From positions 1 through 64,000 of the forward strand of contig NZ_RZGZ01000005.1 in assembly GCF_003990045.1 (NCBI RefSeq): 64,000 nt of DNA. The letters are read 5' to 3'. The stretch is from Labedella endophytica (GTDB lineage Bacteria > Actinomycetota > Actinomycetes > Actinomycetales > Microbacteriaceae). Both the position numbers and the translations under genes were made by a program. The notes beneath the pieces are model-generated. The model did not search any database. It was not told the DNA's origin and saw only the letters and a program-made list of their open reading frames with translations. Shown here piece by piece: positions 1 through 64,000 of the stretch (its first letter is position 1; the number at the start of each line of letters is the position of its first letter).

Positions 1-1
1 C

Positions 2-418
2 GGCATGGACACCCCGATCTCCGTCCAAGCCATCGAGAAGATGATCGACTCCCGCGGCATGCAACACATCGTCTTCAACGACAAAGGCCGGGCGCTCGGC
101 CTCGGGTCCGTGCAGCGCTGCTTCACCCCCTCGCAGCGCCGAGTGATCGCGGCCCGTGACGGCGGATGCGTGATCCCCGGCTGCACCGCCCCCGCCGGAT
201 GGTGCGAAGTCCACCACGTGATCCCCTGGCGAGACGGCGGCAAGACCCACACCGACAACGGGGTCCTCCTGTGTTGGGGCCATCACCAGAGCATCGATAG
301 AGGTCCCTGGGAGTTGTCCATGCCGGACGGCGTCCCCTATGTCCGAGGTCCGGGCCACTGGCAATGGACCCACACCACGAAAAGTCGAACCAGACCACCT
401 GCAGCTCCAACCCGGTAG
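2..418 (+). CDS. HNH endonuclease, 13E12 repeat family, C-terminal part (cut by window edge)
   Basis: The reading frame is open at the left edge, so only the C-terminal ~138 residues are present and the true start lies outside. The visible part carries a full HNH nuclease module: CVIPGC, WCEVHHV, the GG.T...N spacer and LCWGHH, giving two zinc-binding Cys pairs and the catalytic HH. Proteins of this kind (DUF222 followed by HNH) are multi-copy in Microbacteriaceae and mycobacteria; their role is uncertain and they are often counted as selfish or repeat genes. No transposase or integrase lies beside it here. The family is clear; whether the whole gene is intact cannot be judged. Confidence 0.85.
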   Translation, partial: GMDTPISVQAIEKMIDSRGMQHIVFNDKGRALGLGSVQRCFTPSQRRVIAARDGGCVIPGCTAPAGWCEVHHVIPWRDGGKTHTDNGVLLCWGHHQSIDRGPWELSMPDGVPYVRGPGHWQWTHTTKSRTRPPAAPTR

Positions 419-482
419 GCGTTCGGCGCGGCCTGTGGACGGCGCGAACGCGGCATTCGTCCGTCCGCCTATCGTCGTCGGC

Positions 483-1031
483 ATGGGGGACGTGAATTGG
501 ATTCTGCGTGGACTTACAACGGGCGCCGCGTTCGTGCTCTTGTTCTCCCTGGCAGCATGCGGTGCGGCAGAAGATCCGCCGACTTCGGCGGAACCGATCG
601 ACGATGAATCCGTGAGGCTGCTGGCAGCGGAAGACGCATTCACGACGTTCAATGCTGCGTTTGACGGGTACTCGTCGGGCACGGCACCGATCGAGTCACT
701 CGAACCTCTCGTGACAGCCGATTATTTCAAGGTCCTCAGAGAGCAAGACCCGGCGTTCTCCGAGCAACGTGTGTCGGGCGTGACGTCCTTCGACACCGTC
801 GAACTCGCGAAGGATCCACCACGAGATGACCTCGGGAAAGCTGAGGCCATCACGCTGTGCCGTGACCTCTCGAGGACCGAGGTACGGGGCCCGGACGGCA
901 GCACCATCGACGCGCCTGAGCGAATGTTGCGAGTTCCGTTGATCGTCTACTTCGTTCCTGCTGACACGGATCCTCTGACCTTGCTCGTTGCGGAAATGGA
1001 CCAATGGCCGTCACCCGACTACTGCTCATAG
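483..1031 (+). CDS. Putative lipoprotein, function unknown
   Basis: A 182-residue protein whose N-terminus is a signal peptide ending in the lipobox LAAC, so it should be lipid-anchored outside the membrane. The start at 483 puts a short polar stretch and then a hydrophobic core directly before the lipobox; a longer frame from 339 would bury the signal peptide, and a GTG at 492 is an alternative. The mature part (DDESVRLLAAEDAFTTF onward) is mixed alpha/beta in composition with two late cysteines, and I do not recognise a domain. It overlaps the next gene by 28 bp, so the two are probably co-translated. Lower third-position GC than its neighbours is noticeable in the first half. Confidence 0.6.
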   Translation: MGDVNWILRGLTTGAAFVLLFSLAACGAAEDPPTSAEPIDDESVRLLAAEDAFTTFNAAFDGYSSGTAPIESLEPLVTADYFKVLREQDPAFSEQRVSGVTSFDTVELAKDPPRDDLGKAEAITLCRDLSRTEVRGPDGSTIDAPERMLRVPLIVYFVPADTDPLTLLVAEMDQWPSPDYCS

Positions 1032-1813
1032 CCTTTCTGGTCGTGGCCGCACTTCCTCATCAAGGCGCACCTCTTCCAGACGACCCTGCGTGTGGAGAAG
1101 GAGGTGCTGCATCGGGGCTCTGCGTCGATCCCGGCATCTCGGACGGCTCGGTCGACCTGTCCGGTTCCGAAGGGTTCGGTAGCTCTGATCAGGGACCAGG
1201 GCAGAACGACACCGGTTCGGACGGCGCCACACGGGGTGATGGCGGCTCCGCGGACCCCCGTGACATCCAGGACAGCCTCCGATGCGGCGAAACCTCACTC
1301 TGCCGTGACACCTACGGCGCTTCCCCCGTCCCCACGATCACCCTCGCGGACCTCGCGAGCTTCTCCCCCACCGCACCAACTATCCGGACAGAACCTGATG
1401 GTTGGGCACTCCGCGGACTCCCGATAAACGCCATCGCCGACACGGCGGTCAACAGTCACGACGGGACATTGCTCGACCATCCGGTCACCGTCCGCTTCAC
1501 CCCACACACGTACCGCTGGGATTGGGGAGACGGCACCACTACCAGCACAACGACAGCCGGCTCCACCTGGGAGGATGTCGACCTCCCCCGATTCAGCGAG
1601 ACAGCCACATCACACGTCTACATCGAACGCGGAACCGTCACGGTGACCCTACACGTCGACTACAGCGTCGAGTACCAGCTCGACGGTGACGCGTGGACCT
1701 CGGTCACCGGCACGGTGAACGCCACGAGCACCGACAGGATCTACGTCGGCACCGCCACCACCGTCATCGTCCCCGACGACTGCAACGCCGACCCCCTCGG
1801 CATCGGCTGCTGA
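1004..1813 (+). CDS. Secreted PKD-like domain protein
   Basis: A 269-residue protein with a short N-terminal hydrophobic signal (LLLIAFLVVAAL) and no lipobox, so probably exported. Residues ~25-110 are low-complexity and rich in Gly, Ser and Asp. Residues ~165-210 contain the PKD/beta-sandwich signature YRWDWGDGT and then HVYIERGTVTVTL, as in polycystic-kidney-disease-like domains that bind surfaces or other proteins. The C-terminus has two cysteines (DCNADPLGIGC). It begins inside the end of the upstream lipoprotein gene, suggesting the two products are made together and perhaps act together at the cell surface. The precise role is unknown. Confidence 0.65.
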   Translation: MAVTRLLLIAFLVVAALPHQGAPLPDDPACGEGGAASGLCVDPGISDGSVDLSGSEGFGSSDQGPGQNDTGSDGATRGDGGSADPRDIQDSLRCGETSLCRDTYGASPVPTITLADLASFSPTAPTIRTEPDGWALRGLPINAIADTAVNSHDGTLLDHPVTVRFTPHTYRWDWGDGTTTSTTTAGSTWEDVDLPRFSETATSHVYIERGTVTVTLHVDYSVEYQLDGDAWTSVTGTVNATSTDRIYVGTATTVIVPDDCNADPLGIGC

Positions 1814-1860
1814 CCCCAAAGGCTCTCACTGTCACCGAGATCGCTGGAGGCGGACACACA

Positions 1861-1894
1861 GAACGGCCCGGACCACGAGGGATCCGGGCCGTTC
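1861..1894. terminator. Bidirectional hairpin between convergent genes
   Basis: A perfect 12-bp inverted repeat (GAACGGCCCGGA / TCCGGGCCGTTC) with a 10-nt loop lies between the convergent PKD gene and ndk. There is no strong U-tract, which is normal for GC-rich Actinobacteria. Confidence 0.65.
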
Positions 1895-1959
1895 CGACGG
1901 CGCGCTGCGTAGTCGTGGAGACTGCGTCAGCACAACACCGTGTCAGTGCAGGGGTGTCC

Positions 1960-2379
1960 TCAGGAGGCGAACCAGAGACCGAGCTCGCGCGAGGCGGACT
2001 CGGGGCTGTCCGAACCGTGGACGAGGTTCTGCTGCACGGCGAGACCCCAGTCACGGCCGAAGTCGCCGCGGATCGTGCCGGGCGCGGCCGTCGTCGGATC
2101 CGTGGTCCCGGCGAGCGAGCGGAATCCCTCGATCACACGGTTGCCGGCGACGCGCAGGGCGACGACGGGACCGGAGAGCATGAACTCGACGAGGGGCTCG
2201 TAGAACGGCTTGCCCTCGTGCTCGGCGTAGTGCTGAGCGAGCAGCGCGCGGTCCGGCTCGATCATGCGGATGTCGACGAGCGAGTAGCCCTTCGCCTCGA
2301 TCCGGCGCAGGATCTCACCAGTCAGATTGCGGGCGACCCCGTCGGGCTTGACGAGGACGAGGGTTTCTTCGACGTCCAT
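1960..2379 (-). CDS. ndk: Nucleoside diphosphate kinase
   Basis: Transfers the gamma-phosphate of ATP to nucleoside diphosphates through a phospho-histidine, balancing NTP and dNTP pools in the cytoplasm. The 139-residue length is typical. The catalytic motif NLVHGSDSPESA places the active histidine at residue 121; ETLVLVKPDG near the N-terminus and the GTIRGDFG segment are also standard. The start was set at the ATG at 2379 because it gives the family's normal N-terminus and has an AGGAG ribosome site just upstream. It is the last gene of the ileS-folC-DUF4233-ndk group on the minus strand and ends before a hairpin terminator. Confidence 0.96.
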   Translation of the reverse strand: MDVEETLVLVKPDGVARNLTGEILRRIEAKGYSLVDIRMIEPDRALLAQHYAEHEGKPFYEPLVEFMLSGPVVALRVAGNRVIEGFRSLAGTTDPTTAAPGTIRGDFGRDWGLAVQQNLVHGSDSPESASRELGLWFAS

Positions 2380-2389
2380 GAGTTTCTCC

Positions 2390-2776
2390 TCAGATATCCG
2401 TGCTGTCGGTGGCCGCGTTCCTCCGGTCGATCCGCGTCCCCACGACGAGGCAGTAGACCCAGGTCGCGGCGAACGTTCCCCCGATGAAGAACATGACGGG
2501 GACGAGGAAGCCGCTAGCAACGATAGCGGCTTGCACCACCGTGCCGATGACGGCCCCGATCCGGAACTGCGCGAGAGCGAGTGTGATGACCATGACCAGC
2601 ACGAGCACCCCGCCACCGACGAGAGCGACGGTGGGCTCGAGCGCATCGAGTCCGAACGCGACGAGCGCCCCGAGGAAGACCACGATGGTCTCGAACCCGA
2701 GCACGATGGACAGCAACGATCCTCGGACCGAACGCGGGCGTCCGCTCGATCGTCCGCTGAATCGTGACAGGCTCAC
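2390..2776 (-). CDS. DUF4233-like small membrane protein
   Basis: A 128-residue, strongly hydrophobic protein with three or four predicted membrane segments (around SIVLGFETIVVFLGALVAF, ALVGGGVLVLVMVITL and the C-terminal FLVPVMFFIGGT region). A DUF4233 protein in this exact position between folC and ndk is common in Actinobacteria; its function is not known. I chose the GTG at 2776, which overlaps the folC stop as GTGA like the other coupled genes here; a GTG at 2785 in the same frame is the alternative. It lies 10 bp before ndk, so all four genes can share one transcript. Confidence 0.75.
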   Translation of the reverse strand: MSLSRFSGRSSGRPRSVRGSLLSIVLGFETIVVFLGALVAFGLDALEPTVALVGGGVLVLVMVITLALAQFRIGAVIGTVVQAAIVASGFLVPVMFFIGGTFAATWVYCLVVGTRIDRRNAATDSTDI

Positions 2777-4110
2777 GGCTTCCACCCCTGGTCGTCCGCG
2801 AATGCGGCCGCCTCTCCTCCGAGCACGATCGACCCGGTCACGACGACGAGACGCTTGTCACCGGCGGCCGCCCAGGTGCGGGCGTCCTCCAGTGCGTCCT
2901 CGAGCCGCTCATAGCCGTCGGCCTCGACGCCGCCGACTGCCAGAGCGATACTCGTGAGGTCCTCGAACGGGATCGAGCGATCGGACTGCGGCTGCGTGAG
3001 GTGGAAACGCGTGGCGATCGGCGAGAGCGTCGCGAGGATGCCGGCGGCGTCCTTGTCGGCGAGCACGCCGACGACGAACGCGATCTCGTCGGCGTCGAAG
3101 TAGCGACCGAGGGCGTCGACGAGGGCCTCGGCCCCGTGCGGGTTGTGTGCCGCGTCGACCAGGATCGTCGGATCGGTGCCGACGAGCTGCAGCCGTCCGG
3201 GAGATGTGGCCGTTCCGACGCCGTCCCCGAGGGGCTCAGCGGAGAGGGGGATCGCTCCCCCTCCGAGGAAGCTCTCGACGGCCGCGATCGCGACCGCGGC
3301 ATTGACCCCCTGGTGATCTCCGTAGAGCGGCAGGTACAGCTCGTCGTACGTCGCGGCGCGGCCTCGCACCGTGATGAGTTGACCACCGACGGCCACCCGA
3401 TCGTCGAGGAGGTCGAACTCGGTCCCGGCACGCACGAGGGTCGCCTCGCTCAACTCGGCGGCCCGCTCGATCTCGGCAAGGGCCTCGGCGGACTGCGGTG
3501 CCGTGACGGCGGTGATCCCCGGCTTGATGATGCCTGCCTTGGTCCGCGCGATCTCGGCGACCGTGTTGCCGAGCTGGGCGGCGTGGTCCATCCCGATCGG
3601 AGTGAAGACCGCGATGGCGGCATCGGCGGCATTCGTCGAATCCCATTCGCCACCCATCCCCACCTCGATGACCGCGACGTCGACCGGCGCATCGGCGAAG
3701 GACGCGAAGGCGAGCACGGTGAGCACCTCGAAGAAGGTCAGTCGCTTCTCGTCGGCGGCCTCGAGTTCGGCATCGACCATCTCGACGTACGGCAGGATGT
3801 CATCCCAGTTGGCAGCGATCGCCTCGTCGGAGATCGGCTCTCCGTCGATCGAGATCCGCTCGGTGAACGACACGAAGTGCGGACTCGTGAAGAGTCCGGT
3901 GCGCAGTCCGTAGGCCCGCAGGATGCTCTCCGTGATGCGGCTCGTGCTCGTCTTGCCGTTCGTTCCGGCGATCTGGATGATCGGGAACGCCGACTGGGGG
4001 TCCCCGAGCAGTTCGAGGACGCGGCGGGTCGGGGCGAGTCGACGACGCGGAGCACCCTCGCCGATGCGCCCGAGCAGCGCTTGATAGACGGTCTCTGCAT
4101 CCTCGGTCAT
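2773..4110 (-). CDS. folC: Folylpolyglutamate synthase / dihydrofolate synthase
   Basis: Adds glutamate to dihydropteroate and to folates, keeping folate coenzymes in the cell. The 445-residue protein has the Mur-ligase-like ATP loop GTNGKTST at residues ~49-56, the family segment [24 protein letters not shown] and the C-terminal-domain motif DAAHNPHG. The start ATG at 4110 overlaps the ileS stop codon in an ATGA, so translation is probably coupled. Much longer upstream reading frame exists in this GC-rich DNA but is only the antisense-free continuation and has no sensible sequence. Confidence 0.93.
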
Positions 4111-7100
4111 CGTGCTCCTCCGGTCATCGATGCGGTGACCCTCGACACGGCGATCCGGACGGACCCCACATTGGCGTAGGTACCCGCCGTGATGGTCGCC
4201 ACGTGCTCGGCGCTCTCGGGGACGACGACGTCCTCCTGCCATCCGGAGACGAGTTCGGTCGCGAGTGTCTCGCGCCCGATCTCCCCCGTCCAGCGTTCGA
4301 TGGCGGCCTCGTCCTCTCGGTCGGAGAAGACGAGGTGCAGGCTGATGCGGTCGCTCACCTCGAAGCCCGCGGCCTTGCGGGTGTCCTGCACGGCGCGGAT
4401 GACGTCGCGCGCAAGACCCTCGGCCTCGAGCTCGGGCGTCAGTCGCGTGTCGAGCAGGACGAACCCTCCCGAGGGAAGCACGGCGACGGCCGAACCGTCC
4501 GATCCGTCGGCCGCCTCGAGGACGAGGTCGTACTCGTGCGGCTCCAGCTCGATGCCACCAGCTACGACGACGCCGTCGGTCTCCGACCAGTCGCCCGACT
4601 TCGAGGCCTTGATGGCCTCCTGCACGCGCTTGCCCAGCCGCGGTCCGGCGGCGCGCGCGTTGACCGTGAGGCGGGACGACACACCGAATCGTTCGGCGCT
4701 CGTCGAGTCGAGCGCCTCGATCGACACCGACTTCACGTTGAGCTCGTCGCGGAGGATCGCCTCGAACGGCGCGAGATCGTCGACGCCACCGGTGACGACC
4801 GTGAGACCGGCGAGCGGGAGGCGCACGCGCAGCCCTTCCTTCTTGCGGAGCGAGAGGACGGATCCGGTGATCGTGCGTACGGCGTCCATGGCCGTGACGA
4901 GGGCGTCGTCCTGCGGGAGCGCCTCGACGTCGGGCCAATCGGTGAGGTGCACGCTGCGCCCGCCCGTGAGGTCCTTCCAGACCCGCTCCGTCGTGAGCGG
5001 GAGGAGCGGGGCTGCGAGGCGCGTGAGCACCTCGAGCACGGTGTAGAGCGTGTCGAAGGCGTCCGCTCCGGCGCTCTCGGCGCTCTCCTCCGACACACCC
5101 GTCCAGAAACGGTCACGGGAACGTCGCACGTACCAGTTGGTGAGGACGTCGGCGAAGTCGCGGAGCGCGTTCGCCGCGAGAGGCGAGTCGAGTGCGTCGA
5201 GGTGCCGGGTGACCTCCTCGGCGACCGTCCGCAGTTTCGCGAGGATGTAGCGGTCGAGCACGTCCGTCGATTCCGTGCTCCAGCGCGCCTCGTACCCGCC
5301 CGGCTTCGCCGAGTTGGCGTAGAGGGCGAAGAAGTACCAGGAGTTCCAGAGCGGCAGGATGAACTGCCGCACGCCCTCGCGGATACCCGCCTCGGTGACC
5401 ACGAGGTTGCCGCCGCGGATCACCGAACTCGACATGAGGAACCAGCGCATCGCGTCGGCGCCGTCACGGTCGAAGACCTCGGAGACGTCCGGGTAGTTGC
5501 GCAGGCTCTTCGACATCTTGGCGCCGTCGCTGCCGAGCACGATGCCGTGGCTGATGACGTTCGAGAACGCCGGGCGGTCGAAGAGCGCGGTCGCAAGCAC
5601 GTGCATGACGTAGAACCAGCCACGCGTCTGGCCGATGTACTCCACGATGAAGTCCGCCGGGTTGTGCGAGTCGAACCACTCCTGGTTCTCGAACGGGTAG
5701 TGCACCTGGGCGTAGGGCATCGACCCCGAGTCGAACCACACGTCGAAGACGTCCTCGATGCGGCGCATCGTGCTCTGCCCGGTCGGATCGTCCGGGTTCG
5801 GGCGCGTGAGCTCGTCGATGAACGGACGGTGCAGATCGTCGGGCCGCACGCCGAAATCGCGCTCGAGTTCGTCGAGGGAGCCGTAGACGTCGACGCGCGG
5901 GTAGTTCGGGTCGTCGCTCTTCCACACGGGGATTGGCGACCCCCAGTAGCGATTGCGCGAGACCGACCAGTCGCGAGCGTTCTCGAGCCACTTGCCGAAC
6001 TGGCCGTCCTTGACGTTGTCCGGCACCCACGTGATCTGCTCATTGAGCTCGACCATGCGGTCCTTGATCTCCGTCACACGGACGAACCAGCTCGACACGG
6101 CCTTGTAGATGAGGGGGTTCCGGCAGCGCCAGCAGTGCGGGTAGCTGTGCTCGTAGCTGCGCACCTGGAGGAGCCGCCTCGACGCGCGCAGCGACTGGGT
6201 GAGCGGCTTGTTCGCGTCGAACCAGCGCTCGCCCGCGACATCGGGGACCGTCTGGAGGAATCGGCCGGCGTCGTCGAGCGACAGGATCACGGGGATCCCC
6301 GCCTCGGCGCACACGATCTGGTCGTCCTCGCCGTAGGCGGGGGCCTGATGCACGATCCCGGTGCCCTCGCCCGTCGCGACGTAGTCGGCGACGAGGATCT
6401 GCCACGCGTTCTGGGTGCCGAACTGCTCGGTGTCCGCGTAGTAGTCCCACAACCGGTCGTAGTGCACCCCGCCGAGCTCGGCGCCCGTGAGGGTGCGCTC
6501 GACGGCCGAGAGCGCCTCGTCGGCGCTCTCATAGCCGAGGTCCTTCGCGTAGGAACCCACGGTGTCCTCGGCGAGGAGGTACCGAGCCGCCCCTCCCTCG
6601 CTTCCGTCGGCGGCACCGTTCGGTCCGGCGGGCAGCACCGCGTAGACGATCTCGGGTCCGACCGCGAGGGCCATGTTGGTGGGGAGCGTCCAGGGTGTCG
6701 TCGTCCAGGCGAGGGCGTTCACGGCGGTGAGGCCGAGAGCCTCGGCCTTCTCGCCCAGCAGGGGGAACGTGACCGTGACGGACTGGTCCTGGCGCATCGT
6801 GTAGACGTCGTCGTCCATGCGGAGTTCGTGGTTCGACAGCGGCGTCTCGTCGTTCCAGCAGTAGGGCAGTACGCGGTAGCCCTCGTAGGCGAGGCCCTTG
6901 TCGTGGAGCTGCTTGAACGCCCAGATCACGCTCTCCATGAAGGTCACGTCGAGCGTCTTGTAGTCGTTCTCGAAGTCCACCCAGCGGGCCTGGCGCGTGA
7001 CGTAGTCCTGCCACTCGTCCGTGTATGCCAGGACCGACTCGCGCGCCTTCGCGTTGAAGGCGCCGATCCCCATCTCCTCGATCTCGTCCTTCGTGGTGAT

Positions 7101-7487
7101 CCCGAGCTGGCGCATGGCCTCGAGCTCGGCGGGGAGGCCGTGGGTGTCCCAGCCGAAGCGGCGGTGGACCTGCTTGCCGCGCATCGTCTGGTAGCGGGGG
7201 AAGAGGTCCTTCGCGTAGCCCGTGAGGAGGTGGCCGTAGTGCGGGAGGCCGTTCGCGAAAGGTGGACCGTCGTAGAACACCCACTCGGGGGCACCCTCGC
7301 GGCGCGCGATCGACTCGGCGAATGTGCCGTCGGCCTTCCAGAAGGCGAGCACGTCTTCCTCGAGGCGAGGCAGGACGGGGTTCGGGACGACACCGAACGA
7401 GGCCCCGGGCGCGTGCTCCTGCGCGGACGCCGACGCGTCGGCTGCGGCGGAGCCGTTCTCGGAGGCCGAGGATCGGGGGTAGGTCAT
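4107..7487 (-). CDS. ileS: Isoleucyl-tRNA synthetase
   Basis: Charges tRNA-Ile with isoleucine. The 1,126-residue protein shows the class I HIGH-type motif as HYGH (residues 83-86, in [11 protein letters not shown]) and KMSKS at 657-661, with the large inserted editing domain between them and the anticodon-binding region after. Length and the HYGH form match the eukaryote-like IleRS type found in Actinobacteria, which in other species is less sensitive to mupirocin (family knowledge, not tested here). The first ~30 residues are an Ala/Ser-rich extension. Expression is controlled by the T-box directly upstream, whose sequestering hairpin covers the ribosome site. It is the first gene of the operon continuing to folC. 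Confidence 0.97.
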
Positions 7488-7490
7488 GTC

Positions 7491-7683
7491 ACTCCTGCGG
7501 ATCGATCGAATCCGCAGGGACGCCGTCTCCGACGCGGTACCACCCTGCTTGCCCGTTCCGTCCGGGTGGACGGTCAGACCTCTCCCCTGCGGCGATGACG
7601 GGCCTGCCCCGTCCGGTTCTACCGGGGCCGTGCGGCCCGTTCTTCCGGATGCTCCCCGGTGATGGCCGGATCGATGCGTGTGC
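7491..7683 (-). promoter_or_regulatory. T-box riboswitch, isoleucine-specific, translational type
   Basis: Read on the minus strand, this leader contains the conserved T-box bulge sequence AAGCAGGGTGGTACCGCG at 7533-7550. About 110 nt upstream is a specifier region GGCCATCACCGGGGAGC whose ATC triplet (7661-7663) matches isoleucine. The leader ends in an 8-bp hairpin (CCTGCGGA / TCCGCAGG, 7494-7518) that takes in part of the AGGAG ribosome site of ileS (7492-7496). There is no terminator with a U-run. This is the layout of the known actinobacterial ileS T-boxes, in which uncharged tRNA-Ile opens the ribosome site instead of preventing termination. Confidence 0.93.
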
Positions 7684-7685
7684 CT

Positions 7686-8321
7686 CTAGTCTATAGCGCC
7701 GATCCGGCCCCGCCAGCCGTCCACGACCGGCCTCACGGCGCCACGGAGATGATCGGCGAGGGGGCCCCGCGCCGTCCCCTCCTCGATCCACTGGGACGCT
7801 CCCGCCATCGCCGCGGCGGCGATCGATGCGGATGCGGCGCGGGCACCCGCGTCGCCGAGCGCCGGTTCCGTCCTCCGCAGGTGCCGCTCGAGCACCTCGC
7901 TCACCGCGAGCAGGCGGGCGAGCCCGGTCGCCCGGAGCTCGTCGGCCGTCCCCATGAGCTCGCGTTGGCTCACGGCCCAGGGCACGCGAGCCCCGGTGAT
8001 GTCGTCGGCGACCACCGCCAGGGCCTCCTCGACCGCGCCGAGTCCCGATGAGCCCGCCGACACGGCGGCGAGGGCGTCATCGAGGCGCGGAACGGCGGCG
8101 TCCAGTTCGACCCAGAGCAGATCGCCCTTGGTCGGGAAGTAGTTGAAGAAGGTCGTGCGCGCGACGCCCGCGCGGCTCGAGATCTGATCGATCGTCGTGC
8201 CGTCGTAGCCCTGCTCGAGGAAGAGCTCGGCGGCGGACTCCTCGAGCATCACGGGAGACGAACGCCGCGGCCGACCGACGCGGACGTGCGATCCCGGTGT
8301 CTCGCGCTCGCTGGAACCCAT
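7686..8321 (-). CDS. TetR/AcrR family transcriptional regulator
   Basis: A 211-residue repressor-type protein. Residues ~25-70 form the helix-turn-helix domain, with the family features SAAELFLEQGYDGTTIDQIS followed by AGVARTTFFNYFPTKGDLL. The C-terminal ~130 residues are the variable ligand-binding and dimer region, so the effector cannot be named. The gene is divergent from the peptide ABC transporter at 8432 with 110 bp between them, so that operon is a plausible target, and a short palindrome lies in the gap. The ATG at 8321 is preceded by a CAGGAT -10-like element at leaderless distance. Confidence 0.9.
   Translation of the reverse strand: MGSSERETPGSHVRVGRPRRSSPVMLEESAAELFLEQGYDGTTIDQISSRAGVARTTFFNYFPTKGDLLWVELDAAVPRLDDALAAVSAGSSGLGAVEEALAVVADDITGARVPWAVSQRELMGTADELRATGLARLLAVSEVLERHLRRTEPALGDAGARAASASIAAAAMAGASQWIEEGTARGPLADHLRGAVRPVVDGWRGRIGAID
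7688..7693 (-). promoter_or_regulatory. -10 element for the T-box/ileS transcript
   Basis: TAGACT on the minus strand, 5-7 nt before the apparent start of the T-box leader. It overlaps the stop codon of the tetR gene (7686-7688). Confidence 0.55.
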
Positions 8322-8327
8322 GACCCC

Positions 8328-8333
8328 ATCCTG
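8328..8333 (-). promoter_or_regulatory. Candidate leaderless -10 for the tetR gene
   Basis: CAGGAT on the minus strand ends 6 nt before the tetR ATG, the same spacing seen for other leaderless genes in this window. Confidence 0.4.
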
Positions 8334-8390
8334 CCGCAGCGGATCGACCGGCGTGCACCTGGCGGCCTGCGCCTCCCGTAGACTCTTTCC

Positions 8391-8401
8391 GTACTCAGTA
8401 C
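8391..8401. promoter_or_regulatory. Candidate operator palindrome GTACTCAGTAC
   Basis: An inverted repeat with 5-bp arms around one central base sits between the divergent tetR gene and the transporter operon, 30 bp before the transporter's first codon. A TetR-family operator is plausible by position only; the site is short. Confidence 0.35.
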
Positions 8402-8431
8402 ATCAATCGCCCCATCGTTCCGAGGACTTCC

Positions 8432-10072
8432 GTGCGCCCCCAGCTCTCCCGTTCATCCGCCGTCCTCGCGACGGCGGTCATCTCCGCTCTCGCCCTGAGC
8501 GCCTGCAGCTCGGACCCCGAGCCCGCCGCGACCGGGCCCACCGAGGGAGGCACGCTCACATACGCGAGCGGTGACGCCGAACCCACGTGCCTCGATCCGC
8601 ACGTCGGCGGCAACTACCCGCAGGCGCTCCTCGCCACCCAGTTCCTCGAGTCCCTCGTCTCCCGCGACGCGGACGGCGCCATCATTCCGTGGCTCGCGGA
8701 CTCGTGGACGGTGTCGGACGACGGACTGACCTGGGAGTTCGCGCTCGCGGACGGCGTGACGTTCACGGACGGCACTCCCCTCGATGCCGACGCGGTCGCG
8801 GCGAACATCGCTCACCTCCAGGATCCCGCAACGCAATCGTCCACGGGGTACCTCGCCGTCGAGAAGGTGACGTCCGTGGAAGCGGTCGACGACCTCACGG
8901 CGCGCTTCACCCTCTCCGAACCCGACAGCGCCCTTCTCGAGTCCCTGTCCCAGCCGTGGCTCGCGATCGAATCGCCCGCCGGTCTCGAACGCGGCATCGA
9001 GGAGAACTGCGAGAGCCCGATCGGCACCGGGCCCTTCGTCGTCGAGTCCTGGACGAAGCAGGACCGCGTGACCCTCGTCCGCAACGACGACTACACCTCG
9101 GCTCCCGCCGACGCCGGTCACGACGGCTCGGCCTACCTCGACGGGATCGAATGGCGTTTCATCCCCGACTCGGCCTCGCGCTATGCGGCCCTGCAGAGCG
9201 GTGAGGTCGATGTCATCGACAACGTGCAGCCGGATGTGCTCGTCCAGGCCGAGGGCTCCGACAGCCTCGTCGAGCTCGACGCGCCCCGACCCGGCGCCAC
9301 GAACCGCCTCGAGCTCAACTCGGGCACGGCTCCCTTCGACGACGTGAACGTGCGGGAGGCCTTCATCCGCAGCGTCAACGTCGACGACGCGGTGAGTTCC
9401 CTCTTCCAGGGCACCGCCGAGCGCTCGTCCTCGCCCCTCGCGAGCGTCGAACCGGCGGCATACTCCGACGAGTCGCTCTTCTCGTTCGATCCCGAAGCGG
9501 CCGGCGACCTCCTCGATGAGGCCGGCTGGTCCGAGACGGACGCCGATGGCTTCCGCACGAAGGATGGGGAGCGGCTCACCCTCACCTTCCCGGTCAGCAC
9601 CAACCAGTCGATCCCCGCCGAGATCTCGCTCTTCGAGCAGCTGCAGGCGAACGCGGCCGAGGTCGGCTTCGACGTCCAGCTCGAACTGCTCGACCTCGCG
9701 AGCTGGTACGAGGCGCTCGGCGCCAACGAGTACGACCTCGTGAGCGCCCCGTACACGAAGGTCGGGCCGGACGTTCTGAGGATCCTGTACCACTCCGACG
9801 GGATCACCCCAGCCCCGAGCGGGTACTTCGCGAACCACGCCCAGGTGGACGACCCGGCCATCGATACCCTCCTCGATGAGGCGAGCGCCACCGTCGACGA
9901 CGCCGAGCGTACGTCGCTCTATGAGGAGGCCCAGGCCGACGTGCTCGAGGGCTTCTACATCCTGCCGCTCTACGACCAGCAGAACCACTTCCTGCTGTCG
10001 ACGGACGTCCATGACGCGCGCGCCCTCGGCACGGTGTCGACCCCGAGCTTCGCCGACGCCTGGCTCTCCTGA
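8432..10072 (+). CDS. Peptide-type ABC transporter substrate-binding lipoprotein
   Basis: Extracellular solute receptor of the Opp/Dpp (SBP_bac_5) family, catching oligopeptides, nickel or similar ligands and delivering them to the permease pair downstream. The 546-residue protein has a signal peptide with lipobox LSAC (Cys25), a Ser/Pro linker, and family signatures GGTLTYASGDAEPTCLDPH and LADSWTVSDDGLTWEFAL. The GTG start at 8432 has a GAGGA sequence upstream and yields a complete signal peptide. The ligand cannot be read from sequence. It is the first gene of a four-gene operon and is followed after 4 bp by the first permease. Confidence 0.93.
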   Translation: MRPQLSRSSAVLATAVISALALSACSSDPEPAATGPTEGGTLTYASGDAEPTCLDPHVGGNYPQALLATQFLESLVSRDADGAIIPWLADSWTVSDDGLTWEFALADGVTFTDGTPLDADAVAANIAHLQDPATQSSTGYLAVEKVTSVEAVDDLTARFTLSEPDSALLESLSQPWLAIESPAGLERGIEENCESPIGTGPFVVESWTKQDRVTLVRNDDYTSAPADAGHDGSAYLDGIEWRFIPDSASRYAALQSGEVDVIDNVQPDVLVQAEGSDSLVELDAPRPGATNRLELNSGTAPFDDVNVREAFIRSVNVDDAVSSLFQGTAERSSSPLASVEPAAYSDESLFSFDPEAAGDLLDEAGWSETDADGFRTKDGERLTLTFPVSTNQSIPAEISLFEQLQANAAEVGFDVQLELLDLASWYEALGANEYDLVSAPYTKVGPDVLRILYHSDGITPAPSGYFANHAQVDDPAIDTLLDEASATVDDAERTSLYEEAQADVLEGFYILPLYDQQNHFLLSTDVHDARALGTVSTPSFADAWLS

Positions 10073-10076
10073 CCGG

Positions 10077-11048
10077 GTGAACCGCGGCCGTTCGTCTCCG
10101 ACGCGCCGGACCGCCGCTCTGCGGTGGCTCGGCGAGTCGGTCGTGCGTGCATTCATCGTGCTCTGGGCGTCGGCGACGCTCGTCTTCTTCATCACCCGGC
10201 TGGTCCCGGGTGACCCGGCCGAGGCTGCGCTCGGTGGACCCGGTTCGCAGGCCTCCGAGGAAGCGGTCGAGGCGGTCAGGCGGCAGTTCGGCTTCGACCA
10301 GCCGCTCGTCGTGCAGTACGGCATCGCGATGCTCTCCCTGCTGCGCCTCGATCTCGGCAGCTCGTACGCCCTGCGTCAGCCGGTCGCGACGATCCTCCTC
10401 GATGCGGTGCCGGGAACTCTCGTGCTCGCCGTCCTGGCTCTCCTCGTCGCGTGGATCCTCGCGATCGGGCTCACGCTGGCTCAGTCGCAGGGATCCCGCA
10501 TCGCCGCGCGAATCGGTGACACCCTCGAGATCGTCGCGTCGGCCCTCCCCCACTTCTGGCTCGCGACGATCCTCATCGCCGTCTTCAGCACCGCGTTGTC
10601 GTGGTTCCCGCCCGTCTCGACGGGAACGCCCACCGGTCTCGTCCTGCCCGTCGTGACGCTCGCCGTCCCCATCGCGGGATTCCTCGCCCAAGTGATGCGG
10701 GGATCGCTGCAGGAGGCACTCGACGCCCCGTTCGCGACGTCCGCCCTCGCCCGGGGCGAGACGCGGGTCGGCCTCCGGGTTCGTCATGCCCTGCGTCACG
10801 CAGCCTTGCCGGCTCTCGGCCTCTCCGCGTGGGCCTTCGGATACCTCATCGGTGGAGCCGTGGTCGTCGAGACGATCTTCGCGCGCCCGGGACTCGGTCG
10901 CACCCTGCTCTCGGCGATCACCGTGCGCGACATCCCGGTCGTGACGGGCGTCGTGCTGGTGTCCGCTCTGGTCTACGTGATCCTCACCCTCGTCACCGAC
11001 GCCGTCACGAGGCTCGTCGATCCGCGGACGGCGGTGGGGGGACGATGA
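10077..11048 (+). CDS. Peptide-type ABC transporter permease, DppB/OppB family
   Basis: Inner-membrane channel subunit of the peptide importer. The 323-residue protein begins with a cytoplasmic segment and membrane helix (VRAFIVLWASATLVFFITRL), then the family motif VPGDPAEAALGG, and has about six membrane spans in all. The EAA-type loop that docks on the ATPase is seen in ARGETRVGLRVRHALRHAALPA. The GTG at 10077 was chosen because it lies just after the stop of the receptor gene; the upstream frame reads through the receptor out of phase. Its stop overlaps the start of the second permease. Confidence 0.9.
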   Translation: MNRGRSSPTRRTAALRWLGESVVRAFIVLWASATLVFFITRLVPGDPAEAALGGPGSQASEEAVEAVRRQFGFDQPLVVQYGIAMLSLLRLDLGSSYALRQPVATILLDAVPGTLVLAVLALLVAWILAIGLTLAQSQGSRIAARIGDTLEIVASALPHFWLATILIAVFSTALSWFPPVSTGTPTGLVLPVVTLAVPIAGFLAQVMRGSLQEALDAPFATSALARGETRVGLRVRHALRHAALPALGLSAWAFGYLIGGAVVVETIFARPGLGRTLLSAITVRDIPVVTGVVLVSALVYVILTLVTDAVTRLVDPRTAVGGR

Positions 11049-11917
11049 CGATGACAGCGGTCGACGGGCGGAGCGTCGACCCGCTCCGGCCCCCCGCACC
11101 CCCGACCGGCCGTCGTCGCGTCGGGCCCGGTGTCGTCCTCTCCGTGGGATTCGCCGCCTTCCTCGCGCTCGCGTGCTTCGCTCCCGGGCTGATCGCCCCC
11201 CAGGATCCCGCGGCCGTCGCTCCCCTCGACGCGTTCTCTCCCCCGTCCTTCTCCCACTGGTTCGGCACCGACGAATCGGGCCGCGACGTGTACACACGCG
11301 TCGTGCACGGGGCCGGATCGAGTCTCGTGATCGGCTTCGCCGCGACGGCCATCGGGCTCGTCACGGCGCTGCTCCTCGGGGTCCTCGCCGTCTTCGGTGG
11401 GCGGATCGGCGACGCCATCGTCGGACGTGCGGTCGAGGTCCTGTTCGCCTTCCCCGCCCTCCTCTCGGCGCTCCTCGTCATCCTCGTGCTCGGTCCCGGC
11501 CCCGTCGCCGCGACCATCGCCGTGGGGCTCTCGACCGCACCGGGATACGCGCGCATCATCCGCACGAGCCTCCTGACCGTCCGTTCGTCCGGATACGTCG
11601 AGGCGGCACGACTCCTCGGGCACGGCCCGGCCCGCATCCTCGTGCGCACGATCCTGCCCAACGCGCTCTCGCCCCTGCTCGCCCTCGCGACGCTGGGCGT
11701 CGGTCAGGCCGTCGTCTGGGCGTCCTCGTTGAGCTTCCTCGGCCTCGGAGCCCAGCCGCCGGCGCCCGAGTGGGGAGCGATGCTGGCGTCGGCGCGGGTG
11801 TATCTCACGACGGCGTGGTGGTTGACGGTGTTCCCCGGACTCATGATCGTCGCGACGACGCTCTCGGCGACGGCGATCGGCCGAGCGCTCGACGCTCGCG
11901 GGCGGAGGGCGCGATGA
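11045..11917 (+). CDS. Peptide-type ABC transporter permease, DppC/OppC family
   Basis: Second membrane subunit of the importer, 290 residues. After a Pro/Arg-rich cytoplasmic start it has a first membrane helix, the OppC-type region APQDP and HWFGTDESGRDVYTRVVHG, then five further helices, with the ATPase-docking loop around VEAARLLGHGPARILVRTILP. The ATG at 11045 overlaps the preceding stop as ATGA; another ATG at 11051 is possible. Its own stop overlaps the ATPase start in the same way, so subunit synthesis is tightly coupled. Confidence 0.92.
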   Translation: MTMTAVDGRSVDPLRPPAPPTGRRRVGPGVVLSVGFAAFLALACFAPGLIAPQDPAAVAPLDAFSPPSFSHWFGTDESGRDVYTRVVHGAGSSLVIGFAATAIGLVTALLLGVLAVFGGRIGDAIVGRAVEVLFAFPALLSALLVILVLGPGPVAATIAVGLSTAPGYARIIRTSLLTVRSSGYVEAARLLGHGPARILVRTILPNALSPLLALATLGVGQAVVWASSLSFLGLGAQPPAPEWGAMLASARVYLTTAWWLTVFPGLMIVATTLSATAIGRALDARGRRAR

Positions 11918-13590
11918 CCGCGGCAGGCCCCCTCCTCCGGATCGATGGCCTCGATGTCTCGTTCGACGGCGGTCGGACGCGCGTCGTACGCGGCGTGTCC
12001 CTCAGCGTGTCGGAGGGCGAGTGCGTCGCGATCGTCGGCGAGTCCGGTTCGGGCAAGAGCGTGACGGCCCGGTCCGTGCTCGGGCTCGCGGGGACCGGCG
12101 CCACCGTCACGGCCGACCGTCTCGAGTTGGCGGGCGTCGATGTGCTCACCGCCGACGAGCGCGCGCTCCGACGCCTACGGGGTGGCGAGGCCGGACTCGT
12201 CTCGCAGGACGCACTCGTCTCGCTCGACCCGCTTCGCCGGATCGCCGCCGAGGTGGGCGACCCCCTCCGCCTGCACCGCCGCGCCGGGGGTGCGACGCGG
12301 TCGGATCGGACGATCGCCGTCGAGGAACTGCTCGAACGGGTCGGCATCCCTCGGCCGGAACTGCGTGCCCGCCAGTATCCGCACGAATTGTCCGGTGGTC
12401 TCCGCCAGCGCGCCCTCATCGCCTCCGCGATCGCGGCGTCACCGCGACTCCTCATTGCGGACGAGCCCACGACGGCCCTCGACATGACCGTCCAGGCGGG
12501 TATCCTGCGGCTGCTCGGCGACCTCCGGGACGCGGGCAGCTCGCTCCTGCTCATCAGTCACGATCTCGGGGTCGTCTCACGTCTGGCCGATCGGGTGATC
12601 GTCATGCGCGCCGGGGAGGTCGTCGACCAGGGGACCGCCGAGACGATGCTCGCGGGCGGTCGGCACCCGTATACGACCGCGCTCGTCCGGGCCGTGCCCG
12701 CCGGTGTTCCGAGAGGGACGCCGCTGTCCGCACCGCCGTCGCCCGCGATCGCCCAGCCGACGTCCGACCGGGACGGATCGACGACCGTGGCGACCTCCCC
12801 CTGGCCCCTCATCGAGGCGGACGGCCTCGCCAAGACGTTCGGCCGCGGCGATGACGCGACGGTCGCGGTCCGAGCCGCCGATCTCGCGGTCGCCGCGGGC
12901 GAGACACTCGGCATCGTCGGGGAATCGGGTTCGGGGAAGACCACGCTCGCGCGCCTCCTGCTGGCGCTGGCGACACCCGACCGGGGCGAGGTGCGGCTCG
13001 ACGGAGAACCGTGGTCGGGGGTCTCCGAGCGCCGCCGGCGGTCACGCCGTCGGCTCGTCGGCTCGGTCGCTCAGGACACCTCGAGCGCCTTCGACCCCCG
13101 CGCCTCGGTCGCAGGCGTCCTCATCGACGCCCTCCCGTCCGAAACGGTCGCCTCCGCGCGTCGCTCGACCGCGACGCGGCTCCTCGCCGACGTCGCCCTC
13201 GGGCCCGAGCTGCTCGACCGATCGCCCTCGACACTCTCGGGCGGCCAGCGACAGCGCGTCGCGATCGCGCGAGCCCTCGCCGCCGGCCCCCGGGTCCTGG
13301 TCCTCGACGAACCCGTCTCGGCGCTCGACGCGACGGTGGCCGCCGGCGTGCTCGACCTCCTCGACGATCTGCAGCGTCGACGCGGTCTCGCCTACGTCTT
13401 CATCTCCCACGATCTGGGTGTCGTCCGGCACATGAGCGATCGCGTCGCCGTCATGCACGAGGGCGAGATCGTGGAGACCGGACCGGTCGAGACCGTGTTC
13501 CGAGCACCTCGGCATCCGTACACGCGGCGGCTGCTGGCCGATGTGCCCCGACTGCCCGGTCAGGACGGCGAGGCCGGGCAGGACGGATGA
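11914..13590 (+). CDS. Fused double ATP-binding protein of the peptide ABC transporter (OppD-OppF type)
   Basis: Cytoplasmic motor of the importer. The 558-residue chain holds two complete ABC domains that are separate subunits (D and F) in most bacteria. Domain 1 has Walker A GESGSGKSV, signature LSGGLRQRA and Walker B LLIADEPTTALD; domain 2 has GESGSGKTTL, LSGGQRQRV and VLVLDEPVSALD. Each is followed by its H-loop (ISHDLGVV). The two copies are joined by a linker near residues 270-295. Such fusions are frequent in Actinobacteria. The ATG at 11914 overlaps the permease stop. It ends 15 bp before the promoter of valS. Confidence 0.93.
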   Translation: MTAAGPLLRIDGLDVSFDGGRTRVVRGVSLSVSEGECVAIVGESGSGKSVTARSVLGLAGTGATVTADRLELAGVDVLTADERALRRLRGGEAGLVSQDALVSLDPLRRIAAEVGDPLRLHRRAGGATRSDRTIAVEELLERVGIPRPELRARQYPHELSGGLRQRALIASAIAASPRLLIADEPTTALDMTVQAGILRLLGDLRDAGSSLLLISHDLGVVSRLADRVIVMRAGEVVDQGTAETMLAGGRHPYTTALVRAVPAGVPRGTPLSAPPSPAIAQPTSDRDGSTTVATSPWPLIEADGLAKTFGRGDDATVAVRAADLAVAAGETLGIVGESGSGKTTLARLLLALATPDRGEVRLDGEPWSGVSERRRRSRRRLVGSVAQDTSSAFDPRASVAGVLIDALPSETVASARRSTATRLLADVALGPELLDRSPSTLSGGQRQRVAIARALAAGPRVLVLDEPVSALDATVAAGVLDLLDDLQRRRGLAYVFISHDLGVVRHMSDRVAVMHEGEIVETGPVETVFRAPRHPYTRRLLADVPRLPGQDGEAGQDG

Positions 13591-13604
13591 CGGGCGTCCT
13601 CCCG

Positions 13605-13610
13605 TAGGAT
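13605..13610 (+). promoter_or_regulatory. -10 element for valS
   Basis: TAGGAT just after the transporter operon. A start ~7 nt further would give a ~50-nt valS leader containing the small stem GGCAC / GTGCC. No T-box motif is present in it. Confidence 0.5.
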
Positions 13611-13666
13611 GGACGGGCACAAGAGGCACGTTGACACGGTGCCGCCCACATCGAATCGGAGACTCC

Positions 13667-16252
13667 ATGAGCAACGCCCTGCCCGACAAGCCCGCACTCG
13701 AAGGCCTCGAGGACAAGTGGGGAAGCGTCTGGGAGACCGACGGGACCTACCGATTCGATCGTGACGCCGCCATCTCCCGCGGGCATGCATCGGTCTACTC
13801 CATCGACACGCCGCCGCCCACGGCCTCCGGTTCGCTGCACATCGGCCACGTCTTCAGCTACACCCACACCGACGTCATCGCGCGCTACCAGCGCATGACC
13901 GGGCACACCGTCTTCTACCCGATGGGCTGGGACGACAACGGCCTCCCCACCGAGCGCCGCGTCCAGAACTACTACGGCGTGCGTTGCGACCCCACGCTGC
14001 CGTACGTCGAGGGCTTCGTCCCGCCCCATGACGGCGGCGAGGGCAAGAGCGTCAAGGCGGCCGACCAGGTGCCCGTGAGCCGTCGCAACTTCATCGAGCT
14101 CTGCGAACGCCTCACCGTGGAGGACGAGAAGCAGTTCGAGGCGCTGTGGCGCTCGCTCGGACTCTCGGTCGACTGGACGCAGAGCTACCGCACGATCGAC
14201 CACGACTCCCTCCGCATCAGCCAGAAGTCGTTCCTCCGCAACCTCGAGCGCGGCGAGGCGTATCAGGCGATGGCACCGACGCTGTGGGACGTCACGTTCC
14301 GGACCGCCGTCGCCCAGGCGGAACTCGAGGACAAGGAGCAGCCGGCCGCCTATCACCGGATCGCGTTCCATCGCCCGGACGGCGGCACGATCGAGATCGA
14401 GACGACCCGCCCCGAGCTGCTCGCCGCCTGCGTCGCTCTCGTCGCGCACCCGGACGACGAGCGCTTCGCGCCGTACTTCGGAACCACGGTGACGACACCG
14501 CTCTTCGGCGTCGAGGTCCCGGTGCTCCCCCATCACCTCGCCCAGAAGGACAAGGGCGCGGGCATCGCGATGGTCTGCACCTTCGGCGACGTCACCGACG
14601 TGGTGTGGTGGCGCGAGCTCGACCTCCCCAACCGGACCATCGTGGGTCGCGACGGCCGGATCATCGCGGACGCCCCCGATGCGCTGATCTCCCCGGCCGC
14701 GCTCGACGCGTGGGCTGCCATCACGGGCAAGACCGTGTTCAGCGCCAAGCAGGCCGTCGTCGATCTCCTGAAGGAGTCCGGCGACCTCATCGGCGAGCCG
14801 CGGGCCATCACCCACCCGGTGAAGTTCTTCGAGAAGGGCGACCGCCCGCTCGAGATCGTCTCGACTCGCCAGTGGTACGTCCGCAACGGGGCCCGCGACG
14901 AGGACCTCAAGGCCCGCCTCCTCGAGCTCGGCCGCGAGCTCGAGTGGCACCCCGACTTCATGCGGGTGCGCTACGAGAACTGGGTCAACGGCCTGAGCGG
15001 CGACTGGCTCATCTCGCGCCAGCGCTTCTTCGGTGTCCCGATCCCCCTCTGGTACCCCCTCGATGCCGACGGCGAGCCCGTCCACGACTCCCCCATCGTT
15101 CCGAGCATGGAGTCTCTGCCCGTCGACCCGTCGAGCGAAACACCCGACGGGTACGAGGAGTCGCAGCGCGGCGTGCCCGGAGGCTTCATCGGCGAGGTGG
15201 ACATCATGGACACGTGGGCGACGTCGTCGCTCACTCCGCAGCTCGCGGGCAAGTGGGACACCGACCCGGAGCTCTGGAACGCCGTCTTCCCGTTCTCGCT
15301 GCGCCCCCAGGGACAGGACATCATCCGCACCTGGCTGTTCTCGACGATGCTCCGATCCGCGCTCGAATTCGGGGAGAAGCCGTGGGAGCACGCCGGTCTC
15401 TCCGGCTGGATCCTCGACCCCGACCGCAAGAAGATGTCGAAGTCGAAAGGCAACGTCATCACGCCGGCCGGCGTCCTCGAGCAGCATGGCTCGGATGCCG
15501 TCCGCTACTGGGCGGCATCGGCCCGCCTCGGGACGGATGCCGGATTCGATCCGCAGAACCCGACCCAGGTGAAGATCGGCCGTCGCCTCGCGATCAAGGT
15601 CCTGAACGCGTCCAAGTTCATCCTCTCCTTCCCGGCATCGGAGAACGCGACGGTCACCGAGCCGGTCGACCTCAGCATGCTCGCGACGCTGCGTCGCGTG
15701 GTCGGCGACGCCACGGCCGCGCTCGACGCGTACGACCACGCACGGGCCCTCGAGATCACGGAGAGCTTCTTCTGGACGTTCTGCGACGACTACCTCGAGC
15801 TCGTCAAGGAGCGCGCGTACGCCGAGGGCACCCCGGGACAGGAGTCGGCCGCAGCCGCCCTCCGCCTCGCCCTCGACGTACTCCTGCGTCTCTTCGCCCC
15901 CGTCATCCCCTACACGACGGAGGAGTCCTGGTCGTGGTGGCACGACACGTCGGTGCACGTCGCGGCCTGGCCCACGCCGGACGAGCTCGCGGTCGCCGCC
16001 GGCGGCGAGCCGGAGCTGCTCGCGCTCGCGAGCCTCGCCCTCACATCGATCCGCCGCGCGAAGACCGATGCGAAGGCCTCCCAGAAGACGCCCGTGACGT
16101 CCGCCGAGATCGCGGCCCCCGCCGAGTCCGCCGAGCGCCTGCGCGCCGTCGCCGACGATCTGAAGGCCGTCGGCCGGATCGCGGACCTCTCCATCGTCGA
16201 GGGAGGGGAACTCGCGGTCACGCGAGTCGAACTCGCTCCGACCGACGCCTGA
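13667..16252 (+). CDS. valS: Valyl-tRNA synthetase, DDNG type
   Basis: Charges tRNA-Val. The 861-residue enzyme has HIGH at residues 58-61, KMSKS at 589-593 and the inserted editing domain between them. Its first catalytic half reads PMGWDDNGLPTERRVQ, the form seen in archaeal and rickettsial ValRS, rather than the GTDHAGIATQ form of most bacteria such as E. coli and mycobacteria. This suggests an old replacement of the ordinary gene in this lineage. The ATG at 13667 is preceded by a GGAGAC sequence and gives the expected N-terminus. The acetyltransferase gene follows after 11 bp. Confidence 0.96.
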   Translation: MSNALPDKPALEGLEDKWGSVWETDGTYRFDRDAAISRGHASVYSIDTPPPTASGSLHIGHVFSYTHTDVIARYQRMTGHTVFYPMGWDDNGLPTERRVQNYYGVRCDPTLPYVEGFVPPHDGGEGKSVKAADQVPVSRRNFIELCERLTVEDEKQFEALWRSLGLSVDWTQSYRTIDHDSLRISQKSFLRNLERGEAYQAMAPTLWDVTFRTAVAQAELEDKEQPAAYHRIAFHRPDGGTIEIETTRPELLAACVALVAHPDDERFAPYFGTTVTTPLFGVEVPVLPHHLAQKDKGAGIAMVCTFGDVTDVVWWRELDLPNRTIVGRDGRIIADAPDALISPAALDAWAAITGKTVFSAKQAVVDLLKESGDLIGEPRAITHPVKFFEKGDRPLEIVSTRQWYVRNGARDEDLKARLLELGRELEWHPDFMRVRYENWVNGLSGDWLISRQRFFGVPIPLWYPLDADGEPVHDSPIVPSMESLPVDPSSETPDGYEESQRGVPGGFIGEVDIMDTWATSSLTPQLAGKWDTDPELWNAVFPFSLRPQGQDIIRTWLFSTMLRSALEFGEKPWEHAGLSGWILDPDRKKMSKSKGNVITPAGVLEQHGSDAVRYWAASARLGTDAGFDPQNPTQVKIGRRLAIKVLNASKFILSFPASENATVTEPVDLSMLATLRRVVGDATAALDAYDHARALEITESFFWTFCDDYLELVKERAYAEGTPGQESAAAALRLALDVLLRLFAPVIPYTTEESWSWWHDTSVHVAAWPTPDELAVAAGGEPELLALASLALTSIRRAKTDAKASQKTPVTSAEIAAPAESAERLRAVADDLKAVGRIADLSIVEGGELAVTRVELAPTDA

Positions 16253-16263
16253 ACGGATCCCTC

Positions 16264-16746
16264 ATGACCACCATTCGAGCCGCCCGCGAGGACGACTTCT
16301 TCCGCTGGCTCACACTGTTCGAGGGCTACGCCGCCTTCTATCGGACGCCGACCTCCGACGAACGCTCCGTGCGCACGTGGCAGTGGATCGTGCGCGGCGA
16401 TCACGGGCTGCGCGCGTTCGTCGCGGAGGATGCTGACGGCGAGCTGATCGGACTCGCGCACGTGCGGACGATCGCTCAGCCCCTCGAGGGAACCACGGGA
16501 CTCTACCTCGACGACCTCTTCGTCGACCAGGTCGCTCGCGGGGCCGGCGTCGCGACCGACCTCCTCGAGTACGTCCGTTCGCTCGCTGCGGCGGAGGGGC
16601 ACTCCGGCGTCTCCTGGATCACGGCGGAGGACAACACGACGGCGCAGCGTGTGTACGACAGGATCGCCGCGCGCACGACGTGGGTCACCTACGAGATGCC
16701 GGCTCGCGCGAGCAGCCCGTCGGAGTCGGACAGGACCGACTCATGA
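16264..16746 (+). CDS. GNAT-family N-acetyltransferase
   Basis: A 160-residue acetyl-CoA-dependent acyltransferase. The GNAT fold is indicated by the N-terminal TIRAAREDDFFRWLTLFEGY strand-helix, the central strands ELIGLAHV and LYLDDLFVD, and the acetyl-CoA loop VARGAGVATDLLEYV; WITAEDNTTAQRVYDRI is the usual last helix. The substrate is not predictable. It follows valS by 11 bp and its stop overlaps the next small gene (ATGA), so it is likely expressed with valS. Confidence 0.9.
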   Translation: MTTIRAAREDDFFRWLTLFEGYAAFYRTPTSDERSVRTWQWIVRGDHGLRAFVAEDADGELIGLAHVRTIAQPLEGTTGLYLDDLFVDQVARGAGVATDLLEYVRSLAAAEGHSGVSWITAEDNTTAQRVYDRIAARTTWVTYEMPARASSPSESDRTDS

Positions 16747-16988
16747 AACTCGGTACGCGATGGGGGTTCGGCGACGCGCCACCGGCCGCCGTTCCGGAGA
16801 CGATCCGTCCCGCGATCGCCGAGGCCGAGGTCGCGGCCGGTTCCGGAGGCACCGGCACGTCGTGGACGCTCACCTGGCTCGAGGGGCGCCCGATCGCGAC
16901 GCTCGACGACGGCACCGTCGTGACCATCGAGGCCGGGATCGCCCGGATCGTGCACGAGGCCGATGGAGACGACTCCGACGCCTGGTGA
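16743..16988 (+). CDS. Small conserved hypothetical protein
   Basis: An 81-residue protein starting MKLGTRWGFGD and ending in an acidic tail. The middle segment (WTLTWLEGRPIATLDDGT) looks like a short beta-rich fold. Its ATG sits inside the stop of the acetyltransferase gene and codon use matches the neighbours, so I regard it as real. I know no function. It ends 8 bp before the convergent methyltransferase gene. Confidence 0.65.
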   Translation: MKLGTRWGFGDAPPAAVPETIRPAIAEAEVAAGSGGTGTSWTLTWLEGRPIATLDDGTVVTIEAGIARIVHEADGDDSDAW

Positions 16989-16996
16989 CGCCGTGA

Positions 16997-17815
16997 TCAG
17001 ACCCGCGCGATGATCTCCCCGTGGGGCATCGAGAACCAGGCGTCGTCGTCGCCGACCCACTCGGTCCAGGCTGCCGAGACGGCCTCCAGGTCCTCGCGGG
17101 TCGCCACCCCGGCCTCGATCGACTGTGGAGCGAAGCTCGACGCGACAGCGCGCTCGGCCCAGGCGCCGCCCCACCATTCGCGATCCGCGCGGTCGGAGAA
17201 GCACCAGATGGACGCCGTGCTCGTCACGTCGGAGAATCCGGCCTCGTGTGCAAGAGCCTTGAGAGCGCGACCGGCGTTCGGATCGCCGCCGTTCGCGTGA
17301 GCCACCCCTTGGTAGATGCGCATCCACTCCGCGAGCCCTGGAAGGAGCGGGTACCACGCAGCGGCGACGTAGATCACGTCGCGAGCGGCCACGATGCCGC
17401 CGGGCCGTGTGACGCGGCGCATCTCGCGGAGGGCGGCAACGGGGTCGCCGAGGTGCTGGAGGACCTGGTGTGCGTGGACGATGTCGAAGGAGTCGTCGGG
17501 GAAGTCGAGGGCATAGGCGTCCCCGGTCGCGAACTCCACGTTCCGGAGCCCTTCGGAATCCGCCAGAGCCGTCGCCTGCCCCACCACGTCGGCCACGGCG
17601 TCGATTCCGACGACCCGCCCGGGAGCCACACGACGGGCGATGTCCACCGTGATCGTGCCGGGTCCGCTCCCCACATCGAGGACGGAGCACCCGGGGCGCA
17701 GGTGCGGGACGAGATAGGACGCGGAGTTCTCCACGGTGCGCCAGGCGTGGGCGCGCAGAACGCTGTCGTGGTGTCCATGGGTGTACCGCTCGGTGCGCTG
17801 TGGGGCATCAGTCAT
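16997..17815 (-). CDS. SAM-dependent methyltransferase, class I (UbiE/type 11-like)
   Basis: A 272-residue methyltransferase. Motif I is VLDVGSGPGTITVDIA (residues ~44-59), the acidic post-I residue lies in VVGIDAV, and motifs II and III appear as DDSFDIVHAHQVLQH and ALREMRRVTRPGG. The methyl acceptor is unknown; the broad family includes quinone, lipid and small-molecule methylases. The ATG at 17815 stands 6 nt after a TAGGCT element, so the mRNA is probably leaderless. It diverges from the M3 peptidase gene. Confidence 0.88.
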   Translation of the reverse strand: MTDAPQRTERYTHGHHDSVLRAHAWRTVENSASYLVPHLRPGCSVLDVGSGPGTITVDIARRVAPGRVVGIDAVADVVGQATALADSEGLRNVEFATGDAYALDFPDDSFDIVHAHQVLQHLGDPVAALREMRRVTRPGGIVAARDVIYVAAAWYPLLPGLAEWMRIYQGVAHANGGDPNAGRALKALAHEAGFSDVTSTASIWCFSDRADREWWGGAWAERAVASSFAPQSIEAGVATREDLEAVSAAWTEWVGDDDAWFSMPHGEIIARV

Positions 17816-17821
17816 GGTCCG

Positions 17822-17827
17822 AGCCTA
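17822..17827 (-). promoter_or_regulatory. Leaderless -10 for the methyltransferase gene
   Basis: TAGGCT on the minus strand, 6 nt before the ATG at 17815, so transcription should start at or next to the start codon. Confidence 0.6.
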
Positions 17828-17866
17828 GGCGGCGTTCGGCGATGGGTCCGTTGTGTGACGAGGTCG

Positions 17867-17872
17867 TAGTCT
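17867..17872 (+). promoter_or_regulatory. Leaderless -10 for the M3 peptidase gene
   Basis: TAGTCT, then six G residues, then the ATG at 17879. It is back-to-back with the methyltransferase promoter 45 bp away. Confidence 0.6.
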
Positions 17873-17878
17873 GGGGGG

Positions 17879-19918
17879 ATGTCGACATCGGACAACCCCT
17901 TCTTCCAGCCCAGCACCCTCCCCTATCAGCTCCCGCCGTTCGAGCTCATCACGGACGACCACTACCTCCCGGCGATCGAGCGCGGCATCGCGGAGCAGAA
18001 GGCCGAGGTCGAGGCGATCGCCTCCCAGGACTCCCCCGCCGATTTCGAGAACACCCTGGTGGCCCTGGAACGTTCCGGAGCTATCCTCTCCCGCGTCCTC
18101 CACGTGTTCTACAACAAGAGCTCGGCGGATTCGAACGACGAGACGAACGCGATCGAGGAGCGGATCGCACCCGTACTCGCCGCCCACGACGACTCCATCC
18201 GACTCGATTCCCGGCTCTACGAGCGGATCCGCACCCTGTGGGCGTCCCGTGACGGCCTCGGCCTCGACGCCGAGCAGGCCTACCTGCTCGAGCGCTATCA
18301 CACCGAGTTCACCCTGGCGGGAGCCGGCCTCTCCGCTGCGGACAAGGCGCGGCTGACCGAGTACAACACCCGGTTGTCCTCACTCACGACAACGTTCGAG
18401 AAGAACCTCCTCGCCGACACCAACGAGCTCGCCGTCGTCGTCGACGATCCGGCGGAGCTCGACGGTCTGAGTGCCGGCGAGATCTCGGCGGCGGAACGAG
18501 CAGCACGAGACCGCGGGCTCGAGGATTCCTCCGTGATCACGCTCGTCCTCCCCACAGGTCACCCGTCGCTCGCGTCGCTCCGGAACCGGGGGCTCCGCGA
18601 GCGCATCATGACCGCGTCGAGAGCGCGGGGAACTCGCGGAGGCGAGCACGACAACCGCGCCGTCCTCCTCGAGATCGTGCGACTCCGCGCCGAGCGCGCC
18701 CGACTCCTGGGATTCCCCGACCACGCCTCCTTCGTGACCGCCGACCAGACGGCGAAGAATCCGCAGAACGTCGCCGACATGCTCGAACGGCTCGCGCCGG
18801 CCGCCGCCCGCAACGCACGCGCCGAGCAGGCGGAACTCCAGCGCGTCGCCGGTGCCGACACCGTGGAGAGCTGGGACTGGGCCTTCCTCTCCGAGGTCGT
18901 GCGCCGTGAGCGGTTCGACGTCGACACCGCGGCCATGCGGCCCTACTTCGAGGCGGAGCGCGTCTACCACGACGGCATCTTCACGGCCGCCTCGAAGCTC
19001 TACGGCCTGTCCTTCACCGAGCGCTCCGACCTCGTCGCCTACCACCCCGACGTGCGCGTCTTCGAGGTCTTTGACGAGGACGGCAGCGCACTCGGCCTCT
19101 TCCTCCTCGACCTCTACACGCGGGACTCGAAGCGCGGGGGCGCGTGGATGAACTCGCTCATCGCACAGAACAGGCTGCTCGACCACCCGACGATCGTCGT
19201 GAACAATTTGAACGTCCCGCGGCCGGCCGCCGGGGAGCCGACGCTGCTCAGCTACGACGAGGTCGTCACCGCCTTCCACGAGTTCGGCCACGCTCTCCAC
19301 GGCCTTCTCGCCGAGGTCACCTACCCCCGATTCTCGGGGACGAGCGTGCATCGCGACTTCGTCGAGTTCCCGAGCCAGGTGAACGAGATGTGGATGCTGT
19401 GGCCCGAGATCCTGGAGAGCTACGCCGTGCACCACGAGACGGGGGAGCCGATGCCGGCTGAACTCGTCCAGAAGCTGCACGCCTCCGCCGCGTTCAACGA
19501 GGGCTTCAGCACGAGCGAGTACCTCGCGGCGGCCCTCCTCGACCAGGCCTGGCACCGTGTGAGCGCCGACGACGTCATCACCGATGTCGCGACGTTCGAG
19601 GCCGAGGCCCTCGCTCGAGTGGGTCTCGACGATCCGGCCGTTCCGCCTCGGTACGCGAGCACCTACTTCGCCCACACGTTCTCCGGCGGCTACGACGCCG
19701 GGTACTACTCATACATCTGGAGCGAGGTGCTCGATGCGGACACCGTCGAATGGTTCCGCGAGAACGGAGGGCTCACGCGGGAGAACGGTGACCGCTTCCG
19801 CCGCTACGTGCTCGGCATCGGCGGTTCCGCCGACCCCATCGCTTCCTACCGCGAGTTCCGCGGCCGCGACGCCGACATCACTCCGCTTCTGACCCGTCGC
19901 GGGCTGCTCGCGGACTGA
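17879..19918 (+). CDS. M3 family metallopeptidase, peptidyl-dipeptidase Dcp-like
   Basis: A cytoplasmic zinc peptidase that trims short peptides. The 679-residue length fits Dcp/oligopeptidase A. The zinc site HEFGH is at residues 467-471 and the third ligand is expected in the following DFVEFPSQVNEMW segment, which is complete. C-terminal AHTFSGGYDAGYYSYIWSEV is the family's substrate-binding loop. There is no signal peptide. The ATG at 17879 directly follows a leaderless promoter. A strong hairpin follows the stop codon. Confidence 0.93.
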   Translation: MSTSDNPFFQPSTLPYQLPPFELITDDHYLPAIERGIAEQKAEVEAIASQDSPADFENTLVALERSGAILSRVLHVFYNKSSADSNDETNAIEERIAPVLAAHDDSIRLDSRLYERIRTLWASRDGLGLDAEQAYLLERYHTEFTLAGAGLSAADKARLTEYNTRLSSLTTTFEKNLLADTNELAVVVDDPAELDGLSAGEISAAERAARDRGLEDSSVITLVLPTGHPSLASLRNRGLRERIMTASRARGTRGGEHDNRAVLLEIVRLRAERARLLGFPDHASFVTADQTAKNPQNVADMLERLAPAAARNARAEQAELQRVAGADTVESWDWAFLSEVVRRERFDVDTAAMRPYFEAERVYHDGIFTAASKLYGLSFTERSDLVAYHPDVRVFEVFDEDGSALGLFLLDLYTRDSKRGGAWMNSLIAQNRLLDHPTIVVNNLNVPRPAAGEPTLLSYDEVVTAFHEFGHALHGLLAEVTYPRFSGTSVHRDFVEFPSQVNEMWMLWPEILESYAVHHETGEPMPAELVQKLHASAAFNEGFSTSEYLAAALLDQAWHRVSADDVITDVATFEAEALARVGLDDPAVPPRYASTYFAHTFSGGYDAGYYSYIWSEVLDADTVEWFRENGGLTRENGDRFRRYVLGIGGSADPIASYREFRGRDADITPLLTRRGLLAD

Positions 19919-19938
19919 CGCGAGTTCCCGTCATACGA

Positions 19939-19970
19939 AACGGCGCCCCTCCCGGAGGAGGGGCGCCGTT
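19939..19970. terminator. Bidirectional hairpin terminator
   Basis: A perfect 14-bp stem (left arm 19939-19952, right arm 19957-19970) with loop CGGA, followed by CTCT, lies between the convergent M3 peptidase and clpX genes. Confidence 0.85.
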
Positions 19971-20003
19971 CTCTGTGCGCGGCGCGGAGGCGGGGCGCAG
20001 GGT

Positions 20004-21281
20004 CTACGCGGACTTCTCCTGGCGACGCTCGGCGTGGGGGACGATCGTCGGAGCGGCGTTGTCGAGCACGGACGCCCGGGTGACCACGACGCGAGCGACC
20101 TCGTCCGTCGACGGCACCTCGAACATGATCGGCCCGAGGACCTCTTCCATGATCGCGCGGAGACCACGGGCACCGGTCTTGCGGAGAACCGCGAGGTCGG
20201 CGATCGCCTCGAGGGCGTCGGGAGCGAACTCGAGCTCGACCCCGTCGATCTGGAACATGCGCTGGTACTGCTTGACGAGCGCATTCCGGGGAACCGTGAG
20301 GATTTCCATGAGGGCGTGCTGGTCGAGCGGCGTCACCGTCGTCACGACGGGAAGTCGGCCGATGAACTCGGGGATGAGGCCGAACTTGTGGAGGTCTTCC
20401 GGCAGGACCTCGGTGAAGAGGTCGATCTCGTCGAGCTTCGAGTGCAGAGGGGCACCGAAGCCGATGCCCTTCTTGCCGGCGCGGGCCGAGATGATCTCCT
20501 CGAGCCCCGCGAAGGCGCCGGCGACGATGAACAGGACGTTCGTCGTGTCGATCTGAATGAACTCCTGGTGCGGGTGCTTGCGGCCGCCCTGCGGCGGAAC
20601 GGAGGCGACGGTACCCTCGAGGATCTTGAGGAGGGCCTGCTGCACACCCTCGCCCGAGACGTCGCGCGTGATGGAGGGGTTCTCCGCCTTGCGCGCGATC
20701 TTGTCGACCTCGTCGATGTAGATGATGCCGCTCTCGGCGCGCTTGACGTCGTAGTCGGCGGCCTGGATGAGCTTGAGGAGGATGTTCTCGACGTCCTCGC
20801 CCACGTAGCCGGCCTCGGTGAGCGCGGTGGCATCGGCGACCGCGAAGGGGACGTTGAGCCGCTTCGCGAGCGTCTGAGCGAGATACGTCTTGCCGCACCC
20901 GGTGGGACCGATGAGCAGGATGTTGCTCTTGGCGATCTCGATGTCGTCGCCGAGGGCGTCCGCACTCGTGAGGGCCGACTTCGCCTTGACACGCTTGTAG
21001 TGGTTGTACACGGCGACGGACAGCGCCTTCTTCGCGGCGATCTGACCGATGACGTACTCCTCGAGGAAGGAGAAGATCTCCTTCGGCTTCGGGAGCTCGA
21101 AATCACCGGCCGGTTCTTCGCCGGCTTCCGCCAGACGTTCCTCGATGATCTCGTTGCAGAGTTCGACGCACTCGTCGCAGATGTAGACGCCGGGCCCCGC
21201 GATGAGCTGCTGGACCTGCTTCTGGCTCTTGCCGCAGAACGAGCACTTCAGGAGATCTGCGCTCTCGCCTATCCGAGCCAT
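20004..21281 (-). CDS. clpX: ClpX ATPase subunit of the ClpXP protease
   Basis: Unfolds tagged proteins and feeds them to ClpP. The 425-residue protein has the N-terminal C4 zinc finger (Cys13, 16, 35, 38), Walker A GPTGCGKT at 125-132, Walker [10 protein letters not shown], and the IGFGAP loop that docks on ClpP. The ATG at 21281 gives the standard N-terminus and has a GAGGGAG ribosome site. It is downstream of clpP2 but has its own -10 and is separated from clpP2 by a large hairpin, so it can be expressed separately. Confidence 0.98.
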
Positions 21282-21322
21282 GCGGTCACTCCCTCTTACG
21301 CGGTGGTACGTACTGTTCTGTC

Positions 21323-21328
21323 AGCCTA
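21323..21328 (-). promoter_or_regulatory. -10 element for clpX
   Basis: TAGGCT on the minus strand, giving a clpX leader of about 35-40 nt that contains a ribosome site. Confidence 0.5.
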
Positions 21329-21344
21329 GCCGCTCCCCCCGACA

Positions 21345-21389
21345 ACGCTGCGCAACCGCCTCGGCTTTTCGAGGTCGATTGCGCAGCGT
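21345..21389 (-). terminator. Large hairpin between clpP2 and clpX
   Basis: Outer perfect 11-bp stem ACGCTGCGCAA / TTGCGCAGCGT (21345-21355 and 21379-21389) encloses an inner CCTCG / CGAGG stem with a T-rich loop. It probably ends the clpP1-clpP2 transcript or protects its 3' end. Confidence 0.55.
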
Positions 21390-21419
21390 CGTGGAGCGGA
21401 TCCGGACGGTGTCCGGGGA

Positions 21420-22088
21420 TCAGCCCTGGGTAAGGGCCAGCGGGTTCTTCCGGGTCGTGAGGACCTGGTCGATGAGGCCGTACTCGAGGGCCTCGGCCGC
21501 GCCGAGGATCTTGTCCCGGTCGATGTCCTTGTTGACCTGCTCCTGCGAGCGGTTGGAGTGACGCGAGAGCGTCTCTTCCAGCCACGTACGCATGCGTAGG
21601 ATCTCAGCCGCCTGGATCTCGATGTCCGAGGCCTGGCCCTGGCCCGCTTCGCCCACGGCTGGCTGGTGGATCAGGATGCGGGCGTTCGGGAGCGCGAGGC
21701 GCTTGCCGGGCGTACCGGCAGCGGTCAGCACCGCAGCCGCCGATGCCGCCTGGCCGAGAACGACCGTGGAGACGTGGGGGCGGATGTACTGCATCGTGTC
21801 GTAGATCGCCGTCATCGCGGTGAACGAGCCACCAGGCGAGTTGATGTACATGACGATGTCGCGATCGGGGTCCATGCTCTCGAGGACGAGGAGCTGGGCC
21901 ATGACGTCGTCGGCCGACGCGTCGTCCACCTGGACTCCGAGGAAGATGATGCGGTCCTCGAAAAGCTTGGCGTAGGGGTCCTGGCGCTTGTAGCCGTAGG
22001 CGGTGCGCTCCTCGAAGCTCGGGAGGATGTAGCGCGCTCCCGGCATCTCCATGGAGCGGCCGGCCGCGGCGAACGTGGGGGTCTGCAT
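21420..22088 (-). CDS. clpP2: ClpP2 protease subunit
   Basis: Serine protease ring subunit that in Actinobacteria works as a mixed ClpP1-ClpP2 tetradecamer with ClpX or ClpC. The 222-residue protein carries the nucleophile region [10 protein letters not shown] (Ser116), His141 in LIHQPAV, and the acidic partner in the DIDRDKIL region. The [22 protein letters not shown]-terminus is typical of ClpP2. An internal ATG at residue 13 is an alternative start. It follows clpP1 by 35 bp in one operon. Confidence 0.96.
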
Positions 22089-22123
22089 GGGGTTCGTCCT
22101 GTCTCTCGTTCTCTGGCCGGCGA

Positions 22124-22738
22124 TCAGACCGCGGGGTTTCCGGTGCCGCCGTCGGCGACCTCGGTGCCGCCGCCGCCGATCACTTCGGTCGCCGACTCGC
22201 GGATGTGGTCGACGAAGCCGTATTCGAGGGCCTGCTCGGCGGTGAACCAGCGGTCCCGGTCGCCGTCGGCGTTGACCTGCTCGAGCGACTTGCCCGTCTG
22301 GTCTGCCGTGATCTGGGCCAAACGGTTCTTCATGTCGATGATGAGCTGCGCCTGCGTCTGGATGTCGCTCGACGTCCCGCCGAATCCACCGTGCGGCTGG
22401 TGCAGCAGCACGCGCGCATTCGGCGTGATGTAGCGCTTGCCCTTGGTCCCGCTCGTGAGGAGCAACTGCCCCATCGAGGCCGCCATGCCGATTCCCACGG
22501 TGACGATGTCGTTCGGCACGAACTGCATCGTGTCGTAGATCGCCATGCCCGCGGTGATCGAGCCACCGGGCGAGTTGATGTAGAGGTAGATGTCCTTCTT
22601 GGGGTCCTCGGCCGCGAGGAGCAAGATCTTCGCGCAGATCTCGTTCGCGTTCTCATCCCGGACCTCGGAGCCCAGCCAGATGATCCGGTCCCTCAGAAGT
22701 CGATCGAATACACTCTGGGCCATCAGAGGCTCTGCCAT
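22124..22738 (-). CDS. clpP1: ClpP1 protease subunit
   Basis: First subunit of the paired ClpP1-ClpP2 protease core, 204 residues. Active-site elements are GMAASMG with Ser88, LLHQPHGG with His113 and the Asp in DRDRWFTA. The frame is open further upstream to 22789, but the ATG at 22738 (MAEPLMAQ) has a GGAG ribosome site and gives the normal length. The upstream region holds a match to the ClgR activator motif. It ends in a short Gly/Val-rich tail. Confidence 0.96.
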
Positions 22739-22806
22739 GTCGCGCTCCGTTTCAGTTGTCGCTTGCGTTATCGAACTTATCGGGTGCAACGCACGCCGGT
22801 CGCCGT

Positions 22807-22820
22807 GTTCGCCGTGGGCG
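22807..22820. promoter_or_regulatory. Candidate ClgR binding site upstream of clpP1
   Basis: GTTCGCCGTGGGCG fits the ClgR consensus reported for Streptomyces (GTTCGC, pyrimidine, four bases, GCG). It is ~70 bp upstream of the clpP1 start, a suitable place for an activator. ClgR controls clp operons in other Actinobacteria; here it is an inference from the motif. Confidence 0.5.
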
Positions 22821-22845
22821 CATATCGCGCCGCGGTAACGACGAA

Positions 22846-22877
22846 GCGGGCCGCCGACCCGGAGGTCGAGGGCCCGC
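22846..22877 (-). terminator. Terminator after tig
   Basis: Two 14-nt arms (22846-22859 and 22864-22877) pair with two internal mismatches around a CGGA loop. On the minus strand the stem is followed by TTCGTCGTT. Confidence 0.75.
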
Positions 22878-22896
22878 TCACGGGTGGATCTCGAGA

Positions 22897-24246
22897 CTAC
22901 TTCGAGGCCGACTCGTCGTCGGTCGCGTCGTCCGCGACGGTGTCGTCTTCGGACTCTTCGATCTCGTCGTCGTCGGAGGGGATGAACCCGCTCAGGTCGA
23001 CGGGCTTGCCGTCGGTGTCGACGACCGAGACCTTGCCGAGGGTGATCGCGATCGCCTTGTTGCGTGCGACCTCGCCCATCATCTGCGGGATCTGACCGTT
23101 CTCGTCGAGTACCTTGATGAACTCGCCGGGCTCCATGCCGTACTGCGCGGCGCCCTGGATCAGGTACGAGGTGAGCTCCTCCTGGCTGACCTGGACCTTC
23201 TCGGTCTCGGCGATCTGGTCGAAGAGGATCTGCGTCTTGAACGTCTTCTCGCTCGACTCGGTCACCTCGGCACGGTGAGCGTCGTCCTCGAGACGACCCT
23301 CGCCCTCGAGGTGGCGGTGCACCTCGTCCTCGATGAGCTTCGGCGGAACGGGCACGTCGACCTTCTCGAGCAGCACGTCGACGAGCTTGGTGCGCGCCTC
23401 GTTGCCCTGACCGAACGCCTTCTGGCGCTCGACCTGTTCGGTGAGGCTGCCACGGAGCTCGGCGATCGTGTCGAACTCGCTCGCGATCTGCGCGAAGTCG
23501 TCGTCGGCCTCGGGGAGCTCGCGCTCCTTGACGGCCGTGATCGTCACGGTGATCTCCGCGGTCTCGCCGGCGTGCTCGCCACCGAGGAGGTCGGAGGAGA
23601 ACGTCGTGGTCTCACCGGCCGTGAGCGACTCGAGGACCTCGTCGATGCCCTCGAGCAGCTCGCCCGAGCCGAGCTCGTAGGAGATGCCGGAGGCGTTGTC
23701 GACCTCTTCGCCGTTGATCGTGGCGATGAGGTCGATCTGGGCGAAGTCGCCGGTCTTGGCGGGACGGTCGACGGTCACGAGCGTGCCGAAGCGCGTGCGG
23801 AGACGCTCGAGCTCCTCGTCGATGTCGGCGTCGGTGACCGCTGCGGGCTCGACCTCGATCGTGATCTCGTCGAGAGCGGGCACCTCGACCTCGGGGCGCA
23901 CGTCGACCTCGATCGTGACGAGCAGGTCGCCCGAGAAGTCCTTGTCACTCGGCCATCCGGTGATGTCGGCCTCGGGGCGTCCGAGCGTGCGGATGCCCTC
24001 GGTCGTGACGGCCTCGCGGTAGAACTTGTCGAGGCCCTCGTTGACGGCGTGCTCGAGCACGGCGCCCTTGCCGACGCGCTGGTCGATGATGGGCGGCGGG
24101 ATCTTGCCCTTGCGGAATCCGGGCACGTTGATCTGCTCGGCGATGTGTCCGTAGGCGTGGTCGATGCTGGGCTTCAGCTCGTCCGGCGTCACGGCGATCG
24201 CGAGCTTGACGCGCGTCGGGCTGAGCTTTTCGACGGTGGTCTTCAC
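22897..24246 (-). CDS. tig: Trigger factor, ribosome-bound chaperone
   Basis: Binds nascent chains at the ribosome exit and has peptidyl-prolyl isomerase activity. The 449-residue protein has the ribosome-docking segment [12 protein letters not shown] (the FRKGK signature), an FKBP-type domain in the middle (residues ~155-245), and a helical C-terminal arm domain, ending in an acidic Asp/Glu/Ser tail. The start is a GTG at 24246 with AGGAG about 12 nt upstream. tRNA-Pro lies 44 bp upstream on the same strand. The order tig, then clpP1-clpP2-clpX, is conserved in many bacteria. Confidence 0.97.
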
Positions 24247-24289
24247 GTTGGTACGTTCTCCTGTTTGATGGATCTGACGTCAGTGGTCG

Positions 24290-24366
24290 TGGTCGGGGCG
24301 ACAGGATTCGAACCTGCGACCTCCCGGTCCCAAACCGGGCGCTCTACCAAGCTGAGCTACGCCCCG
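24290..24366 (-). tRNA. tRNA-Pro (anticodon TGG)
   Basis: Complete cloverleaf on the minus strand: acceptor CGGGGCG / CGCCCCG, D arm GCTCAGCTTGGTAGAGC, anticodon stem CCCGG / CCGGG with loop TTTGGGA, and T arm with TTCGAAT. The discriminator is A (24293) and CCA is encoded at 24290-24292. The anticodon TGG reads proline codons. Confidence 0.97.
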
Positions 24367-24577
24367 GCTGTCTCGAGCCGGCGGTCACTCGACCTCGCGG
24401 AGCTTCTCGTCGGGCGGATGGACCTCATGCAGTCTAGCCTCAATCGCGTCGCGCGCCTGGACTCGCGTGCACGAACCGGCCACGTCGATGTAGTAATGTT
24501 GCATCGCGTCTGCGGCCGAACAGGTCGTGGTCGACGTTTCACAATTGAATCCCGTTCGACGGAATCCCGTCGATTAC

Positions 24578-24651
24578 GGGGCTGTAGCTTAGTGGTAAAG
24601 CCTCTGTCTTCCAAACAGATGATGCGAGTTCGATTCTCGTCAGCCCCTCCA
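24578..24651 (+). tRNA. tRNA-Gly (anticodon TCC)
   Basis: Cloverleaf with acceptor GGGGCTG / CAGCCCC, D arm GCTTAGTGGTAAAGC, anticodon stem TCTGT / ACAGA with loop CTTCCAA, and T loop TTCGATT. The discriminator T is followed by an encoded CCA (24649-24651). A small TCGACGG / CCGTCGA inverted repeat lies just upstream of the gene. Confidence 0.97.
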
Positions 24652-24705
24652 TTCCTCGCGATCTTGTTGGGTCGCGATTCCACGGCTCGTGGACCGGCGC
24701 GACGC

Positions 24706-24808
24706 CTCCGAGCCTGTGCGATCTCCGAGCCTGTGCGATCTCCGAGCCTGTGCGATCTCCGAGCCTGTGCGATCTCCGAGCCTGTGCCGATCTCCGAGCC
24801 TGTGCAAC
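24706..24808. repeat. Six-copy 17-bp tandem repeat after tRNA-Gly
   Basis: The unit CTCCGAGCCTGTGCGAT occurs four times exactly (24706-24773), a fifth time with one extra C (24774-24791), and a sixth time with its last bases changed (24792-24808). It begins 55 bp past the tRNA end. There are no spacers between copies, so it is not a CRISPR. The rest of 24652-24880 shows no gene that I can support. Confidence 0.95.
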
Positions 24809-24880
24809 CGTTCAGCTGTTGCGAAGCGACGCCTCCTCCGCATCGCGGTGGTGTCGCCCTATCGGCCTCGGGCATCGCCG

Positions 24881-24886
24881 TAGGCT
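24881..24886 (+). promoter_or_regulatory. Leaderless -10 element
   Basis: TAGGCT followed by 7 nt and an ATG at 24894, which begins a seven-codon ORF that overlaps the start of the small membrane protein gene. Confidence 0.5.
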
Positions 24887-24893
24887 GGTGGGC

Positions 24894-24917
24894 ATGATCA
24901 GCGCGGTGTCGGCATGA
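24894..24917 (+). other. Possible leader mini-ORF (MISAVSA)
   Basis: A seven-codon reading frame whose ATG stands at leaderless distance from TAGGCT. Its TGA stop overlaps the ATG at 24914 as ATGA. The gene at 24914 has no clear ribosome site, so ribosomes may enter here and restart. It may be chance in so short a frame. Confidence 0.35.
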
Positions 24918-25111
24918 ACGAGCGGGAGCAGCGACGACGCACGCGGGCACGCGCGCTCTGGACGTTCCTCGGCACCGCCTTCGCCGTCGCGGCTCTCTGC
25001 GCGTTCTTCCTCGGCCGCCCGGGGCTCGGTGCCGCATTCGTCGTCGGGGTCACGATCTGCCTCGGGGGCCTGACGCGGGTCGGCCGCATCAGCCCCCGAG
25101 GACGACGCTAG
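24914..25111 (+). CDS. Small two-span membrane protein
   Basis: A 65-residue protein with a basic N-terminus (EQRRRTRARA), two hydrophobic helices (LWTFLGTAFAVAALCAFFLG and AAFVVGVTICLGGL) and a basic C-terminus, so both ends should be cytoplasmic. It is probably made by re-initiation after the overlapping mini-ORF at 24894. Its stop codon overlaps the stop of the convergent putP gene by 4 bp. No function is known to me. Confidence 0.6.
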   Translation: MNEREQRRRTRARALWTFLGTAFAVAALCAFFLGRPGLGAAFVVGVTICLGGLTRVGRISPRGRR

Positions 25112-26631
25112 CCGCGCTCGTTCGCGGCGGCCGCGTCCGGCTTGACGATCGCGAGGGCGCCCGTCTCGGTGAACTCGCGCTCGATCTCGGCCTCCTTCTC
25201 CGTACCCGCCCGGTGCGTCGCGAGGCTCACGACGACGGAGATCACGAGGTTGGCGATGAAGCCGGGGATGATCTCGTAGAGCTCGGTCCCGAGGCTCGCC
25301 CAGATGAACACGGTCGCGGCACCCGCGACCATACCGGCGAGCGCGCCCCAGTTCGTGAGCTTCTTCCAGAACAGGCTGAGGAGGATGATCGGACCGAATG
25401 CGGCCCCGAACCCGGCCCAGGCGAATCCGACGAGAGCGAGGATCGAGTCCGACGGACTGATCGCGAGCACGCACGCGATGGCGGCGACGGCGAGGACCGC
25501 TCCGCGACCGGCGAGGACGAGCGTCTTCGGCTGCGGCTTCCTCTTCGCGACCACCATGAAGAGGTCCTCCACGAGTGCGGACGAGCACACGATGAGCTGG
25601 CTCGAGATCGTCGACATGATCGCGGCGAGCACGGCCGCGAGGATCAGTCCGCTCACGAGCGGGTGGAACAGCACCTGCGCCATGACGAGCACGATCGTCT
25701 CGGGATCGGAGATGTCGATGCCGTTCTGCTGTACGTAGGCGACCCCGACGATCCCCGAGACGATCGCACCGATCATCGACAGCAGCATCCATCCCATGCC
25801 GATGCGTCGACCGGCGATGGCCGAGTGCGGGTCCCGCAGAGCCATGAATCGCACGATGATGTGCGGCTGACCGCAATAGCCGAGGCCCCAACCGAGGGCC
25901 GAGACGATACCGACGACGGCGACCCAGTTCCAATCCTCGGGGATGAGCCCCGCGTGATCGACGCCCGAGGCGACGATCGCCTCGCTCACGCCGTCGAGGC
26001 CGCCGAGCGAGAAGATCGCGACGACCGGGATCGCGATGAGGGCGAGGAGCATCATGAGCCCCTGCACGACATCGGTGAAGGTCGCGCCGAGGAAGCCGCC
26101 GAAGAGCGTGTAGGCGAGCGTGACGCCCGCGACGAGCAGCATCCCGGTCAGGTAGTCGCCGTCGAAGGCGCTCTCGAAGAACACGCCGCCCGCGACCATG
26201 CCGGAGGAGATGTAGAAGGTGAAGAAGACGAGGACGACGACGCCGCTCACGAGACGCAGGGACCGTGACGTGTCGTGCAACCGGTTCTCGAAGTAGCTCG
26301 GCACCGTGATCGAGTTGTTCGCCACTTGCGTGTACGCGCGCAGACGCGGAGCGACGAAACGCCAGTTGAGGTACGCGCCGATGAGGAGCCCGATACCGAT
26401 CCAGGCCTCGACGAGACCGGAGACGAAGATCGCGCCGGGCAGGCCCAGCATGAGCCATCCGGACATGTCGGACGCGCCCGCGCTGAGCGCTGCGGTGCCA
26501 GGGCTGAGGTTCCGACCCCCGAGCATGTAGTCCTCGTGGTCCTTGGTCTGCCGGAAGGCGTAGACGCCGATGCCGATCATGGCGGCGAAGTAGATCGCGA
26601 GGGCGATGAGATGGAATGTCAGGTCGGACAC
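25108..26631 (-). CDS. putP: Sodium/proline symporter
   Basis: Member of the sodium:solute symporter family, importing proline with Na+. The 507-residue protein has about 13 membrane helices. Family signatures include DYMLGGRNLSPGTAALSAGASDMSGW near the N-terminus (Na+ site) and GLGYCGQPHIIVRFMA in the middle, both typical of PutP. The C-terminal ~45 residues are a charged cytoplasmic tail. The start is a GTG at 26631 with GGGAG upstream. A TAGTAT promoter element lies ~90 bp before it. Confidence 0.93.
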   Translation of the reverse strand: MSDLTFHLIALAIYFAAMIGIGVYAFRQTKDHEDYMLGGRNLSPGTAALSAGASDMSGWLMLGLPGAIFVSGLVEAWIGIGLLIGAYLNWRFVAPRLRAYTQVANNSITVPSYFENRLHDTSRSLRLVSGVVVLVFFTFYISSGMVAGGVFFESAFDGDYLTGMLLVAGVTLAYTLFGGFLGATFTDVVQGLMMLLALIAIPVVAIFSLGGLDGVSEAIVASGVDHAGLIPEDWNWVAVVGIVSALGWGLGYCGQPHIIVRFMALRDPHSAIAGRRIGMGWMLLSMIGAIVSGIVGVAYVQQNGIDISDPETIVLVMAQVLFHPLVSGLILAAVLAAIMSTISSQLIVCSSALVEDLFMVVAKRKPQPKTLVLAGRGAVLAVAAIACVLAISPSDSILALVGFAWAGFGAAFGPIILLSLFWKKLTNWGALAGMVAGAATVFIWASLGTELYEIIPGFIANLVISVVVSLATHRAGTEKEAEIEREFTETGALAIVKPDAAAANERG

Positions 26632-26719
26632 GGTGTCGGCTCCCTGGTGAGTCAGTCGTTCCGAGAAAAGGGCTTCCCCACGCTCGTCGTGCGGACCGAG
26701 CGCGCAGGATCAGCTCGGA

Positions 26720-26725
26720 ATACTA
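26720..26725 (-). promoter_or_regulatory. -10 element for putP
   Basis: TAGTAT on the minus strand; a start ~7 nt on would give a putP leader of ~80 nt. The rest of 26632-26782 shows no gene. Confidence 0.4.
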
Positions 26726-26782
26726 GCGAGGATCACGCGGGAAGCCGAACCGTCGCGGTCCCTCGACCGCCTCCTCGGCCGG

Positions 26783-27328
26783 CTATCCCGCCGAGGCAGC
26801 GCGGTGGAGCGCACTCAGCTCGACATAGGTCGTAGCGTTCCTCCGCAACCCGTCGACCTCCTCCTCGGTGAGCGATCGGCGCACTCTCGCGGGCACGCCG
26901 GCCACGAGGCTCCGGGGAGGTACGACGGTCCCCTCGAGCACGACGGCTCCCCCGGCGACGAGGCATTCCTCGCCGATCTCGGCGCCGCTCAGGACCACCG
27001 CTCCCATGCCGATGAGGCTGCCGTCCCCGATCCGACAGCCGTGCACGACGGCATTGTGTCCGACGGAGACCCCGACCCCGATCGAGACGCCGTGTCCGGC
27101 ATCGACGTGCACCGCGACGCCGTCCTGCAGGTTGCTGCGTTCTCCGATCTCGATCGGGGCACGTTCCGCGCGGAGCACCGCGTTGTACCAGACACTCGCG
27201 CCGGCACCGATTGTCACGTTCCCGACGATCCGGGCGCCCGGCGCGAGGAAGGCGTCCTCCGCGACCCGAGGCGCCGGCACTCCCGGCAGGGACAATGGCG
27301 GGCTGGCGGCGTCGGTCTCTTCGCTCAT
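26783..27328 (-). CDS. Gamma-carbonic-anhydrase-like hexapeptide protein
   Basis: A 181-residue left-handed beta-helix protein of the YrdA/PaaY type, made of hexapeptide repeats (VGNVTIGAGASVWYNAVLRAE, IGERSNLQDG and others). Candidate zinc ligands His74, His91 and His96 are in the right order, with the partner Arg in VLRAE and QDG ahead of the first His. These proteins form trimers; some hydrate CO2, others act on CoA thioesters, and many are untested. The ATG at 27328 is 6 nt from a TAGCGT element, suggesting a leaderless mRNA. Confidence 0.88.
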   Translation of the reverse strand: MSEETDAASPPLSLPGVPAPRVAEDAFLAPGARIVGNVTIGAGASVWYNAVLRAERAPIEIGERSNLQDGVAVHVDAGHGVSIGVGVSVGHNAVVHGCRIGDGSLIGMGAVVLSGAEIGEECLVAGGAVVLEGTVVPPRSLVAGVPARVRRSLTEEEVDGLRRNATTYVELSALHRAASAG

Positions 27329-27334
27329 TCCGCA

Positions 27335-27340
27335 ACGCTA
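27335..27340 (-). promoter_or_regulatory. Leaderless -10 for the gamma-carbonic-anhydrase-like gene
   Basis: TAGCGT on the minus strand, exactly 6 nt before the ATG at 27328. Confidence 0.6.
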
Positions 27341-27446
27341 GTCCGTCCATCCCGACGAGAGGAGGTCGGCCTGGGGAGAACGACCCGCCCCCAGATCCGG
27401 GGGACGGTCCCCTGCGACGACCGGGGCCTCTGGCAGAGTGTGCGAC

Positions 27447-30400
27447 ATGACCGAATCGCCGCACGCTCGGACCAGCCCGACGCCGAGATTCTGGCCGTCG
27501 TCGCCCCAGGATCTCGTCGACACCACCCTCTGCCCGTCGTGCTTCCGACGGCTGCCCGGCGCGGTGTGCGGATTCTGCGGTCTCGATCTCCGCTCACCGC
27601 TCTCCGCCGAACTCCTCGCGGTCGCTCGCTCGATCGTGCGCACCGAGTCCGAGCGACAGACGATCATCGCGCAAATCCGGCAGGAGGCGCTGGAGCGATC
27701 GGCGATCCCGGCCTCGCCCACCCCCGCCCGCCGCGCCCCACAGCCGTTCGCTCCGCCGTCTGCGCCGTCTGCGCCGTCTGCAACGTCAACGTCTGGCCCG
27801 TCAGCGTCTGACCCGTCAGCGATCGCCGCATCGGATACCGCGGCCGCTGGTGCGTGGCCTGCCGAGCCCGAGTCGCGGACGGCCACGACCGTCGGTCCTC
27901 CGCCGAGTCACATCCCTCGTGATCCCGGTGAGGCGAAGCGATCGCCCGGTCAGATCCTGCTCCTCACAGCCGGCGTCGTCATGGTGTCCGTGGCCGCCAT
28001 CTTCTTCGCGGTCCTCGCCTACGTCGTCGCGTCCGTGGAACTCCGATCGGTCCTCACCGCGGTGGCGAGCCTCGTCGTACTCGGCATCGCCTGGGCGCTG
28101 CGTTCGCGTCACCTGGCCGGGACGGCCGAGGGGGTCGCGGTCATCGGAGTCGTCTTACTCCTGCTCGACGTCTGGATCATCCGGCTCAACCGATTGTTCG
28201 ACGCCGACGCGCTCGACGCCTGGCTCTACACGGGGATCGCGTTCGCGGTTCTCATCGGAGTGCTGCTCGCGACCTCCCGGCTCACCGGATTGCGGTCGAC
28301 GTCGGTGTCGGCCGCCGTCATCGCACCCGTCGGTCTGTTCTCTCTCGTGGTGGGGGCGACGGCCTCCCTCGCGGACGATTCGACCCGGGGCATGCTCGGA
28401 GCGGTGAGCGCGATGCTCCTGATCGCCCTCGAGCGCACCGCGCGGGTACCCGGCCCCGAGCGCGTCGTCCTCCGAGCGGTATCGCTCGTCGCGGGAGCCG
28501 TCGCGACCGCCATGGCCGCCCTGGCGTTCCCGTCGTTGACCGAAGCGGGCGCTCCCCTGGCCCTGACCATCACGACCGCAGCATGGTCGCTCGTGATCGG
28601 CGTTCTGCACCCTCGCTCGACATCCCCGGTCGGCGCTGCCTGGACGGTGCTCGCGTCGATCGGGCTCGCCCTCTCGGTGAGCGGTCTCGCCTTCGCCACC
28701 GCCCCGGCGCTCGGCGCGAGCTCCCCCGCGGACGACGCGTGGCGTCCCACACTCCTCGTGCTCGGCGCGACCGTCATCCTCGCGATCGCACGGAGAGTGG
28801 GGTCCGCCCTCCGTGCCACACTCCGTGTGGCAGCGGCGATCGTGAGCGGGATCGGTGCCCTTGCCGTCGTCCCGCCCCTCTGGGTGATCCTCGACGCTCT
28901 CGCGGACACACTGACCGCGGCGTGGTTCCGGTCGGGAGTCCTCGATCCGCTCGTCGCGCGAGCCGACGGGATCGCGGAATCGGCCTTCGGGGTGGCCGCG
29001 ACCGCGCTCCTCTCACGGGTCGCCCTGCGGATCATCGGCCGGACCGCTTTCGCGCGGGGCGCCGCCTGGGTCCCCGTGGTCCTCGTCGCGATCGCCGTCA
29101 CGGCCGGCGCCCTCGCCGTGCCGTGGGCTCTCGCGTCGGTCGCCCTGCTCCTCGTGGGGGCGACGGTGTCCCTGGCCACGGCGAGACGACGGCGGCTGCC
29201 GGCCGTCGTGCGGGCGAGCGCTTTCGGCTGCGGTATCGGTCTACTCGTGCTGTGTGCGGCCCTCGCTCCCGCGAGTTCAGCCGCCTGGCCGATCATCACG
29301 CTACTCGTCGTCCTGGCCGCAGTGGCTGCGCGCCTCCTCGCCGCGGACGGGCGCGTGCCCGGACGCCCCCTCCCCGTCATCGCGTCGATCGCTGCGACCC
29401 TCATCGCCCTCGGTGCGGGGGGCGTCGCCCCGTCCTGGATCGCCACGATCGGCACCGCAGCCCCGCGGGTCCCCGACGCCTTTGGGGTCGCCGCCGTCGG
29501 CGCCGTGATCCTCGTCGTCCTCGCTCTGCTCGGCGATCGGGTGCCCCGGGTCGACGCGATCGTCACCGCGGCGATCGCGACGGTCGCGACTCTCGGCGCC
29601 TGGCTCGCCGTCGCCGTCGTCCAGACCGCATGGTCGGACGTCGGCTGGCGCGTCGCGCTCGCCGCGGTCGTTCTCGTCGCCCAGGGGGCCTGGTTGCGCG
29701 CATCGCGTCCGGTGCCGCCGCGCATCATCGCCGCCGCGACGTGCGTGCCGACGACCGCGATCCTCGCGGCGGAACTCTCCGTGCTCCTCGCGCGCTCTGT
29801 CGAGGGCCTCGGCACTCTGGCCGCCGCAACCGTCCTCGTGCTCGTTGCCGCCGTCGGTGCGGTGCGGTCGAACGCCAGCCGCGGGACCGCTCCCTCCGTG
29901 GAGCCCACCCGGAACCGGGCCCGTGTCGCGCTCGCCGCAGAGATCGCCCTCTTCGTCACGGGAGGAGCGGTCGTCGTCCTCACCGCGATCGAGGGATCCC
30001 CGATCGGTCCGCTCTCCCTGCTCGTCCTCGCCGTCGCGCCCGTCCTGGTGGCGTTCCGCCCCATCGGCGACCGCTACCCACGCCGTCACCTCGCGTGGTT
30101 CGGCGCTCTCCTCGCGGTGGGTGCCCTCTGGTGGTTCCTCGGCGATCGGGGTGAGGAGACCATCGAGTACTACTCGCTCCCCGTCGCCGGGCTGCTCCTC
30201 GTCATCGCCTCCGTCTCCCTCGTCATCCGGCGCCGCGACTCCTCGCATGCGCCGACCTCACCCTCCCGGCTGCTCGGGACCGAAGCCGTCCTGGCCGGGG
30301 CCATCACCGTGGCCGTCCTCCCCAGCACCTTCGCATCCACCACCGGCGACTCTCTGCGTGGCCAGCTGGTCGTCGGGGCCGGACTGCTGCTCCTCCTCGT

Positions 30401-31286
30401 GTGCCTCGTCGCCGTCCGCGACACGGCCACGGTGCGTGCTCGATCGATCGGATGGTTCGGAGCCGTCGTCGCCGTCGCGGCCCCCGTCCTGATCGGTTCC
30501 CTCGCGAACCCCCTCCGAGCGGGCGACGAGGCTGTGGCCGAACGGCTGTGGTTGCTCGCCGTCGTCTCCGTCGCCCTCCTCGGCGGGGCCATCACCGTAT
30601 CCCGGCTGCGTCCGTCGCTCGCGCTCGGTCACGTCGCAGCGACCGCCTCGGGCCCCACCATCGCGATCGTCATCGCGCTCGCCGTCTTGCGCGGAGAGAT
30701 CGGAGGCACGTCGGCACTCCCGTGGTTGCTCGTGATCTGCGCCATCGCGGTGGTCGCGACGACGAGGCCCGAACGGATCGCATCGATCACCGTGACCACG
30801 TCCGTCGTCGGGGGCATCGGTGTGGGCATCGCGATGCTCGGCGCCGTTCCAGACGTCGAGTGGGTGAGTGTCCCGCTCGGATCCGCCGCCGTCGTGGCCG
30901 GGGCGCTCGCCCTCCGACGACGACCAGACGCTCGATCCTGGCCGATGCTCGCTCCGGGGCTCGTGCTCTTGCTCCTTCCGTCCCTCGCGCATGACTTCGG
31001 CGACACAACGCTGTGGCGGGTGGTGGCCGTCGGTGTCGCCGCAGTGGTCGTCCTCCTCATCGGGGTGTGGTGGCGTCTGCAGGCTCCGCTCGTCATCGGA
31101 GGAGTCGTCGTCATCGTCCACGCCCTCGCGCAGCTGTGGCCCTGGATCTCGGGGCTCTACGAGGCCGGCTACTGGTGGCTGTGGGCGGGGATCGGAGGAA
31201 CGGTGCTCATCGTCTTCGCCGCCCGCTACGAGCAGCGGATGCGCGACATCCGCTCGGCGAGGACGGCGCTCCTGGCCCTTCGGTGA
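27447..31286 (+). CDS. Giant multi-spanning membrane protein with N-terminal zinc ribbon (SCO7613-like)
   Basis: A 1,279-residue protein. Near the N-terminus CPSCFRRLPGAVCGFCG forms a zinc ribbon (two CxxC pairs), followed by a helix and then a low-complexity Pro/Ala/Ser stretch (residues ~85-150). From residue ~170 to the end there are some 35-40 hydrophobic segments in Leu/Val/Ala-rich blocks. Large membrane proteins of this build in Actinobacteria are annotated by similarity to Streptomyces SCO7613; no function is established. A GTG at 27438 is an alternative start. It is the longest gene here and stands alone; its stop codon lies within a DtxR/IdeR-like box for dps. Confidence 0.75.
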   Translation: MTESPHARTSPTPRFWPSSPQDLVDTTLCPSCFRRLPGAVCGFCGLDLRSPLSAELLAVARSIVRTESERQTIIAQIRQEALERSAIPASPTPARRAPQPFAPPSAPSAPSATSTSGPSASDPSAIAASDTAAAGAWPAEPESRTATTVGPPPSHIPRDPGEAKRSPGQILLLTAGVVMVSVAAIFFAVLAYVVASVELRSVLTAVASLVVLGIAWALRSRHLAGTAEGVAVIGVVLLLLDVWIIRLNRLFDADALDAWLYTGIAFAVLIGVLLATSRLTGLRSTSVSAAVIAPVGLFSLVVGATASLADDSTRGMLGAVSAMLLIALERTARVPGPERVVLRAVSLVAGAVATAMAALAFPSLTEAGAPLALTITTAAWSLVIGVLHPRSTSPVGAAWTVLASIGLALSVSGLAFATAPALGASSPADDAWRPTLLVLGATVILAIARRVGSALRATLRVAAAIVSGIGALAVVPPLWVILDALADTLTAAWFRSGVLDPLVARADGIAESAFGVAATALLSRVALRIIGRTAFARGAAWVPVVLVAIAVTAGALAVPWALASVALLLVGATVSLATARRRRLPAVVRASAFGCGIGLLVLCAALAPASSAAWPIITLLVVLAAVAARLLAADGRVPGRPLPVIASIAATLIALGAGGVAPSWIATIGTAAPRVPDAFGVAAVGAVILVVLALLGDRVPRVDAIVTAAIATVATLGAWLAVAVVQTAWSDVGWRVALAAVVLVAQGAWLRASRPVPPRIIAAATCVPTTAILAAELSVLLARSVEGLGTLAAATVLVLVAAVGAVRSNASRGTAPSVEPTRNRARVALAAEIALFVTGGAVVVLTAIEGSPIGPLSLLVLAVAPVLVAFRPIGDRYPRRHLAWFGALLAVGALWWFLGDRGEETIEYYSLPVAGLLLVIASVSLVIRRRDSSHAPTSPSRLLGTEAVLAGAITVAVLPSTFASTTGDSLRGQLVVGAGLLLLLVCLVAVRDTATVRARSIGWFGAVVAVAAPVLIGSLANPLRAGDEAVAERLWLLAVVSVALLGGAITVSRLRPSLALGHVAATASGPTIAIVIALAVLRGEIGGTSALPWLLVICAIAVVATTRPERIASITVTTSVVGGIGVGIAMLGAVPDVEWVSVPLGSAAVVAGALALRRRPDARSWPMLAPGLVLLLLPSLAHDFGDTTLWRVVAVGVAAVVVLLIGVWWRLQAPLVIGGVVVIVHALAQLWPWISGLYEAGYWWLWAGIGGTVLIVFAARYEQRMRDIRSARTALLALR

Positions 31287-31297
31287 GGCTTGCCTTA
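31279..31297. promoter_or_regulatory. Candidate DtxR/IdeR iron box upstream of dps
   Basis: TTCGGTGAGGCTTGCCTTA matches 14 of 19 positions of the IdeR consensus TTAGGTTAGGCTAACCTAA. It is ~45 bp upstream of the likely -35 of dps. Iron control of ferritin-like genes by DtxR/IdeR is known in corynebacteria and mycobacteria. Confidence 0.5.
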
Positions 31298-31343
31298 GAA
31301 GAAAACCCCAGGTCAAACGCAACTAAGCCGAGCCTTGTCTTGC

Positions 31344-31371
31344 TTGCGGAATGACGAGGGACGCGTACGGT
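31344..31371 (+). promoter_or_regulatory. Candidate dps promoter
   Basis: TTGCGG, a 16-bp spacer, then TACGGT; a start near 31378 leaves a short leader with the AAGGAGAG ribosome site of dps. Confidence 0.45.
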
Positions 31372-31400
31372 TGTACCCAGTAGACCTCAAGGAGAGCAGC

Positions 31401-31883
31401 ATGACCGATATCACCGTTTCCCAGACCTCCGTCAGCCCCGACGTCGCCGCCGGCGTCGCCCAGTTCCTCAGCCCCCTCGTGATCGACCTCACGGCGATCG
31501 TCGTCAACGGCAAGCAGGCTCACTGGCACGTGCGCGGAGCGAACTTCATCGGCGTGCACGAGCTGCTGGACGACGTCGTCGCCCACGCCCAGGAGTGGGC
31601 CGACCTCGCCGCGGAGCGCATCGTCGCTCTCGGCCTGCCGATCGACGCCCGCCTCGCGACTGTCGCGTCGAAGACCACGACCGGTACGCTGACCGCCGGA
31701 TTCCAGCAGTCCGACAACACGATCGCCGAGATCGTCGCTCAGATCGACGCAGCGCTCGTGGGCGTGCACGCCGCCGTCGACGAACTGGGCGAGATCGACG
31801 CCTCGAGTCAGGACGTCGCGATCGAGATCGCCCGTGGCCTCGAGAAGGACCGCTGGTTCCTCGTCGCCCACATCAGCAAGTAG
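31401..31883 (+). CDS. dps: Dps, DNA-protecting ferritin-like protein
   Basis: Forms a 12-subunit shell that oxidises and stores Fe(II) and protects DNA from peroxide. The 160-residue protein has the inter-subunit ferroxidase signature: His in KQAHWHVRGANF, then ELLDDVVAHAQEWADLAAER with the Asp and Glu ligands. The first ~15 residues (Ser/Thr/Val rich) are a flexible tail. The ATG at 31401 has a strong AAGGAGAG site. A long bidirectional hairpin follows the stop. An IdeR-like box upstream suggests iron control. Confidence 0.95.
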   Translation: MTDITVSQTSVSPDVAAGVAQFLSPLVIDLTAIVVNGKQAHWHVRGANFIGVHELLDDVVAHAQEWADLAAERIVALGLPIDARLATVASKTTTGTLTAGFQQSDNTIAEIVAQIDAALVGVHAAVDELGEIDASSQDVAIEIARGLEKDRWFLVAHISK

Positions 31884-31910
31884 TCGGTCGTACCTCTCCG
31901 CACTCCGAAT

Positions 31911-31953
31911 ATGACGAAGGACCCTCCCGATGACCGGGAGGGTCCTTCGTCAT
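31911..31953. terminator. Bidirectional hairpin terminator, 19-bp stem
   Basis: A perfect inverted repeat (31911-31929 pairs with 31935-31953, loop ATGAC) separates the convergent dps and nei genes. Confidence 0.9.
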
Positions 31954-31981
31954 GTCCGGCGCGGGCCGGGTCTCGGTCTCG

Positions 31982-32992
31982 TCAGGCCTGGCAGACCGGG
32001 CACCAGTAGAGCTTGCGCGCACCCATCTCCTCGAGGACGATCGACGTCCCGCACACGCGACACGGCAGACCCTCACGCTTGTACACCCAGTGACGATCGG
32101 CGCGGTGCGACATCGCTCGTCGGTAGCCGGCCTCGTCGAGATCGTCCATCGTCATCATCTGCCCCGTCTCGACCCCGATCCGAAGCAGCTCCACCCAGTC
32201 TCGCCAGAGGGCGCGCAACGTGTCCGTGGGGACGAGCTTCCCTGCCGTGTGCGGGTTGAGGCGTGCCCGGAAGAGGAGCTCCGCGCGATACACGTTGCCG
32301 ATCCCGCTGACGACCGACTGGTCCATCAGGAGGAGACCGATCGCGACGCCCCGCTTCCCCGCGCGTTCGACGAAGCGCCGTTCCCCCGTTTCGATCTCGT
32401 CCACGAGAGGATCCGGCCCCAAGCGGTCGATGACGGCCTGGACGCCGACGGCGTCGAGCAGCTCGCACGCGGTCGGTCCGCGGAGGTCCGCGACGGCGTC
32501 CTGCGTCAGCAAACGCACCCGGACGGCGCCGACGGGAGGCGCCGGGAACGACTCGCCCTCCTGCTCCGGGAGGTCATTCGTCTGCTCCGACATGCGCACG
32601 CGGGATCGACGGGGAGCTCCGATGCTCGACACCGAGTCCTCGAACGCACCGTCGGCGACCGTGTCGGAACGACCCTCGGCCGGGAGGACCGTGCCGCGCT
32701 GATTGGTCTGCCCCATCCGCCCACCGGCCGACATGATGGTCGGATCCGTGTCGATCCGCCCGGCGAAGTCCCACGCCCCGTAGAGCCCCAGGTGCACGCG
32801 GAGGAACACTCCCCCGTCGAACTCGAGGAACATCTGCTTGCCCACGGCGACGGCACCGAGCATCTCGCGCCCATCGAGCACCGTCGCTCCCTCCGCGAAC
32901 CGTCCCTGTGGCGACGACGCCGTCACCCGGCGACCGACGAAGTTGTGCCCGAACTGACGGGCGATGCGGTGGACGGAATGACCCTCAGGCAT
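31982..32992 (-). CDS. nei: Formamidopyrimidine/endonuclease VIII family DNA glycosylase (Nei-like)
   Basis: Base-excision repair enzyme that removes oxidised bases and cuts the abasic site. It begins MPEGHSVHRIA, with the catalytic Pro2 and Glu3, has SGIGNVYRAELLF in the helix-two-turns-helix, and ends in a zinc finger (CRVCG, then CPVC). At 336 residues it is longer than the usual ~260-290 because of a ~70-residue polar insert (residues ~82-154) in the N-terminal beta domain. The ATG at 32992 lies inside the end of rpiB (8-bp overlap), so it is probably co-translated. Confidence 0.92.
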   Translation of the reverse strand: MPEGHSVHRIARQFGHNFVGRRVTASSPQGRFAEGATVLDGREMLGAVAVGKQMFLEFDGGVFLRVHLGLYGAWDFAGRIDTDPTIMSAGGRMGQTNQRGTVLPAEGRSDTVADGAFEDSVSSIGAPRRSRVRMSEQTNDLPEQEGESFPAPPVGAVRVRLLTQDAVADLRGPTACELLDAVGVQAVIDRLGPDPLVDEIETGERRFVERAGKRGVAIGLLLMDQSVVSGIGNVYRAELLFRARLNPHTAGKLVPTDTLRALWRDWVELLRIGVETGQMMTMDDLDEAGYRRAMSHRADRHWVYKREGLPCRVCGTSIVLEEMGARKLYWCPVCQA

Positions 32993-33458
32993 CGGTGGGG
33001 CGCGACTCCTCGTACGCGGCGATCTGGCCGATGCGCCGCACGTGGCGCTCATCGTGTGAGAACGGCTCGGCGATGAAGGCGTCGATGAACGAGATCGCCT
33101 CGTCCTCGGGGTGCTGACGCGCTCCGATCGAGATCACATTGGCGTCGTTGTGTTGACGGGCGAGCAGCGCCGTGCTCTCGTTCCACACGAGGGCGGCCCG
33201 GATGCCGTCGACCTTGTTCGCGGCGATCTGCTCGCCGTTACCCGAACCGCCGAAGACCACTCCGAGCGCGTCGACCCCCGCCGCCTGATCGCGCACGACC
33301 GCTTCGGCCGCCGCGATGCAGAACGCGGGGTAGTCGTCGAGCGGCTCGTAGGACGTGGGACCGTGATCGACGACCTCATGGCCGGCCCGGATCAAGTGGT
33401 CCTGCAGCCGACGGGACAACTCGAGTCCGGCGTGATCGGTGGCGATGTGGATGCGCAT
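32985..33458 (-). CDS. rpiB: Ribose-5-phosphate isomerase B
   Basis: Interconverts ribulose-5-phosphate and ribose-5-phosphate in the pentose phosphate pathway. The 157-residue protein has the RpiB/LacAB features IATDHAGLELS, VVFGGSGNGEQIAANKV and the RQHNDANVISIGAR segment. Actinobacterial enzymes use Glu in place of the Cys of E. coli RpiB, which fits GNGE here. The start ATG is 6 nt after a TAAACT element, pointing to a leaderless transcript that also covers nei. Confidence 0.95.
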   Translation of the reverse strand: MRIHIATDHAGLELSRRLQDHLIRAGHEVVDHGPTSYEPLDDYPAFCIAAAEAVVRDQAAGVDALGVVFGGSGNGEQIAANKVDGIRAALVWNESTALLARQHNDANVISIGARQHPEDEAISFIDAFIAEPFSHDERHVRRIGQIAAYEESRPTDA

Positions 33459-33464
33459 GCGCCC

Positions 33465-33470
33465 AGTTTA
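33465..33470 (-). promoter_or_regulatory. Leaderless -10 for rpiB
   Basis: TAAACT on the minus strand, 6 nt before the ATG at 33458. An ACCTCG / CGAGGT inverted repeat at about 33485-33508 lies just upstream. Confidence 0.6.
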
Positions 33471-33511
33471 GGGTCGTGCGAATACCTCGACGCGCGATCG
33501 ACGAGGTCCGT

Positions 33512-34138
33512 TCAGTCGAAGATCGGGTCGACCGTGCGGGTGCGCTTGAGCTCGAAGAATCCGGGGTAACGGGCCGCCGCGACGATGCCGTCCCACAGCG
33601 CGAGCGCTTCGTCGCCCTTGGGGGCGGGAGAGATCACAGGACCGAAGAAGGCGACGCCGTCGACCGACACGATGGGGGTGCCGACCTCCTGGCCGACGCG
33701 TCCGATCCCGTCGGCGTGGCTTGACCGCATGGGACCGTCGAATTCGTCCGAGTCCGCGTGACGCGCGAAGTCGGCGTCGAGACCGACCTCCTCGAGGGCT
33801 CCCGCGATCACCGAGTCGACGTCTGTGCTGCCGCCCGGGTGGATCCGCGTGCCGAGAGCGTCGTAGAGCGGCTTGACGATCGCGTCGCCGTGCAGCTCCT
33901 TCGCCGCCGAGACGAGGCGCGTGTAGCGCAGCGCGCGCGGGAAGAAGGCGCGGTAGTCCTCCGAGACGTCCTTGTCCTCGTTCAAGACGGCGAGGCTCAT
34001 GATGTGCCAGGTGACGTCGAGGGGGCGCTGCCGCGCGACCTCGTCGACCCACCGGGAGGTCATCCATGCCCAGGGGCAGGACGGATCGAACCAGAAGTCC
34101 ACGGAAACCGGCGCGCTCGTCTGATCGGAGGAAGTCAT
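33512..34138 (-). CDS. DsbA-family protein related to mycothiol-dependent reductase Rv2466c, with CPWA motif
   Basis: A 208-residue thioredoxin-fold protein with a DsbA-type helical insert. It closely follows the Rv2466c pattern: FWFDPSCPWAWMTSRW at the N-terminus, MSLAVLNED, SHADGIGRVGQEVGTP and FFELKRTRT at the C-terminus. Rv2466c has the active site CPWC and uses mycothiol. Here the second cysteine is Ala (Cys21-Pro-Trp-Ala24), so only a monothiol mechanism is possible. No signal peptide is present, so it is cytoplasmic. The ATG follows a TAGAGT leaderless promoter, and rpiB-nei lie downstream on the same strand. Confidence 0.85.
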   Translation of the reverse strand: MTSSDQTSAPVSVDFWFDPSCPWAWMTSRWVDEVARQRPLDVTWHIMSLAVLNEDKDVSEDYRAFFPRALRYTRLVSAAKELHGDAIVKPLYDALGTRIHPGGSTDVDSVIAGALEEVGLDADFARHADSDEFDGPMRSSHADGIGRVGQEVGTPIVSVDGVAFFGPVISPAPKGDEALALWDGIVAAARYPGFFELKRTRTVDPIFD

Positions 34139-34144
34139 GATCCG

Positions 34145-34150
34145 ACTCTA
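34145..34150 (-). promoter_or_regulatory. Leaderless -10 for the DsbA-like gene
   Basis: TAGAGT on the minus strand, 6 nt before the ATG at 34138. Confidence 0.6.
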
Positions 34151-34180
34151 ACGCCCGGGCTCCGGCGCGAGGGCCCGCAC

Positions 34181-34186
34181 TAGGCT
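34181..34186 (+). promoter_or_regulatory. -10 element for pepN
   Basis: TAGGCT, giving a ~35-nt pepN leader that contains a consensus AGGAGG ribosome site (34216-34221). Confidence 0.55.
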
Positions 34187-34226
34187 TGCCGATGGACAGA
34201 ATCCATACAGATCACAGGAGGCACTG

Positions 34227-36773
34227 TTGCCCGGAGAGAACCTCACCCGCGCCGAAGCGATCGAACGGGCGGCCATCGTGTCGACGTCGAGCTACGACGT
34301 CACGCTCGACCTCACCACCGGTGACGAGACGTTCCTCAGCACCACCACGGTCCGCTTCTCGGCCACCGCTGGAGCATCGACGTTCATCGACGCCATCACG
34401 GCCCAGGTCCACTCGGTCACGCTCAACGGACGCGAGCTCGACCCTGCCGTCGTGAGCGACGGCGTGCGTATCGCGATCGACGGCCTCGCCGAGGAGAACG
34501 AACTCACCATCGTCGCCGACGCGCTCTACACGAACACCGGCGAGGGGCTGCACCGCTTCGTCGACCCCGTCGACGGCGAGGTGTACCTGTACTCGCAGTT
34601 CGAGGTTCCCGACTCTCGCCGGGTGTTCGCGGTCTTCGAGCAGCCCGACCTCAAGGCGACGTTCTCCTTCACCGTCACGGCGCCGTCGGCGTGGGCCGTC
34701 GTGAGCAACTCCCCCACCCCCGAGCCGGTCCCCGCGGGAGACGGCGTCAGCACGTGGACCTTCGCTCCCACGCCGGTCCTGTCGTCCTACGTCACGGCGA
34801 TCGTCGCGGGACCCTATGTGTCCGTGCACAGCGAGCTCACCTCGAACGACGGTCGCACGATCCCCCTCGGCATCTACGCACGCAAGAGCCTGGCCGACTT
34901 CGTGGACTCCGACTACATCTTCGACAAGACCCGCGAGGGCTTCGCGTTCTACGAGAACGCCTTCGGCATGGCGTACCCGTTCGAGAAGTACGACCAGCTG
35001 TTCGTGCCGGAGTTCAACGCCGGCGCCATGGAGAACGCCGGAGCGATCACCTTCACGGAGACCTACGTCTTCCGCTCCAAGGTGACGGACGCCGTCAAGG
35101 AACGCCGCGTCGTCACGATCCTCCACGAGCTCGCCCACATGTGGTTCGGCGACCTCGTCACCATGAAGTGGTGGAACGACCTCTGGCTGAACGAGTCCTT
35201 CGCCGAGTACGCCTCGACGCTCGCTGTCGCCGAGGCGACCGAGTGGACCGAGGCATGGACGACGTTCTCCGCAATGGAGAAGTCGTGGGCGTACAAGCAG
35301 GACCAGCTGCCCTCGACACACCCGATCGTCGCGGAGATCCGCGACCTCGAGGACGTCCAGGTCAACTTCGACGGCATCACCTACGCCAAGGGCGCCTCCG
35401 TGCTGAAGCAGCTCGTCGCGTGGGTCGGCCAGGAGGACTTCCTCGCCGGGGTCTCCGCGTACTTCGCGAAACACGCCTACGGCAACACGGTCCTCACAGA
35501 CCTCCTCGACGAGCTCGAGGCCACGAGCGGGCGCGAACTCCGGTCCTGGTCGAAGCTGTGGCTCGAGACCGCGGGCGTCAACACGCTCCGTGCCGCGATC
35601 GAGACGGACGACGCCGGGGCCATCGCCTCGTTCGTCGTCGAGCAGTCGGCCGTGTCCGATTACCCGACGTTGCGACCGCACCGACTCGCGATCGGCTTCT
35701 ACTCGCTCGAGGGCGAGAGCCTCGTACGCACGCACCGCGTGGAGATCGACGTCGACGGCGCCGAGTCCCCCGTGCCCGAGCTCATCGGACTGACGCGACC
35801 CGACCTCGTGCTCCTGAACGACGACGATCTCGCGTACGCCAAGATCCGCCTCGACGACGTGTCGCTCGCCACGGCGATCGCGCACCTCTCGGACATCGAG
35901 AGCCCGCTCGCGCGGTCGCTCGTGTGGGGTTCGGCCTGGGACGCGACCCGCGACGCGGAGACGCCGGCGAGCGACTACGTGTCGCTCGTGCTCGGCAACA
36001 TCGCGAGCGAGACCGAGTCGACGACCATCCGCACGACGCTCAGCCAGCTGCTGCTCGCCGTCGGTGCCTACGTGGCTCCGGAGAAGCAGAAGGAGACGGC
36101 CCACGAGGCCGCGTCGACGCTGTGGACCCTGGCGCGGAACGCCGAGCCGGGGAGCGACGCCCAGTTCCAGTTCGTCAAGTTCTTCGCGGCACTCGCATCG
36201 GCCGACGAGCACCTCGACGTCATCGAGGATCTGCGCGACCGTACCGAGACCCTCGAAGGCCTCGACATCGACACCGACCTCGGCTGGGAGCTCCTCATCG
36301 CTCTCGCCGCCGGTGGCCGCGCCGACGGCGACCTCATCGACGCCGAGCTCGCGGCGGACAACACGGCGACGGGTCAGCAGTCGGCCGCCCACGCACGAGC
36401 GGCGATCCCGACGTCCGAGGGCAAGGCGGCCGCGTGGTCCTCGGTGTTCGGCTCCGACAAGCTGCCGAACACGATCGTCCGCACGACGGGACTGGGCTTC
36501 CAGCGCGCCGCGGACAGCGAGGTGCTCCGACCCTTCGTGGAGCGGTACTTCGCCTCGATCGAGCAGATCTGGGAGTCGCGCAGCTACAAGATCGCCGAGT
36601 ACCTCGTGGCCGGCATGTACCCGTCGGCGCTCGCCGATCAGGGACTCGTCGACATGACGCGATCGTGGCTCTCCGCCAACGCGGACGCGGCCCCGGCGCT
36701 CCGCCGCCTCGTGGTCGAGAACCTCGCCGGAGTCGAACGGGCGGTCGCCGCTCAGGCACGCGACGCGCGCTGA
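34227..36773 (+). CDS. pepN: Aminopeptidase N
   Basis: Cytoplasmic M1-family zinc aminopeptidase that releases N-terminal amino acids from peptides. The 848-residue protein has the exopeptidase motif GAMEN at 266-270, the zinc site HELAH at 300-304, and the third ligand Glu in NESFAEY about 19 residues later. The C-terminal half is the helical ERAP-like domain. The start is an unusual TTG at 34227, supported by the consensus AGGAGG 5 nt before it; an ATG at 34192 just after the promoter is in another frame. Confidence 0.95.
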   Translation: MPGENLTRAEAIERAAIVSTSSYDVTLDLTTGDETFLSTTTVRFSATAGASTFIDAITAQVHSVTLNGRELDPAVVSDGVRIAIDGLAEENELTIVADALYTNTGEGLHRFVDPVDGEVYLYSQFEVPDSRRVFAVFEQPDLKATFSFTVTAPSAWAVVSNSPTPEPVPAGDGVSTWTFAPTPVLSSYVTAIVAGPYVSVHSELTSNDGRTIPLGIYARKSLADFVDSDYIFDKTREGFAFYENAFGMAYPFEKYDQLFVPEFNAGAMENAGAITFTETYVFRSKVTDAVKERRVVTILHELAHMWFGDLVTMKWWNDLWLNESFAEYASTLAVAEATEWTEAWTTFSAMEKSWAYKQDQLPSTHPIVAEIRDLEDVQVNFDGITYAKGASVLKQLVAWVGQEDFLAGVSAYFAKHAYGNTVLTDLLDELEATSGRELRSWSKLWLETAGVNTLRAAIETDDAGAIASFVVEQSAVSDYPTLRPHRLAIGFYSLEGESLVRTHRVEIDVDGAESPVPELIGLTRPDLVLLNDDDLAYAKIRLDDVSLATAIAHLSDIESPLARSLVWGSAWDATRDAETPASDYVSLVLGNIASETESTTIRTTLSQLLLAVGAYVAPEKQKETAHEAASTLWTLARNAEPGSDAQFQFVKFFAALASADEHLDVIEDLRDRTETLEGLDIDTDLGWELLIALAAGGRADGDLIDAELAADNTATGQQSAAHARAAIPTSEGKAAAWSSVFGSDKLPNTIVRTTGLGFQRAADSEVLRPFVERYFASIEQIWESRSYKIAEYLVAGMYPSALADQGLVDMTRSWLSANADAAPALRRLVVENLAGVERAVAAQARDAR

Positions 36774-36787
36774 TCGATCCCTCCAAC

Positions 36788-36820
36788 GAACGCCGGGTCC
36801 CGTTTCGGGGCCCGGCGTTC
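36788..36820 (+). terminator. Terminator after pepN
   Basis: A 14-bp stem with one G-T pair (36788-36801 with 36807-36820) and loop GTTTC lies between pepN and mscS. Confidence 0.8.
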
Positions 36821-36844
36821 AGGGTTTCCGGACGGGGCCGTCGC

Positions 36845-36850
36845 TAGTCT
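36845..36850 (+). promoter_or_regulatory. Leaderless -10 for mscS
   Basis: TAGTCT followed by 7 nt and the ATG at 36858. Confidence 0.6.
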
Positions 36851-36857
36851 TGAACCA

Positions 36858-37901
36858 ATGAACCTCACCGAGATCCAGACGGCCATGGACGTCTTCTTCG
36901 CCACCTTCCTCGGCAAGCTCGCGCTCATCGCCCTGATCGTCCTGTTCGCCTTCGCGACGGTCTGGCTGATGCGCCTCGTGATCCGACACGTCGTCGACCG
37001 CATCGTCAACGGCGTCAAGCGGCAGAACAACGCCGATGACACGAAGGAGCTGTCCGTCTCGCCGCTCGCCGCCGTGCGGGTCGTGCAGCGCACGCGCACC
37101 ATCGGCACGGTTCTCTCGAACATCGTCAACGTCGTCGTGTCGGTCATCTCGATCGTGCTCATCGTCAACACGATCGACCAGAGCATCATCGGTTCCCTCG
37201 CTCTCCTCACCGCTGCGCTCGGCGCGGGCCTCGGTTTCGGTGCGCAGAACATCGTCAAGGACGTGCTCAACGGTCTCTTCATGGTGATGGAGGACCAGCT
37301 CGGCGTCGGAGACGTCGTCGACCTCGGGCCGGCGACGGGTGTCGTCGAGGCCGTCGGGATCCGCATCACCCAGGTCCGCGACGTGAACGGGACGCTCTGG
37401 TTCGTCCGGAACGGTGAGATCCTGCGCGTCGGAAACATGTCGCAGGGCTGGGCCCGAGTGATCGTCGATCTCGCCGTGCCCTACGACGTCGACGTCGACG
37501 CGGTGCAGGACACGCTGCTCGAGACCGCGTCGACCTTCTCGCGCGAGACGAAGTGGCGCACTCGCATCCTCGAGCGCCCCGAGTCCTGGGGCCTCGAGAG
37601 CATCTCGGACGACGCGCTCGTGGTGCGTCTCGTCATCAAGACCCGGACGAGCGCCAAGGACGACGTCGCGCGCGAGCTTCGGCTGCGCCTGAAGGCAGCG
37701 ATGGACGAGATGGACGTCAAGCTGCCCTCGCTCAAGAGCGTCGTGCTCGAGGGCTTCGATGGAGCGGCGAGCGTCTCCGGTGCGCGACCCCCGCGCACGA
37801 AGCCCGTCGGCGTCGTCGACATGCCCGTCACCAAGAAGCCACCACGCGGCCGCCGGCCGAAAGCCGGCACCGATGGGAAGACGGGAGCCCCGAATGAATG
37901 A
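36858..37901 (+). CDS. mscS: Small-conductance mechanosensitive channel (MscS family)
   Basis: Membrane channel that opens on hypo-osmotic shock. The 347-residue protein has an N-terminal membrane helix (LALIALIVLFAFATVWLM), two further helices including the pore helix in LLTAALGAGLGFGAQNIVKDV, the beta domain (DQLGVGDVVDLG...VEAVGIR) and the alpha/beta vestibule. After it comes a ~40-residue basic Pro/Arg/Lys tail. Its stop overlaps the globin gene by 8 bp. The transcript is probably leaderless. Confidence 0.93.
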   Translation: MNLTEIQTAMDVFFATFLGKLALIALIVLFAFATVWLMRLVIRHVVDRIVNGVKRQNNADDTKELSVSPLAAVRVVQRTRTIGTVLSNIVNVVVSVISIVLIVNTIDQSIIGSLALLTAALGAGLGFGAQNIVKDVLNGLFMVMEDQLGVGDVVDLGPATGVVEAVGIRITQVRDVNGTLWFVRNGEILRVGNMSQGWARVIVDLAVPYDVDVDAVQDTLLETASTFSRETKWRTRILERPESWGLESISDDALVVRLVIKTRTSAKDDVARELRLRLKAAMDEMDVKLPSLKSVVLEGFDGAASVSGARPPRTKPVGVVDMPVTKKPPRGRRPKAGTDGKTGAPNE

Positions 37902-38286
37902 TCTGCTCGCGAAGTCCTTCTACGACGACGTCGGCGGACGGCCGACCTTCGAGAAGCTCGTCACCGAGTTCTACCGCGGCGTCGCGGGAGACCCGGTGCT
38001 GAAGCCGATGTACCCGGAGGAGGATCTCGGCCCCGCTGCGGAGCGACTCCTGCTCTTCCTCGAGCAGTACTGGGGCGGGCCGTCGACCTACGGCGAGACG
38101 CGCGGTCACCCGCGTCTCCGCATGCGGCACATGCCATTCAAGGTGAACCCGGACGCCCGTGACCGGTGGCTCCTCCACATGCGGACGGCGCTCGACACCC
38201 TCGACCTGTCGCCCCTGCACGAGGCCGAGCTGTGGGCCTATCTCGAGCGTGCGGCCCACGCGATGGTCAACACCTTCGACGAGTAG
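37894..38286 (+). CDS. glbO: Group II truncated hemoglobin
   Basis: A 130-residue oxygen-binding globin of the trHbO type. Features include SFYDDVGGRPTFEKLVTEFY at the N-terminus, LLFLEQYWGGPSTY with the Tyr/Trp pair that lines the distal pocket, and RMRHMPFKV with the proximal histidine. Roles of the family are O2 handling or protection against nitric oxide. The ATG at 37894 overlaps the mscS stop. The order mscS, globin, thioesterases, EttA is common in Actinobacteria. Confidence 0.93.
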   Translation: MNDLLAKSFYDDVGGRPTFEKLVTEFYRGVAGDPVLKPMYPEEDLGPAAERLLLFLEQYWGGPSTYGETRGHPRLRMRHMPFKVNPDARDRWLLHMRTALDTLDLSPLHEAELWAYLERAAHAMVNTFDE

Positions 38287-38296
38287 GTCGTCGGCG

Positions 38297-38956
38297 TCAG
38301 AGGGCGCTGCGCCGAGCGAGGACGTGTCCGCGCCGGGGGCTCAGCCGCACCCACGAGCCGCTCGCGAAGATGGGAACGGACTCCGCCCCATCGGGGATGA
38401 ATCCGTAGGCGTCCGCGGCGAAGGCAGCCCCGGCCGGTAGGTCGTCGCGCCCGGCGATCGGACGTGCCCAGACGCCCTGGCGGACGGAATGCACGATGTG
38501 GTCTCCCGCCGCCGTTGGCACGGAATCGGCCACCTCGGCGACCCCGCTCCGCGTCGCGTCGGCGAGAGCCGCCGCAGGCACCTCACCGACCGGCAGCCAG
38601 CCCGATCGCGGTGGTGAGATGCCGGCCCAGACGGTCCCGACGCGCTGGTCCGGGAGGACCAGATCGAGGGACTCCCCCGAGCTCGTATCCGGGGTCGCCA
38701 GTCGGTCGAGCACTCCGCGCACGGGCACCACGATGTCGAGGTCGGTCTCCGAGGCGGCCCGCATCGTCCGCAGGCCCAATACCGTGAAGCCCCGATCCAT
38801 GAGGCCGCGGGGCGACAGCGCCGCCGTGTACAGGGCGAGGACGCCGCCAGCGAGGACGAGGCGAACGGCCGTGTCGTCCACGCGGGCGGCGCGTGTCAGG
38901 AACGTGCGCAGATCGGAGACGGACGCGGGGTCGGGGAAAGTGATGGTGGTACTCAT
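38297..38956 (-). CDS. Conserved hypothetical protein, actinobacterial
   Basis: A 219-residue soluble protein with no signal peptide or membrane span. The N-terminal half has an alternating strand/helix pattern (AVRLVLAGGVLALYTAAL, FTVLGLRTMRA) and the C-terminal part ends in basic residues. I recognise no domain with confidence. It is convergent with the globin gene (10 bp apart) and divergent from tesB, with only 54 bp between start codons, so the two share a control region containing an A/T-rich patch (TAAACTTA). Confidence 0.6.
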   Translation of the reverse strand: MSTTITFPDPASVSDLRTFLTRAARVDDTAVRLVLAGGVLALYTAALSPRGLMDRGFTVLGLRTMRAASETDLDIVVPVRGVLDRLATPDTSSGESLDLVLPDQRVGTVWAGISPPRSGWLPVGEVPAAALADATRSGVAEVADSVPTAAGDHIVHSVRQGVWARPIAGRDDLPAGAAFAADAYGFIPDGAESVPIFASGSWVRLSPRRGHVLARRSAL

Positions 38957-39010
38957 GTGCTCATAAACTTACGTGACCGGCGCCACCGCGGCGTCCAGAG
39001 AGGCCCGCTG

Positions 39011-39874
39011 ATGAACCCGATCGAGTCGCTCCTCCGCACGATGGACCTCACCGACACAGGAGCTCGCACGACCGATGACATCTTCACCGGTCCGTCGCAG
39101 TGGATGCCGCACGGCCGCGTGTACGGCGGACAGGTGCTCGCGCAATCGCTGACGGCTTCGATGCGGACGGTACCCGAGGACCGCTCGGTCCACTCGATGC
39201 ACGGGTACTTCCTGCGCGCCGGGGATGCGAGCAGGCCGATCACGTTCGCGGTGGATCGTATCCACGACGGTCGCTCCTTCTCCACCCGCCGGACGCAGGC
39301 TTACCAGAACGGGGTCCCGATCCTGTCGCTCATCGCCTCGTTCCAGGACCACGACGACGGTCTCGAGCACCAGCACCTCGTCCCGGAGGGCATCCCCCAG
39401 CCGGAGGACCTGCCGTCGGCGGCCGAGGTGCTCGCCGACATCGACCACCCGATCGCGCAGACGTGGGCGAATGATCGTCCGTTCGACATGCGCCACGTGC
39501 CCTCGCCGATCTATCTGAGTGTCGACGGCGAGCACACCGACCGGCAGGCCGTCTGGATGCGCGCAACGAGTCCTCTGCCCGATTCGCCCCTCATCCACCA
39601 GGCGGCGCTCGCCTACGCGAGCGACTACACCATCCTCGAGCCGGTGCTCCGTCGCCACGGCATCCCGTGGGCGACGCCCGGGGCCAAGATCGCGAGTCTC
39701 GACCACGCCATGTGGTGGCACCGCCCCGCGCGCGTGGACGACTGGCTGCTCTACGTCCAGGACTCGCCGAGCGCGACCGGCGGTCGCGGGCTCTCGCGCG
39801 GATCGTTCTTCACGCGGAGCGGCGAGCTCGTGGCGACGGTGGCCCAGGAGGGGATGGTCCGCATCCCGTCGTGA
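39011..39874 (+). CDS. tesB: Acyl-CoA thioesterase II
   Basis: Hydrolyses medium- and long-chain acyl-CoA to free fatty acid and CoA. The 287-residue protein is a double hot-dog fold: the first half has MPHGRVYGGQVLAQSL and the second ATPGAKIASLDHAMWWHRP, the typical TesB Asp-containing segment with the Asp in SLDHAMW. The frame is open upstream, but the ATG at 39011 has an AGAGAGG ribosome site and gives the right N-terminus. The next gene is a second, unrelated hot-dog thioesterase on the other strand. Confidence 0.93.
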   Translation: MNPIESLLRTMDLTDTGARTTDDIFTGPSQWMPHGRVYGGQVLAQSLTASMRTVPEDRSVHSMHGYFLRAGDASRPITFAVDRIHDGRSFSTRRTQAYQNGVPILSLIASFQDHDDGLEHQHLVPEGIPQPEDLPSAAEVLADIDHPIAQTWANDRPFDMRHVPSPIYLSVDGEHTDRQAVWMRATSPLPDSPLIHQAALAYASDYTILEPVLRRHGIPWATPGAKIASLDHAMWWHRPARVDDWLLYVQDSPSATGGRGLSRGSFFTRSGELVATVAQEGMVRIPS

Positions 39875-39902
39875 GCGGCATCACTCCGCGTGCGGGCCTG
39901 CG

Positions 39903-40378
39903 TCAGGAGCGCGAGCGTCCGAGTTGCAGCGGTTCGCCCAGGTAGACCGACCAGGCGAGGCGCTCCTCGTCGGTGATCCGGCGCGGTCTGTTCGTCGCCG
40001 TGTCGAGGAGCACGATGGTGCTCACGGCGCGGGCGTACAGGTCTCCAGAGGCCTCCCCCGAGCCGAAGACGTCGTAGCAGACGTCGAGGCTCGCGCCCCC
40101 GAGGTGGGAGATCCACAGTTGCACGTCGAGCGGCGCGCGACGATAGGCGATGGGCGCGAGGTACACGACCTCGTGCCTCGCGATGAGCGTCACCGTGTCG
40201 GCCCCCACCTCGGCTTCGATGAGGGCCATGCCCCGGTCGACGCCGTCCTCGTCCTCGCCGCTGCGCCAGAACGCGCGCACACGCGCCTCTTCGAGGAGGC
40301 GCATGAGCTCGACGTTGTTGACGTGGTTGTACGCGTCGAGGTCGCCCCAGCGGAGGTGGACGGGGACGTGGACCCGCA

Positions 40379-40379
<1 letters not shown>
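39903..40379 (-). CDS. Hot-dog thioesterase, 4-hydroxybenzoyl-CoA thioesterase family
   Basis: A 158-residue single hot-dog domain. The catalytic region WGDLDAYNHVNNVELMRLLEEAR has the Asp and the DAYNHVNN pattern of FadM/4HBT enzymes, and RHEVVYLAPIAYR is the second conserved strand. It hydrolyses acyl-CoA of unknown chain. The start codon shares its A with the ettA stop (TGATG), so translation is coupled to ettA, an arrangement conserved in Actinobacteria but not explained. Confidence 0.9.
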
Positions 40380-42061
<1,682 letters not shown>

Positions 42062-42070
42062 ATCCGTTCC

Positions 42071-42076
42071 ATCCTA
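42071..42076 (-). promoter_or_regulatory. -10 element for ettA
   Basis: TAGGAT on the minus strand, 9 nt from the ATG at 42061. Confidence 0.5.
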
Positions 42077-42101
42077 GGTGAGGCTCGGCGGGCGGCGCTC
42101 C

Positions 42102-42599
42102 CTACCAGTCGATGGCGCGGGTGTCGCCGATGAGGCAGAGTCCCGTGCCGAGCACCGGTTGCACGGTGGAGTGGTAGCCGTCGACGGCCGGGCCGAACTG
42201 TCCGATCAGACAGGAGTCGCCCCACCTCACGCTGAACTGGATCGACTCGGCTCGATCACCGAGGGTCGTCGCGTCGTTCGTGACCTCCATCGCGGCCTTG
42301 TCGAAACCGGCCGAGACCAGGGCGTCGACGAAGTCGCGCCCACCGGCATCGGCGTTCGCGGCCACGCCGGAGTTGACCTGGTCGAAGAAGGGCTTGTTGT
42401 CCTCGGCCGATCCATCCGGGACGAGGGCGACAGCGGTCGCCGTCTCCGTCGCCACCGGCGCGGGACTCGTCGTCTCGGGTTCGGCGGGCGGTTCGCTCGT
42501 GCAGCCGGAGACCACGACGACCGCGGCGAGCCCGAGGGCGGTGAGGAGTCCCCGGGAGACCGCGGTGAACCGGCGTGTGTCGAGTCGATCGGTTCCCAC
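42102..42599 (-). CDS. Putative lipoprotein (DUF6993-like), function unknown
   Basis: A 165-residue protein from a GTG start with a GGGAG site. Its signal peptide ends in the lipobox VSGC, followed by a Pro/Thr/Glu-rich linker and a ~90-residue globular part with two cysteines (DSCLIGQF and TGLCLIGD) that may form a disulphide. Similar lipoproteins upstream of ettA occur in related Actinobacteria; the domain name is from memory and unverified. It lies between the SSB-like gene and ettA on the minus strand. Confidence 0.65.
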   Translation of the reverse strand: MGTDRLDTRRFTAVSRGLLTALGLAAVVVVSGCTSEPPAEPETTSPAPVATETATAVALVPDGSAEDNKPFFDQVNSGVAANADAGGRDFVDALVSAGFDKAAMEVTNDATTLGDRAESIQFSVRWGDSCLIGQFGPAVDGYHSTVQPVLGTGLCLIGDTRAIDW

Positions 42600-42666
42600 G
42601 GACGCTCCCTGTAGTCGGACCGCTGTGCGGTCGGTGACGTGCTCGTCCGAGTCTAGGAGACAAGCC

Positions 42667-42984
42667 TCAACCCCGGATGTCGAGGCCGATCGCCTCGGCG
42701 TGGACCTCGGCGGAGACCGCGCCGTCGTCCAGCGCCCGCAACACCAGCACGCCGCTCACCACCACCCGGTCCCCGGCTGCGACGGCCTTGCGCACGGAGC
42801 GGGCGAGATCGCCGAGCGCCGTGACGAGGACGCGGCCCGGGGCGGATCCGGCGGGAAGTCGGATGCGGGAGTCGTTCTCCGGGCGAGTTCGCACGCAGAA
42901 GCTCGCCACGGCGAGTCCCTCCGCCGTGACCACGATGCGGGGTGCTGCCTCGACGTGCCCGCCCACGCTGACGCGGTCTGCCAT
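42667..42984 (-). CDS. Small single-stranded-DNA-binding-like OB-fold protein
   Basis: A 105-residue protein with the SSB OB-fold order: SVGGHVEAAPRIVV, AVASFCVRTRP, VLVTALGDLARSVRKAVAAGDRVVVSGVL and the last strand AEVHAEAIGLDI. It lacks the acidic C-terminal tip of true SSB, so it is an accessory paralogue rather than the main SSB. The ATG at 42984 has a GAGAGGGG site. The frame is open up to 43251, but the added part is Arg-rich and looks non-coding. Confidence 0.8.
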   Translation of the reverse strand: MADRVSVGGHVEAAPRIVVTAEGLAVASFCVRTRPENDSRIRLPAGSAPGRVLVTALGDLARSVRKAVAAGDRVVVSGVLVLRALDDGAVSAEVHAEAIGLDIRG

Positions 42985-43287
42985 CGGCGCCCCTCTCGTC
43001 CCGCGAACCCGCCACGACGTGCCACCGTCCGGTGGACGATCGCCGCCCCGGTGCGAATGCCGGGTCCGCCGGAGCGACGACCGCTCATCGAGTATGCGCG
43101 TCGCGACCGCACCCGTCGGAGGTCGATCGACGTCGTGGGGATGCCGCGCCCATGGTCCGTCCTGTGGACGACGGGTCCGCACGCGACGCGTCTCGATCTG
43201 CTCGGCCGGGTCGATGTCGGTGGTCGCCCGTAGCGTTTCGTTCATCAGCATCGCGGGGCCGGCCGCGCACGAGGAAGGACATCAGCC
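42985..43287. other. Gap between the SSB-like gene and a small hypothetical gene
   Basis: About 300 bp without a gene I can support. The minus frame continuing the SSB-like gene to 43251 starts with a plausible MNETLRATTDIDPAEQIE segment and then becomes Arg/Pro/His rich, as antisense frames do. A plus-strand -10 lies at 43231. Confidence 0.5.
43231..43236 (+). promoter_or_regulatory. -10 element for the small gene at 43288
   Basis: TAGCGT, giving a ~45-nt leader with a GAGGAAGG ribosome site. Confidence 0.45.
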
Positions 43288-43557
43288 ATGATCGACACCA
43301 TCGCGCCGGTTCCCGTCGCCTCCATCAGCACCGTCGGTTCTCCGATCGGCCGGTTGCGCATCGATGCTCGGGGAGACCGCCTGTGGCGCGTCTCGACCGA
43401 CTCCTTCGCGGTGGTCGGACGCGTCGAGCGGATCGACACCGCAGGGGGCGAGGTCTACCTCGCGAAGCGATACTCGTCGTCCCACGCACGATTCGTGGAC
43501 CACGGACGGTTCTGGTCGCTCGATGACGCGCTCGAGTGCCTTCGCGCGGGAGGGTGA
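43288..43557 (+). CDS. Small hypothetical protein
   Basis: An 89-residue protein with a promoter and ribosome site in place. The sequence (IGRLRIDARGDRLWRVS, VVGRVERIDTAGGEVYLAKRY) suggests a small beta-barrel or wing-like fold, and the end (FWSLDDALECL) an amphipathic helix. I do not recognise it. It lies 105 bp before another hypothetical gene on the same strand that has its own promoter. Confidence 0.55.
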   Translation: MIDTIAPVPVASISTVGSPIGRLRIDARGDRLWRVSTDSFAVVGRVERIDTAGGEVYLAKRYSSSHARFVDHGRFWSLDDALECLRAGG

Positions 43558-43649
43558 CGGGCGCCTGCGGAACGTCACACGTGAATGGGGGGCAGCAATG
43601 CGTCGCGCCACACACCGCGCCAATGCGCCGGTGGCGGGCCGCGCGGGGG

Positions 43650-43655
43650 TAACGT
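43650..43655 (+). promoter_or_regulatory. Leaderless -10 for the gene at 43663
   Basis: TAACGT followed by 7 nt and the ATG at 43663. Confidence 0.6.
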
Positions 43656-43662
43656 TCGGCGC

Positions 43663-44451
43663 ATGGACTGGTGGAATGACTTCACGACGTGGCTGACCGC
43701 GTCGGACACGCGCCCGATTCTCTTCACGGCTGCCACGATCGTTCTCGCGATCATCGTGTCCGGCCTCGTCTCCGCCTCGATCGCGAAGGCCGCCGTGCGC
43801 CGCCTGGTCGATCAGCGCGAGCGCGAGCAGAAGGCCGCGGCCATCGCCGCGTTCATCGACGCCGCGACCGAGGCATCCGTGTGGAACTCGCTCACTCCCG
43901 GCGAGCAGGTGCTTGCCGATCGCGCGGTGGGCCAGGCCGACATCCACGTGCGTATGCTGCCGATCAAGTCTGCACCGATCGCAGCCGACTGGGCCGCTCA
44001 CCAGCTCGCCGAGATGAAGCGCAACTCGGCGACGTTCGGGTACGAGCTCGCGCCGGCCCTCACCGAGTTCCGGGACCGCCTCATCGATTGGCAGAACCGT
44101 CCGTCGAAGGCGAAGCGGCTCTTCCAGAACGACATCGAGCGCTGGTCCTTCACCACCGACGAATCCGAGCGGGACCTCGTCCGTCGCCAGGACGGCTGGG
44201 TGGCGGAGCAGCACCACAAGGCGCACAGCTCCGCGCCAGACGCGAACTCGGCGCCGGCGCCGGCGGCCCAGTCCGCCCGCGCCGACGGCTCGTCGGCGGA
44301 TGCGCCGACTCGCGTGCTCCCGTCGGACCGCTCGCTCGCCGAGAGCCGCACAGACACCCAGACGCAGAAACTCATCGAGGACGTCGCGGCCATCGACCAG
44401 CGCATCGCGGCAACGCAGAAGCCCCGCCTGCACGACGACCGCTCGGCCTGA
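43663..44451 (+). CDS. Membrane-anchored hypothetical protein
   Basis: A 262-residue protein with one N-terminal membrane helix (ILFTAATIVLAIIVSGLV), then a long charged helical region (AAVRRLVDQREREQKAAAIA) and a tail low in complexity and rich in Ala/Ser/Asp. The cytoplasmic part has a conserved-looking stretch around DWAAHQLAEMKRNSATFGYE. The start was chosen at the ATG 7 nt after the -10, which removes an implausible Arg/Gly-rich extension. I know no function. A strong bidirectional hairpin follows it. Confidence 0.65.
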   Translation: MDWWNDFTTWLTASDTRPILFTAATIVLAIIVSGLVSASIAKAAVRRLVDQREREQKAAAIAAFIDAATEASVWNSLTPGEQVLADRAVGQADIHVRMLPIKSAPIAADWAAHQLAEMKRNSATFGYELAPALTEFRDRLIDWQNRPSKAKRLFQNDIERWSFTTDESERDLVRRQDGWVAEQHHKAHSSAPDANSAPAPAAQSARADGSSADAPTRVLPSDRSLAESRTDTQTQKLIEDVAAIDQRIAATQKPRLHDDRSA

Positions 44452-44467
44452 CGAACCCACCTCGCTC

Positions 44468-44509
44468 ACGACGATGCCCTCCCGCTCACGAGCGGGAGGG
44501 CATCGTCGT
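44468..44509. terminator. Bidirectional hairpin terminator, 19-bp stem
   Basis: A perfect inverted repeat (44468-44486 with 44491-44509, loop CACG) between the convergent hypothetical gene and nadE. Confidence 0.9.
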
Positions 44510-44553
44510 CTCCGGTCTCGCCGAGCGACAGGGCCGATCGAGATGGCAGCCGG

Positions 44554-45387
44554 TCAGTTGGAGGGAGCGCGCCACCAGTCGTCGGACGGTGTGACCGGAA
44601 CGGTGCGTTTGTGACGCGTGGCGAGGAAGCGGGTCTCGATCGCCTCCGCCACGTCGGCGGGCACCTCGCGCCCCTCCAGGTAGTCGTCGATGTCCTGATA
44701 GGTGAGACCGAGGTTCGCCTCGTCCGTCTGACCGGGGGTCTCGTCGAGAAGATCGGCCGTCGGCGCCTTCTCGTAGAGCCGCGCGGGAGCGTCGAGGTGG
44801 CGCAGGAGAGCCTTGCCCTGTCGCTTCGTGAGTCCGCTGAGCGGGAGGATGTCCGCCCCGCCATCGCCGAACTTGGTGAAGAACCCGGTGAGCGCCTCAG
44901 CCGCGTGGTCCGTCCCCACCACGAGCAGCGAACGCTGGCCGGCGATCGCGTACTGGGAGACCATGCGTGCCCGTGCCTTGACGTTGCCCTTGGTGAAGTC
45001 GGTCATCCGATCTCCCACGGCATCGGCGTACTCGTCGAAGAAGCCGTCGACCCCGCGCTTGACGTTGAAGGTCACGGTCCGGTCCGGAGAGATGAAGCCG
45101 AGGGCGAGCTGAGCATCGTCCTCGTCGTGCTGCACCCCGTACGGGAGCCGGACTGCGATGAACTCCGCTTCCCGCCCCTCGGACCGCAGTCGCTCGACCG
45201 CCAGCTGGCACAGGCGCCCGGCGAGCGAGGAGTCCTGTCCCCCGCTGATGCCGAGGACGAATCCCGAGGCCGAGGTGATCGTGGCGTATTCGACGAGGAA
45301 CGCCACGCGTTCCTCGATCTCCCCGGCGGGATCGATTTCCGGAACGGAACCCAGTTCGGCAATGATGGCGCTCTGACGATCACTCAT
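44554..45387 (-). CDS. nadE: NH3-dependent NAD synthetase
   Basis: Final step of NAD synthesis: amidates nicotinate adenine dinucleotide using ATP and ammonia. The 277-residue protein has the PP-loop SGGQDSS (residues 48-54), and [18 protein letters not shown] and [19 protein letters not shown] of the NadE core. It has no N-terminal glutaminase domain, so ammonia is the nitrogen source, unlike the larger mycobacterial enzyme. It follows the mevalonate kinase genes by 23 bp but has a leaderless promoter in that gap. Confidence 0.95.
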
Positions 45388-45393
45388 ACCGCC

Positions 45394-45399
45394 AGCCTA
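45394..45399 (-). promoter_or_regulatory. Leaderless -10 for nadE
   Basis: TAGGCT on the minus strand, exactly 6 nt before the ATG at 45387, between pmk and nadE. Confidence 0.6.
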
Positions 45400-45410
45400 A
45401 CTCCGACGCG

Positions 45411-46502
45411 TTACGCCGTGGTTTCGGGTTCGGCACCGCCGTGGACGTGCAGCGAGAGTCGTCGGATATCGCCGAGCTCCCACCGCCGGAACATGGGATC
45501 GAGGTCGGTCGCCTCGTCGGCGAGCACGATCCCGCAGTCCCCGCCACCGGCTCCCGACGACTTGGCCGCGGCGCCGACGTACTCGGCCGAATCGCAGAGG
45601 AGCGTCAACTCCGGCGTCTCGATCGACATGCCCATGCTGACGCCGAGACGGACGAGGAGTCGCCGCGCCCGGTGGAGTTGCGCCTGTGCGCCCGCGAGGT
45701 CGTCGGAGTCGAACGCCTCGACGAGTGCATCAACGCAGGCCCTGCTGTCGCCGAGGAATTGCTCGTAGTGGGTGTCCACGCGGCGCTTGCGCTGCTGGAT
45801 GCCGTCGACGAGTTGGGCCGTCGAGGCCGGTTCGCCGGTCCAGCCGACGACCAGGCGTCCGCCCGACAGCGGGGACAACCGTCGGATGGAGAGACCCGGC
45901 CAGTCGGCGGCGACGACACTCGACACACCGGAGCGGGCGTGATGGTCGAGGACCCACTCGCGGTCGGGCGAGGAGAAGGCGATCCAGCCGCCGTAGAGGC
46001 TCGCGGCCACGTCGCCGCCCGAGGCGAGCGGATTGACCCCGATGGTCGCGAGAAGGGCGAGTTTCAATCGCGACAACTCGTCGAGACCGAGTCCGTAGAA
46101 CCGGTCGAGCGCCGTGACCGTCGCCACGGTGACCGCCGCGCTCGAACCGAGTCCGAACTTGCGACCGGAGCGATCATCGAGCTCGCTCCGGATCGTGAGG
46201 TCGTAGAACGCGAGCGGACGGCCCGAGTCGACGGCGAACGCCTCGACGACGCGGATGGCCGAGAGGACGTAGTCGAACGGCCGCTGGTCGCGATCGATCA
46301 CGAGCCTGTCGCCGTCGCGTCGCCAGAGGACGGGGAGGTGGCCGAACTGATCGGAGATCAACCGGCCGGTACCGGTGGCCGCGGCCGCGAGTGTCACGGT
46401 GACGAAACGGTCGACCGCGATGAGCACGGCGGGGTACCCCGGTTCGACGACGGCGTACTCCCCCGCGATGAAGAGCTTTCCTGGCGCCGAGACCTCGATC
46501 AT
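45411..46502 (-). CDS. mvaK2: Phosphomevalonate kinase
   Basis: Converts 5-phosphomevalonate to 5-diphosphomevalonate in the mevalonate pathway. The 363-residue GHMP kinase starts IEVSAPGKLFIAGEYAVVEPG, has the ATP loop KFGLGSSAAVTVA and the C-terminal motif SSGAGGGDCGI, all typical of bacterial (MvaK2/ERG8-like) enzymes. Its ATG overlaps the mvaD stop (ATGA). Third gene of the mvk-mvaD-pmk unit. Confidence 0.93.
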   Translation of the reverse strand: MIEVSAPGKLFIAGEYAVVEPGYPAVLIAVDRFVTVTLAAAATGTGRLISDQFGHLPVLWRRDGDRLVIDRDQRPFDYVLSAIRVVEAFAVDSGRPLAFYDLTIRSELDDRSGRKFGLGSSAAVTVATVTALDRFYGLGLDELSRLKLALLATIGVNPLASGGDVAASLYGGWIAFSSPDREWVLDHHARSGVSSVVAADWPGLSIRRLSPLSGGRLVVGWTGEPASTAQLVDGIQQRKRRVDTHYEQFLGDSRACVDALVEAFDSDDLAGAQAQLHRARRLLVRLGVSMGMSIETPELTLLCDSAEYVGAAAKSSGAGGGDCGIVLADEATDLDPMFRRWELGDIRRLSLHVHGGAEPETTA

Positions 46503-47473
46503 GCGGTCGCCCGATCGATGCGGACGCCCGGTCCCGGGAGCGCCGTGGTGACCCCGGCGACGCCGAGCTCCTCCACAGCGGTCCGGATGGTGGCGAGGTC
46601 CGGGCGACGGCAGAGGATCTTGACGTTGGGTCCGGCATCCATGGTGGCGTAGCACTCGGCCCCGGCGGATCGGAGCTCGCGGACGAGGCGGAGGCACCGG
46701 ACGCTGTCGGGCTCCCAGTACGTCACGGGCGGGGTCGAGCCGAGCATGGACGCGTGCATCCGCATCGCGTTCGATTCCGCGAGCTCGCCGACCCGCGTGA
46801 AGTCCCCCGCGCCGATCGCATCGAGCATCGACGAGAAGTCCGAACGGGAGGCGGACACCCACGCGTCGTAGTACGGCGAAGTCTCCGCCGTCAGTCTCAT
46901 GGCGTCCCGGCTCGAGATCTCCTTCGTCCCGGCGTTCACGACGGCGACGACCATCGCGAGATCGAGTCCCGGGTCCACGAGCGGTTCGGCGTAGGACGAG
47001 AGGTCGTCCGTGCCCGCGTACCAGACGGCGAGCCCCCCGAAGACGGAGCGTGACGCGGATCCGGAGCCCTTGCGGGCGAGGATCGAGAGGTCGCGCGGGG
47101 CGAGCGTGAGACCGGCGGCGGACGTCGCGGCCGCCGCGAGGGCGGCGAACCCCGATGCGGAGGAAGCGAGTCCCGCCGCGGTCGGCACCGTGTTGCGCGA
47201 AACCACTGTGGCGTGGTCCGAACGGCCGGCGAGATCCCGGACGAGATCGAGGAAGCGGGAGACGCGGTCCGCCGGCACACCGCTGAGGACGGCACCGTCG
47301 AGGACGACGGAGTCCTGCTCAGCCCCCCATTCCACGGTCGTCTCGGTGCGATAGGCGTCGAGGGTGAGGGATACGCTGCTCGTCGCCGGGATCGCGAGCC
47401 GCGAATCGACCTTCCCCCAGTACTTGATGAGGGCGATGTTGGAATGAGCGACAGCAGTCGACGAGCCGGTCAT
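46499..47473 (-). CDS. mvaD: Diphosphomevalonate decarboxylase
   Basis: ATP-dependent decarboxylation of diphosphomevalonate to isopentenyl diphosphate. The 324-residue protein has the diagnostic NIALIKYWGK near residues 12-21, NTVPTAAGLASSASGFAAL in the ATP loop, and KGSGSASRSVFGG; the late segment YATMDAGPNVKIL holds the catalytic Asp region. The ATG at 47473 overlaps the mvk stop. A much longer upstream frame exists but is a shadow of mvk. Confidence 0.95.
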   Translation of the reverse strand: MTGSSTAVAHSNIALIKYWGKVDSRLAIPATSSVSLTLDAYRTETTVEWGAEQDSVVLDGAVLSGVPADRVSRFLDLVRDLAGRSDHATVVSRNTVPTAAGLASSASGFAALAAAATSAAGLTLAPRDLSILARKGSGSASRSVFGGLAVWYAGTDDLSSYAEPLVDPGLDLAMVVAVVNAGTKEISSRDAMRLTAETSPYYDAWVSASRSDFSSMLDAIGAGDFTRVGELAESNAMRMHASMLGSTPPVTYWEPDSVRCLRLVRELRSAGAECYATMDAGPNVKILCRRPDLATIRTAVEELGVAGVTTALPGPGVRIDRATA

Positions 47474-48420
47474 GCGACGGGCACCATCGTGTCGTAGGTC
47501 CAGGTCGCGTGGGCACCGGCCTCCCGGAGAGCAGCGGACACGGCCGAGGCCTCCCCGGATGTCGCGACGAGTGCGACGATGCATCCGCCGCGCCCGCCCC
47601 CCGTGAGCTTGGCGCCGGCGGCCCCTGCCGCGGCCGCGGCCGCGACGAGGTCGTCGAGGCGGCCGGAGGTCACACCCAGATCGGAGAGGAGACCGTGCGC
47701 CTCGGACATCCGCTGCCCGAGGCGATCCGCCGATCCCTGCGCCAGGTCGTCGGCGGCACCCTCCGCGAGCTCGCCCAGACGATCGATACGTGCCGTGGCC
47801 CATCGAGGGCGGGCGTCATGGACCGAGCGTACGGCGGCCACGGCGTCGCGCGTGCGGCCGCGCTCCCCCGTGTCCGCGATGACGAACGAGGCCTCGAGGG
47901 TCAGCGGAAGGGGCGAGGCCTCTCCCGAGCGGAACATCACGGGTACCCGAGAATTCGTTGCCACGGCATCGAGCCCGCTCGGGGTCCCGTGGGCGACGCG
48001 CTCCGCCACCTGCACGAGATCGAGGTGTTCCCGGTCCGACAGTGCGCGTCCGGCGACGTCGGCGAACGCGTGCACGAGAGCGCCGGCGGCCGCTGCGCTC
48101 GATCCGAGGCCGCGTTCTGCCGGGATGGAGCTCCGGATCACGACCGAGAGGTCCCGACGGGGCACGGCGAACGCCTCACCGGCCGCCTCGATCGCGGCGA
48201 GCGGACCCGCCAGCTGATCCGGTGTCTCGGAGAGCAGGCCCGAGAACAGGGAGGACTCGATGCGTGCCTCGCCCGGGCTTCGAAGGATCTCGACGTCCAT
48301 CGACAGGGCGGGAAGCGGAAGGGCGATCGCCGGACGGCCGTACACCACGGAGTGTTCGCCCATCAGGATGAACTTCGCCCGCGTGTGCCCGGTACCGAGC
48401 ACGCCGCTTCGTGATTCCAC
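47470..48420 (-). CDS. mvk: Mevalonate kinase
   Basis: Phosphorylates mevalonate, the first kinase step of the mevalonate route to isoprenoids. The 316-residue GHMP kinase has KFILMGEHSVVYGRPAIALP at the N-terminus, the ATP loop RGLGSSAAAAGAL (104-114), the AHGTPSGLDA segment with the catalytic Asp, and KLTGGGRGGC near the end. The start is a GTG at 48420 with a GGAGG site 8 nt upstream. The upstream frame to 48618 runs into tRNA-Arg and is not coding. Confidence 0.95.
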   Translation of the reverse strand: MESRSGVLGTGHTRAKFILMGEHSVVYGRPAIALPLPALSMDVEILRSPGEARIESSLFSGLLSETPDQLAGPLAAIEAAGEAFAVPRRDLSVVIRSSIPAERGLGSSAAAAGALVHAFADVAGRALSDREHLDLVQVAERVAHGTPSGLDAVATNSRVPVMFRSGEASPLPLTLEASFVIADTGERGRTRDAVAAVRSVHDARPRWATARIDRLGELAEGAADDLAQGSADRLGQRMSEAHGLLSDLGVTSGRLDDLVAAAAAAGAAGAKLTGGGRGGCIVALVATSGEASAVSAALREAGAHATWTYDTMVPVA

Positions 48421-48475
48421 TGCCGATTCCTCCCGAGGGTTCCGGACGGACGCGGCCGTTCGCGCGCCGCCCACG

Positions 48476-48481
48476 ACTGTA
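48476..48481 (-). promoter_or_regulatory. -10 element for the mevalonate operon
   Basis: TACAGT on the minus strand, giving an mvk leader of about 50 nt. Confidence 0.45.
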
Positions 48482-48575
48482 CCCGGTCGGAGTCCACCCG
48501 GAGCGCGGTTGCGCCGAGAGGCCCCGTACGCACTCGGAGAGCCGTCGCGCCCTCGTAGTAGCCTGTTCTGGTCCT

Positions 48576-48647
48576 CCCCCCGTAGCTCAGCGGAAGAGCA
48601 CGCGGTTTCTACCCGCATGGCCGGGGGTTCGAATCCCTCCGGGGGGA
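48576..48647 (+). tRNA. tRNA-Arg (anticodon TCT)
   Basis: Cloverleaf with acceptor CCCCCCG / CGGGGGG, D arm GCTCAGCGGAAGAGC, anticodon loop TTTCTAC closed by CGCGG / CCGCA (one C-A mismatch at the outer pair), and T loop TTCGAAT. Discriminator A; CCA is not encoded. A TAGCCT at 48559-48564 is the likely -10. Confidence 0.95.
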
Positions 48648-48711
48648 CTGCCGTCCGGCGCGATCCGCCGGAGACGGAATGCGTCGGAGACGGATCCGCC
48701 GGTCGCCCCGA

Positions 48712-48933
48712 TCAGGCCGACGTGACGAGTGCCGCGATGCCCAGGACGGCCGATACCGCGGCCAGGACCAAGGCGATCGCGATCAGGACCAGGTGCACGC
48801 GGTAGAAGGTCGTGCGCGAGCCGTCGGCGGCTCGCGCGCGAGGGTCCTTCGCGATGCGGGCGAGGAACCGCGGCCAGACGATGACGTTGTACGCGGCATT
48901 GACGAGGAGGGCGATGGCGAGGGCGACGAGCAT
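48712..48933 (-). CDS. Small membrane protein (SCO4848-like)
   Basis: A 73-residue protein with two membrane helices (LVALAIALLVNAAYNVIVW and VLIAIALVLAAVSAVLG) joined by a loop FLARIAKDPRARAADGSRTTFYRVH. This layout resembles a small family named after Streptomyces SCO4848; the link is from memory and should be checked. A TAGGCT element lies 9 nt before the ATG on the minus strand, so it has almost no leader. It is divergent from orn. Confidence 0.65.
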   Translation of the reverse strand: MLVALAIALLVNAAYNVIVWPRFLARIAKDPRARAADGSRTTFYRVHLVLIAIALVLAAVSAVLGIAALVTSA

Positions 48934-48986
48934 GATGCGGCCAGCCTAATCGGAGGGTCCCGCGCCGGCTGATCGGTCGAGCACCG

Positions 48987-49025
48987 ACGCCGGGGTTCCA
49001 CGCCGAGGTTCCGCGCCGGGGTTCC
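48987..49025. repeat. Three 13-bp direct repeats upstream of orn
   Basis: ACGCCGGGGTTCC, ACGCCGAGGTTCC and GCGCCGGGGTTCC follow each other without gaps, ending 18 bp before the orn -10 element. Confidence 0.85.
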
Positions 49026-49042
49026 ACGTCGGAGGTCGCGGA

Positions 49043-49048
49043 TAGGAT
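49043..49048 (+). promoter_or_regulatory. Leaderless -10 for orn
   Basis: TAGGAT followed by 6 nt and the ATG at 49055. Confidence 0.6.
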
Positions 49049-49054
49049 CGCTTC

Positions 49055-49675
49055 ATGACCACTGGTAGCGACCTCCTCGTCTGGATCGACTGCGAAATGA
49101 CGGGACTCGACCTCGCGGTCGACGAGCTCGTCGAGATCGCCGTCGTCATCACCGACTTCGACCTCAAGCCCGTCGACGAGGGGCTCAGCGTCGTGATCAA
49201 GCCGAGCGAGGCCGCGCTCGCCAACATGGGCGAGTTCGTCACGACGATGCACACCACCTCTGGACTCATCGACGAGATCCCCGACGGCCTCGAGCTCGCG
49301 GACGCCGAGTTCCGCGTCCTGCAGTACGTCATCGAGCACATCCCCGAAGCGCAGAAGGCCCCGCTCGCGGGAAACTCGATCGGCACCGATCGGGCGTTCC
49401 TCGCCAAGTTCATGCCGCGACTCGACGGCCACCTGCACTACCGCAACGTCGACGTCTCGTCCGTGAAGGAACTCGCCCGCCGCTGGTACCCGCGGGCCTA
49501 CTTCAACGCGCCGTCGAAGGACGGAGGGCACCGTGCCCTCGCCGACATCCTCGAGTCCATCCGTGAACTGGCGTACTACCGTTCGGTCGTGTTCGTGCCG
49601 CTGCCAGGCCCCACGTCCGACGACGCCAAAGCGGCCGCAGCGGCCACCGTGCACGCATACACCTCGAACGTGTAA
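49055..49675 (+). CDS. orn: Oligoribonuclease
   Basis: DEDDh 3'-5' exonuclease that degrades the last 2-5 nt RNAs and linear di-nucleotides such as pGpG. The 206-residue protein has the metal residues in WIDCEMTGLD (Asp, Glu), NSIGTDRAFL (Asp), and HRALADILES (His and Asp), and the substrate-fit segment YRNVDVSSVKEL. The C-terminal ~25 residues are an Ala-rich tail beyond the usual ~180. tRNA-His follows, an order seen in many Actinobacteria. Confidence 0.96.
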   Translation: MTTGSDLLVWIDCEMTGLDLAVDELVEIAVVITDFDLKPVDEGLSVVIKPSEAALANMGEFVTTMHTTSGLIDEIPDGLELADAEFRVLQYVIEHIPEAQKAPLAGNSIGTDRAFLAKFMPRLDGHLHYRNVDVSSVKELARRWYPRAYFNAPSKDGGHRALADILESIRELAYYRSVVFVPLPGPTSDDAKAAAAATVHAYTSNV

Positions 49676-49726
49676 TAGAATCTTTCTCGGTCGCGTGTTC
49701 CGGGTCCGCCCGGAACGACCGCACAT

Positions 49727-49800
49727 GGTGGGTATAGCTCAGTTGGCAGAGCGCCTGGTTGTGGTCCAGGAGGTCGCGGGTTCAAGCCCCGTTACTCACC
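49727..49800 (+). tRNA. tRNA-His (anticodon GTG)
   Basis: Cloverleaf with acceptor GTGGGTA / TACTCAC (one G-T pair), anticodon stem CCTGG / CCAGG with loop TTGTGGT, and T loop TTCAAGC. The extra G at -1 (49727) pairs with the C discriminator (49800), the identity mark of tRNA-His. Confidence 0.96.
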
Positions 49801-49807
49801 CGCTCAT

Positions 49808-49840
49808 GAAACCCCGTCCGGCTCGTCCGGACGGGGTTTC
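49808..49840 (+). terminator. Terminator after tRNA-His
   Basis: A perfect 14-bp stem GAAACCCCGTCCGG / CCGGACGGGGTTTC with loop CTCGT, followed by a short T-rich run. Confidence 0.85.
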
Positions 49841-49967
49841 GTCGATTTCGGCCGAACCTCCCGTGCCGTTCTGAGCGGAGGGAAGATCGCCGACGAGGGC
49901 CGAAACGACGAACCGGCCTCTGTCAACGCCCCATTCGTCCCGGCCGCCGGCCCCCAGACTGGGATGA

Positions 49968-49988
49968 GCAGACATTCGGCGTGTCTGC
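49968..49988. other. Inverted repeat in the kinase gene leader
   Basis: GCAGACA and TGTCTGC with a 7-nt centre lie 15 bp before the kinase start; either an operator or a small hairpin near the ribosome site. The rest of 49841-50003 shows no gene. Confidence 0.4.
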
Positions 49989-50003
49989 ACGCGAGGAGGA
50001 CCG

Positions 50004-51623
50004 ATGACCGTCGGACACGTTCAGGGTGATGCCCTCACCGGTCACCTCCTGGGTGGCCGCTATCGCCTCGACGGCCTCATCGGCCGGGGCGGCATGGCGA
50101 ACGTGTACCGCGCTACGGACGAGGTCCTCGACCGCGGCGTCGCCGTGAAGCTGTTCGGAGAGGCCTCCGACGGCGACAAGCACGCCTCCCGGGCGGCGAT
50201 GGAGGTGCGACTCCTCGCAGCGCTCAACCACCCGTCGCTCGTCACCCTCTACGACGCGCGGGTCGTAGCGGACCAGGACGCGTTCCTCGTGATGGAGCTC
50301 GTCGACGGTCCGACGTTGCGCGATCGGATCGCCGGTGGTCCGATCGGCCGGGTGGACGTCGCCGCGATGGCCGGTGACCTCGCCGAGGCGCTGCACGCCG
50401 TGCATGAGGCCGGAATGGTGCACCGCGACGTCAAGCCCTCGAACGTGCTTCTGGCACCGTCCATCTCCCCGACCCGAGAATTCCGGGCGAAACTCGCCGA
50501 CTTCGGGATCGCCCACCTGGTGGACTCCGCACGGCTGACGACTCCGGGCACAATCATGGGCACCGCGGCGTACCTCAGCCCCGAGCAGACCCGTGGCGTG
50601 GCGCCGGCGCCCGCCGGCGATGTCTACTCCCTCGGTCTCGTGCTCCTCGAGAGCTTCACCCGCGAGCGCGCCTTCCCCGGAAACATGGCGGAGTCGCTCG
50701 TCGCTCGGGTCCAGCGCGACCCCACGATCCCCGGAGACATCGGATACGCGTGGAAGTCGCTGCTCACTGCGATGACCTCGCGGACGCCGGAGGATCGTCC
50801 GACCGCGCTCGAGGTGGCGGCGTCCGCTCGCGGGATCCTCAGCACGGAGGGCACCGGGCCGATCGTGTCCGACGCGACAGCCGCTCTCCCGACGACCGGT
50901 GCGGGGGTCCAGGCGGTCACGCTCGACCCGACGTCGGCCATGGAATCGACCGCCGCCGCTCCCGTCGACTCGATCACGCAGAGAATCGTTCTCGCCGACG
51001 ACTCCAATTCCGTCGAACCCCCGCTCGCGGCGAATCGACGGACCCGCAGAGCCGTCGGACGCACCGCATCGTCCCGGCCGCGCAGGTCCCGTCGTGTGGT
51101 CGGCGCGATCGCCATCGCTGCCGTCACCCTCGCGCTCGGTGCCGGGTTGACCTCGTGGGTCGTCGCCGACCGTTCCGCGACGTCGACAGCCACGGACGGC
51201 CTCACACTCGGAGTACTCCTGACCTCGATCGACACCGTCTCCTCCGGGGTCTCGACCCTCGTGTCCGATCGGCAGACCTCGGCGACCCCGGACGCCGTCC
51301 CCGCCACGGACACCGATCCCGACACGGACGGGACGGACACGGGAACCGACACCACGTCGCCGTCCGAGACCGACGGTACCGAACCGGCTCCGTCCGCTCC
51401 GACACCGACGTCCCCGGACGACACAGCCCCCGACGACACGGTTCCGGACGAGACGACGCCCGACGAGACGACGCCACCGGAGGATACGCCGTCGGAGATC
51501 CCGGATCCCGAACCCTTCGCCCCCGGCAACCCCGGCAACGGAAACTCCGGCAATGGAAACGGGAACCCGGGCAACGGCAACGGCAACGGACCGGGGAACA
51601 ACTCGGGCAAGGGCAACGGCTGA
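50004..51623 (+). CDS. Transmembrane Ser/Thr protein kinase with Gly/Asn-rich outer tail
   Basis: Eukaryotic-type protein kinase, 539 residues. The cytoplasmic kinase domain (~19-280) has the glycine loop GRGGMA, Lys49 in AVKLF, HRDVKPSN with catalytic Asp142, and DFG at 166-168, so it should be active. One membrane helix lies at ~365-387 (VVGAIAIAAVTLALG). The outside part is first Thr/Asp/Pro-rich, then a run of Gly/Asn/Pro repeats to the C-terminus; PASTA domains, usual in cell-wall-sensing PknB, are absent. The ATG has a GAGGAGG site. Target proteins are unknown; the next gene is a small zinc protease. Confidence 0.92.
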   Translation: MTVGHVQGDALTGHLLGGRYRLDGLIGRGGMANVYRATDEVLDRGVAVKLFGEASDGDKHASRAAMEVRLLAALNHPSLVTLYDARVVADQDAFLVMELVDGPTLRDRIAGGPIGRVDVAAMAGDLAEALHAVHEAGMVHRDVKPSNVLLAPSISPTREFRAKLADFGIAHLVDSARLTTPGTIMGTAAYLSPEQTRGVAPAPAGDVYSLGLVLLESFTRERAFPGNMAESLVARVQRDPTIPGDIGYAWKSLLTAMTSRTPEDRPTALEVAASARGILSTEGTGPIVSDATAALPTTGAGVQAVTLDPTSAMESTAAAPVDSITQRIVLADDSNSVEPPLAANRRTRRAVGRTASSRPRRSRRVVGAIAIAAVTLALGAGLTSWVVADRSATSTATDGLTLGVLLTSIDTVSSGVSTLVSDRQTSATPDAVPATDTDPDTDGTDTGTDTTSPSETDGTEPAPSAPTPTSPDDTAPDDTVPDETTPDETTPPEDTPSEIPDPEPFAPGNPGNGNSGNGNGNPGNGNGNGPGNNSGKGNG

Positions 51624-51652
51624 CTCCTCGGGGATACCGCGGACCGACGGTC

Positions 51653-51658
51653 TACGAT
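51653..51658 (+). promoter_or_regulatory. Candidate -10 for the zinc protease gene
   Basis: TACGAT followed by 8 nt and the GTG at 51667. Confidence 0.45.
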
Positions 51659-51666
51659 GGGGCCTC

Positions 51667-52017
51667 GTGATCGACATGACCCCTGACGACTTCGAGGCCC
51701 TCGTCGAGGAGGTCTTCGACACCCTGCCGGACGACATGGTGGACGATCTCGACAACGTCGCGATCATCGTCGAGGACAGGCCGGAGGACGGCTCCCTCGA
51801 TCTCCTCGGCCTCTACCACGGGGTCGCTCTCACCGAACGCGGCCAGTACGGTTTCGGCGAGCTCCCGGACACGATCAGCCTCTACCGCGAGCCTCTCCTG
51901 CACCACGTGGACGACGAGCAGGCTCTCCGCGCCGAGGTGCGCGTCACCCTCGTGCACGAGATCGGGCACTACTTCGGCCTCGACGACGCCGAATTGCACC
52001 GACTCGGGTGGGGCTGA
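51667..52017 (+). CDS. Minimal zinc metallopeptidase (HExxHxxGxxD)
   Basis: A 116-residue zincin-like protein. The C-terminal motif HEIGHYFGLDDAEL gives His, Glu, His and the third ligand Asp, and the N-terminal DFEALVEEVFDTLPDDM and VAIIVEDRP segments fit the compact 'minimal MMP-like' family found across Actinobacteria. No signal peptide, so cytoplasmic; the substrate is unknown. GTG at 51667 is favoured by the nearby -10; an ATG at 51676 is possible. Confidence 0.88.
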   Translation: MIDMTPDDFEALVEEVFDTLPDDMVDDLDNVAIIVEDRPEDGSLDLLGLYHGVALTERGQYGFGELPDTISLYREPLLHHVDDEQALRAEVRVTLVHEIGHYFGLDDAELHRLGWG

Positions 52018-52040
52018 CGGGCGGTCCCACCACCGGGGGC

Positions 52041-52046
52041 TAGCCT
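52041..52046 (+). promoter_or_regulatory. Leaderless -10 element
   Basis: TAGCCT followed by 6 nt and the ATG of a ten-codon ORF at 52053. Confidence 0.5.
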
Positions 52047-52052
52047 GGGGCC

Positions 52053-52085
52053 ATGTCGGCAGAACGGGTCCCCTCATGGGTGTAG
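52053..52085 (+). other. Possible leader mini-ORF (MSAERVPSWV)
   Basis: A ten-codon frame at exact leaderless distance from TAGCCT. It ends 7 nt inside the next gene (start 52076), which is in another frame and has no ribosome site. Ribosomes may enter here and restart at 52076. Confidence 0.4.
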
Positions 52086-53305
52086 GGCGGGTCATCGGGG
52101 TCGCGACCGGCACTCTCGTGATCCTCGCCGTCGGACTCTACGGTCCCGCGACGCTTCTCGGCCCCCTGCCGGAGACGACGGTCAGCGACATCGCGCCTCC
52201 CGCGGTCCAGGGATCGGCGCCCGTCCTGCCGTCGGACGGTGCGAGCGCGCTCACGGAGGACGTGGAGGGGACGCCCCTCGCGGTCGCGGGTGACACGGAG
52301 CCGGTTCCGATGGCGGCGGCCACGAAGGTCATCGCCGCCCTCGTCGTCCTCGACGAACACCCGCTCGCGGCCTCGGACGAAGGCGAGGTCGTCCCGATCA
52401 CCTCAGCCGATTTCCTGTCATACCGCGACTACCAGGCAGCCGGCGCCCGCACCGTCACGGTCTACACCGACGACCAGTGGACCGAGCGGGGCATGCTGCA
52501 GGCGCTCCTCCTCGGCTCGAGCAACAACCACGCGGACACCCTCGTCCGGTGGGCCTTCGGTTCCGTCGACGAGTACCTCGTCGCGGCTCGAGCCTGGCTC
52601 GCCGAGAACGGACTCGACGACATCACCCTCGCGGACGCGACCGGCCTCTCGGAGGAGAGCGCCGGCACCGCCGCGGATCTCTCGGTCGTCGCGGCTCTCG
52701 CCCTGCAGGATCCGGCGATCGACTCGATCCTCACGAGCGAGGTCGACGGTCTCCCGTCCCGCCGCGGGATCGAGAACACCACGACATATCTGCCCGAGCT
52801 CGGGATCACCGGCGTCTCACGCAGCTACACCGACGCGGCCGGGATCTGTCTGTTGTTCCGCGTCTCCGTCGAAGTCGGCGACGAGACCTACCATGCGTAC
52901 GGTGCGATCCTGCGGCAGGCGGACTGGGACAGTCTCGAGGCCTCCGTCCGCGCGCTCGTCGAGCAGGCACGGACCGCCGTCGTGGACGAGCCGCTCGTCG
53001 ACGTCGGCACTCCCCTGGTGTCGATCAAGACCCCGTGGGGAGAGACCGTCACCGCCTCCGCCGGATCCTCCGTGTCGGCTCCCCACTGGTCGCTGGGCAC
53101 CCCGCTGGTGCGGACCACGGTCGAACCCGTCGAGGCATCGGGCCCAGGAACGGTCGTCGGTTCCGTCGAGGTGACGGCGGGGGGCCGCACGGAGACCGCG
53201 CCCCTGAAGCTCGACGCCCGGCTGCAGGATCCCGGCGTGTTGTGGCGCCTGACGAACCCCGTGCCGATCATCTCGGCGCTCGTCGCCGACCTCACGACCG
53301 ACTGA
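52076..53305 (+). CDS. D-Ala-D-Ala carboxypeptidase-like protein with missing active-site serine
   Basis: A 409-residue protein of the penicillin-binding/S11 peptidase fold with an N-terminal membrane anchor (VIGVATGTLVILAVGLY), so the body is outside. The SxxK motif aligns to PMAAATKV: the Lys84 is kept but Ser is Ala81. The SxN motif is present (SSN, 148-150), and the KTG motif region reads GVSRSYT and is lost. It is therefore probably not a peptidase; it could bind peptidoglycan or regulate another protein. The C-terminal ~130 residues are beta-rich. The ATG lacks a ribosome site and overlaps the mini-ORF at 52053. Confidence 0.8.
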   Translation: MGVGRVIGVATGTLVILAVGLYGPATLLGPLPETTVSDIAPPAVQGSAPVLPSDGASALTEDVEGTPLAVAGDTEPVPMAAATKVIAALVVLDEHPLAASDEGEVVPITSADFLSYRDYQAAGARTVTVYTDDQWTERGMLQALLLGSSNNHADTLVRWAFGSVDEYLVAARAWLAENGLDDITLADATGLSEESAGTAADLSVVAALALQDPAIDSILTSEVDGLPSRRGIENTTTYLPELGITGVSRSYTDAAGICLLFRVSVEVGDETYHAYGAILRQADWDSLEASVRALVEQARTAVVDEPLVDVGTPLVSIKTPWGETVTASAGSSVSAPHWSLGTPLVRTTVEPVEASGPGTVVGSVEVTAGGRTETAPLKLDARLQDPGVLWRLTNPVPIISALVADLTTD

Positions 53306-53338
53306 GCGGATCGCGAGTCGCCACCACCCGGTGCGCGA

Positions 53339-53956
53339 TCAGCGCCGATCACCGAGCGGTCGGGACAGCGTCTCATCGAGCCAGCGGGTCGCCTGCAGGT
53401 CATCGTTGCGCAGGACGACGTCGGCGACAGCGATCGGGCCCTCGCGGTCGATGAAGGCCTCCATCTGATCGGTCCACATGTCCCAGTGGGCATCGAAGGC
53501 GCCGGCATCCCGCTCGAGCGCGCGCGTCTTGCGCACGTCGCCTGCGGCCTCCAGCCAGATCCGGAGGTTCGCCGCCGCCGCGTTCGACCTCGACAATGCA
53601 CCGCATCCCTCGAGCACGAGCGGACGGCCGGCAGGGACGTCGTGCCACTCGGCCGGTCCTCCTGTGCGCCAGTCGTGTCGGCGCCACCGGCCAGCCCGTC
53701 CGGCCCGCCTGGGTCCGAGGAGCTCGGCCCCCACGTGCCGCGTCGCCGCGTCGAGCCCGCTCCATCCGGGATACACGTCGTCCATCCGCACGAGGACGGG
53801 TTCGACGGACCCCGGCCACGACGCCACGAGGGCATCGGCGAAGGTCGACTTGCCGGCGCCGCTGCGCCCGTCGATGAGAACGACCGCGTCCGGACGGGAG
53901 AGCGCCTCCGCCACGCTGCCGAAGGGGACGAGCGGCCCGGCGGACGACCCGCTCAC
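53339..53956 (-). CDS. P-loop kinase-like protein at the end of the YkoEDC operon
   Basis: A 205-residue nucleotide-binding protein resembling uridine kinase/AAA-type small kinases: Walker A GRSGAGKST at residues ~30-38, an acidic residue in VRMDDVYPGW as in nucleoside kinases, and LVLEGCGAL as Walker B-like strand. The GTG start is 1 nt after the stop of the ECF transmembrane gene, so it belongs to the same operon. A role in phosphorylating an imported thiamine precursor is a possible reading of the context, but the sequence does not show it. Confidence 0.75.
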   Translation of the reverse strand: MSGSSAGPLVPFGSVAEALSRPDAVVLIDGRSGAGKSTFADALVASWPGSVEPVLVRMDDVYPGWSGLDAATRHVGAELLGPRRAGRAGRWRRHDWRTGGPAEWHDVPAGRPLVLEGCGALSRSNAAAANLRIWLEAAGDVRKTRALERDAGAFDAHWDMWTDQMEAFIDREGPIAVADVVLRNDDLQATRWLDETLSRPLGDRR

Positions 53957-53957
53957 C

Positions 53958-54755
53958 TCAGGACCCCACGAATCGGAACGTACCGGCGGCGATGGCCGCG
54001 CCGAGCGCCGTGACCATCACGCCCGCGCAACCGACCAGGAAGACACCGTCCCACATGGACACCGATGACGATCGTGCCCAGGTCCTGGTCGGCCGGGCAC
54101 CGAACCCCCTCGCCTCCATCGCCGTCGCGAGTTTGGAGCCGCGGCGGACCGCGAAGACGAGCAGGAGGAACGCCATGGAGAAGAACCGCCGGATCACCCC
54201 GACATCGGCGACGCCCCGTGCGCGCCGGGCGAGTCCCATGCTGCGCCAGTCGTCGACGAAGAGACCGAGCAACCGGACCCCCGCGACGACACCCAAGACG
54301 AATCGGGCGGGCAGCCGGGCCACCTGGGCGAGCGCGTCCGCAAGCTCCGTGGCATCCACGCGGGAGAAGAGCAGGATCGTCGGCAATCCGAGAGCGAAGA
54401 CGCGCAGCGTGACGGCGACCGCGAGGGCGATCGAGCCGTCGCTCACCGTGGCCAGCAAGAATTGTGCGTACACACGCCCCTCCGGCTCGGCATAGAGCAG
54501 CATGCTGATACCCGCGATGGGGGCGAACAACGCGAGCGGGGCGGCTCTCCGCAGGAGCGGTCCGAGGGCGAGCCCGCAGAGCGGAAGGAGGACGAGTTCG
54601 ATCGTGACGGCCACCGCGGCGCTCACCCAGTCGATCGTGGCGATGAGTGGTACGGACAGGATCACCATCGCGATGATCTTCGACACGGGATTGACCCGAT
54701 CGAGGAAGGCGCCGTCGCGGAGCGTCGCGCTCGTTGCGAGCTGCGGTGCGGTCAT
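53958..54755 (-). CDS. ykoC: ECF transporter transmembrane subunit (YkoC/EcfT type)
   Basis: Scaffold membrane protein coupling the ATPases to the substrate-capture subunit. The 265-residue protein has five to six membrane helices and the EcfT signature region ARRARGVADVG, with ATAMEARGFGARPTRT as the second conserved coupling motif (A-R-G pattern). The ATG at 54755 overlaps the ATPase stop (ATGA). Within the TPP-controlled operon it corresponds to YkoC. Confidence 0.9.
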   Translation of the reverse strand: MTAPQLATSATLRDGAFLDRVNPVSKIIAMVILSVPLIATIDWVSAAVAVTIELVLLPLCGLALGPLLRRAAPLALFAPIAGISMLLYAEPEGRVYAQFLLATVSDGSIALAVAVTLRVFALGLPTILLFSRVDATELADALAQVARLPARFVLGVVAGVRLLGLFVDDWRSMGLARRARGVADVGVIRRFFSMAFLLLVFAVRRGSKLATAMEARGFGARPTRTWARSSSVSMWDGVFLVGCAGVMVTALGAAIAAGTFRFVGS

Positions 54756-56233
54756 GCCGCCACCCGGTCGCCGTCCGGCACGACGGGCGCGTCCACCGTG
54801 ACGACCTGTTGCCCGAGGTGGAGAACGACCCCGGCGTCGTGCGTGACGGAGACGACCGTGCTCCCCTCCCCCACGAGGTCCTGGAGGAGCCCCACGAGTC
54901 GCGTCCAGCTCACGCGGTCCTGCCCGAAGGTCGGCTCGTCGAGGATGATCACGGCCGGACGGGAGGCGAGCACGGTGCCGACGGACAGCCGACGCTTCTG
55001 CCCCCCGGAGAGCGTGAACGGATTGGCCCGCGCGAGGTCCGTCAGTCCGAGGATGTCGAGCAGCTCGTCGACGCGCGCCGTCGCCTCGCTCTCGCCGAGC
55101 TTCAGCGCTCGAGGACCGATCGCGAGCTCGTCCCGCACGGTCGAAGCCAGGAACTGATGCTCGGGGTCCTGGAAGACGGTCCCGATGCGCGTGAGCAACT
55201 CGCGCGACGACCACTGTGACGGGCGGCGGCCCCGCCGCGCGCGGAGCTGTTCGGAGACCGTCACGAGCCCCGATCGTTCCGGGAGGAGGCCGGCCAGGGT
55301 CAGGGCGAGGGTCGACTTGCCCGCGCCGTTCGGCCCCACCACGACCGTCGACGTCGCTTCCGGGACCCTGAGATCGACACCACGACGGATCACCCCGGCA
55401 CCGGGCCGACCGATCGACAGGTCGATGGCGGCCAGTGCGGTCGTGGGGGCGCCGACGCGCGGCGGACCGGCGAGCGGTAGCGCCATGGGGACTCCTGGCA
55501 CCCACACGCCGGCCGCAGCGAGAGCGTCACCGGCGATCGCGAAGACGTGCTCGGGGGATCCGTCGGCGAGCAGCCCCCCGCCAGCGTCCAAGACGATGAC
55601 GCGCGTGATGAGATCGAGCCAGACCTCCGTCCGGTGCTCGACGACGACGAGCGTCGCACCGGTCGGCACGACGGCGTCCTCGATCGCCCGGCGCACGTCG
55701 GCGACCCCGGCCGGGTCGAGGTTGGCGGTCGGCTCGTCCAGGAGGACGACGTCGGGTTCCATCGCGAGCACCCCCGCGAGAGCGAGCCGCTGCTTCTCGC
55801 CGCCGGAGAGCTCCGACGTCGAGCGGTCGAGCGGGACGGCGAGCCCGACAGCATCGAGCGAACGCCGGACGCGCCGCCAGATCTCCTCGCGGGGGACCTC
55901 GAGATTCTCGCAGCCGAAGGCGACGTCGTCACCCACTCGCGAGAACACGGGAGCGGCGTCCGGGTCCTGCAGGACGAGCCCGACCCGGCCGCGCGCGGCG
56001 CGGGCATCCAGACCGTCGATGGCCAGGGCCCCGGTCTGTTCCCCGTCCTCCTCACCCCCGAGGAGGCCGGCGAGCCCGGCGAGCAGGGTCGATTTGCCCG
56101 ATCCGGACGCGCCGAGGAGGAGGATCCGCTCCCCCGCCTCCACGTCCAGGGTGATGTCCGCGACGGCCGAGCGCTTCCGTCCGGCGTGCCGCCAGCCCCA
56201 CCCGGTCGCCGTGATGCGGGCGCCGCCCGTCAT
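54752..56233 (-). CDS. ykoD: ECF transporter double ATPase (YkoD type)
   Basis: A 493-residue protein with two ABC domains fused, as in YkoD. Domain 1: Walker A GASGSGKSTLL, signature LSGGEKQRLAL, Walker B VVLLDEPTANLD. Domain 2: GPNGAGKSTL, LSGGQKRRL and VIILDEPTFGQD. The Q-loops read QDPDAAP and QDPEHQF, the form typical of ECF ATPases. Start ATG at 56233, 2 nt after the ykoE stop. It powers uptake of the HMP/thiamine-type substrate bound by YkoE. Confidence 0.92.
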   Translation of the reverse strand: MTGGARITATGWGWRHAGRKRSAVADITLDVEAGERILLLGASGSGKSTLLAGLAGLLGGEEDGEQTGALAIDGLDARAARGRVGLVLQDPDAAPVFSRVGDDVAFGCENLEVPREEIWRRVRRSLDAVGLAVPLDRSTSELSGGEKQRLALAGVLAMEPDVVLLDEPTANLDPAGVADVRRAIEDAVVPTGATLVVVEHRTEVWLDLITRVIVLDAGGGLLADGSPEHVFAIAGDALAAAGVWVPGVPMALPLAGPPRVGAPTTALAAIDLSIGRPGAGVIRRGVDLRVPEATSTVVVGPNGAGKSTLALTLAGLLPERSGLVTVSEQLRARRGRRPSQWSSRELLTRIGTVFQDPEHQFLASTVRDELAIGPRALKLGESEATARVDELLDILGLTDLARANPFTLSGGQKRRLSVGTVLASRPAVIILDEPTFGQDRVSWTRLVGLLQDLVGEGSTVVSVTHDAGVVLHLGQQVVTVDAPVVPDGDRVAA

Positions 56234-56235
56234 CG

Positions 56236-56868
56236 TCAGACCTCCCGCCGCGCGTCCCTGCCCGCCGCGAAGCGGCTGAGCGCTCCCGTTGCCGCCAGAG
56301 CGCGGACGAGGAACCAACCGAGCACTCCGGCGAGGACGGCTCCCGACACGACCGTCGACGCGAGGTAGATGGCATTGAACTCGGCGCTCTTCTCGATGTT
56401 GCCGATGAAGAACTCGAAGGTCCACGCGGCGACGCCGGCGCCGATACCCGCGAGAGCCGCGACGACCACCCCGAACCGGCGGTAGGCGAAGGCCGCGAAG
56501 ACGAGTTCCGCCCCGAGTCCCTGCACGATTCCCGAGTAGATCGTCGACACGCCCCACACGTTCCCTACGAGCATCGAGACGATCGCGCCGATGAGCTCGA
56601 CGAGGAGCGCGGCCCCCGGCTTGCGGATCACGAGCCCGCCGATGACGCCGCCGATGAGCCAGATCCCCACGGCGATGCCGCCGAATCCCGGCGTGACGGC
56701 GTCGGCGGTCTGGAACCAGAGGTACCCGACGGTGTTCCAGAGCCAGAAGATCAGGCCGGTGGCGACGCCGAGAACGGCGGCGATGACGATGTCGACGACG
56801 CGCCACCGCGTCGAGCGATCGGTCCGGGAATCCGGAGTGGTGTCGATGGATGACGATGATGCGTGCAC
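56236..56868 (-). CDS. ykoE: ECF substrate-capture protein YkoE (thiamine precursor)
   Basis: A 210-residue membrane protein with about six helices; YkoE-type stretches include GVATGLIFWLWNTVGYLWFQ, GIWLIGGVIGGLVIRKPGAALLVELIG and LVGNVWGVSTIYSGIVQGLGAELVFA. YkoE binds hydroxymethylpyrimidine or thiamine for uptake. The GTG start at 56868 follows a Ser/Thr-rich N-terminal cytoplasmic tail. The TPP riboswitch directly upstream confirms the thiamine link. Confidence 0.93.
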   Translation of the reverse strand: MHASSSSIDTTPDSRTDRSTRWRVVDIVIAAVLGVATGLIFWLWNTVGYLWFQTADAVTPGFGGIAVGIWLIGGVIGGLVIRKPGAALLVELIGAIVSMLVGNVWGVSTIYSGIVQGLGAELVFAAFAYRRFGVVVAALAGIGAGVAAWTFEFFIGNIEKSAEFNAIYLASTVVSGAVLAGVLGWFLVRALAATGALSRFAAGRDARREV

Positions 56869-56913
56869 GTTGCGTGCCCCTCTCGATGAGTGGATAGGGC
56901 ACGGGTTATGAGA

Positions 56914-57007
56914 TGTCAGACTCCCTGCGCTGGCATGATCCAGATCAGGTTCGACGGTCGAAGGTTGAGGACCTTCCTCTCAGCCCGGCTCACCGGACTC
57001 CCGTGTT
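56914..57007 (-). promoter_or_regulatory. TPP riboswitch (thi-box)
   Basis: Read on the minus strand: CACGGGAGTCCGGTGAGCC, then GGCTGAGAGG and the hallmark CGAACCTGATCTGGATCATG CC AGCGCAGGGAG. Both the pyrimidine- and diphosphate-sensing helices are recognisable. In thiamine excess it should shut off ykoEDC, by covering the ribosome site or by early termination; I see no U-run terminator. Confidence 0.96.
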
Positions 57008-57014
57008 CACATCG

Positions 57015-57020
57015 ACTATA
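57015..57020 (-). promoter_or_regulatory. -10 element for the TPP-riboswitch transcript
   Basis: TATAGT on the minus strand, ~7 nt upstream of the riboswitch 5' end. Confidence 0.6.
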
Positions 57021-57029
57021 GCGCTCGGA

Positions 57030-57398
57030 TCAGCGCTTGAGGGCCTTGATGATGAGGGCGAGCGCCTTACCGGTGACGGCGATGAGCGGAACACTCACGA
57101 CGATGAGCGAGATGACGTTGGGTTCGAAGCGGACCGATCCGCTCTCGGACACGTACGCGCCGACCGGCCACGCGTACCCGCCGCCGCCGCCGCCAGAGCC
57201 CGACCCGCCGACCTTGCCCGTCGTCTTCTCCCCCGCGGCTCCGTCGCCGTTGCCCTCGCCCTCGCCGGCGCCGAATCCGAAGATGCTCACGGCGACGGGG
57301 ACGATGGTCGAGCCGTCGAGGTCGACGGGGTCGCCGTAGACGGACTTGACTCCGATGGTGCGGAAACGGTCTGCGAGGTCGAGCGAAGGGTTGGTCAT
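57030..57398 (-). CDS. GerW/YtfJ-family protein
   Basis: A 122-residue protein of the family named for Bacillus GerW/YtfJ: VYGDPVDLDGSTIVPVA at the start, IFGFGAGEGEG, a glycine-rich run, and a last hydrophobic stretch ending in IIKALKR. The family occurs widely outside spore formers with unknown role; no sporulation genes are seen here. The ATG is exactly 6 nt after a TAGCGT element, so the transcript should be leaderless. Confidence 0.85.
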   Translation of the reverse strand: MTNPSLDLADRFRTIGVKSVYGDPVDLDGSTIVPVAVSIFGFGAGEGEGNGDGAAGEKTTGKVGGSGSGGGGGGYAWPVGAYVSESGSVRFEPNVISLIVVSVPLIAVTGKALALIIKALKR

Positions 57399-57404
57399 GC
57401 TGCC

Positions 57405-57410
57405 ACGCTA
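57405..57410 (-). promoter_or_regulatory. Leaderless -10 for the GerW-like gene
   Basis: TAGCGT on the minus strand, 6 nt before the ATG at 57398. Confidence 0.6.
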
Positions 57411-57436
57411 CCCGGGAGAGCAGGCTCGACCAAGGG

Positions 57437-58690
57437 TCAATCGTCGGGGAACGAACCGGTGCGTGGACCGGCCGCCCCGCCCTTCGACTCGCGCAGGAGC
57501 GAGGCCGGGGCGAGGGCCGCCGAGCCGAATTTCCTGCGCACCGCGTCGACCGAGTTCTCGGCCTCTCGCCAGTCCTCGTCCGGATCCCAGAGCAGCGCAC
57601 CGTCGCCCACGGGCGCGAGATGCTCGGCCCGGATCCCGATGAGGCGCACGGGCCGCAGCGGACGCAGTCCCTCGAGCAGGGCGACCGCTTCTTCGTGGAG
57701 TCGGCGGCCGACCGACGTCGCCTCGGGGAGGGTGTGGGACCGGGACAGCGTGGTGAAGTCCGACCACCTCACCTTGAGGCCGATCGTGCGCGCCACCCAC
57801 CCTCGCTCCCGGAGACGGACGGCGACCTTGTCCGCGAGCCGGAGTAGTTCGACGCGCAGTCGGTCGATGTCGGTGACGTCGTCGTGGAACGTGACCTCGT
57901 GCCCGATGCTCTTCTCGATGCGCGTCGTCTCGACGGAACGGGGATCGAGACCGCGGGCGAGCTGCTGGAGCTTGGCCGCGCCCGCGTTGCCCACGGCGCT
58001 GCGCAGGGCACCGATCGGCACATCGGCGATGTCGCCGATCGTCGCGAGCCCGAGCCGCCGCAGCGACTCCTCGGTTGATGGGCCCACTCCCCAGAGCGTG
58101 CGGATCGGCAGAGGGTGCAAGAACGCAAGTGTGTCCGCGCGGGGCACGACGAGGAGGCCGTCGGGCTTCGCGCGGGTCGAGGCCATCTTGGCGACGAACT
58201 TCGACGCGGCCACCCCGACCGAACACGTCAGGCCGGTCTCGTGCTCGATCCGCCGCCGGAGGAGGGATCCGATCTCGGACGGGGACCCGAGGAGACGGCG
58301 GGCTCCCGAGACGTCGAGGAAGGCCTCATCGATGCTGAGCTGCTCGACGAGCGGAGTGACGTCGGAGAACAGGCGCATGACCTCGCTCGAGTAGTGCGCA
58401 TAGGCGGCGTAGTTCGGAGGGACGACGACGGCCTGAGGGCACAGGCGCAGCGCCTTCGACACGGGCATCGCCGCGCCCACCCCGAAGCGCCGGGCCTCGT
58501 ACGTGGCGCTCGTCACCACAGAGCGTCCGTCGCGATTCCCGATGATGACGGGCAGACCGCGCAGCTCCGGCCGGGTGAGGAGCTCGACGGAGGCGAAGAA
58601 CGCATCCATGTCGATGTGGAGGATCGGTGTCTCGGAATCGTCCGCGGTACCGACGGTGATCTGCCGTCCCGCGCCGTCGTCTCGACCCAT
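57437..58690 (-). CDS. dinB: DNA polymerase IV (Y-family)
   Basis: Error-prone translesion polymerase. The 417-residue protein has the palm motifs DMDAFFASVE and SIDEAFLD with the three metal-binding acidic residues, the fingers segment SATYEARRFGVGAAMP, the thumb GVGPSTEESLRRLGL (helix-hairpin-helix) and the little-finger domain after ~245. It ends in a polar tail without an obvious sliding-clamp motif of the form QLxLF. The ATG at 58690 gives a 22-residue lead before the palm. A long upstream frame to 59122 is antisense noise. Confidence 0.95.
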   Translation of the reverse strand: MGRDDGAGRQITVGTADDSETPILHIDMDAFFASVELLTRPELRGLPVIIGNRDGRSVVTSATYEARRFGVGAAMPVSKALRLCPQAVVVPPNYAAYAHYSSEVMRLFSDVTPLVEQLSIDEAFLDVSGARRLLGSPSEIGSLLRRRIEHETGLTCSVGVAASKFVAKMASTRAKPDGLLVVPRADTLAFLHPLPIRTLWGVGPSTEESLRRLGLATIGDIADVPIGALRSAVGNAGAAKLQQLARGLDPRSVETTRIEKSIGHEVTFHDDVTDIDRLRVELLRLADKVAVRLRERGWVARTIGLKVRWSDFTTLSRSHTLPEATSVGRRLHEEAVALLEGLRPLRPVRLIGIRAEHLAPVGDGALLWDPDEDWREAENSVDAVRRKFGSAALAPASLLRESKGGAAGPRTGSFPDD

Positions 58691-58696
58691 GCGTCC

Positions 58697-58702
58697 ATTG
58701 TC
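58697..58702 (-). promoter_or_regulatory. Candidate leaderless -10 for dinB
   Basis: GACAAT on the minus strand, 6 nt before the ATG at 58690. No SOS box is evident. Confidence 0.4.
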
Positions 58703-58781
58703 CCATCGGCCACCGACATCGGTGCCGTCGCGGCCTTCCCTGGCCGGGGAATGCCGTGGCGCGCCCGGCGTTGCTCTTGCG

Positions 58782-58787
58782 TAGGCT
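58782..58787 (+). promoter_or_regulatory. -10 element for the DinB-fold gene
   Basis: TAGGCT; the transcript would start near 58794, just before the AGGAGG ribosome site (58795-58800). Confidence 0.5.
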
Positions 58788-58805
58788 CGACACCAGGAGG
58801 CGACG

Positions 58806-59369
58806 ATGTACGGATACGACGAGTGGCTGGAGTTCCAGCGGATCGCGGGCGACGAGTTCGGCCGGAGGGTGCACCGCGTGAGCGACTGGAGCGCAGCGAC
58901 GCCAGACGCCGAGTGGGACGTGCGCGCGCTCGTGACGCACGTGACCGAGGAGCAGCAGTGGGTCCCCCCACTCCTCGACGGCCGATCGCTCCCCCAGGCA
59001 CGCCTCGCCGTGGAGCCGCTCGGCGAGGATCTCGTCGTCGAGTGGGAGCGGCACCACGAGCGCGCTTCGCTCGCGTGGAGGGCCCACGACGAACGCCAGC
59101 ACGTGCAGTTGTCGTCCGACACCGTGACGGCCCTGCATTACCTGACCGAGCAGGTGTCCGACGTCACCATCCACACCTGGGACCTCGCACGCGCGCTCGG
59201 TGACGACGACGTGCTCGACGAACGCCTCGTCGAGGCCGTCTGGACCGTCTTCGCCCCTCAGCGTGAGACGCTCACAGCAAGCGGCCTCTTCGCGGCCCCC
59301 GTCGCGGTCCCGGAGGACGCCCCACTGCAGTTCCAGCTCCTCGCCCTGACGGGTCGGGACCCTCGCTGA
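58806..59369 (+). CDS. TIGR03086-type metal-binding protein (DinB/maleylpyruvate-isomerase fold)
   Basis: A 187-residue four-helix protein of the mycothiol-linked DinB-like superfamily. WDVRALVTHVTEEQQW carries the first metal His, and DVTIHTWDLARALG the second, in the usual order. Some relatives use mycothiol in detoxification, but most are uncharacterised. The ATG has a consensus AGGAGG site. It is divergent from dinB (115 bp) and followed by a strong hairpin before gatB. Confidence 0.85.
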   Translation: MYGYDEWLEFQRIAGDEFGRRVHRVSDWSAATPDAEWDVRALVTHVTEEQQWVPPLLDGRSLPQARLAVEPLGEDLVVEWERHHERASLAWRAHDERQHVQLSSDTVTALHYLTEQVSDVTIHTWDLARALGDDDVLDERLVEAVWTVFAPQRETLTASGLFAAPVAVPEDAPLQFQLLALTGRDPR

Positions 59370-59399
59370 CACGGAGCGCACGATTGCCCGCGATATGAC

Positions 59400-59430
59400 G
59401 AAGCGCCGCCCACCATGTGGGCGGCGCTTC
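59400..59430. terminator. Bidirectional hairpin terminator
   Basis: A perfect 14-bp stem GAAGCGCCGCCCAC / GTGGGCGGCGCTTC with a 3-nt loop and a following CTCTT, between the convergent DinB-fold gene and gatB. Confidence 0.88.
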
Positions 59431-59469
59431 CTCTTACCACCTCGACCGCTTCGCGGCCGGCGGCGCGGA

Positions 59470-60972
59470 TCAGGCCTGTCCGGCTCGTTCCAGGATCAGT
59501 TCGCGCACCCGAGCAGCGTCGGCCTGGCCGCGCATCGCCTTCATGACCGCGCCGATGACGGCACCCGCCGCCTGGACCTTGCCGTCCTGGATCTTCGCGA
59601 GCACGTCCGGCTGAGCGGCGAGGGCGTCGTCGATCGCCGCGATGAGGGCGCCGTCGTCCGAGACGACCGCGAGTCCACGCCCCTCGACGACCTCCTCGGG
59701 AGTGCCCTCCCCGGCGATGACACCCTCGAGGACCTGCCGGGCGAGCTTGTCGGTGAGTGTGCCGTCATCGACGAGCCGCGCAAGCGCCGCCACGTTCTCC
59801 GGGCTGATGAGGGACACCGCCTCGACGCCGGCGGCGTTCGCGAGCCGGGAGATCTCACCCGTCCACCACTTCCGGGCCGCCGCGGGGGTCGCCCCGGCGG
59901 CGATGGTCTGCTCGACCTCGACGAGGAGCCCGCCGTTCGCGACGTCCTGGAACTCGAGATCGGTGTAGCCCCACGATTCCTTCAGACGGCGGCGACGGAT
60001 CGCCGGGGCCTCGGGCAACGCGGCGCGCAGCTCCTCGATCAGCTCGGCCGACGGGACCACGGGCAGCAGGTCGGGCTCAGGGAAGTAGCGGTAGTCGTCC
60101 GCGTCGCTCTTCGGCCGCCCGGCGGAGGTCGACCCGGTGTCCTCGTGCCAGTGCCGGGTCTCCTGAGTGATCGAGCCGCCCTCGGAGAGGATGACGGCCT
60201 GACGCTGGATCTCGTACCGCACCGCACGCTCGACCGAGCGGAGGGAGTTGACGTTCTTGGTCTCCGTGCGAGTGCCGAGCTTCTCCTGCCCACGCGGTCG
60301 GAGCGACACGTTGGCGTCGCAGCGGAGGTTGCCGCGCTCCATGCGTGCGTCCGAGATGCCGAGGGCGATGACGATGTCACGGATCGTGGAGACGTACGCC
60401 TTCGCGAGCTCGGGCGCGTCGTGTTCGGCACCGAAGATCGGCTTGGTCACGATCTCGACGAGCGGGACGCCTGCGCGGTTGTAGTCGACGAGCGAGTACT
60501 CGGCACCCTGGATACGGCCCGTCGAACCGCCGACGTGCGTGAGCTTGCCCGCGTCCTCCTCCATGTGCGCGCGCTCGATCGGGATCGTGCGGATGCTGCC
60601 ATCGGCGAGTTCCACGTCCACCTGGCCCTCGAAGGCGATGGGCTCGTCGAACTGGGAGATCTGGTAGTTCTTCGCGAGGTCGGGGTAGAAGTAGTTCTTC
60701 CGCGCGAAACGGGACGTCGGCGCGATGCTGCAACCGAGGGCCAGCCCGAGGCTGATCGAGTAGCGCACGGCCTGCTCGTTCACCACGGGCAGCGAGCCGG
60801 GGAGCCCGAGGCACACCGGCGACACGTTCGTGTTCGGGGCGTCTCCGAAGCCGTTCGGCGCCGCCGAGAACATCTTGGTCTTCGTGTTGAGCTCGACGTG
60901 CACCTCGAAACCGAGGACGGGCTCGAACAGCTCGAGCGCCTTGTCGAAGTCCATCAGGCGATCCTTCGCCAT
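59470..60972 (-). CDS. gatB: Aspartyl/glutamyl-tRNA amidotransferase subunit B
   Basis: tRNA-binding kinase subunit of GatCAB, which turns Glu-tRNA-Gln into Gln-tRNA-Gln (and Asp-tRNA-Asn into Asn-tRNA-Asn). The 500-residue protein has [32 protein letters not shown] and the [10 protein letters not shown] motif, with the YqeY-like helical tail at the C-terminus. The start shares an A with the gatA stop (TGATG). Together with gatC and gatA upstream it forms one operon; organisms with it usually lack one of the direct synthetases. Confidence 0.97.
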
Positions 60973-62483
60973 CACTTGCCTCCCAGTTCCGGAGCCTCGG
61001 CGAGGAGGCCATGTCCCCACTGCTCGAGGAGCAGAGCCTCGAGCGCGGCGCCGGCTCGGTAGAGCCGCGCGTCCTCGCGCACGGGCGCCATGATCTGAAG
61101 TCCGACGGGCAGCCCGTCCTCCGGCGCGAGACCGATCGGAACGCTCATCGCGGGAACACCGGCGAGGTTCGCCGGGATCGTCGCGATGTCGTTGAGGTAC
61201 ATCGCGAGCGGGTCGTCGAGCTTCTCGCCGAGGCGGAAGGCCGTGGTCGGAGCGCTCGGGCTCACGAGCACGTCGACCGAGGCGAAGGCCTGCTCGAAGT
61301 CCCGCTGGATGAGGGTACGCACCTTCTGGGCGCTGCCGTAGTACGCGTCGTAATAGCCGGCGCTGAGCGCGTAGGTGCCGAGGATGATGCGCCTCTTCAC
61401 CTCGGGACCGAATCCGGCCTCTCGCGTCGCCGACATGACCTGCTCGACGGTGCCGCCGCCCGGAGGCGAGACGCGCATGCCGAAGCGTACCGAGTCGAAC
61501 TTCGCGAGGTTCGACGACGCCTCGGCCGGGAGGATCAGGTAGTACGCGGCGATCGCGTACTCGAAGTGCGGGGCGCTGACCTCGACGAGCTCGGCGCCGT
61601 TGCGCTCGAGGAGTGCCAGGGCCTCCTCGTAGCGGCGGCGGACACCGGCCTGGAAGCCGTCGCCGCTCAGCTGCGAGACGACGCCGACGCGGAGCCCGGT
61701 GAGGGCTCCTCCCGCGGCGCCCTCGCGCGCGGCCGCGGCCATCGAGGGCCATTCGTCGCGCAGTGAGGTGGAGTCGAGGGGGTCGTGTCCGCCGATGACG
61801 TCGTGCAGGAGCCCGGCGTCGAGCACGGTACGCGTGACCGGTCCGACCTGATCGAGGGAGGACGCGAGGGCGATCGCTCCGTAGCGGCTCACACCGCCGT
61901 AGGTCGGCTTCACGCCCACGGTGCCCGTGACGTGCGCGGGCTGGCGGATCGAGCCGCCCGTGTCGCTGCCGAGCGCGAGCGGAGCCTCGAAGGCGGCGAC
62001 GGCGGCTGCCGAGCCACCTCCGGACCCGCCAGGGATCCGGTCGAGATCCCACGGATTGTGGGTGGGTCCGTACGCGGAGTGCTCGGTGGAGGAGCCCATC
62101 GCGAACTCGTCCATGTTGGTCTTGCCGATCGGGACGAGGCCAGCGGCCCGCGACTTCGCGACGACGGTCGCATCGAACGGCGACATGTAGCCCTCGAGGA
62201 TGCGGCTACCCGACGTCGACGGCATGTCCGTCGTGACGAGCACGTCCTTGACGGCCAACGGGATCCCGGCGAGCGGCCCCAGGGCGTCGCCGGCGGCGCG
62301 GCGCTCGTCGATCGATCGGGCGTTGTCGAGGGCGTCGGACGACACGTGCAGGAACGCCGCGACCTCGCCGTCGACGGCCTCGATGCGATCGAGGTGGGCG
62401 CGCGTGACCTCGACGCTCGAGACCTCGCCGGAGGACAGGAGCTCGGAGAGCTCGCTCGCGGACTTGCGGATCAACTCGCTCAC
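60972..62483 (-). CDS. gatA: Aspartyl/glutamyl-tRNA amidotransferase subunit A
   Basis: Glutaminase subunit of GatCAB, 503 residues. The amidase-signature triad is visible: Lys in LAVKDVLVT, the cis-Ser in [13 protein letters not shown] and the nucleophile Ser in [13 protein letters not shown]. The start is a GTG at 62483 that overlaps the gatC stop as GTGA, giving stoichiometric synthesis. Ammonia released here is passed to GatB through the complex. Confidence 0.97.
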
Positions 62484-62779
62484 TGCTCCTCCCCCAGGAT
62501 CGCCGAGACCTTGAAGCGGTCCTCGGTACGCTCGGGGGCGTTCGCGAGCGCCTGCTCACGCGTGAGGGTCTGGCCCACGACGTCGTCGCGGAAGACGTTC
62601 TGCAGGGGGACCGGGTGGCTCGTGGCGGGCACGTCCGGCGTCGCCACCTCCTGCACCTTCGCGATGCTGTCGACGATCTGATCGAGCTCGGTCGTGAGGC
62701 TCGTGATCTCTTCGGGTGTGAGTGCGATGCGGGCGAGGTTCGCGAGATGCGCGACCTGCTCCTCCGAGATTTCGGACAT
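62480..62779 (-). CDS. gatC: Aspartyl/glutamyl-tRNA amidotransferase subunit C
   Basis: Small stabilising subunit wrapped around GatA and GatB. The 99-residue protein has the typical N-terminal helix [17 protein letters not shown] and the late [10 protein letters not shown] and [10 protein letters not shown] segments. A GGAGA site precedes the ATG at 62779, and a TAGAAT element ~35 bp upstream is the likely operon promoter. First gene of gatCAB. Confidence 0.96.
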
Positions 62780-62814
62780 GGATCTCCGTCAGATGGATGT
62801 CGGGGTGTCGACCC

Positions 62815-62820
62815 ATTCTA
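62815..62820 (-). promoter_or_regulatory. -10 element for gatCAB
   Basis: TAGAAT on the minus strand; a start ~7 nt on gives a ~30-nt leader with a ribosome site. Confidence 0.55.
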
Positions 62821-62837
62821 GGCCGTGGCCGACCGCC

Positions 62838-64000
<1,163 letters not shown>

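Follow-up and report, generated by a model that had tools for sequence, protein, structure and literature searches.

Peptidase family S11 includes PBP5 and PBP6, the K15 DD-transpeptidase of Streptomyces, and Rv2911 of M. tuberculosis. PBP5 is tied to the membrane by its C-terminus. The motif set of active S11 D,D-carboxypeptidases consists of SxxK, SxN, and KTG, as given in one report (PMC4281109). The same report describes inhibitors of Rv2911 and Rv3330 bound to the Ser of SxxK with contacts from both other motifs, and an oxyanion hole formed by the Ser together with the Tyr of KTGY; its authors infer a bond between SGN and the stem-peptide DAP residue (PMC4281109). Proteins with the penicillin-binding fold tend to be named carboxypeptidases from a family match alone.

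Inactive LytM/M23 factors (EnvC, and also Csd1/Csd2) are the model of a dead wall enzyme that regulates live ones. These factors are non-catalytic homologues of wall peptidases kept by selection. The protein described here resembles them in that respect but has an unrelated fold and chemistry, and its partner is presumptive. A search of open-licence papers found, among the matches listed, no report on this protein or on any S11 pseudoenzyme.

The gene lies in a 64,000-nucleotide window of Labedella endophytica DNA, the window being the whole stretch that was analysed. Its protein belongs to what is here called class A, the S11 homologues without KTG; relatives with KTG form class B. Class A shares with family S11 its sequence family, overall fold (Z ~22), SxN, and the Lys of SxxK, but 81 of its 98 members lack the Ser nucleophile, and KTG is missing throughout the clade. 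Unlike PBP5, it appears to be tied to the membrane by its N-terminus. Class B, the KTG-bearing S11 paralogues of Microbacteriaceae, has a similar length and N-terminal anchor, but it sits at a different locus and keeps Ser81 and KTG in all 54 sequences read.

Gene layout, motifs, and predicted fold

Table 1. Features of the class A gene and its neighbours, in window positions.
Feature	Coordinates	Strand	Basis or remark
Whole gene, class A S11 pseudoenzyme (probable), 409 aa	52076..53305	+	ORF; start backed by near relatives, which carry [MV]GV[GA]R there too
N-terminal membrane anchor, ~residues 7-27 (conserved ...ILAVGLYGPATLLGPLP)	52094..52156	+	Putative; topology read from sequence
Peptidase_S11 domain match, residues 68-262	52277..52861	+	Pfam
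Former SxxK, A81-A-T-K84: Lys retained, nucleophile gone	52316..52327	+	Sequence, relatives
SxN place, S148-S149-N150-N151	52517..52528	+	Sequence, relatives
Former KTG, S248-R249-S250	52817..52825	+	Sequence, relatives
C-terminal beta domain, ~residues 302-387	52979..53236	+	Aligns to its C-terminal counterpart in PBP5-type enzymes; two-domain rows rmsd ~5-10 Å
Oligoribonuclease-like exonuclease gene (PF00929), recurring farther upstream	49055..49675	+	Pfam
Ser/Thr kinase, transmembrane stretch (read from sequence), Gly/Asn-rich tail	50004..51623	+	Matched here only in the window's genus
Zincin-like metallopeptidase gene (PF06262), recurrent upstream neighbour	51655..52017	+	Start not settled; ORF list from 51553
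Uridine-kinase-like P-loop gene, convergent neighbour	53339..53956	-	Weak Pfam match, below cut-off

The window protein matches Pfam PF00768 (Peptidase_S11) at 2.2e-12 with 47.4 bits, above the curated cut-off of 27.6. In the anchor region, G20, Y22, P24, P30, and L31 are nearly invariant in the alignment and P32 is invariant; the structure model places a helix at residues 7-21, where pLDDT is below 50. Two proteins of genus g8 (L074:7262-8827, 522 aa, and L076:7271-8779, 503 aa) carry long low-complexity inserts rich in Ala, Thr, Gly, and Pro, one between the anchor and the domain and one after the S-L-S strand.

When the protein is aligned with solved DD-peptidases, M-A-A81-A-T-K84 falls at the SxxK stretch, S148-S-N150 at SxN, and S248-R-S250 at KTG. 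Of the motif set of active enzymes, the window protein therefore has SxN and lacks both the SxxK Ser and KTG. The first-pass annotation had read the same picture from the letters of the DNA: Ser replaced by Ala81 with Lys84 kept, KTG lost, and SxN and the fold signatures remaining. All of these claims hold, as do its reading frame, forward-strand coordinates, and residue numbering. Chance or sequencing error was rejected as the cause of the motif loss, as the three other genomes of the genus also carry Ala81 and SRS.

The AlphaFold2 model has a mean pLDDT of 64.9 and a pTM of 0.58. Its best Foldseek match is PBP6 (3ita, E 3e-15), and VIA Z scores run from 19.8 to 22.8 over the 50 DD-peptidase entries shown, with 22.8 to both 4k91 and 5tr7. 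Against most single-domain targets the rmsd is ~2.7-3.9 Å over 225-239 residues (8.7 Å for 4ppr), and against targets spanning both domains it is ~5-10 Å. The predicted DD-peptidase fold is secure. The pocket geometry is not settled by this model because it was built on 3 sequences, has a low mean confidence, and falls below a pLDDT of 50 at residues 250-254.

A KTG-less clade within Microbacteriaceae

A protein search found relatives in 204 of 249 family genomes. A class A profile of 34 rows, run on 398 family genomes at E 1e-110, matched 111, and one matching gene from each was fetched and read. Class A is present in 97 of the 398 genomes and 21 of 85 genera, a lower bound because this threshold would miss more divergent members; the other 14 genomes owed their match to a high-scoring class B gene alone. 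An order-wide search added one more genome (G615), which brings the totals to 98 class A sequences, all from Microbacteriaceae, and 54 of class B, of which 49 belong to the family and 5 do not. Class B proteins are ~33-40% identical to the window protein and are the closest paralogues found. These counts leave out repeat fetches of one gene, L032 (whose last 250 residues are identical to L009), and a second-frame piece in L160. In L160 (G651:C1:996400-998200) the class A gene lies in two frames, which marks either a broken gene or an assembly error.

The order-wide profile search covered 396 genomes. Beyond the family it picked up 14 matches, spread over 8 genomes, at E up to 1e-25; the strongest was 1.4e-57. 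Five of these 14 were read (L103-L107), and all have KTG. A single-protein pattern scan of genome_contigs, which reaches close relatives only, found two loci among 71 matches, both in Microbacteriaceae: L033 and L032, the latter from Mycetocola miduiensis and sharing 56% identity with the window protein. No viral copy was found among 17 pattern matches in viral_contigs.

Because the KTG place was the criterion for sorting the sequences, finding no KTG in 98 of 98 class A members follows by construction, and the independent evidence comes from trees built without the motif columns (residues 81-83 and 247-252). In a tree of 93 rows (52 class A, 41 class B), one branch separates the classes with support of 100/100 and is found in 100% of 200 bootstrap trees. 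A quick tree of 152 rows (98 class A, 54 class B) likewise separates them by one branch with an SH-aLRT of 100. Some rows have long branches (L069, L100, and L108). Class A would be a clade if the root lies among the outside-family rows, which fall on the class B side.

Residue 81 is Gly in 65, Ser in 17, and Ala in 16 of the 98 class A members. It ranks 121st in conservation of 344 class A columns and is invariant in class B. The tree requires at least five changes at this residue in 52 class A rows and at least eight in 98. Of the 11 Ser-bearing class A rows in the smaller set, 2 use AGC and 9 use TCN, and the tree does not tell loss of Ser81 from regain. Because 17 members retain Ser, its loss is not a fixed feature of class A; the shared feature is the loss of KTG.

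Much of the rest of the pocket is nearly constant. Among the 98 class A members, W135 and S149 are found in all, H152 in 95, K84 and N150 in 94 each, and S148 in 91. The former KTG place reads S 87, T 6, Y 4, and V 1 at residue 248, R 86 and L 12 at 249, and S 93 and G 5 at 250. In class B, S81, K84, S148, and K-T-G are each present in 54 of 54 sequences, and S148 by itself would therefore not mean activity. Eight sites are at least 85% fixed in class A and at most 10% in class B: 16, 125, 135, 149, 152, 248, 249, and 250. Five of the eight fall in 15 motif positions (p 1.7e-6, with KTG columns that define the class included), and two of five fall in 12 motif positions once those columns are omitted (p 0.008); for both values, the motif stretches were picked after the sites had been seen.

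This pocket is not universal in class A, because genus g18 (L069:6645-7874, L162, L163, and L164) has lost K84 and SRS. In all four of its genomes, each of which was read, K84 is Arg, SRS is YRG, and SxN is altered.

Six pairs within the window's genus give dN of 0.118-0.222 and dS of 0.797-0.971, or dN/dS of ~0.13-0.26, which shows purifying selection on the gene in this genus. Across the 98 class A genomes, 30 of 344 columns are at least 93% identical.

Neighbouring genes and the active paralogue

Gene order was surveyed at 36 class A loci (37 minus the class B locus L079), hand-picked at one to a few per genus and thus non-random. In 29 of them a zincin match precedes the class A gene and shares its strand, with the match ends at most 100 bases apart in 21; this count covers class A loci only, and the 7 loci without a match include a 4-kb contig. 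The exonuclease, presumably an oligoribonuclease, also recurs upstream, and uridine-kinase-like and ECF-transporter genes recur downstream.

The kinase behaves differently. The first-pass annotation had linked the protein to it by position, and it does lie two genes upstream in the window, with a homologue in the three other genomes of the genus. The link fails beyond that point: tblastn (E up to 1e-8) gave a match to the window kinase at 3 of 36 loci, each of them in the window's genus, and at none of the other 33. Among the 36 loci, it is only in this genus that the kinase sits between the exonuclease and zincin genes. A Pfam search at E up to 1 also gave no PASTA match for the kinase, which scores 228 bits against the NCBIfam PASTA-kinase model, below the cut-off of 450. 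The locus thus differs from a wall sensor system of the PASTA-kinase type. By gene order, the kinase is a local neighbour and not one conserved across the clade. Elsewhere in the window, a 17-base unit is repeated 5.8 times at 24706-24805 with 97% matches, near tRNA-Pro and tRNA-Gly genes.

The class B locus lies between SpoU methylase and GDSL lipase matches in six of six cases read (L180-L185, with the Pfam names taken from L180 only), with an extra gene inserted in some. The four genomes of the window's genus each have a single PF00768 match, at the class A place. In a second genus, the same profile gives one match in each of five genomes (by count only), and the protein search also gave a single place there, class A. 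Class A is the only S11 protein left in these two genera. In all eight readable genomes of the nine in both genera, a gap of 16-69 bases separates the SpoU match from the GDSL match, so class B is deleted in those eight. Class A survives this deletion and therefore needs no class B partner.

In the window's own genome, SpoU and GDSL each sit at the end of a contig; the two ends have copies of an 80-base repeat in common, and the gap between them is unreadable. Absence of class B there is probable from three of three congeners and five of five genomes of the second genus. Copies of the repeat lie at C10:4-247 of G000 (3.0 copies by TRF on C10) and at the start of contig C2 (L187 and L189). In congeners, this position holds the short SpoU-GDSL junction that remains after class B deletion.

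Proposed function and rival readings

Read from the sequences, class A combines clade-wide loss of KTG, a labile nucleophile place, near-fixity in much of the remaining pocket, purifying selection within the genus, and survival past its active paralogue. Because class A keeps SxN and has lost KTG and, in most members, the Ser, the simplest reading would be a peptide-binding edge retained without catalysis, with a presumptive ligand. The protein is probably a membrane-anchored pseudoenzyme, a paralogue of an active S11 D,D-carboxypeptidase that has lost its chemistry and is kept for a binding role. The chemistry may have been lost early in the history of part of Microbacteriaceae, after which the protein would have been retained for binding.

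The S11 domain presumably lies outside the membrane. Its surviving SxN side, together with a new edge (S149, H152, S-R-S 248-250, W135, and R125), would bind either a partner protein or a stem peptide of the wall, and no acyl-enzyme would form. Through such binding it may place or regulate the active enzymes of the wall, in the manner of inactive LytM factors. Two S13-type carboxypeptidases in the window's genome have motifs that, read by eye, are intact (STMK/SDN/KSG and STFK/SDN/KTG) and can do the cutting; the genome also has three transpeptidase-domain matches. A non-catalytic sensor or scaffold had been suggested for this gene from its letters. The non-catalytic, anchored S11 homologue in that proposal is borne out by the motif loss across the clade, purifying selection, and the altered yet conserved pocket, and a sensor or scaffold role would go a step beyond these observations.

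Several other readings compete with that of a binding pseudoenzyme. The Ser81 of 17 members is a point against it, as these could keep weak acylation. Class A could then be a weak but real D,D-peptidase with active Ser-bearing members and local losses in those with Ala or Gly, and the failure of the tree to separate loss from regain would allow this. However, the Ser-bearing members fall in the same KTG-less clade and the window's genus has Ala81 in four of four genomes, which makes the reading rather improbable. A re-tooled enzyme, in which S148, S149, S248, or S250 works with Lys84 in a new wall reaction, would fit the retention of all five residues alongside a drifting old nucleophile, and it is unlikely for two reasons: S148 is present in all 54 KTG-bearing relatives too and is hence no new nucleophile, and there is no precedent among the literature matches listed.

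A wall sensor that reads the wall for the adjacent Ser/Thr kinase draws on the position of the kinase and its homologues in the genus. Such coupling is rejected on synteny as the function of the whole clade, and it would be at most an addition in one genus; as a reading of the protein it is more doubtful still. A decaying paralogue without function would explain the lost catalytic residues, the further erosion in genus g18, and the two-frame gene in G651, but it is hardly credible. Amino acid change is held far below silent change within the genus, which excludes decay there, conservation excludes it for the clade, and class A is kept while class B is deleted.

A more specific form of the binding pseudoenzyme can be put forward tentatively. 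The wall of Microbacteriaceae has a B-type cross-link and is not known to be of the DAP type. Class A might be a dedicated non-cutting receptor for these unusual wall peptides, in which the SxN side holds the stem peptide and the nucleophile and KTG have been traded for a nearly fixed edge (S149, H152, S-R-S, and W135). By occupying or presenting peptides, it might set where the S13 carboxypeptidases and transpeptidases work. Because class A is found in 97 of 398 genomes and 21 of 85 genera, its role is not essential to the Microbacteriaceae wall.

By their motifs, the proteins of this clade, spread over 21 genera, cannot be carboxypeptidases; the clade is under selection in the genus examined and persists where its active paralogue is gone. 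Should the binding role prove right, a dead penicillin-binding protein would be a wall-assembly factor in these bacteria.
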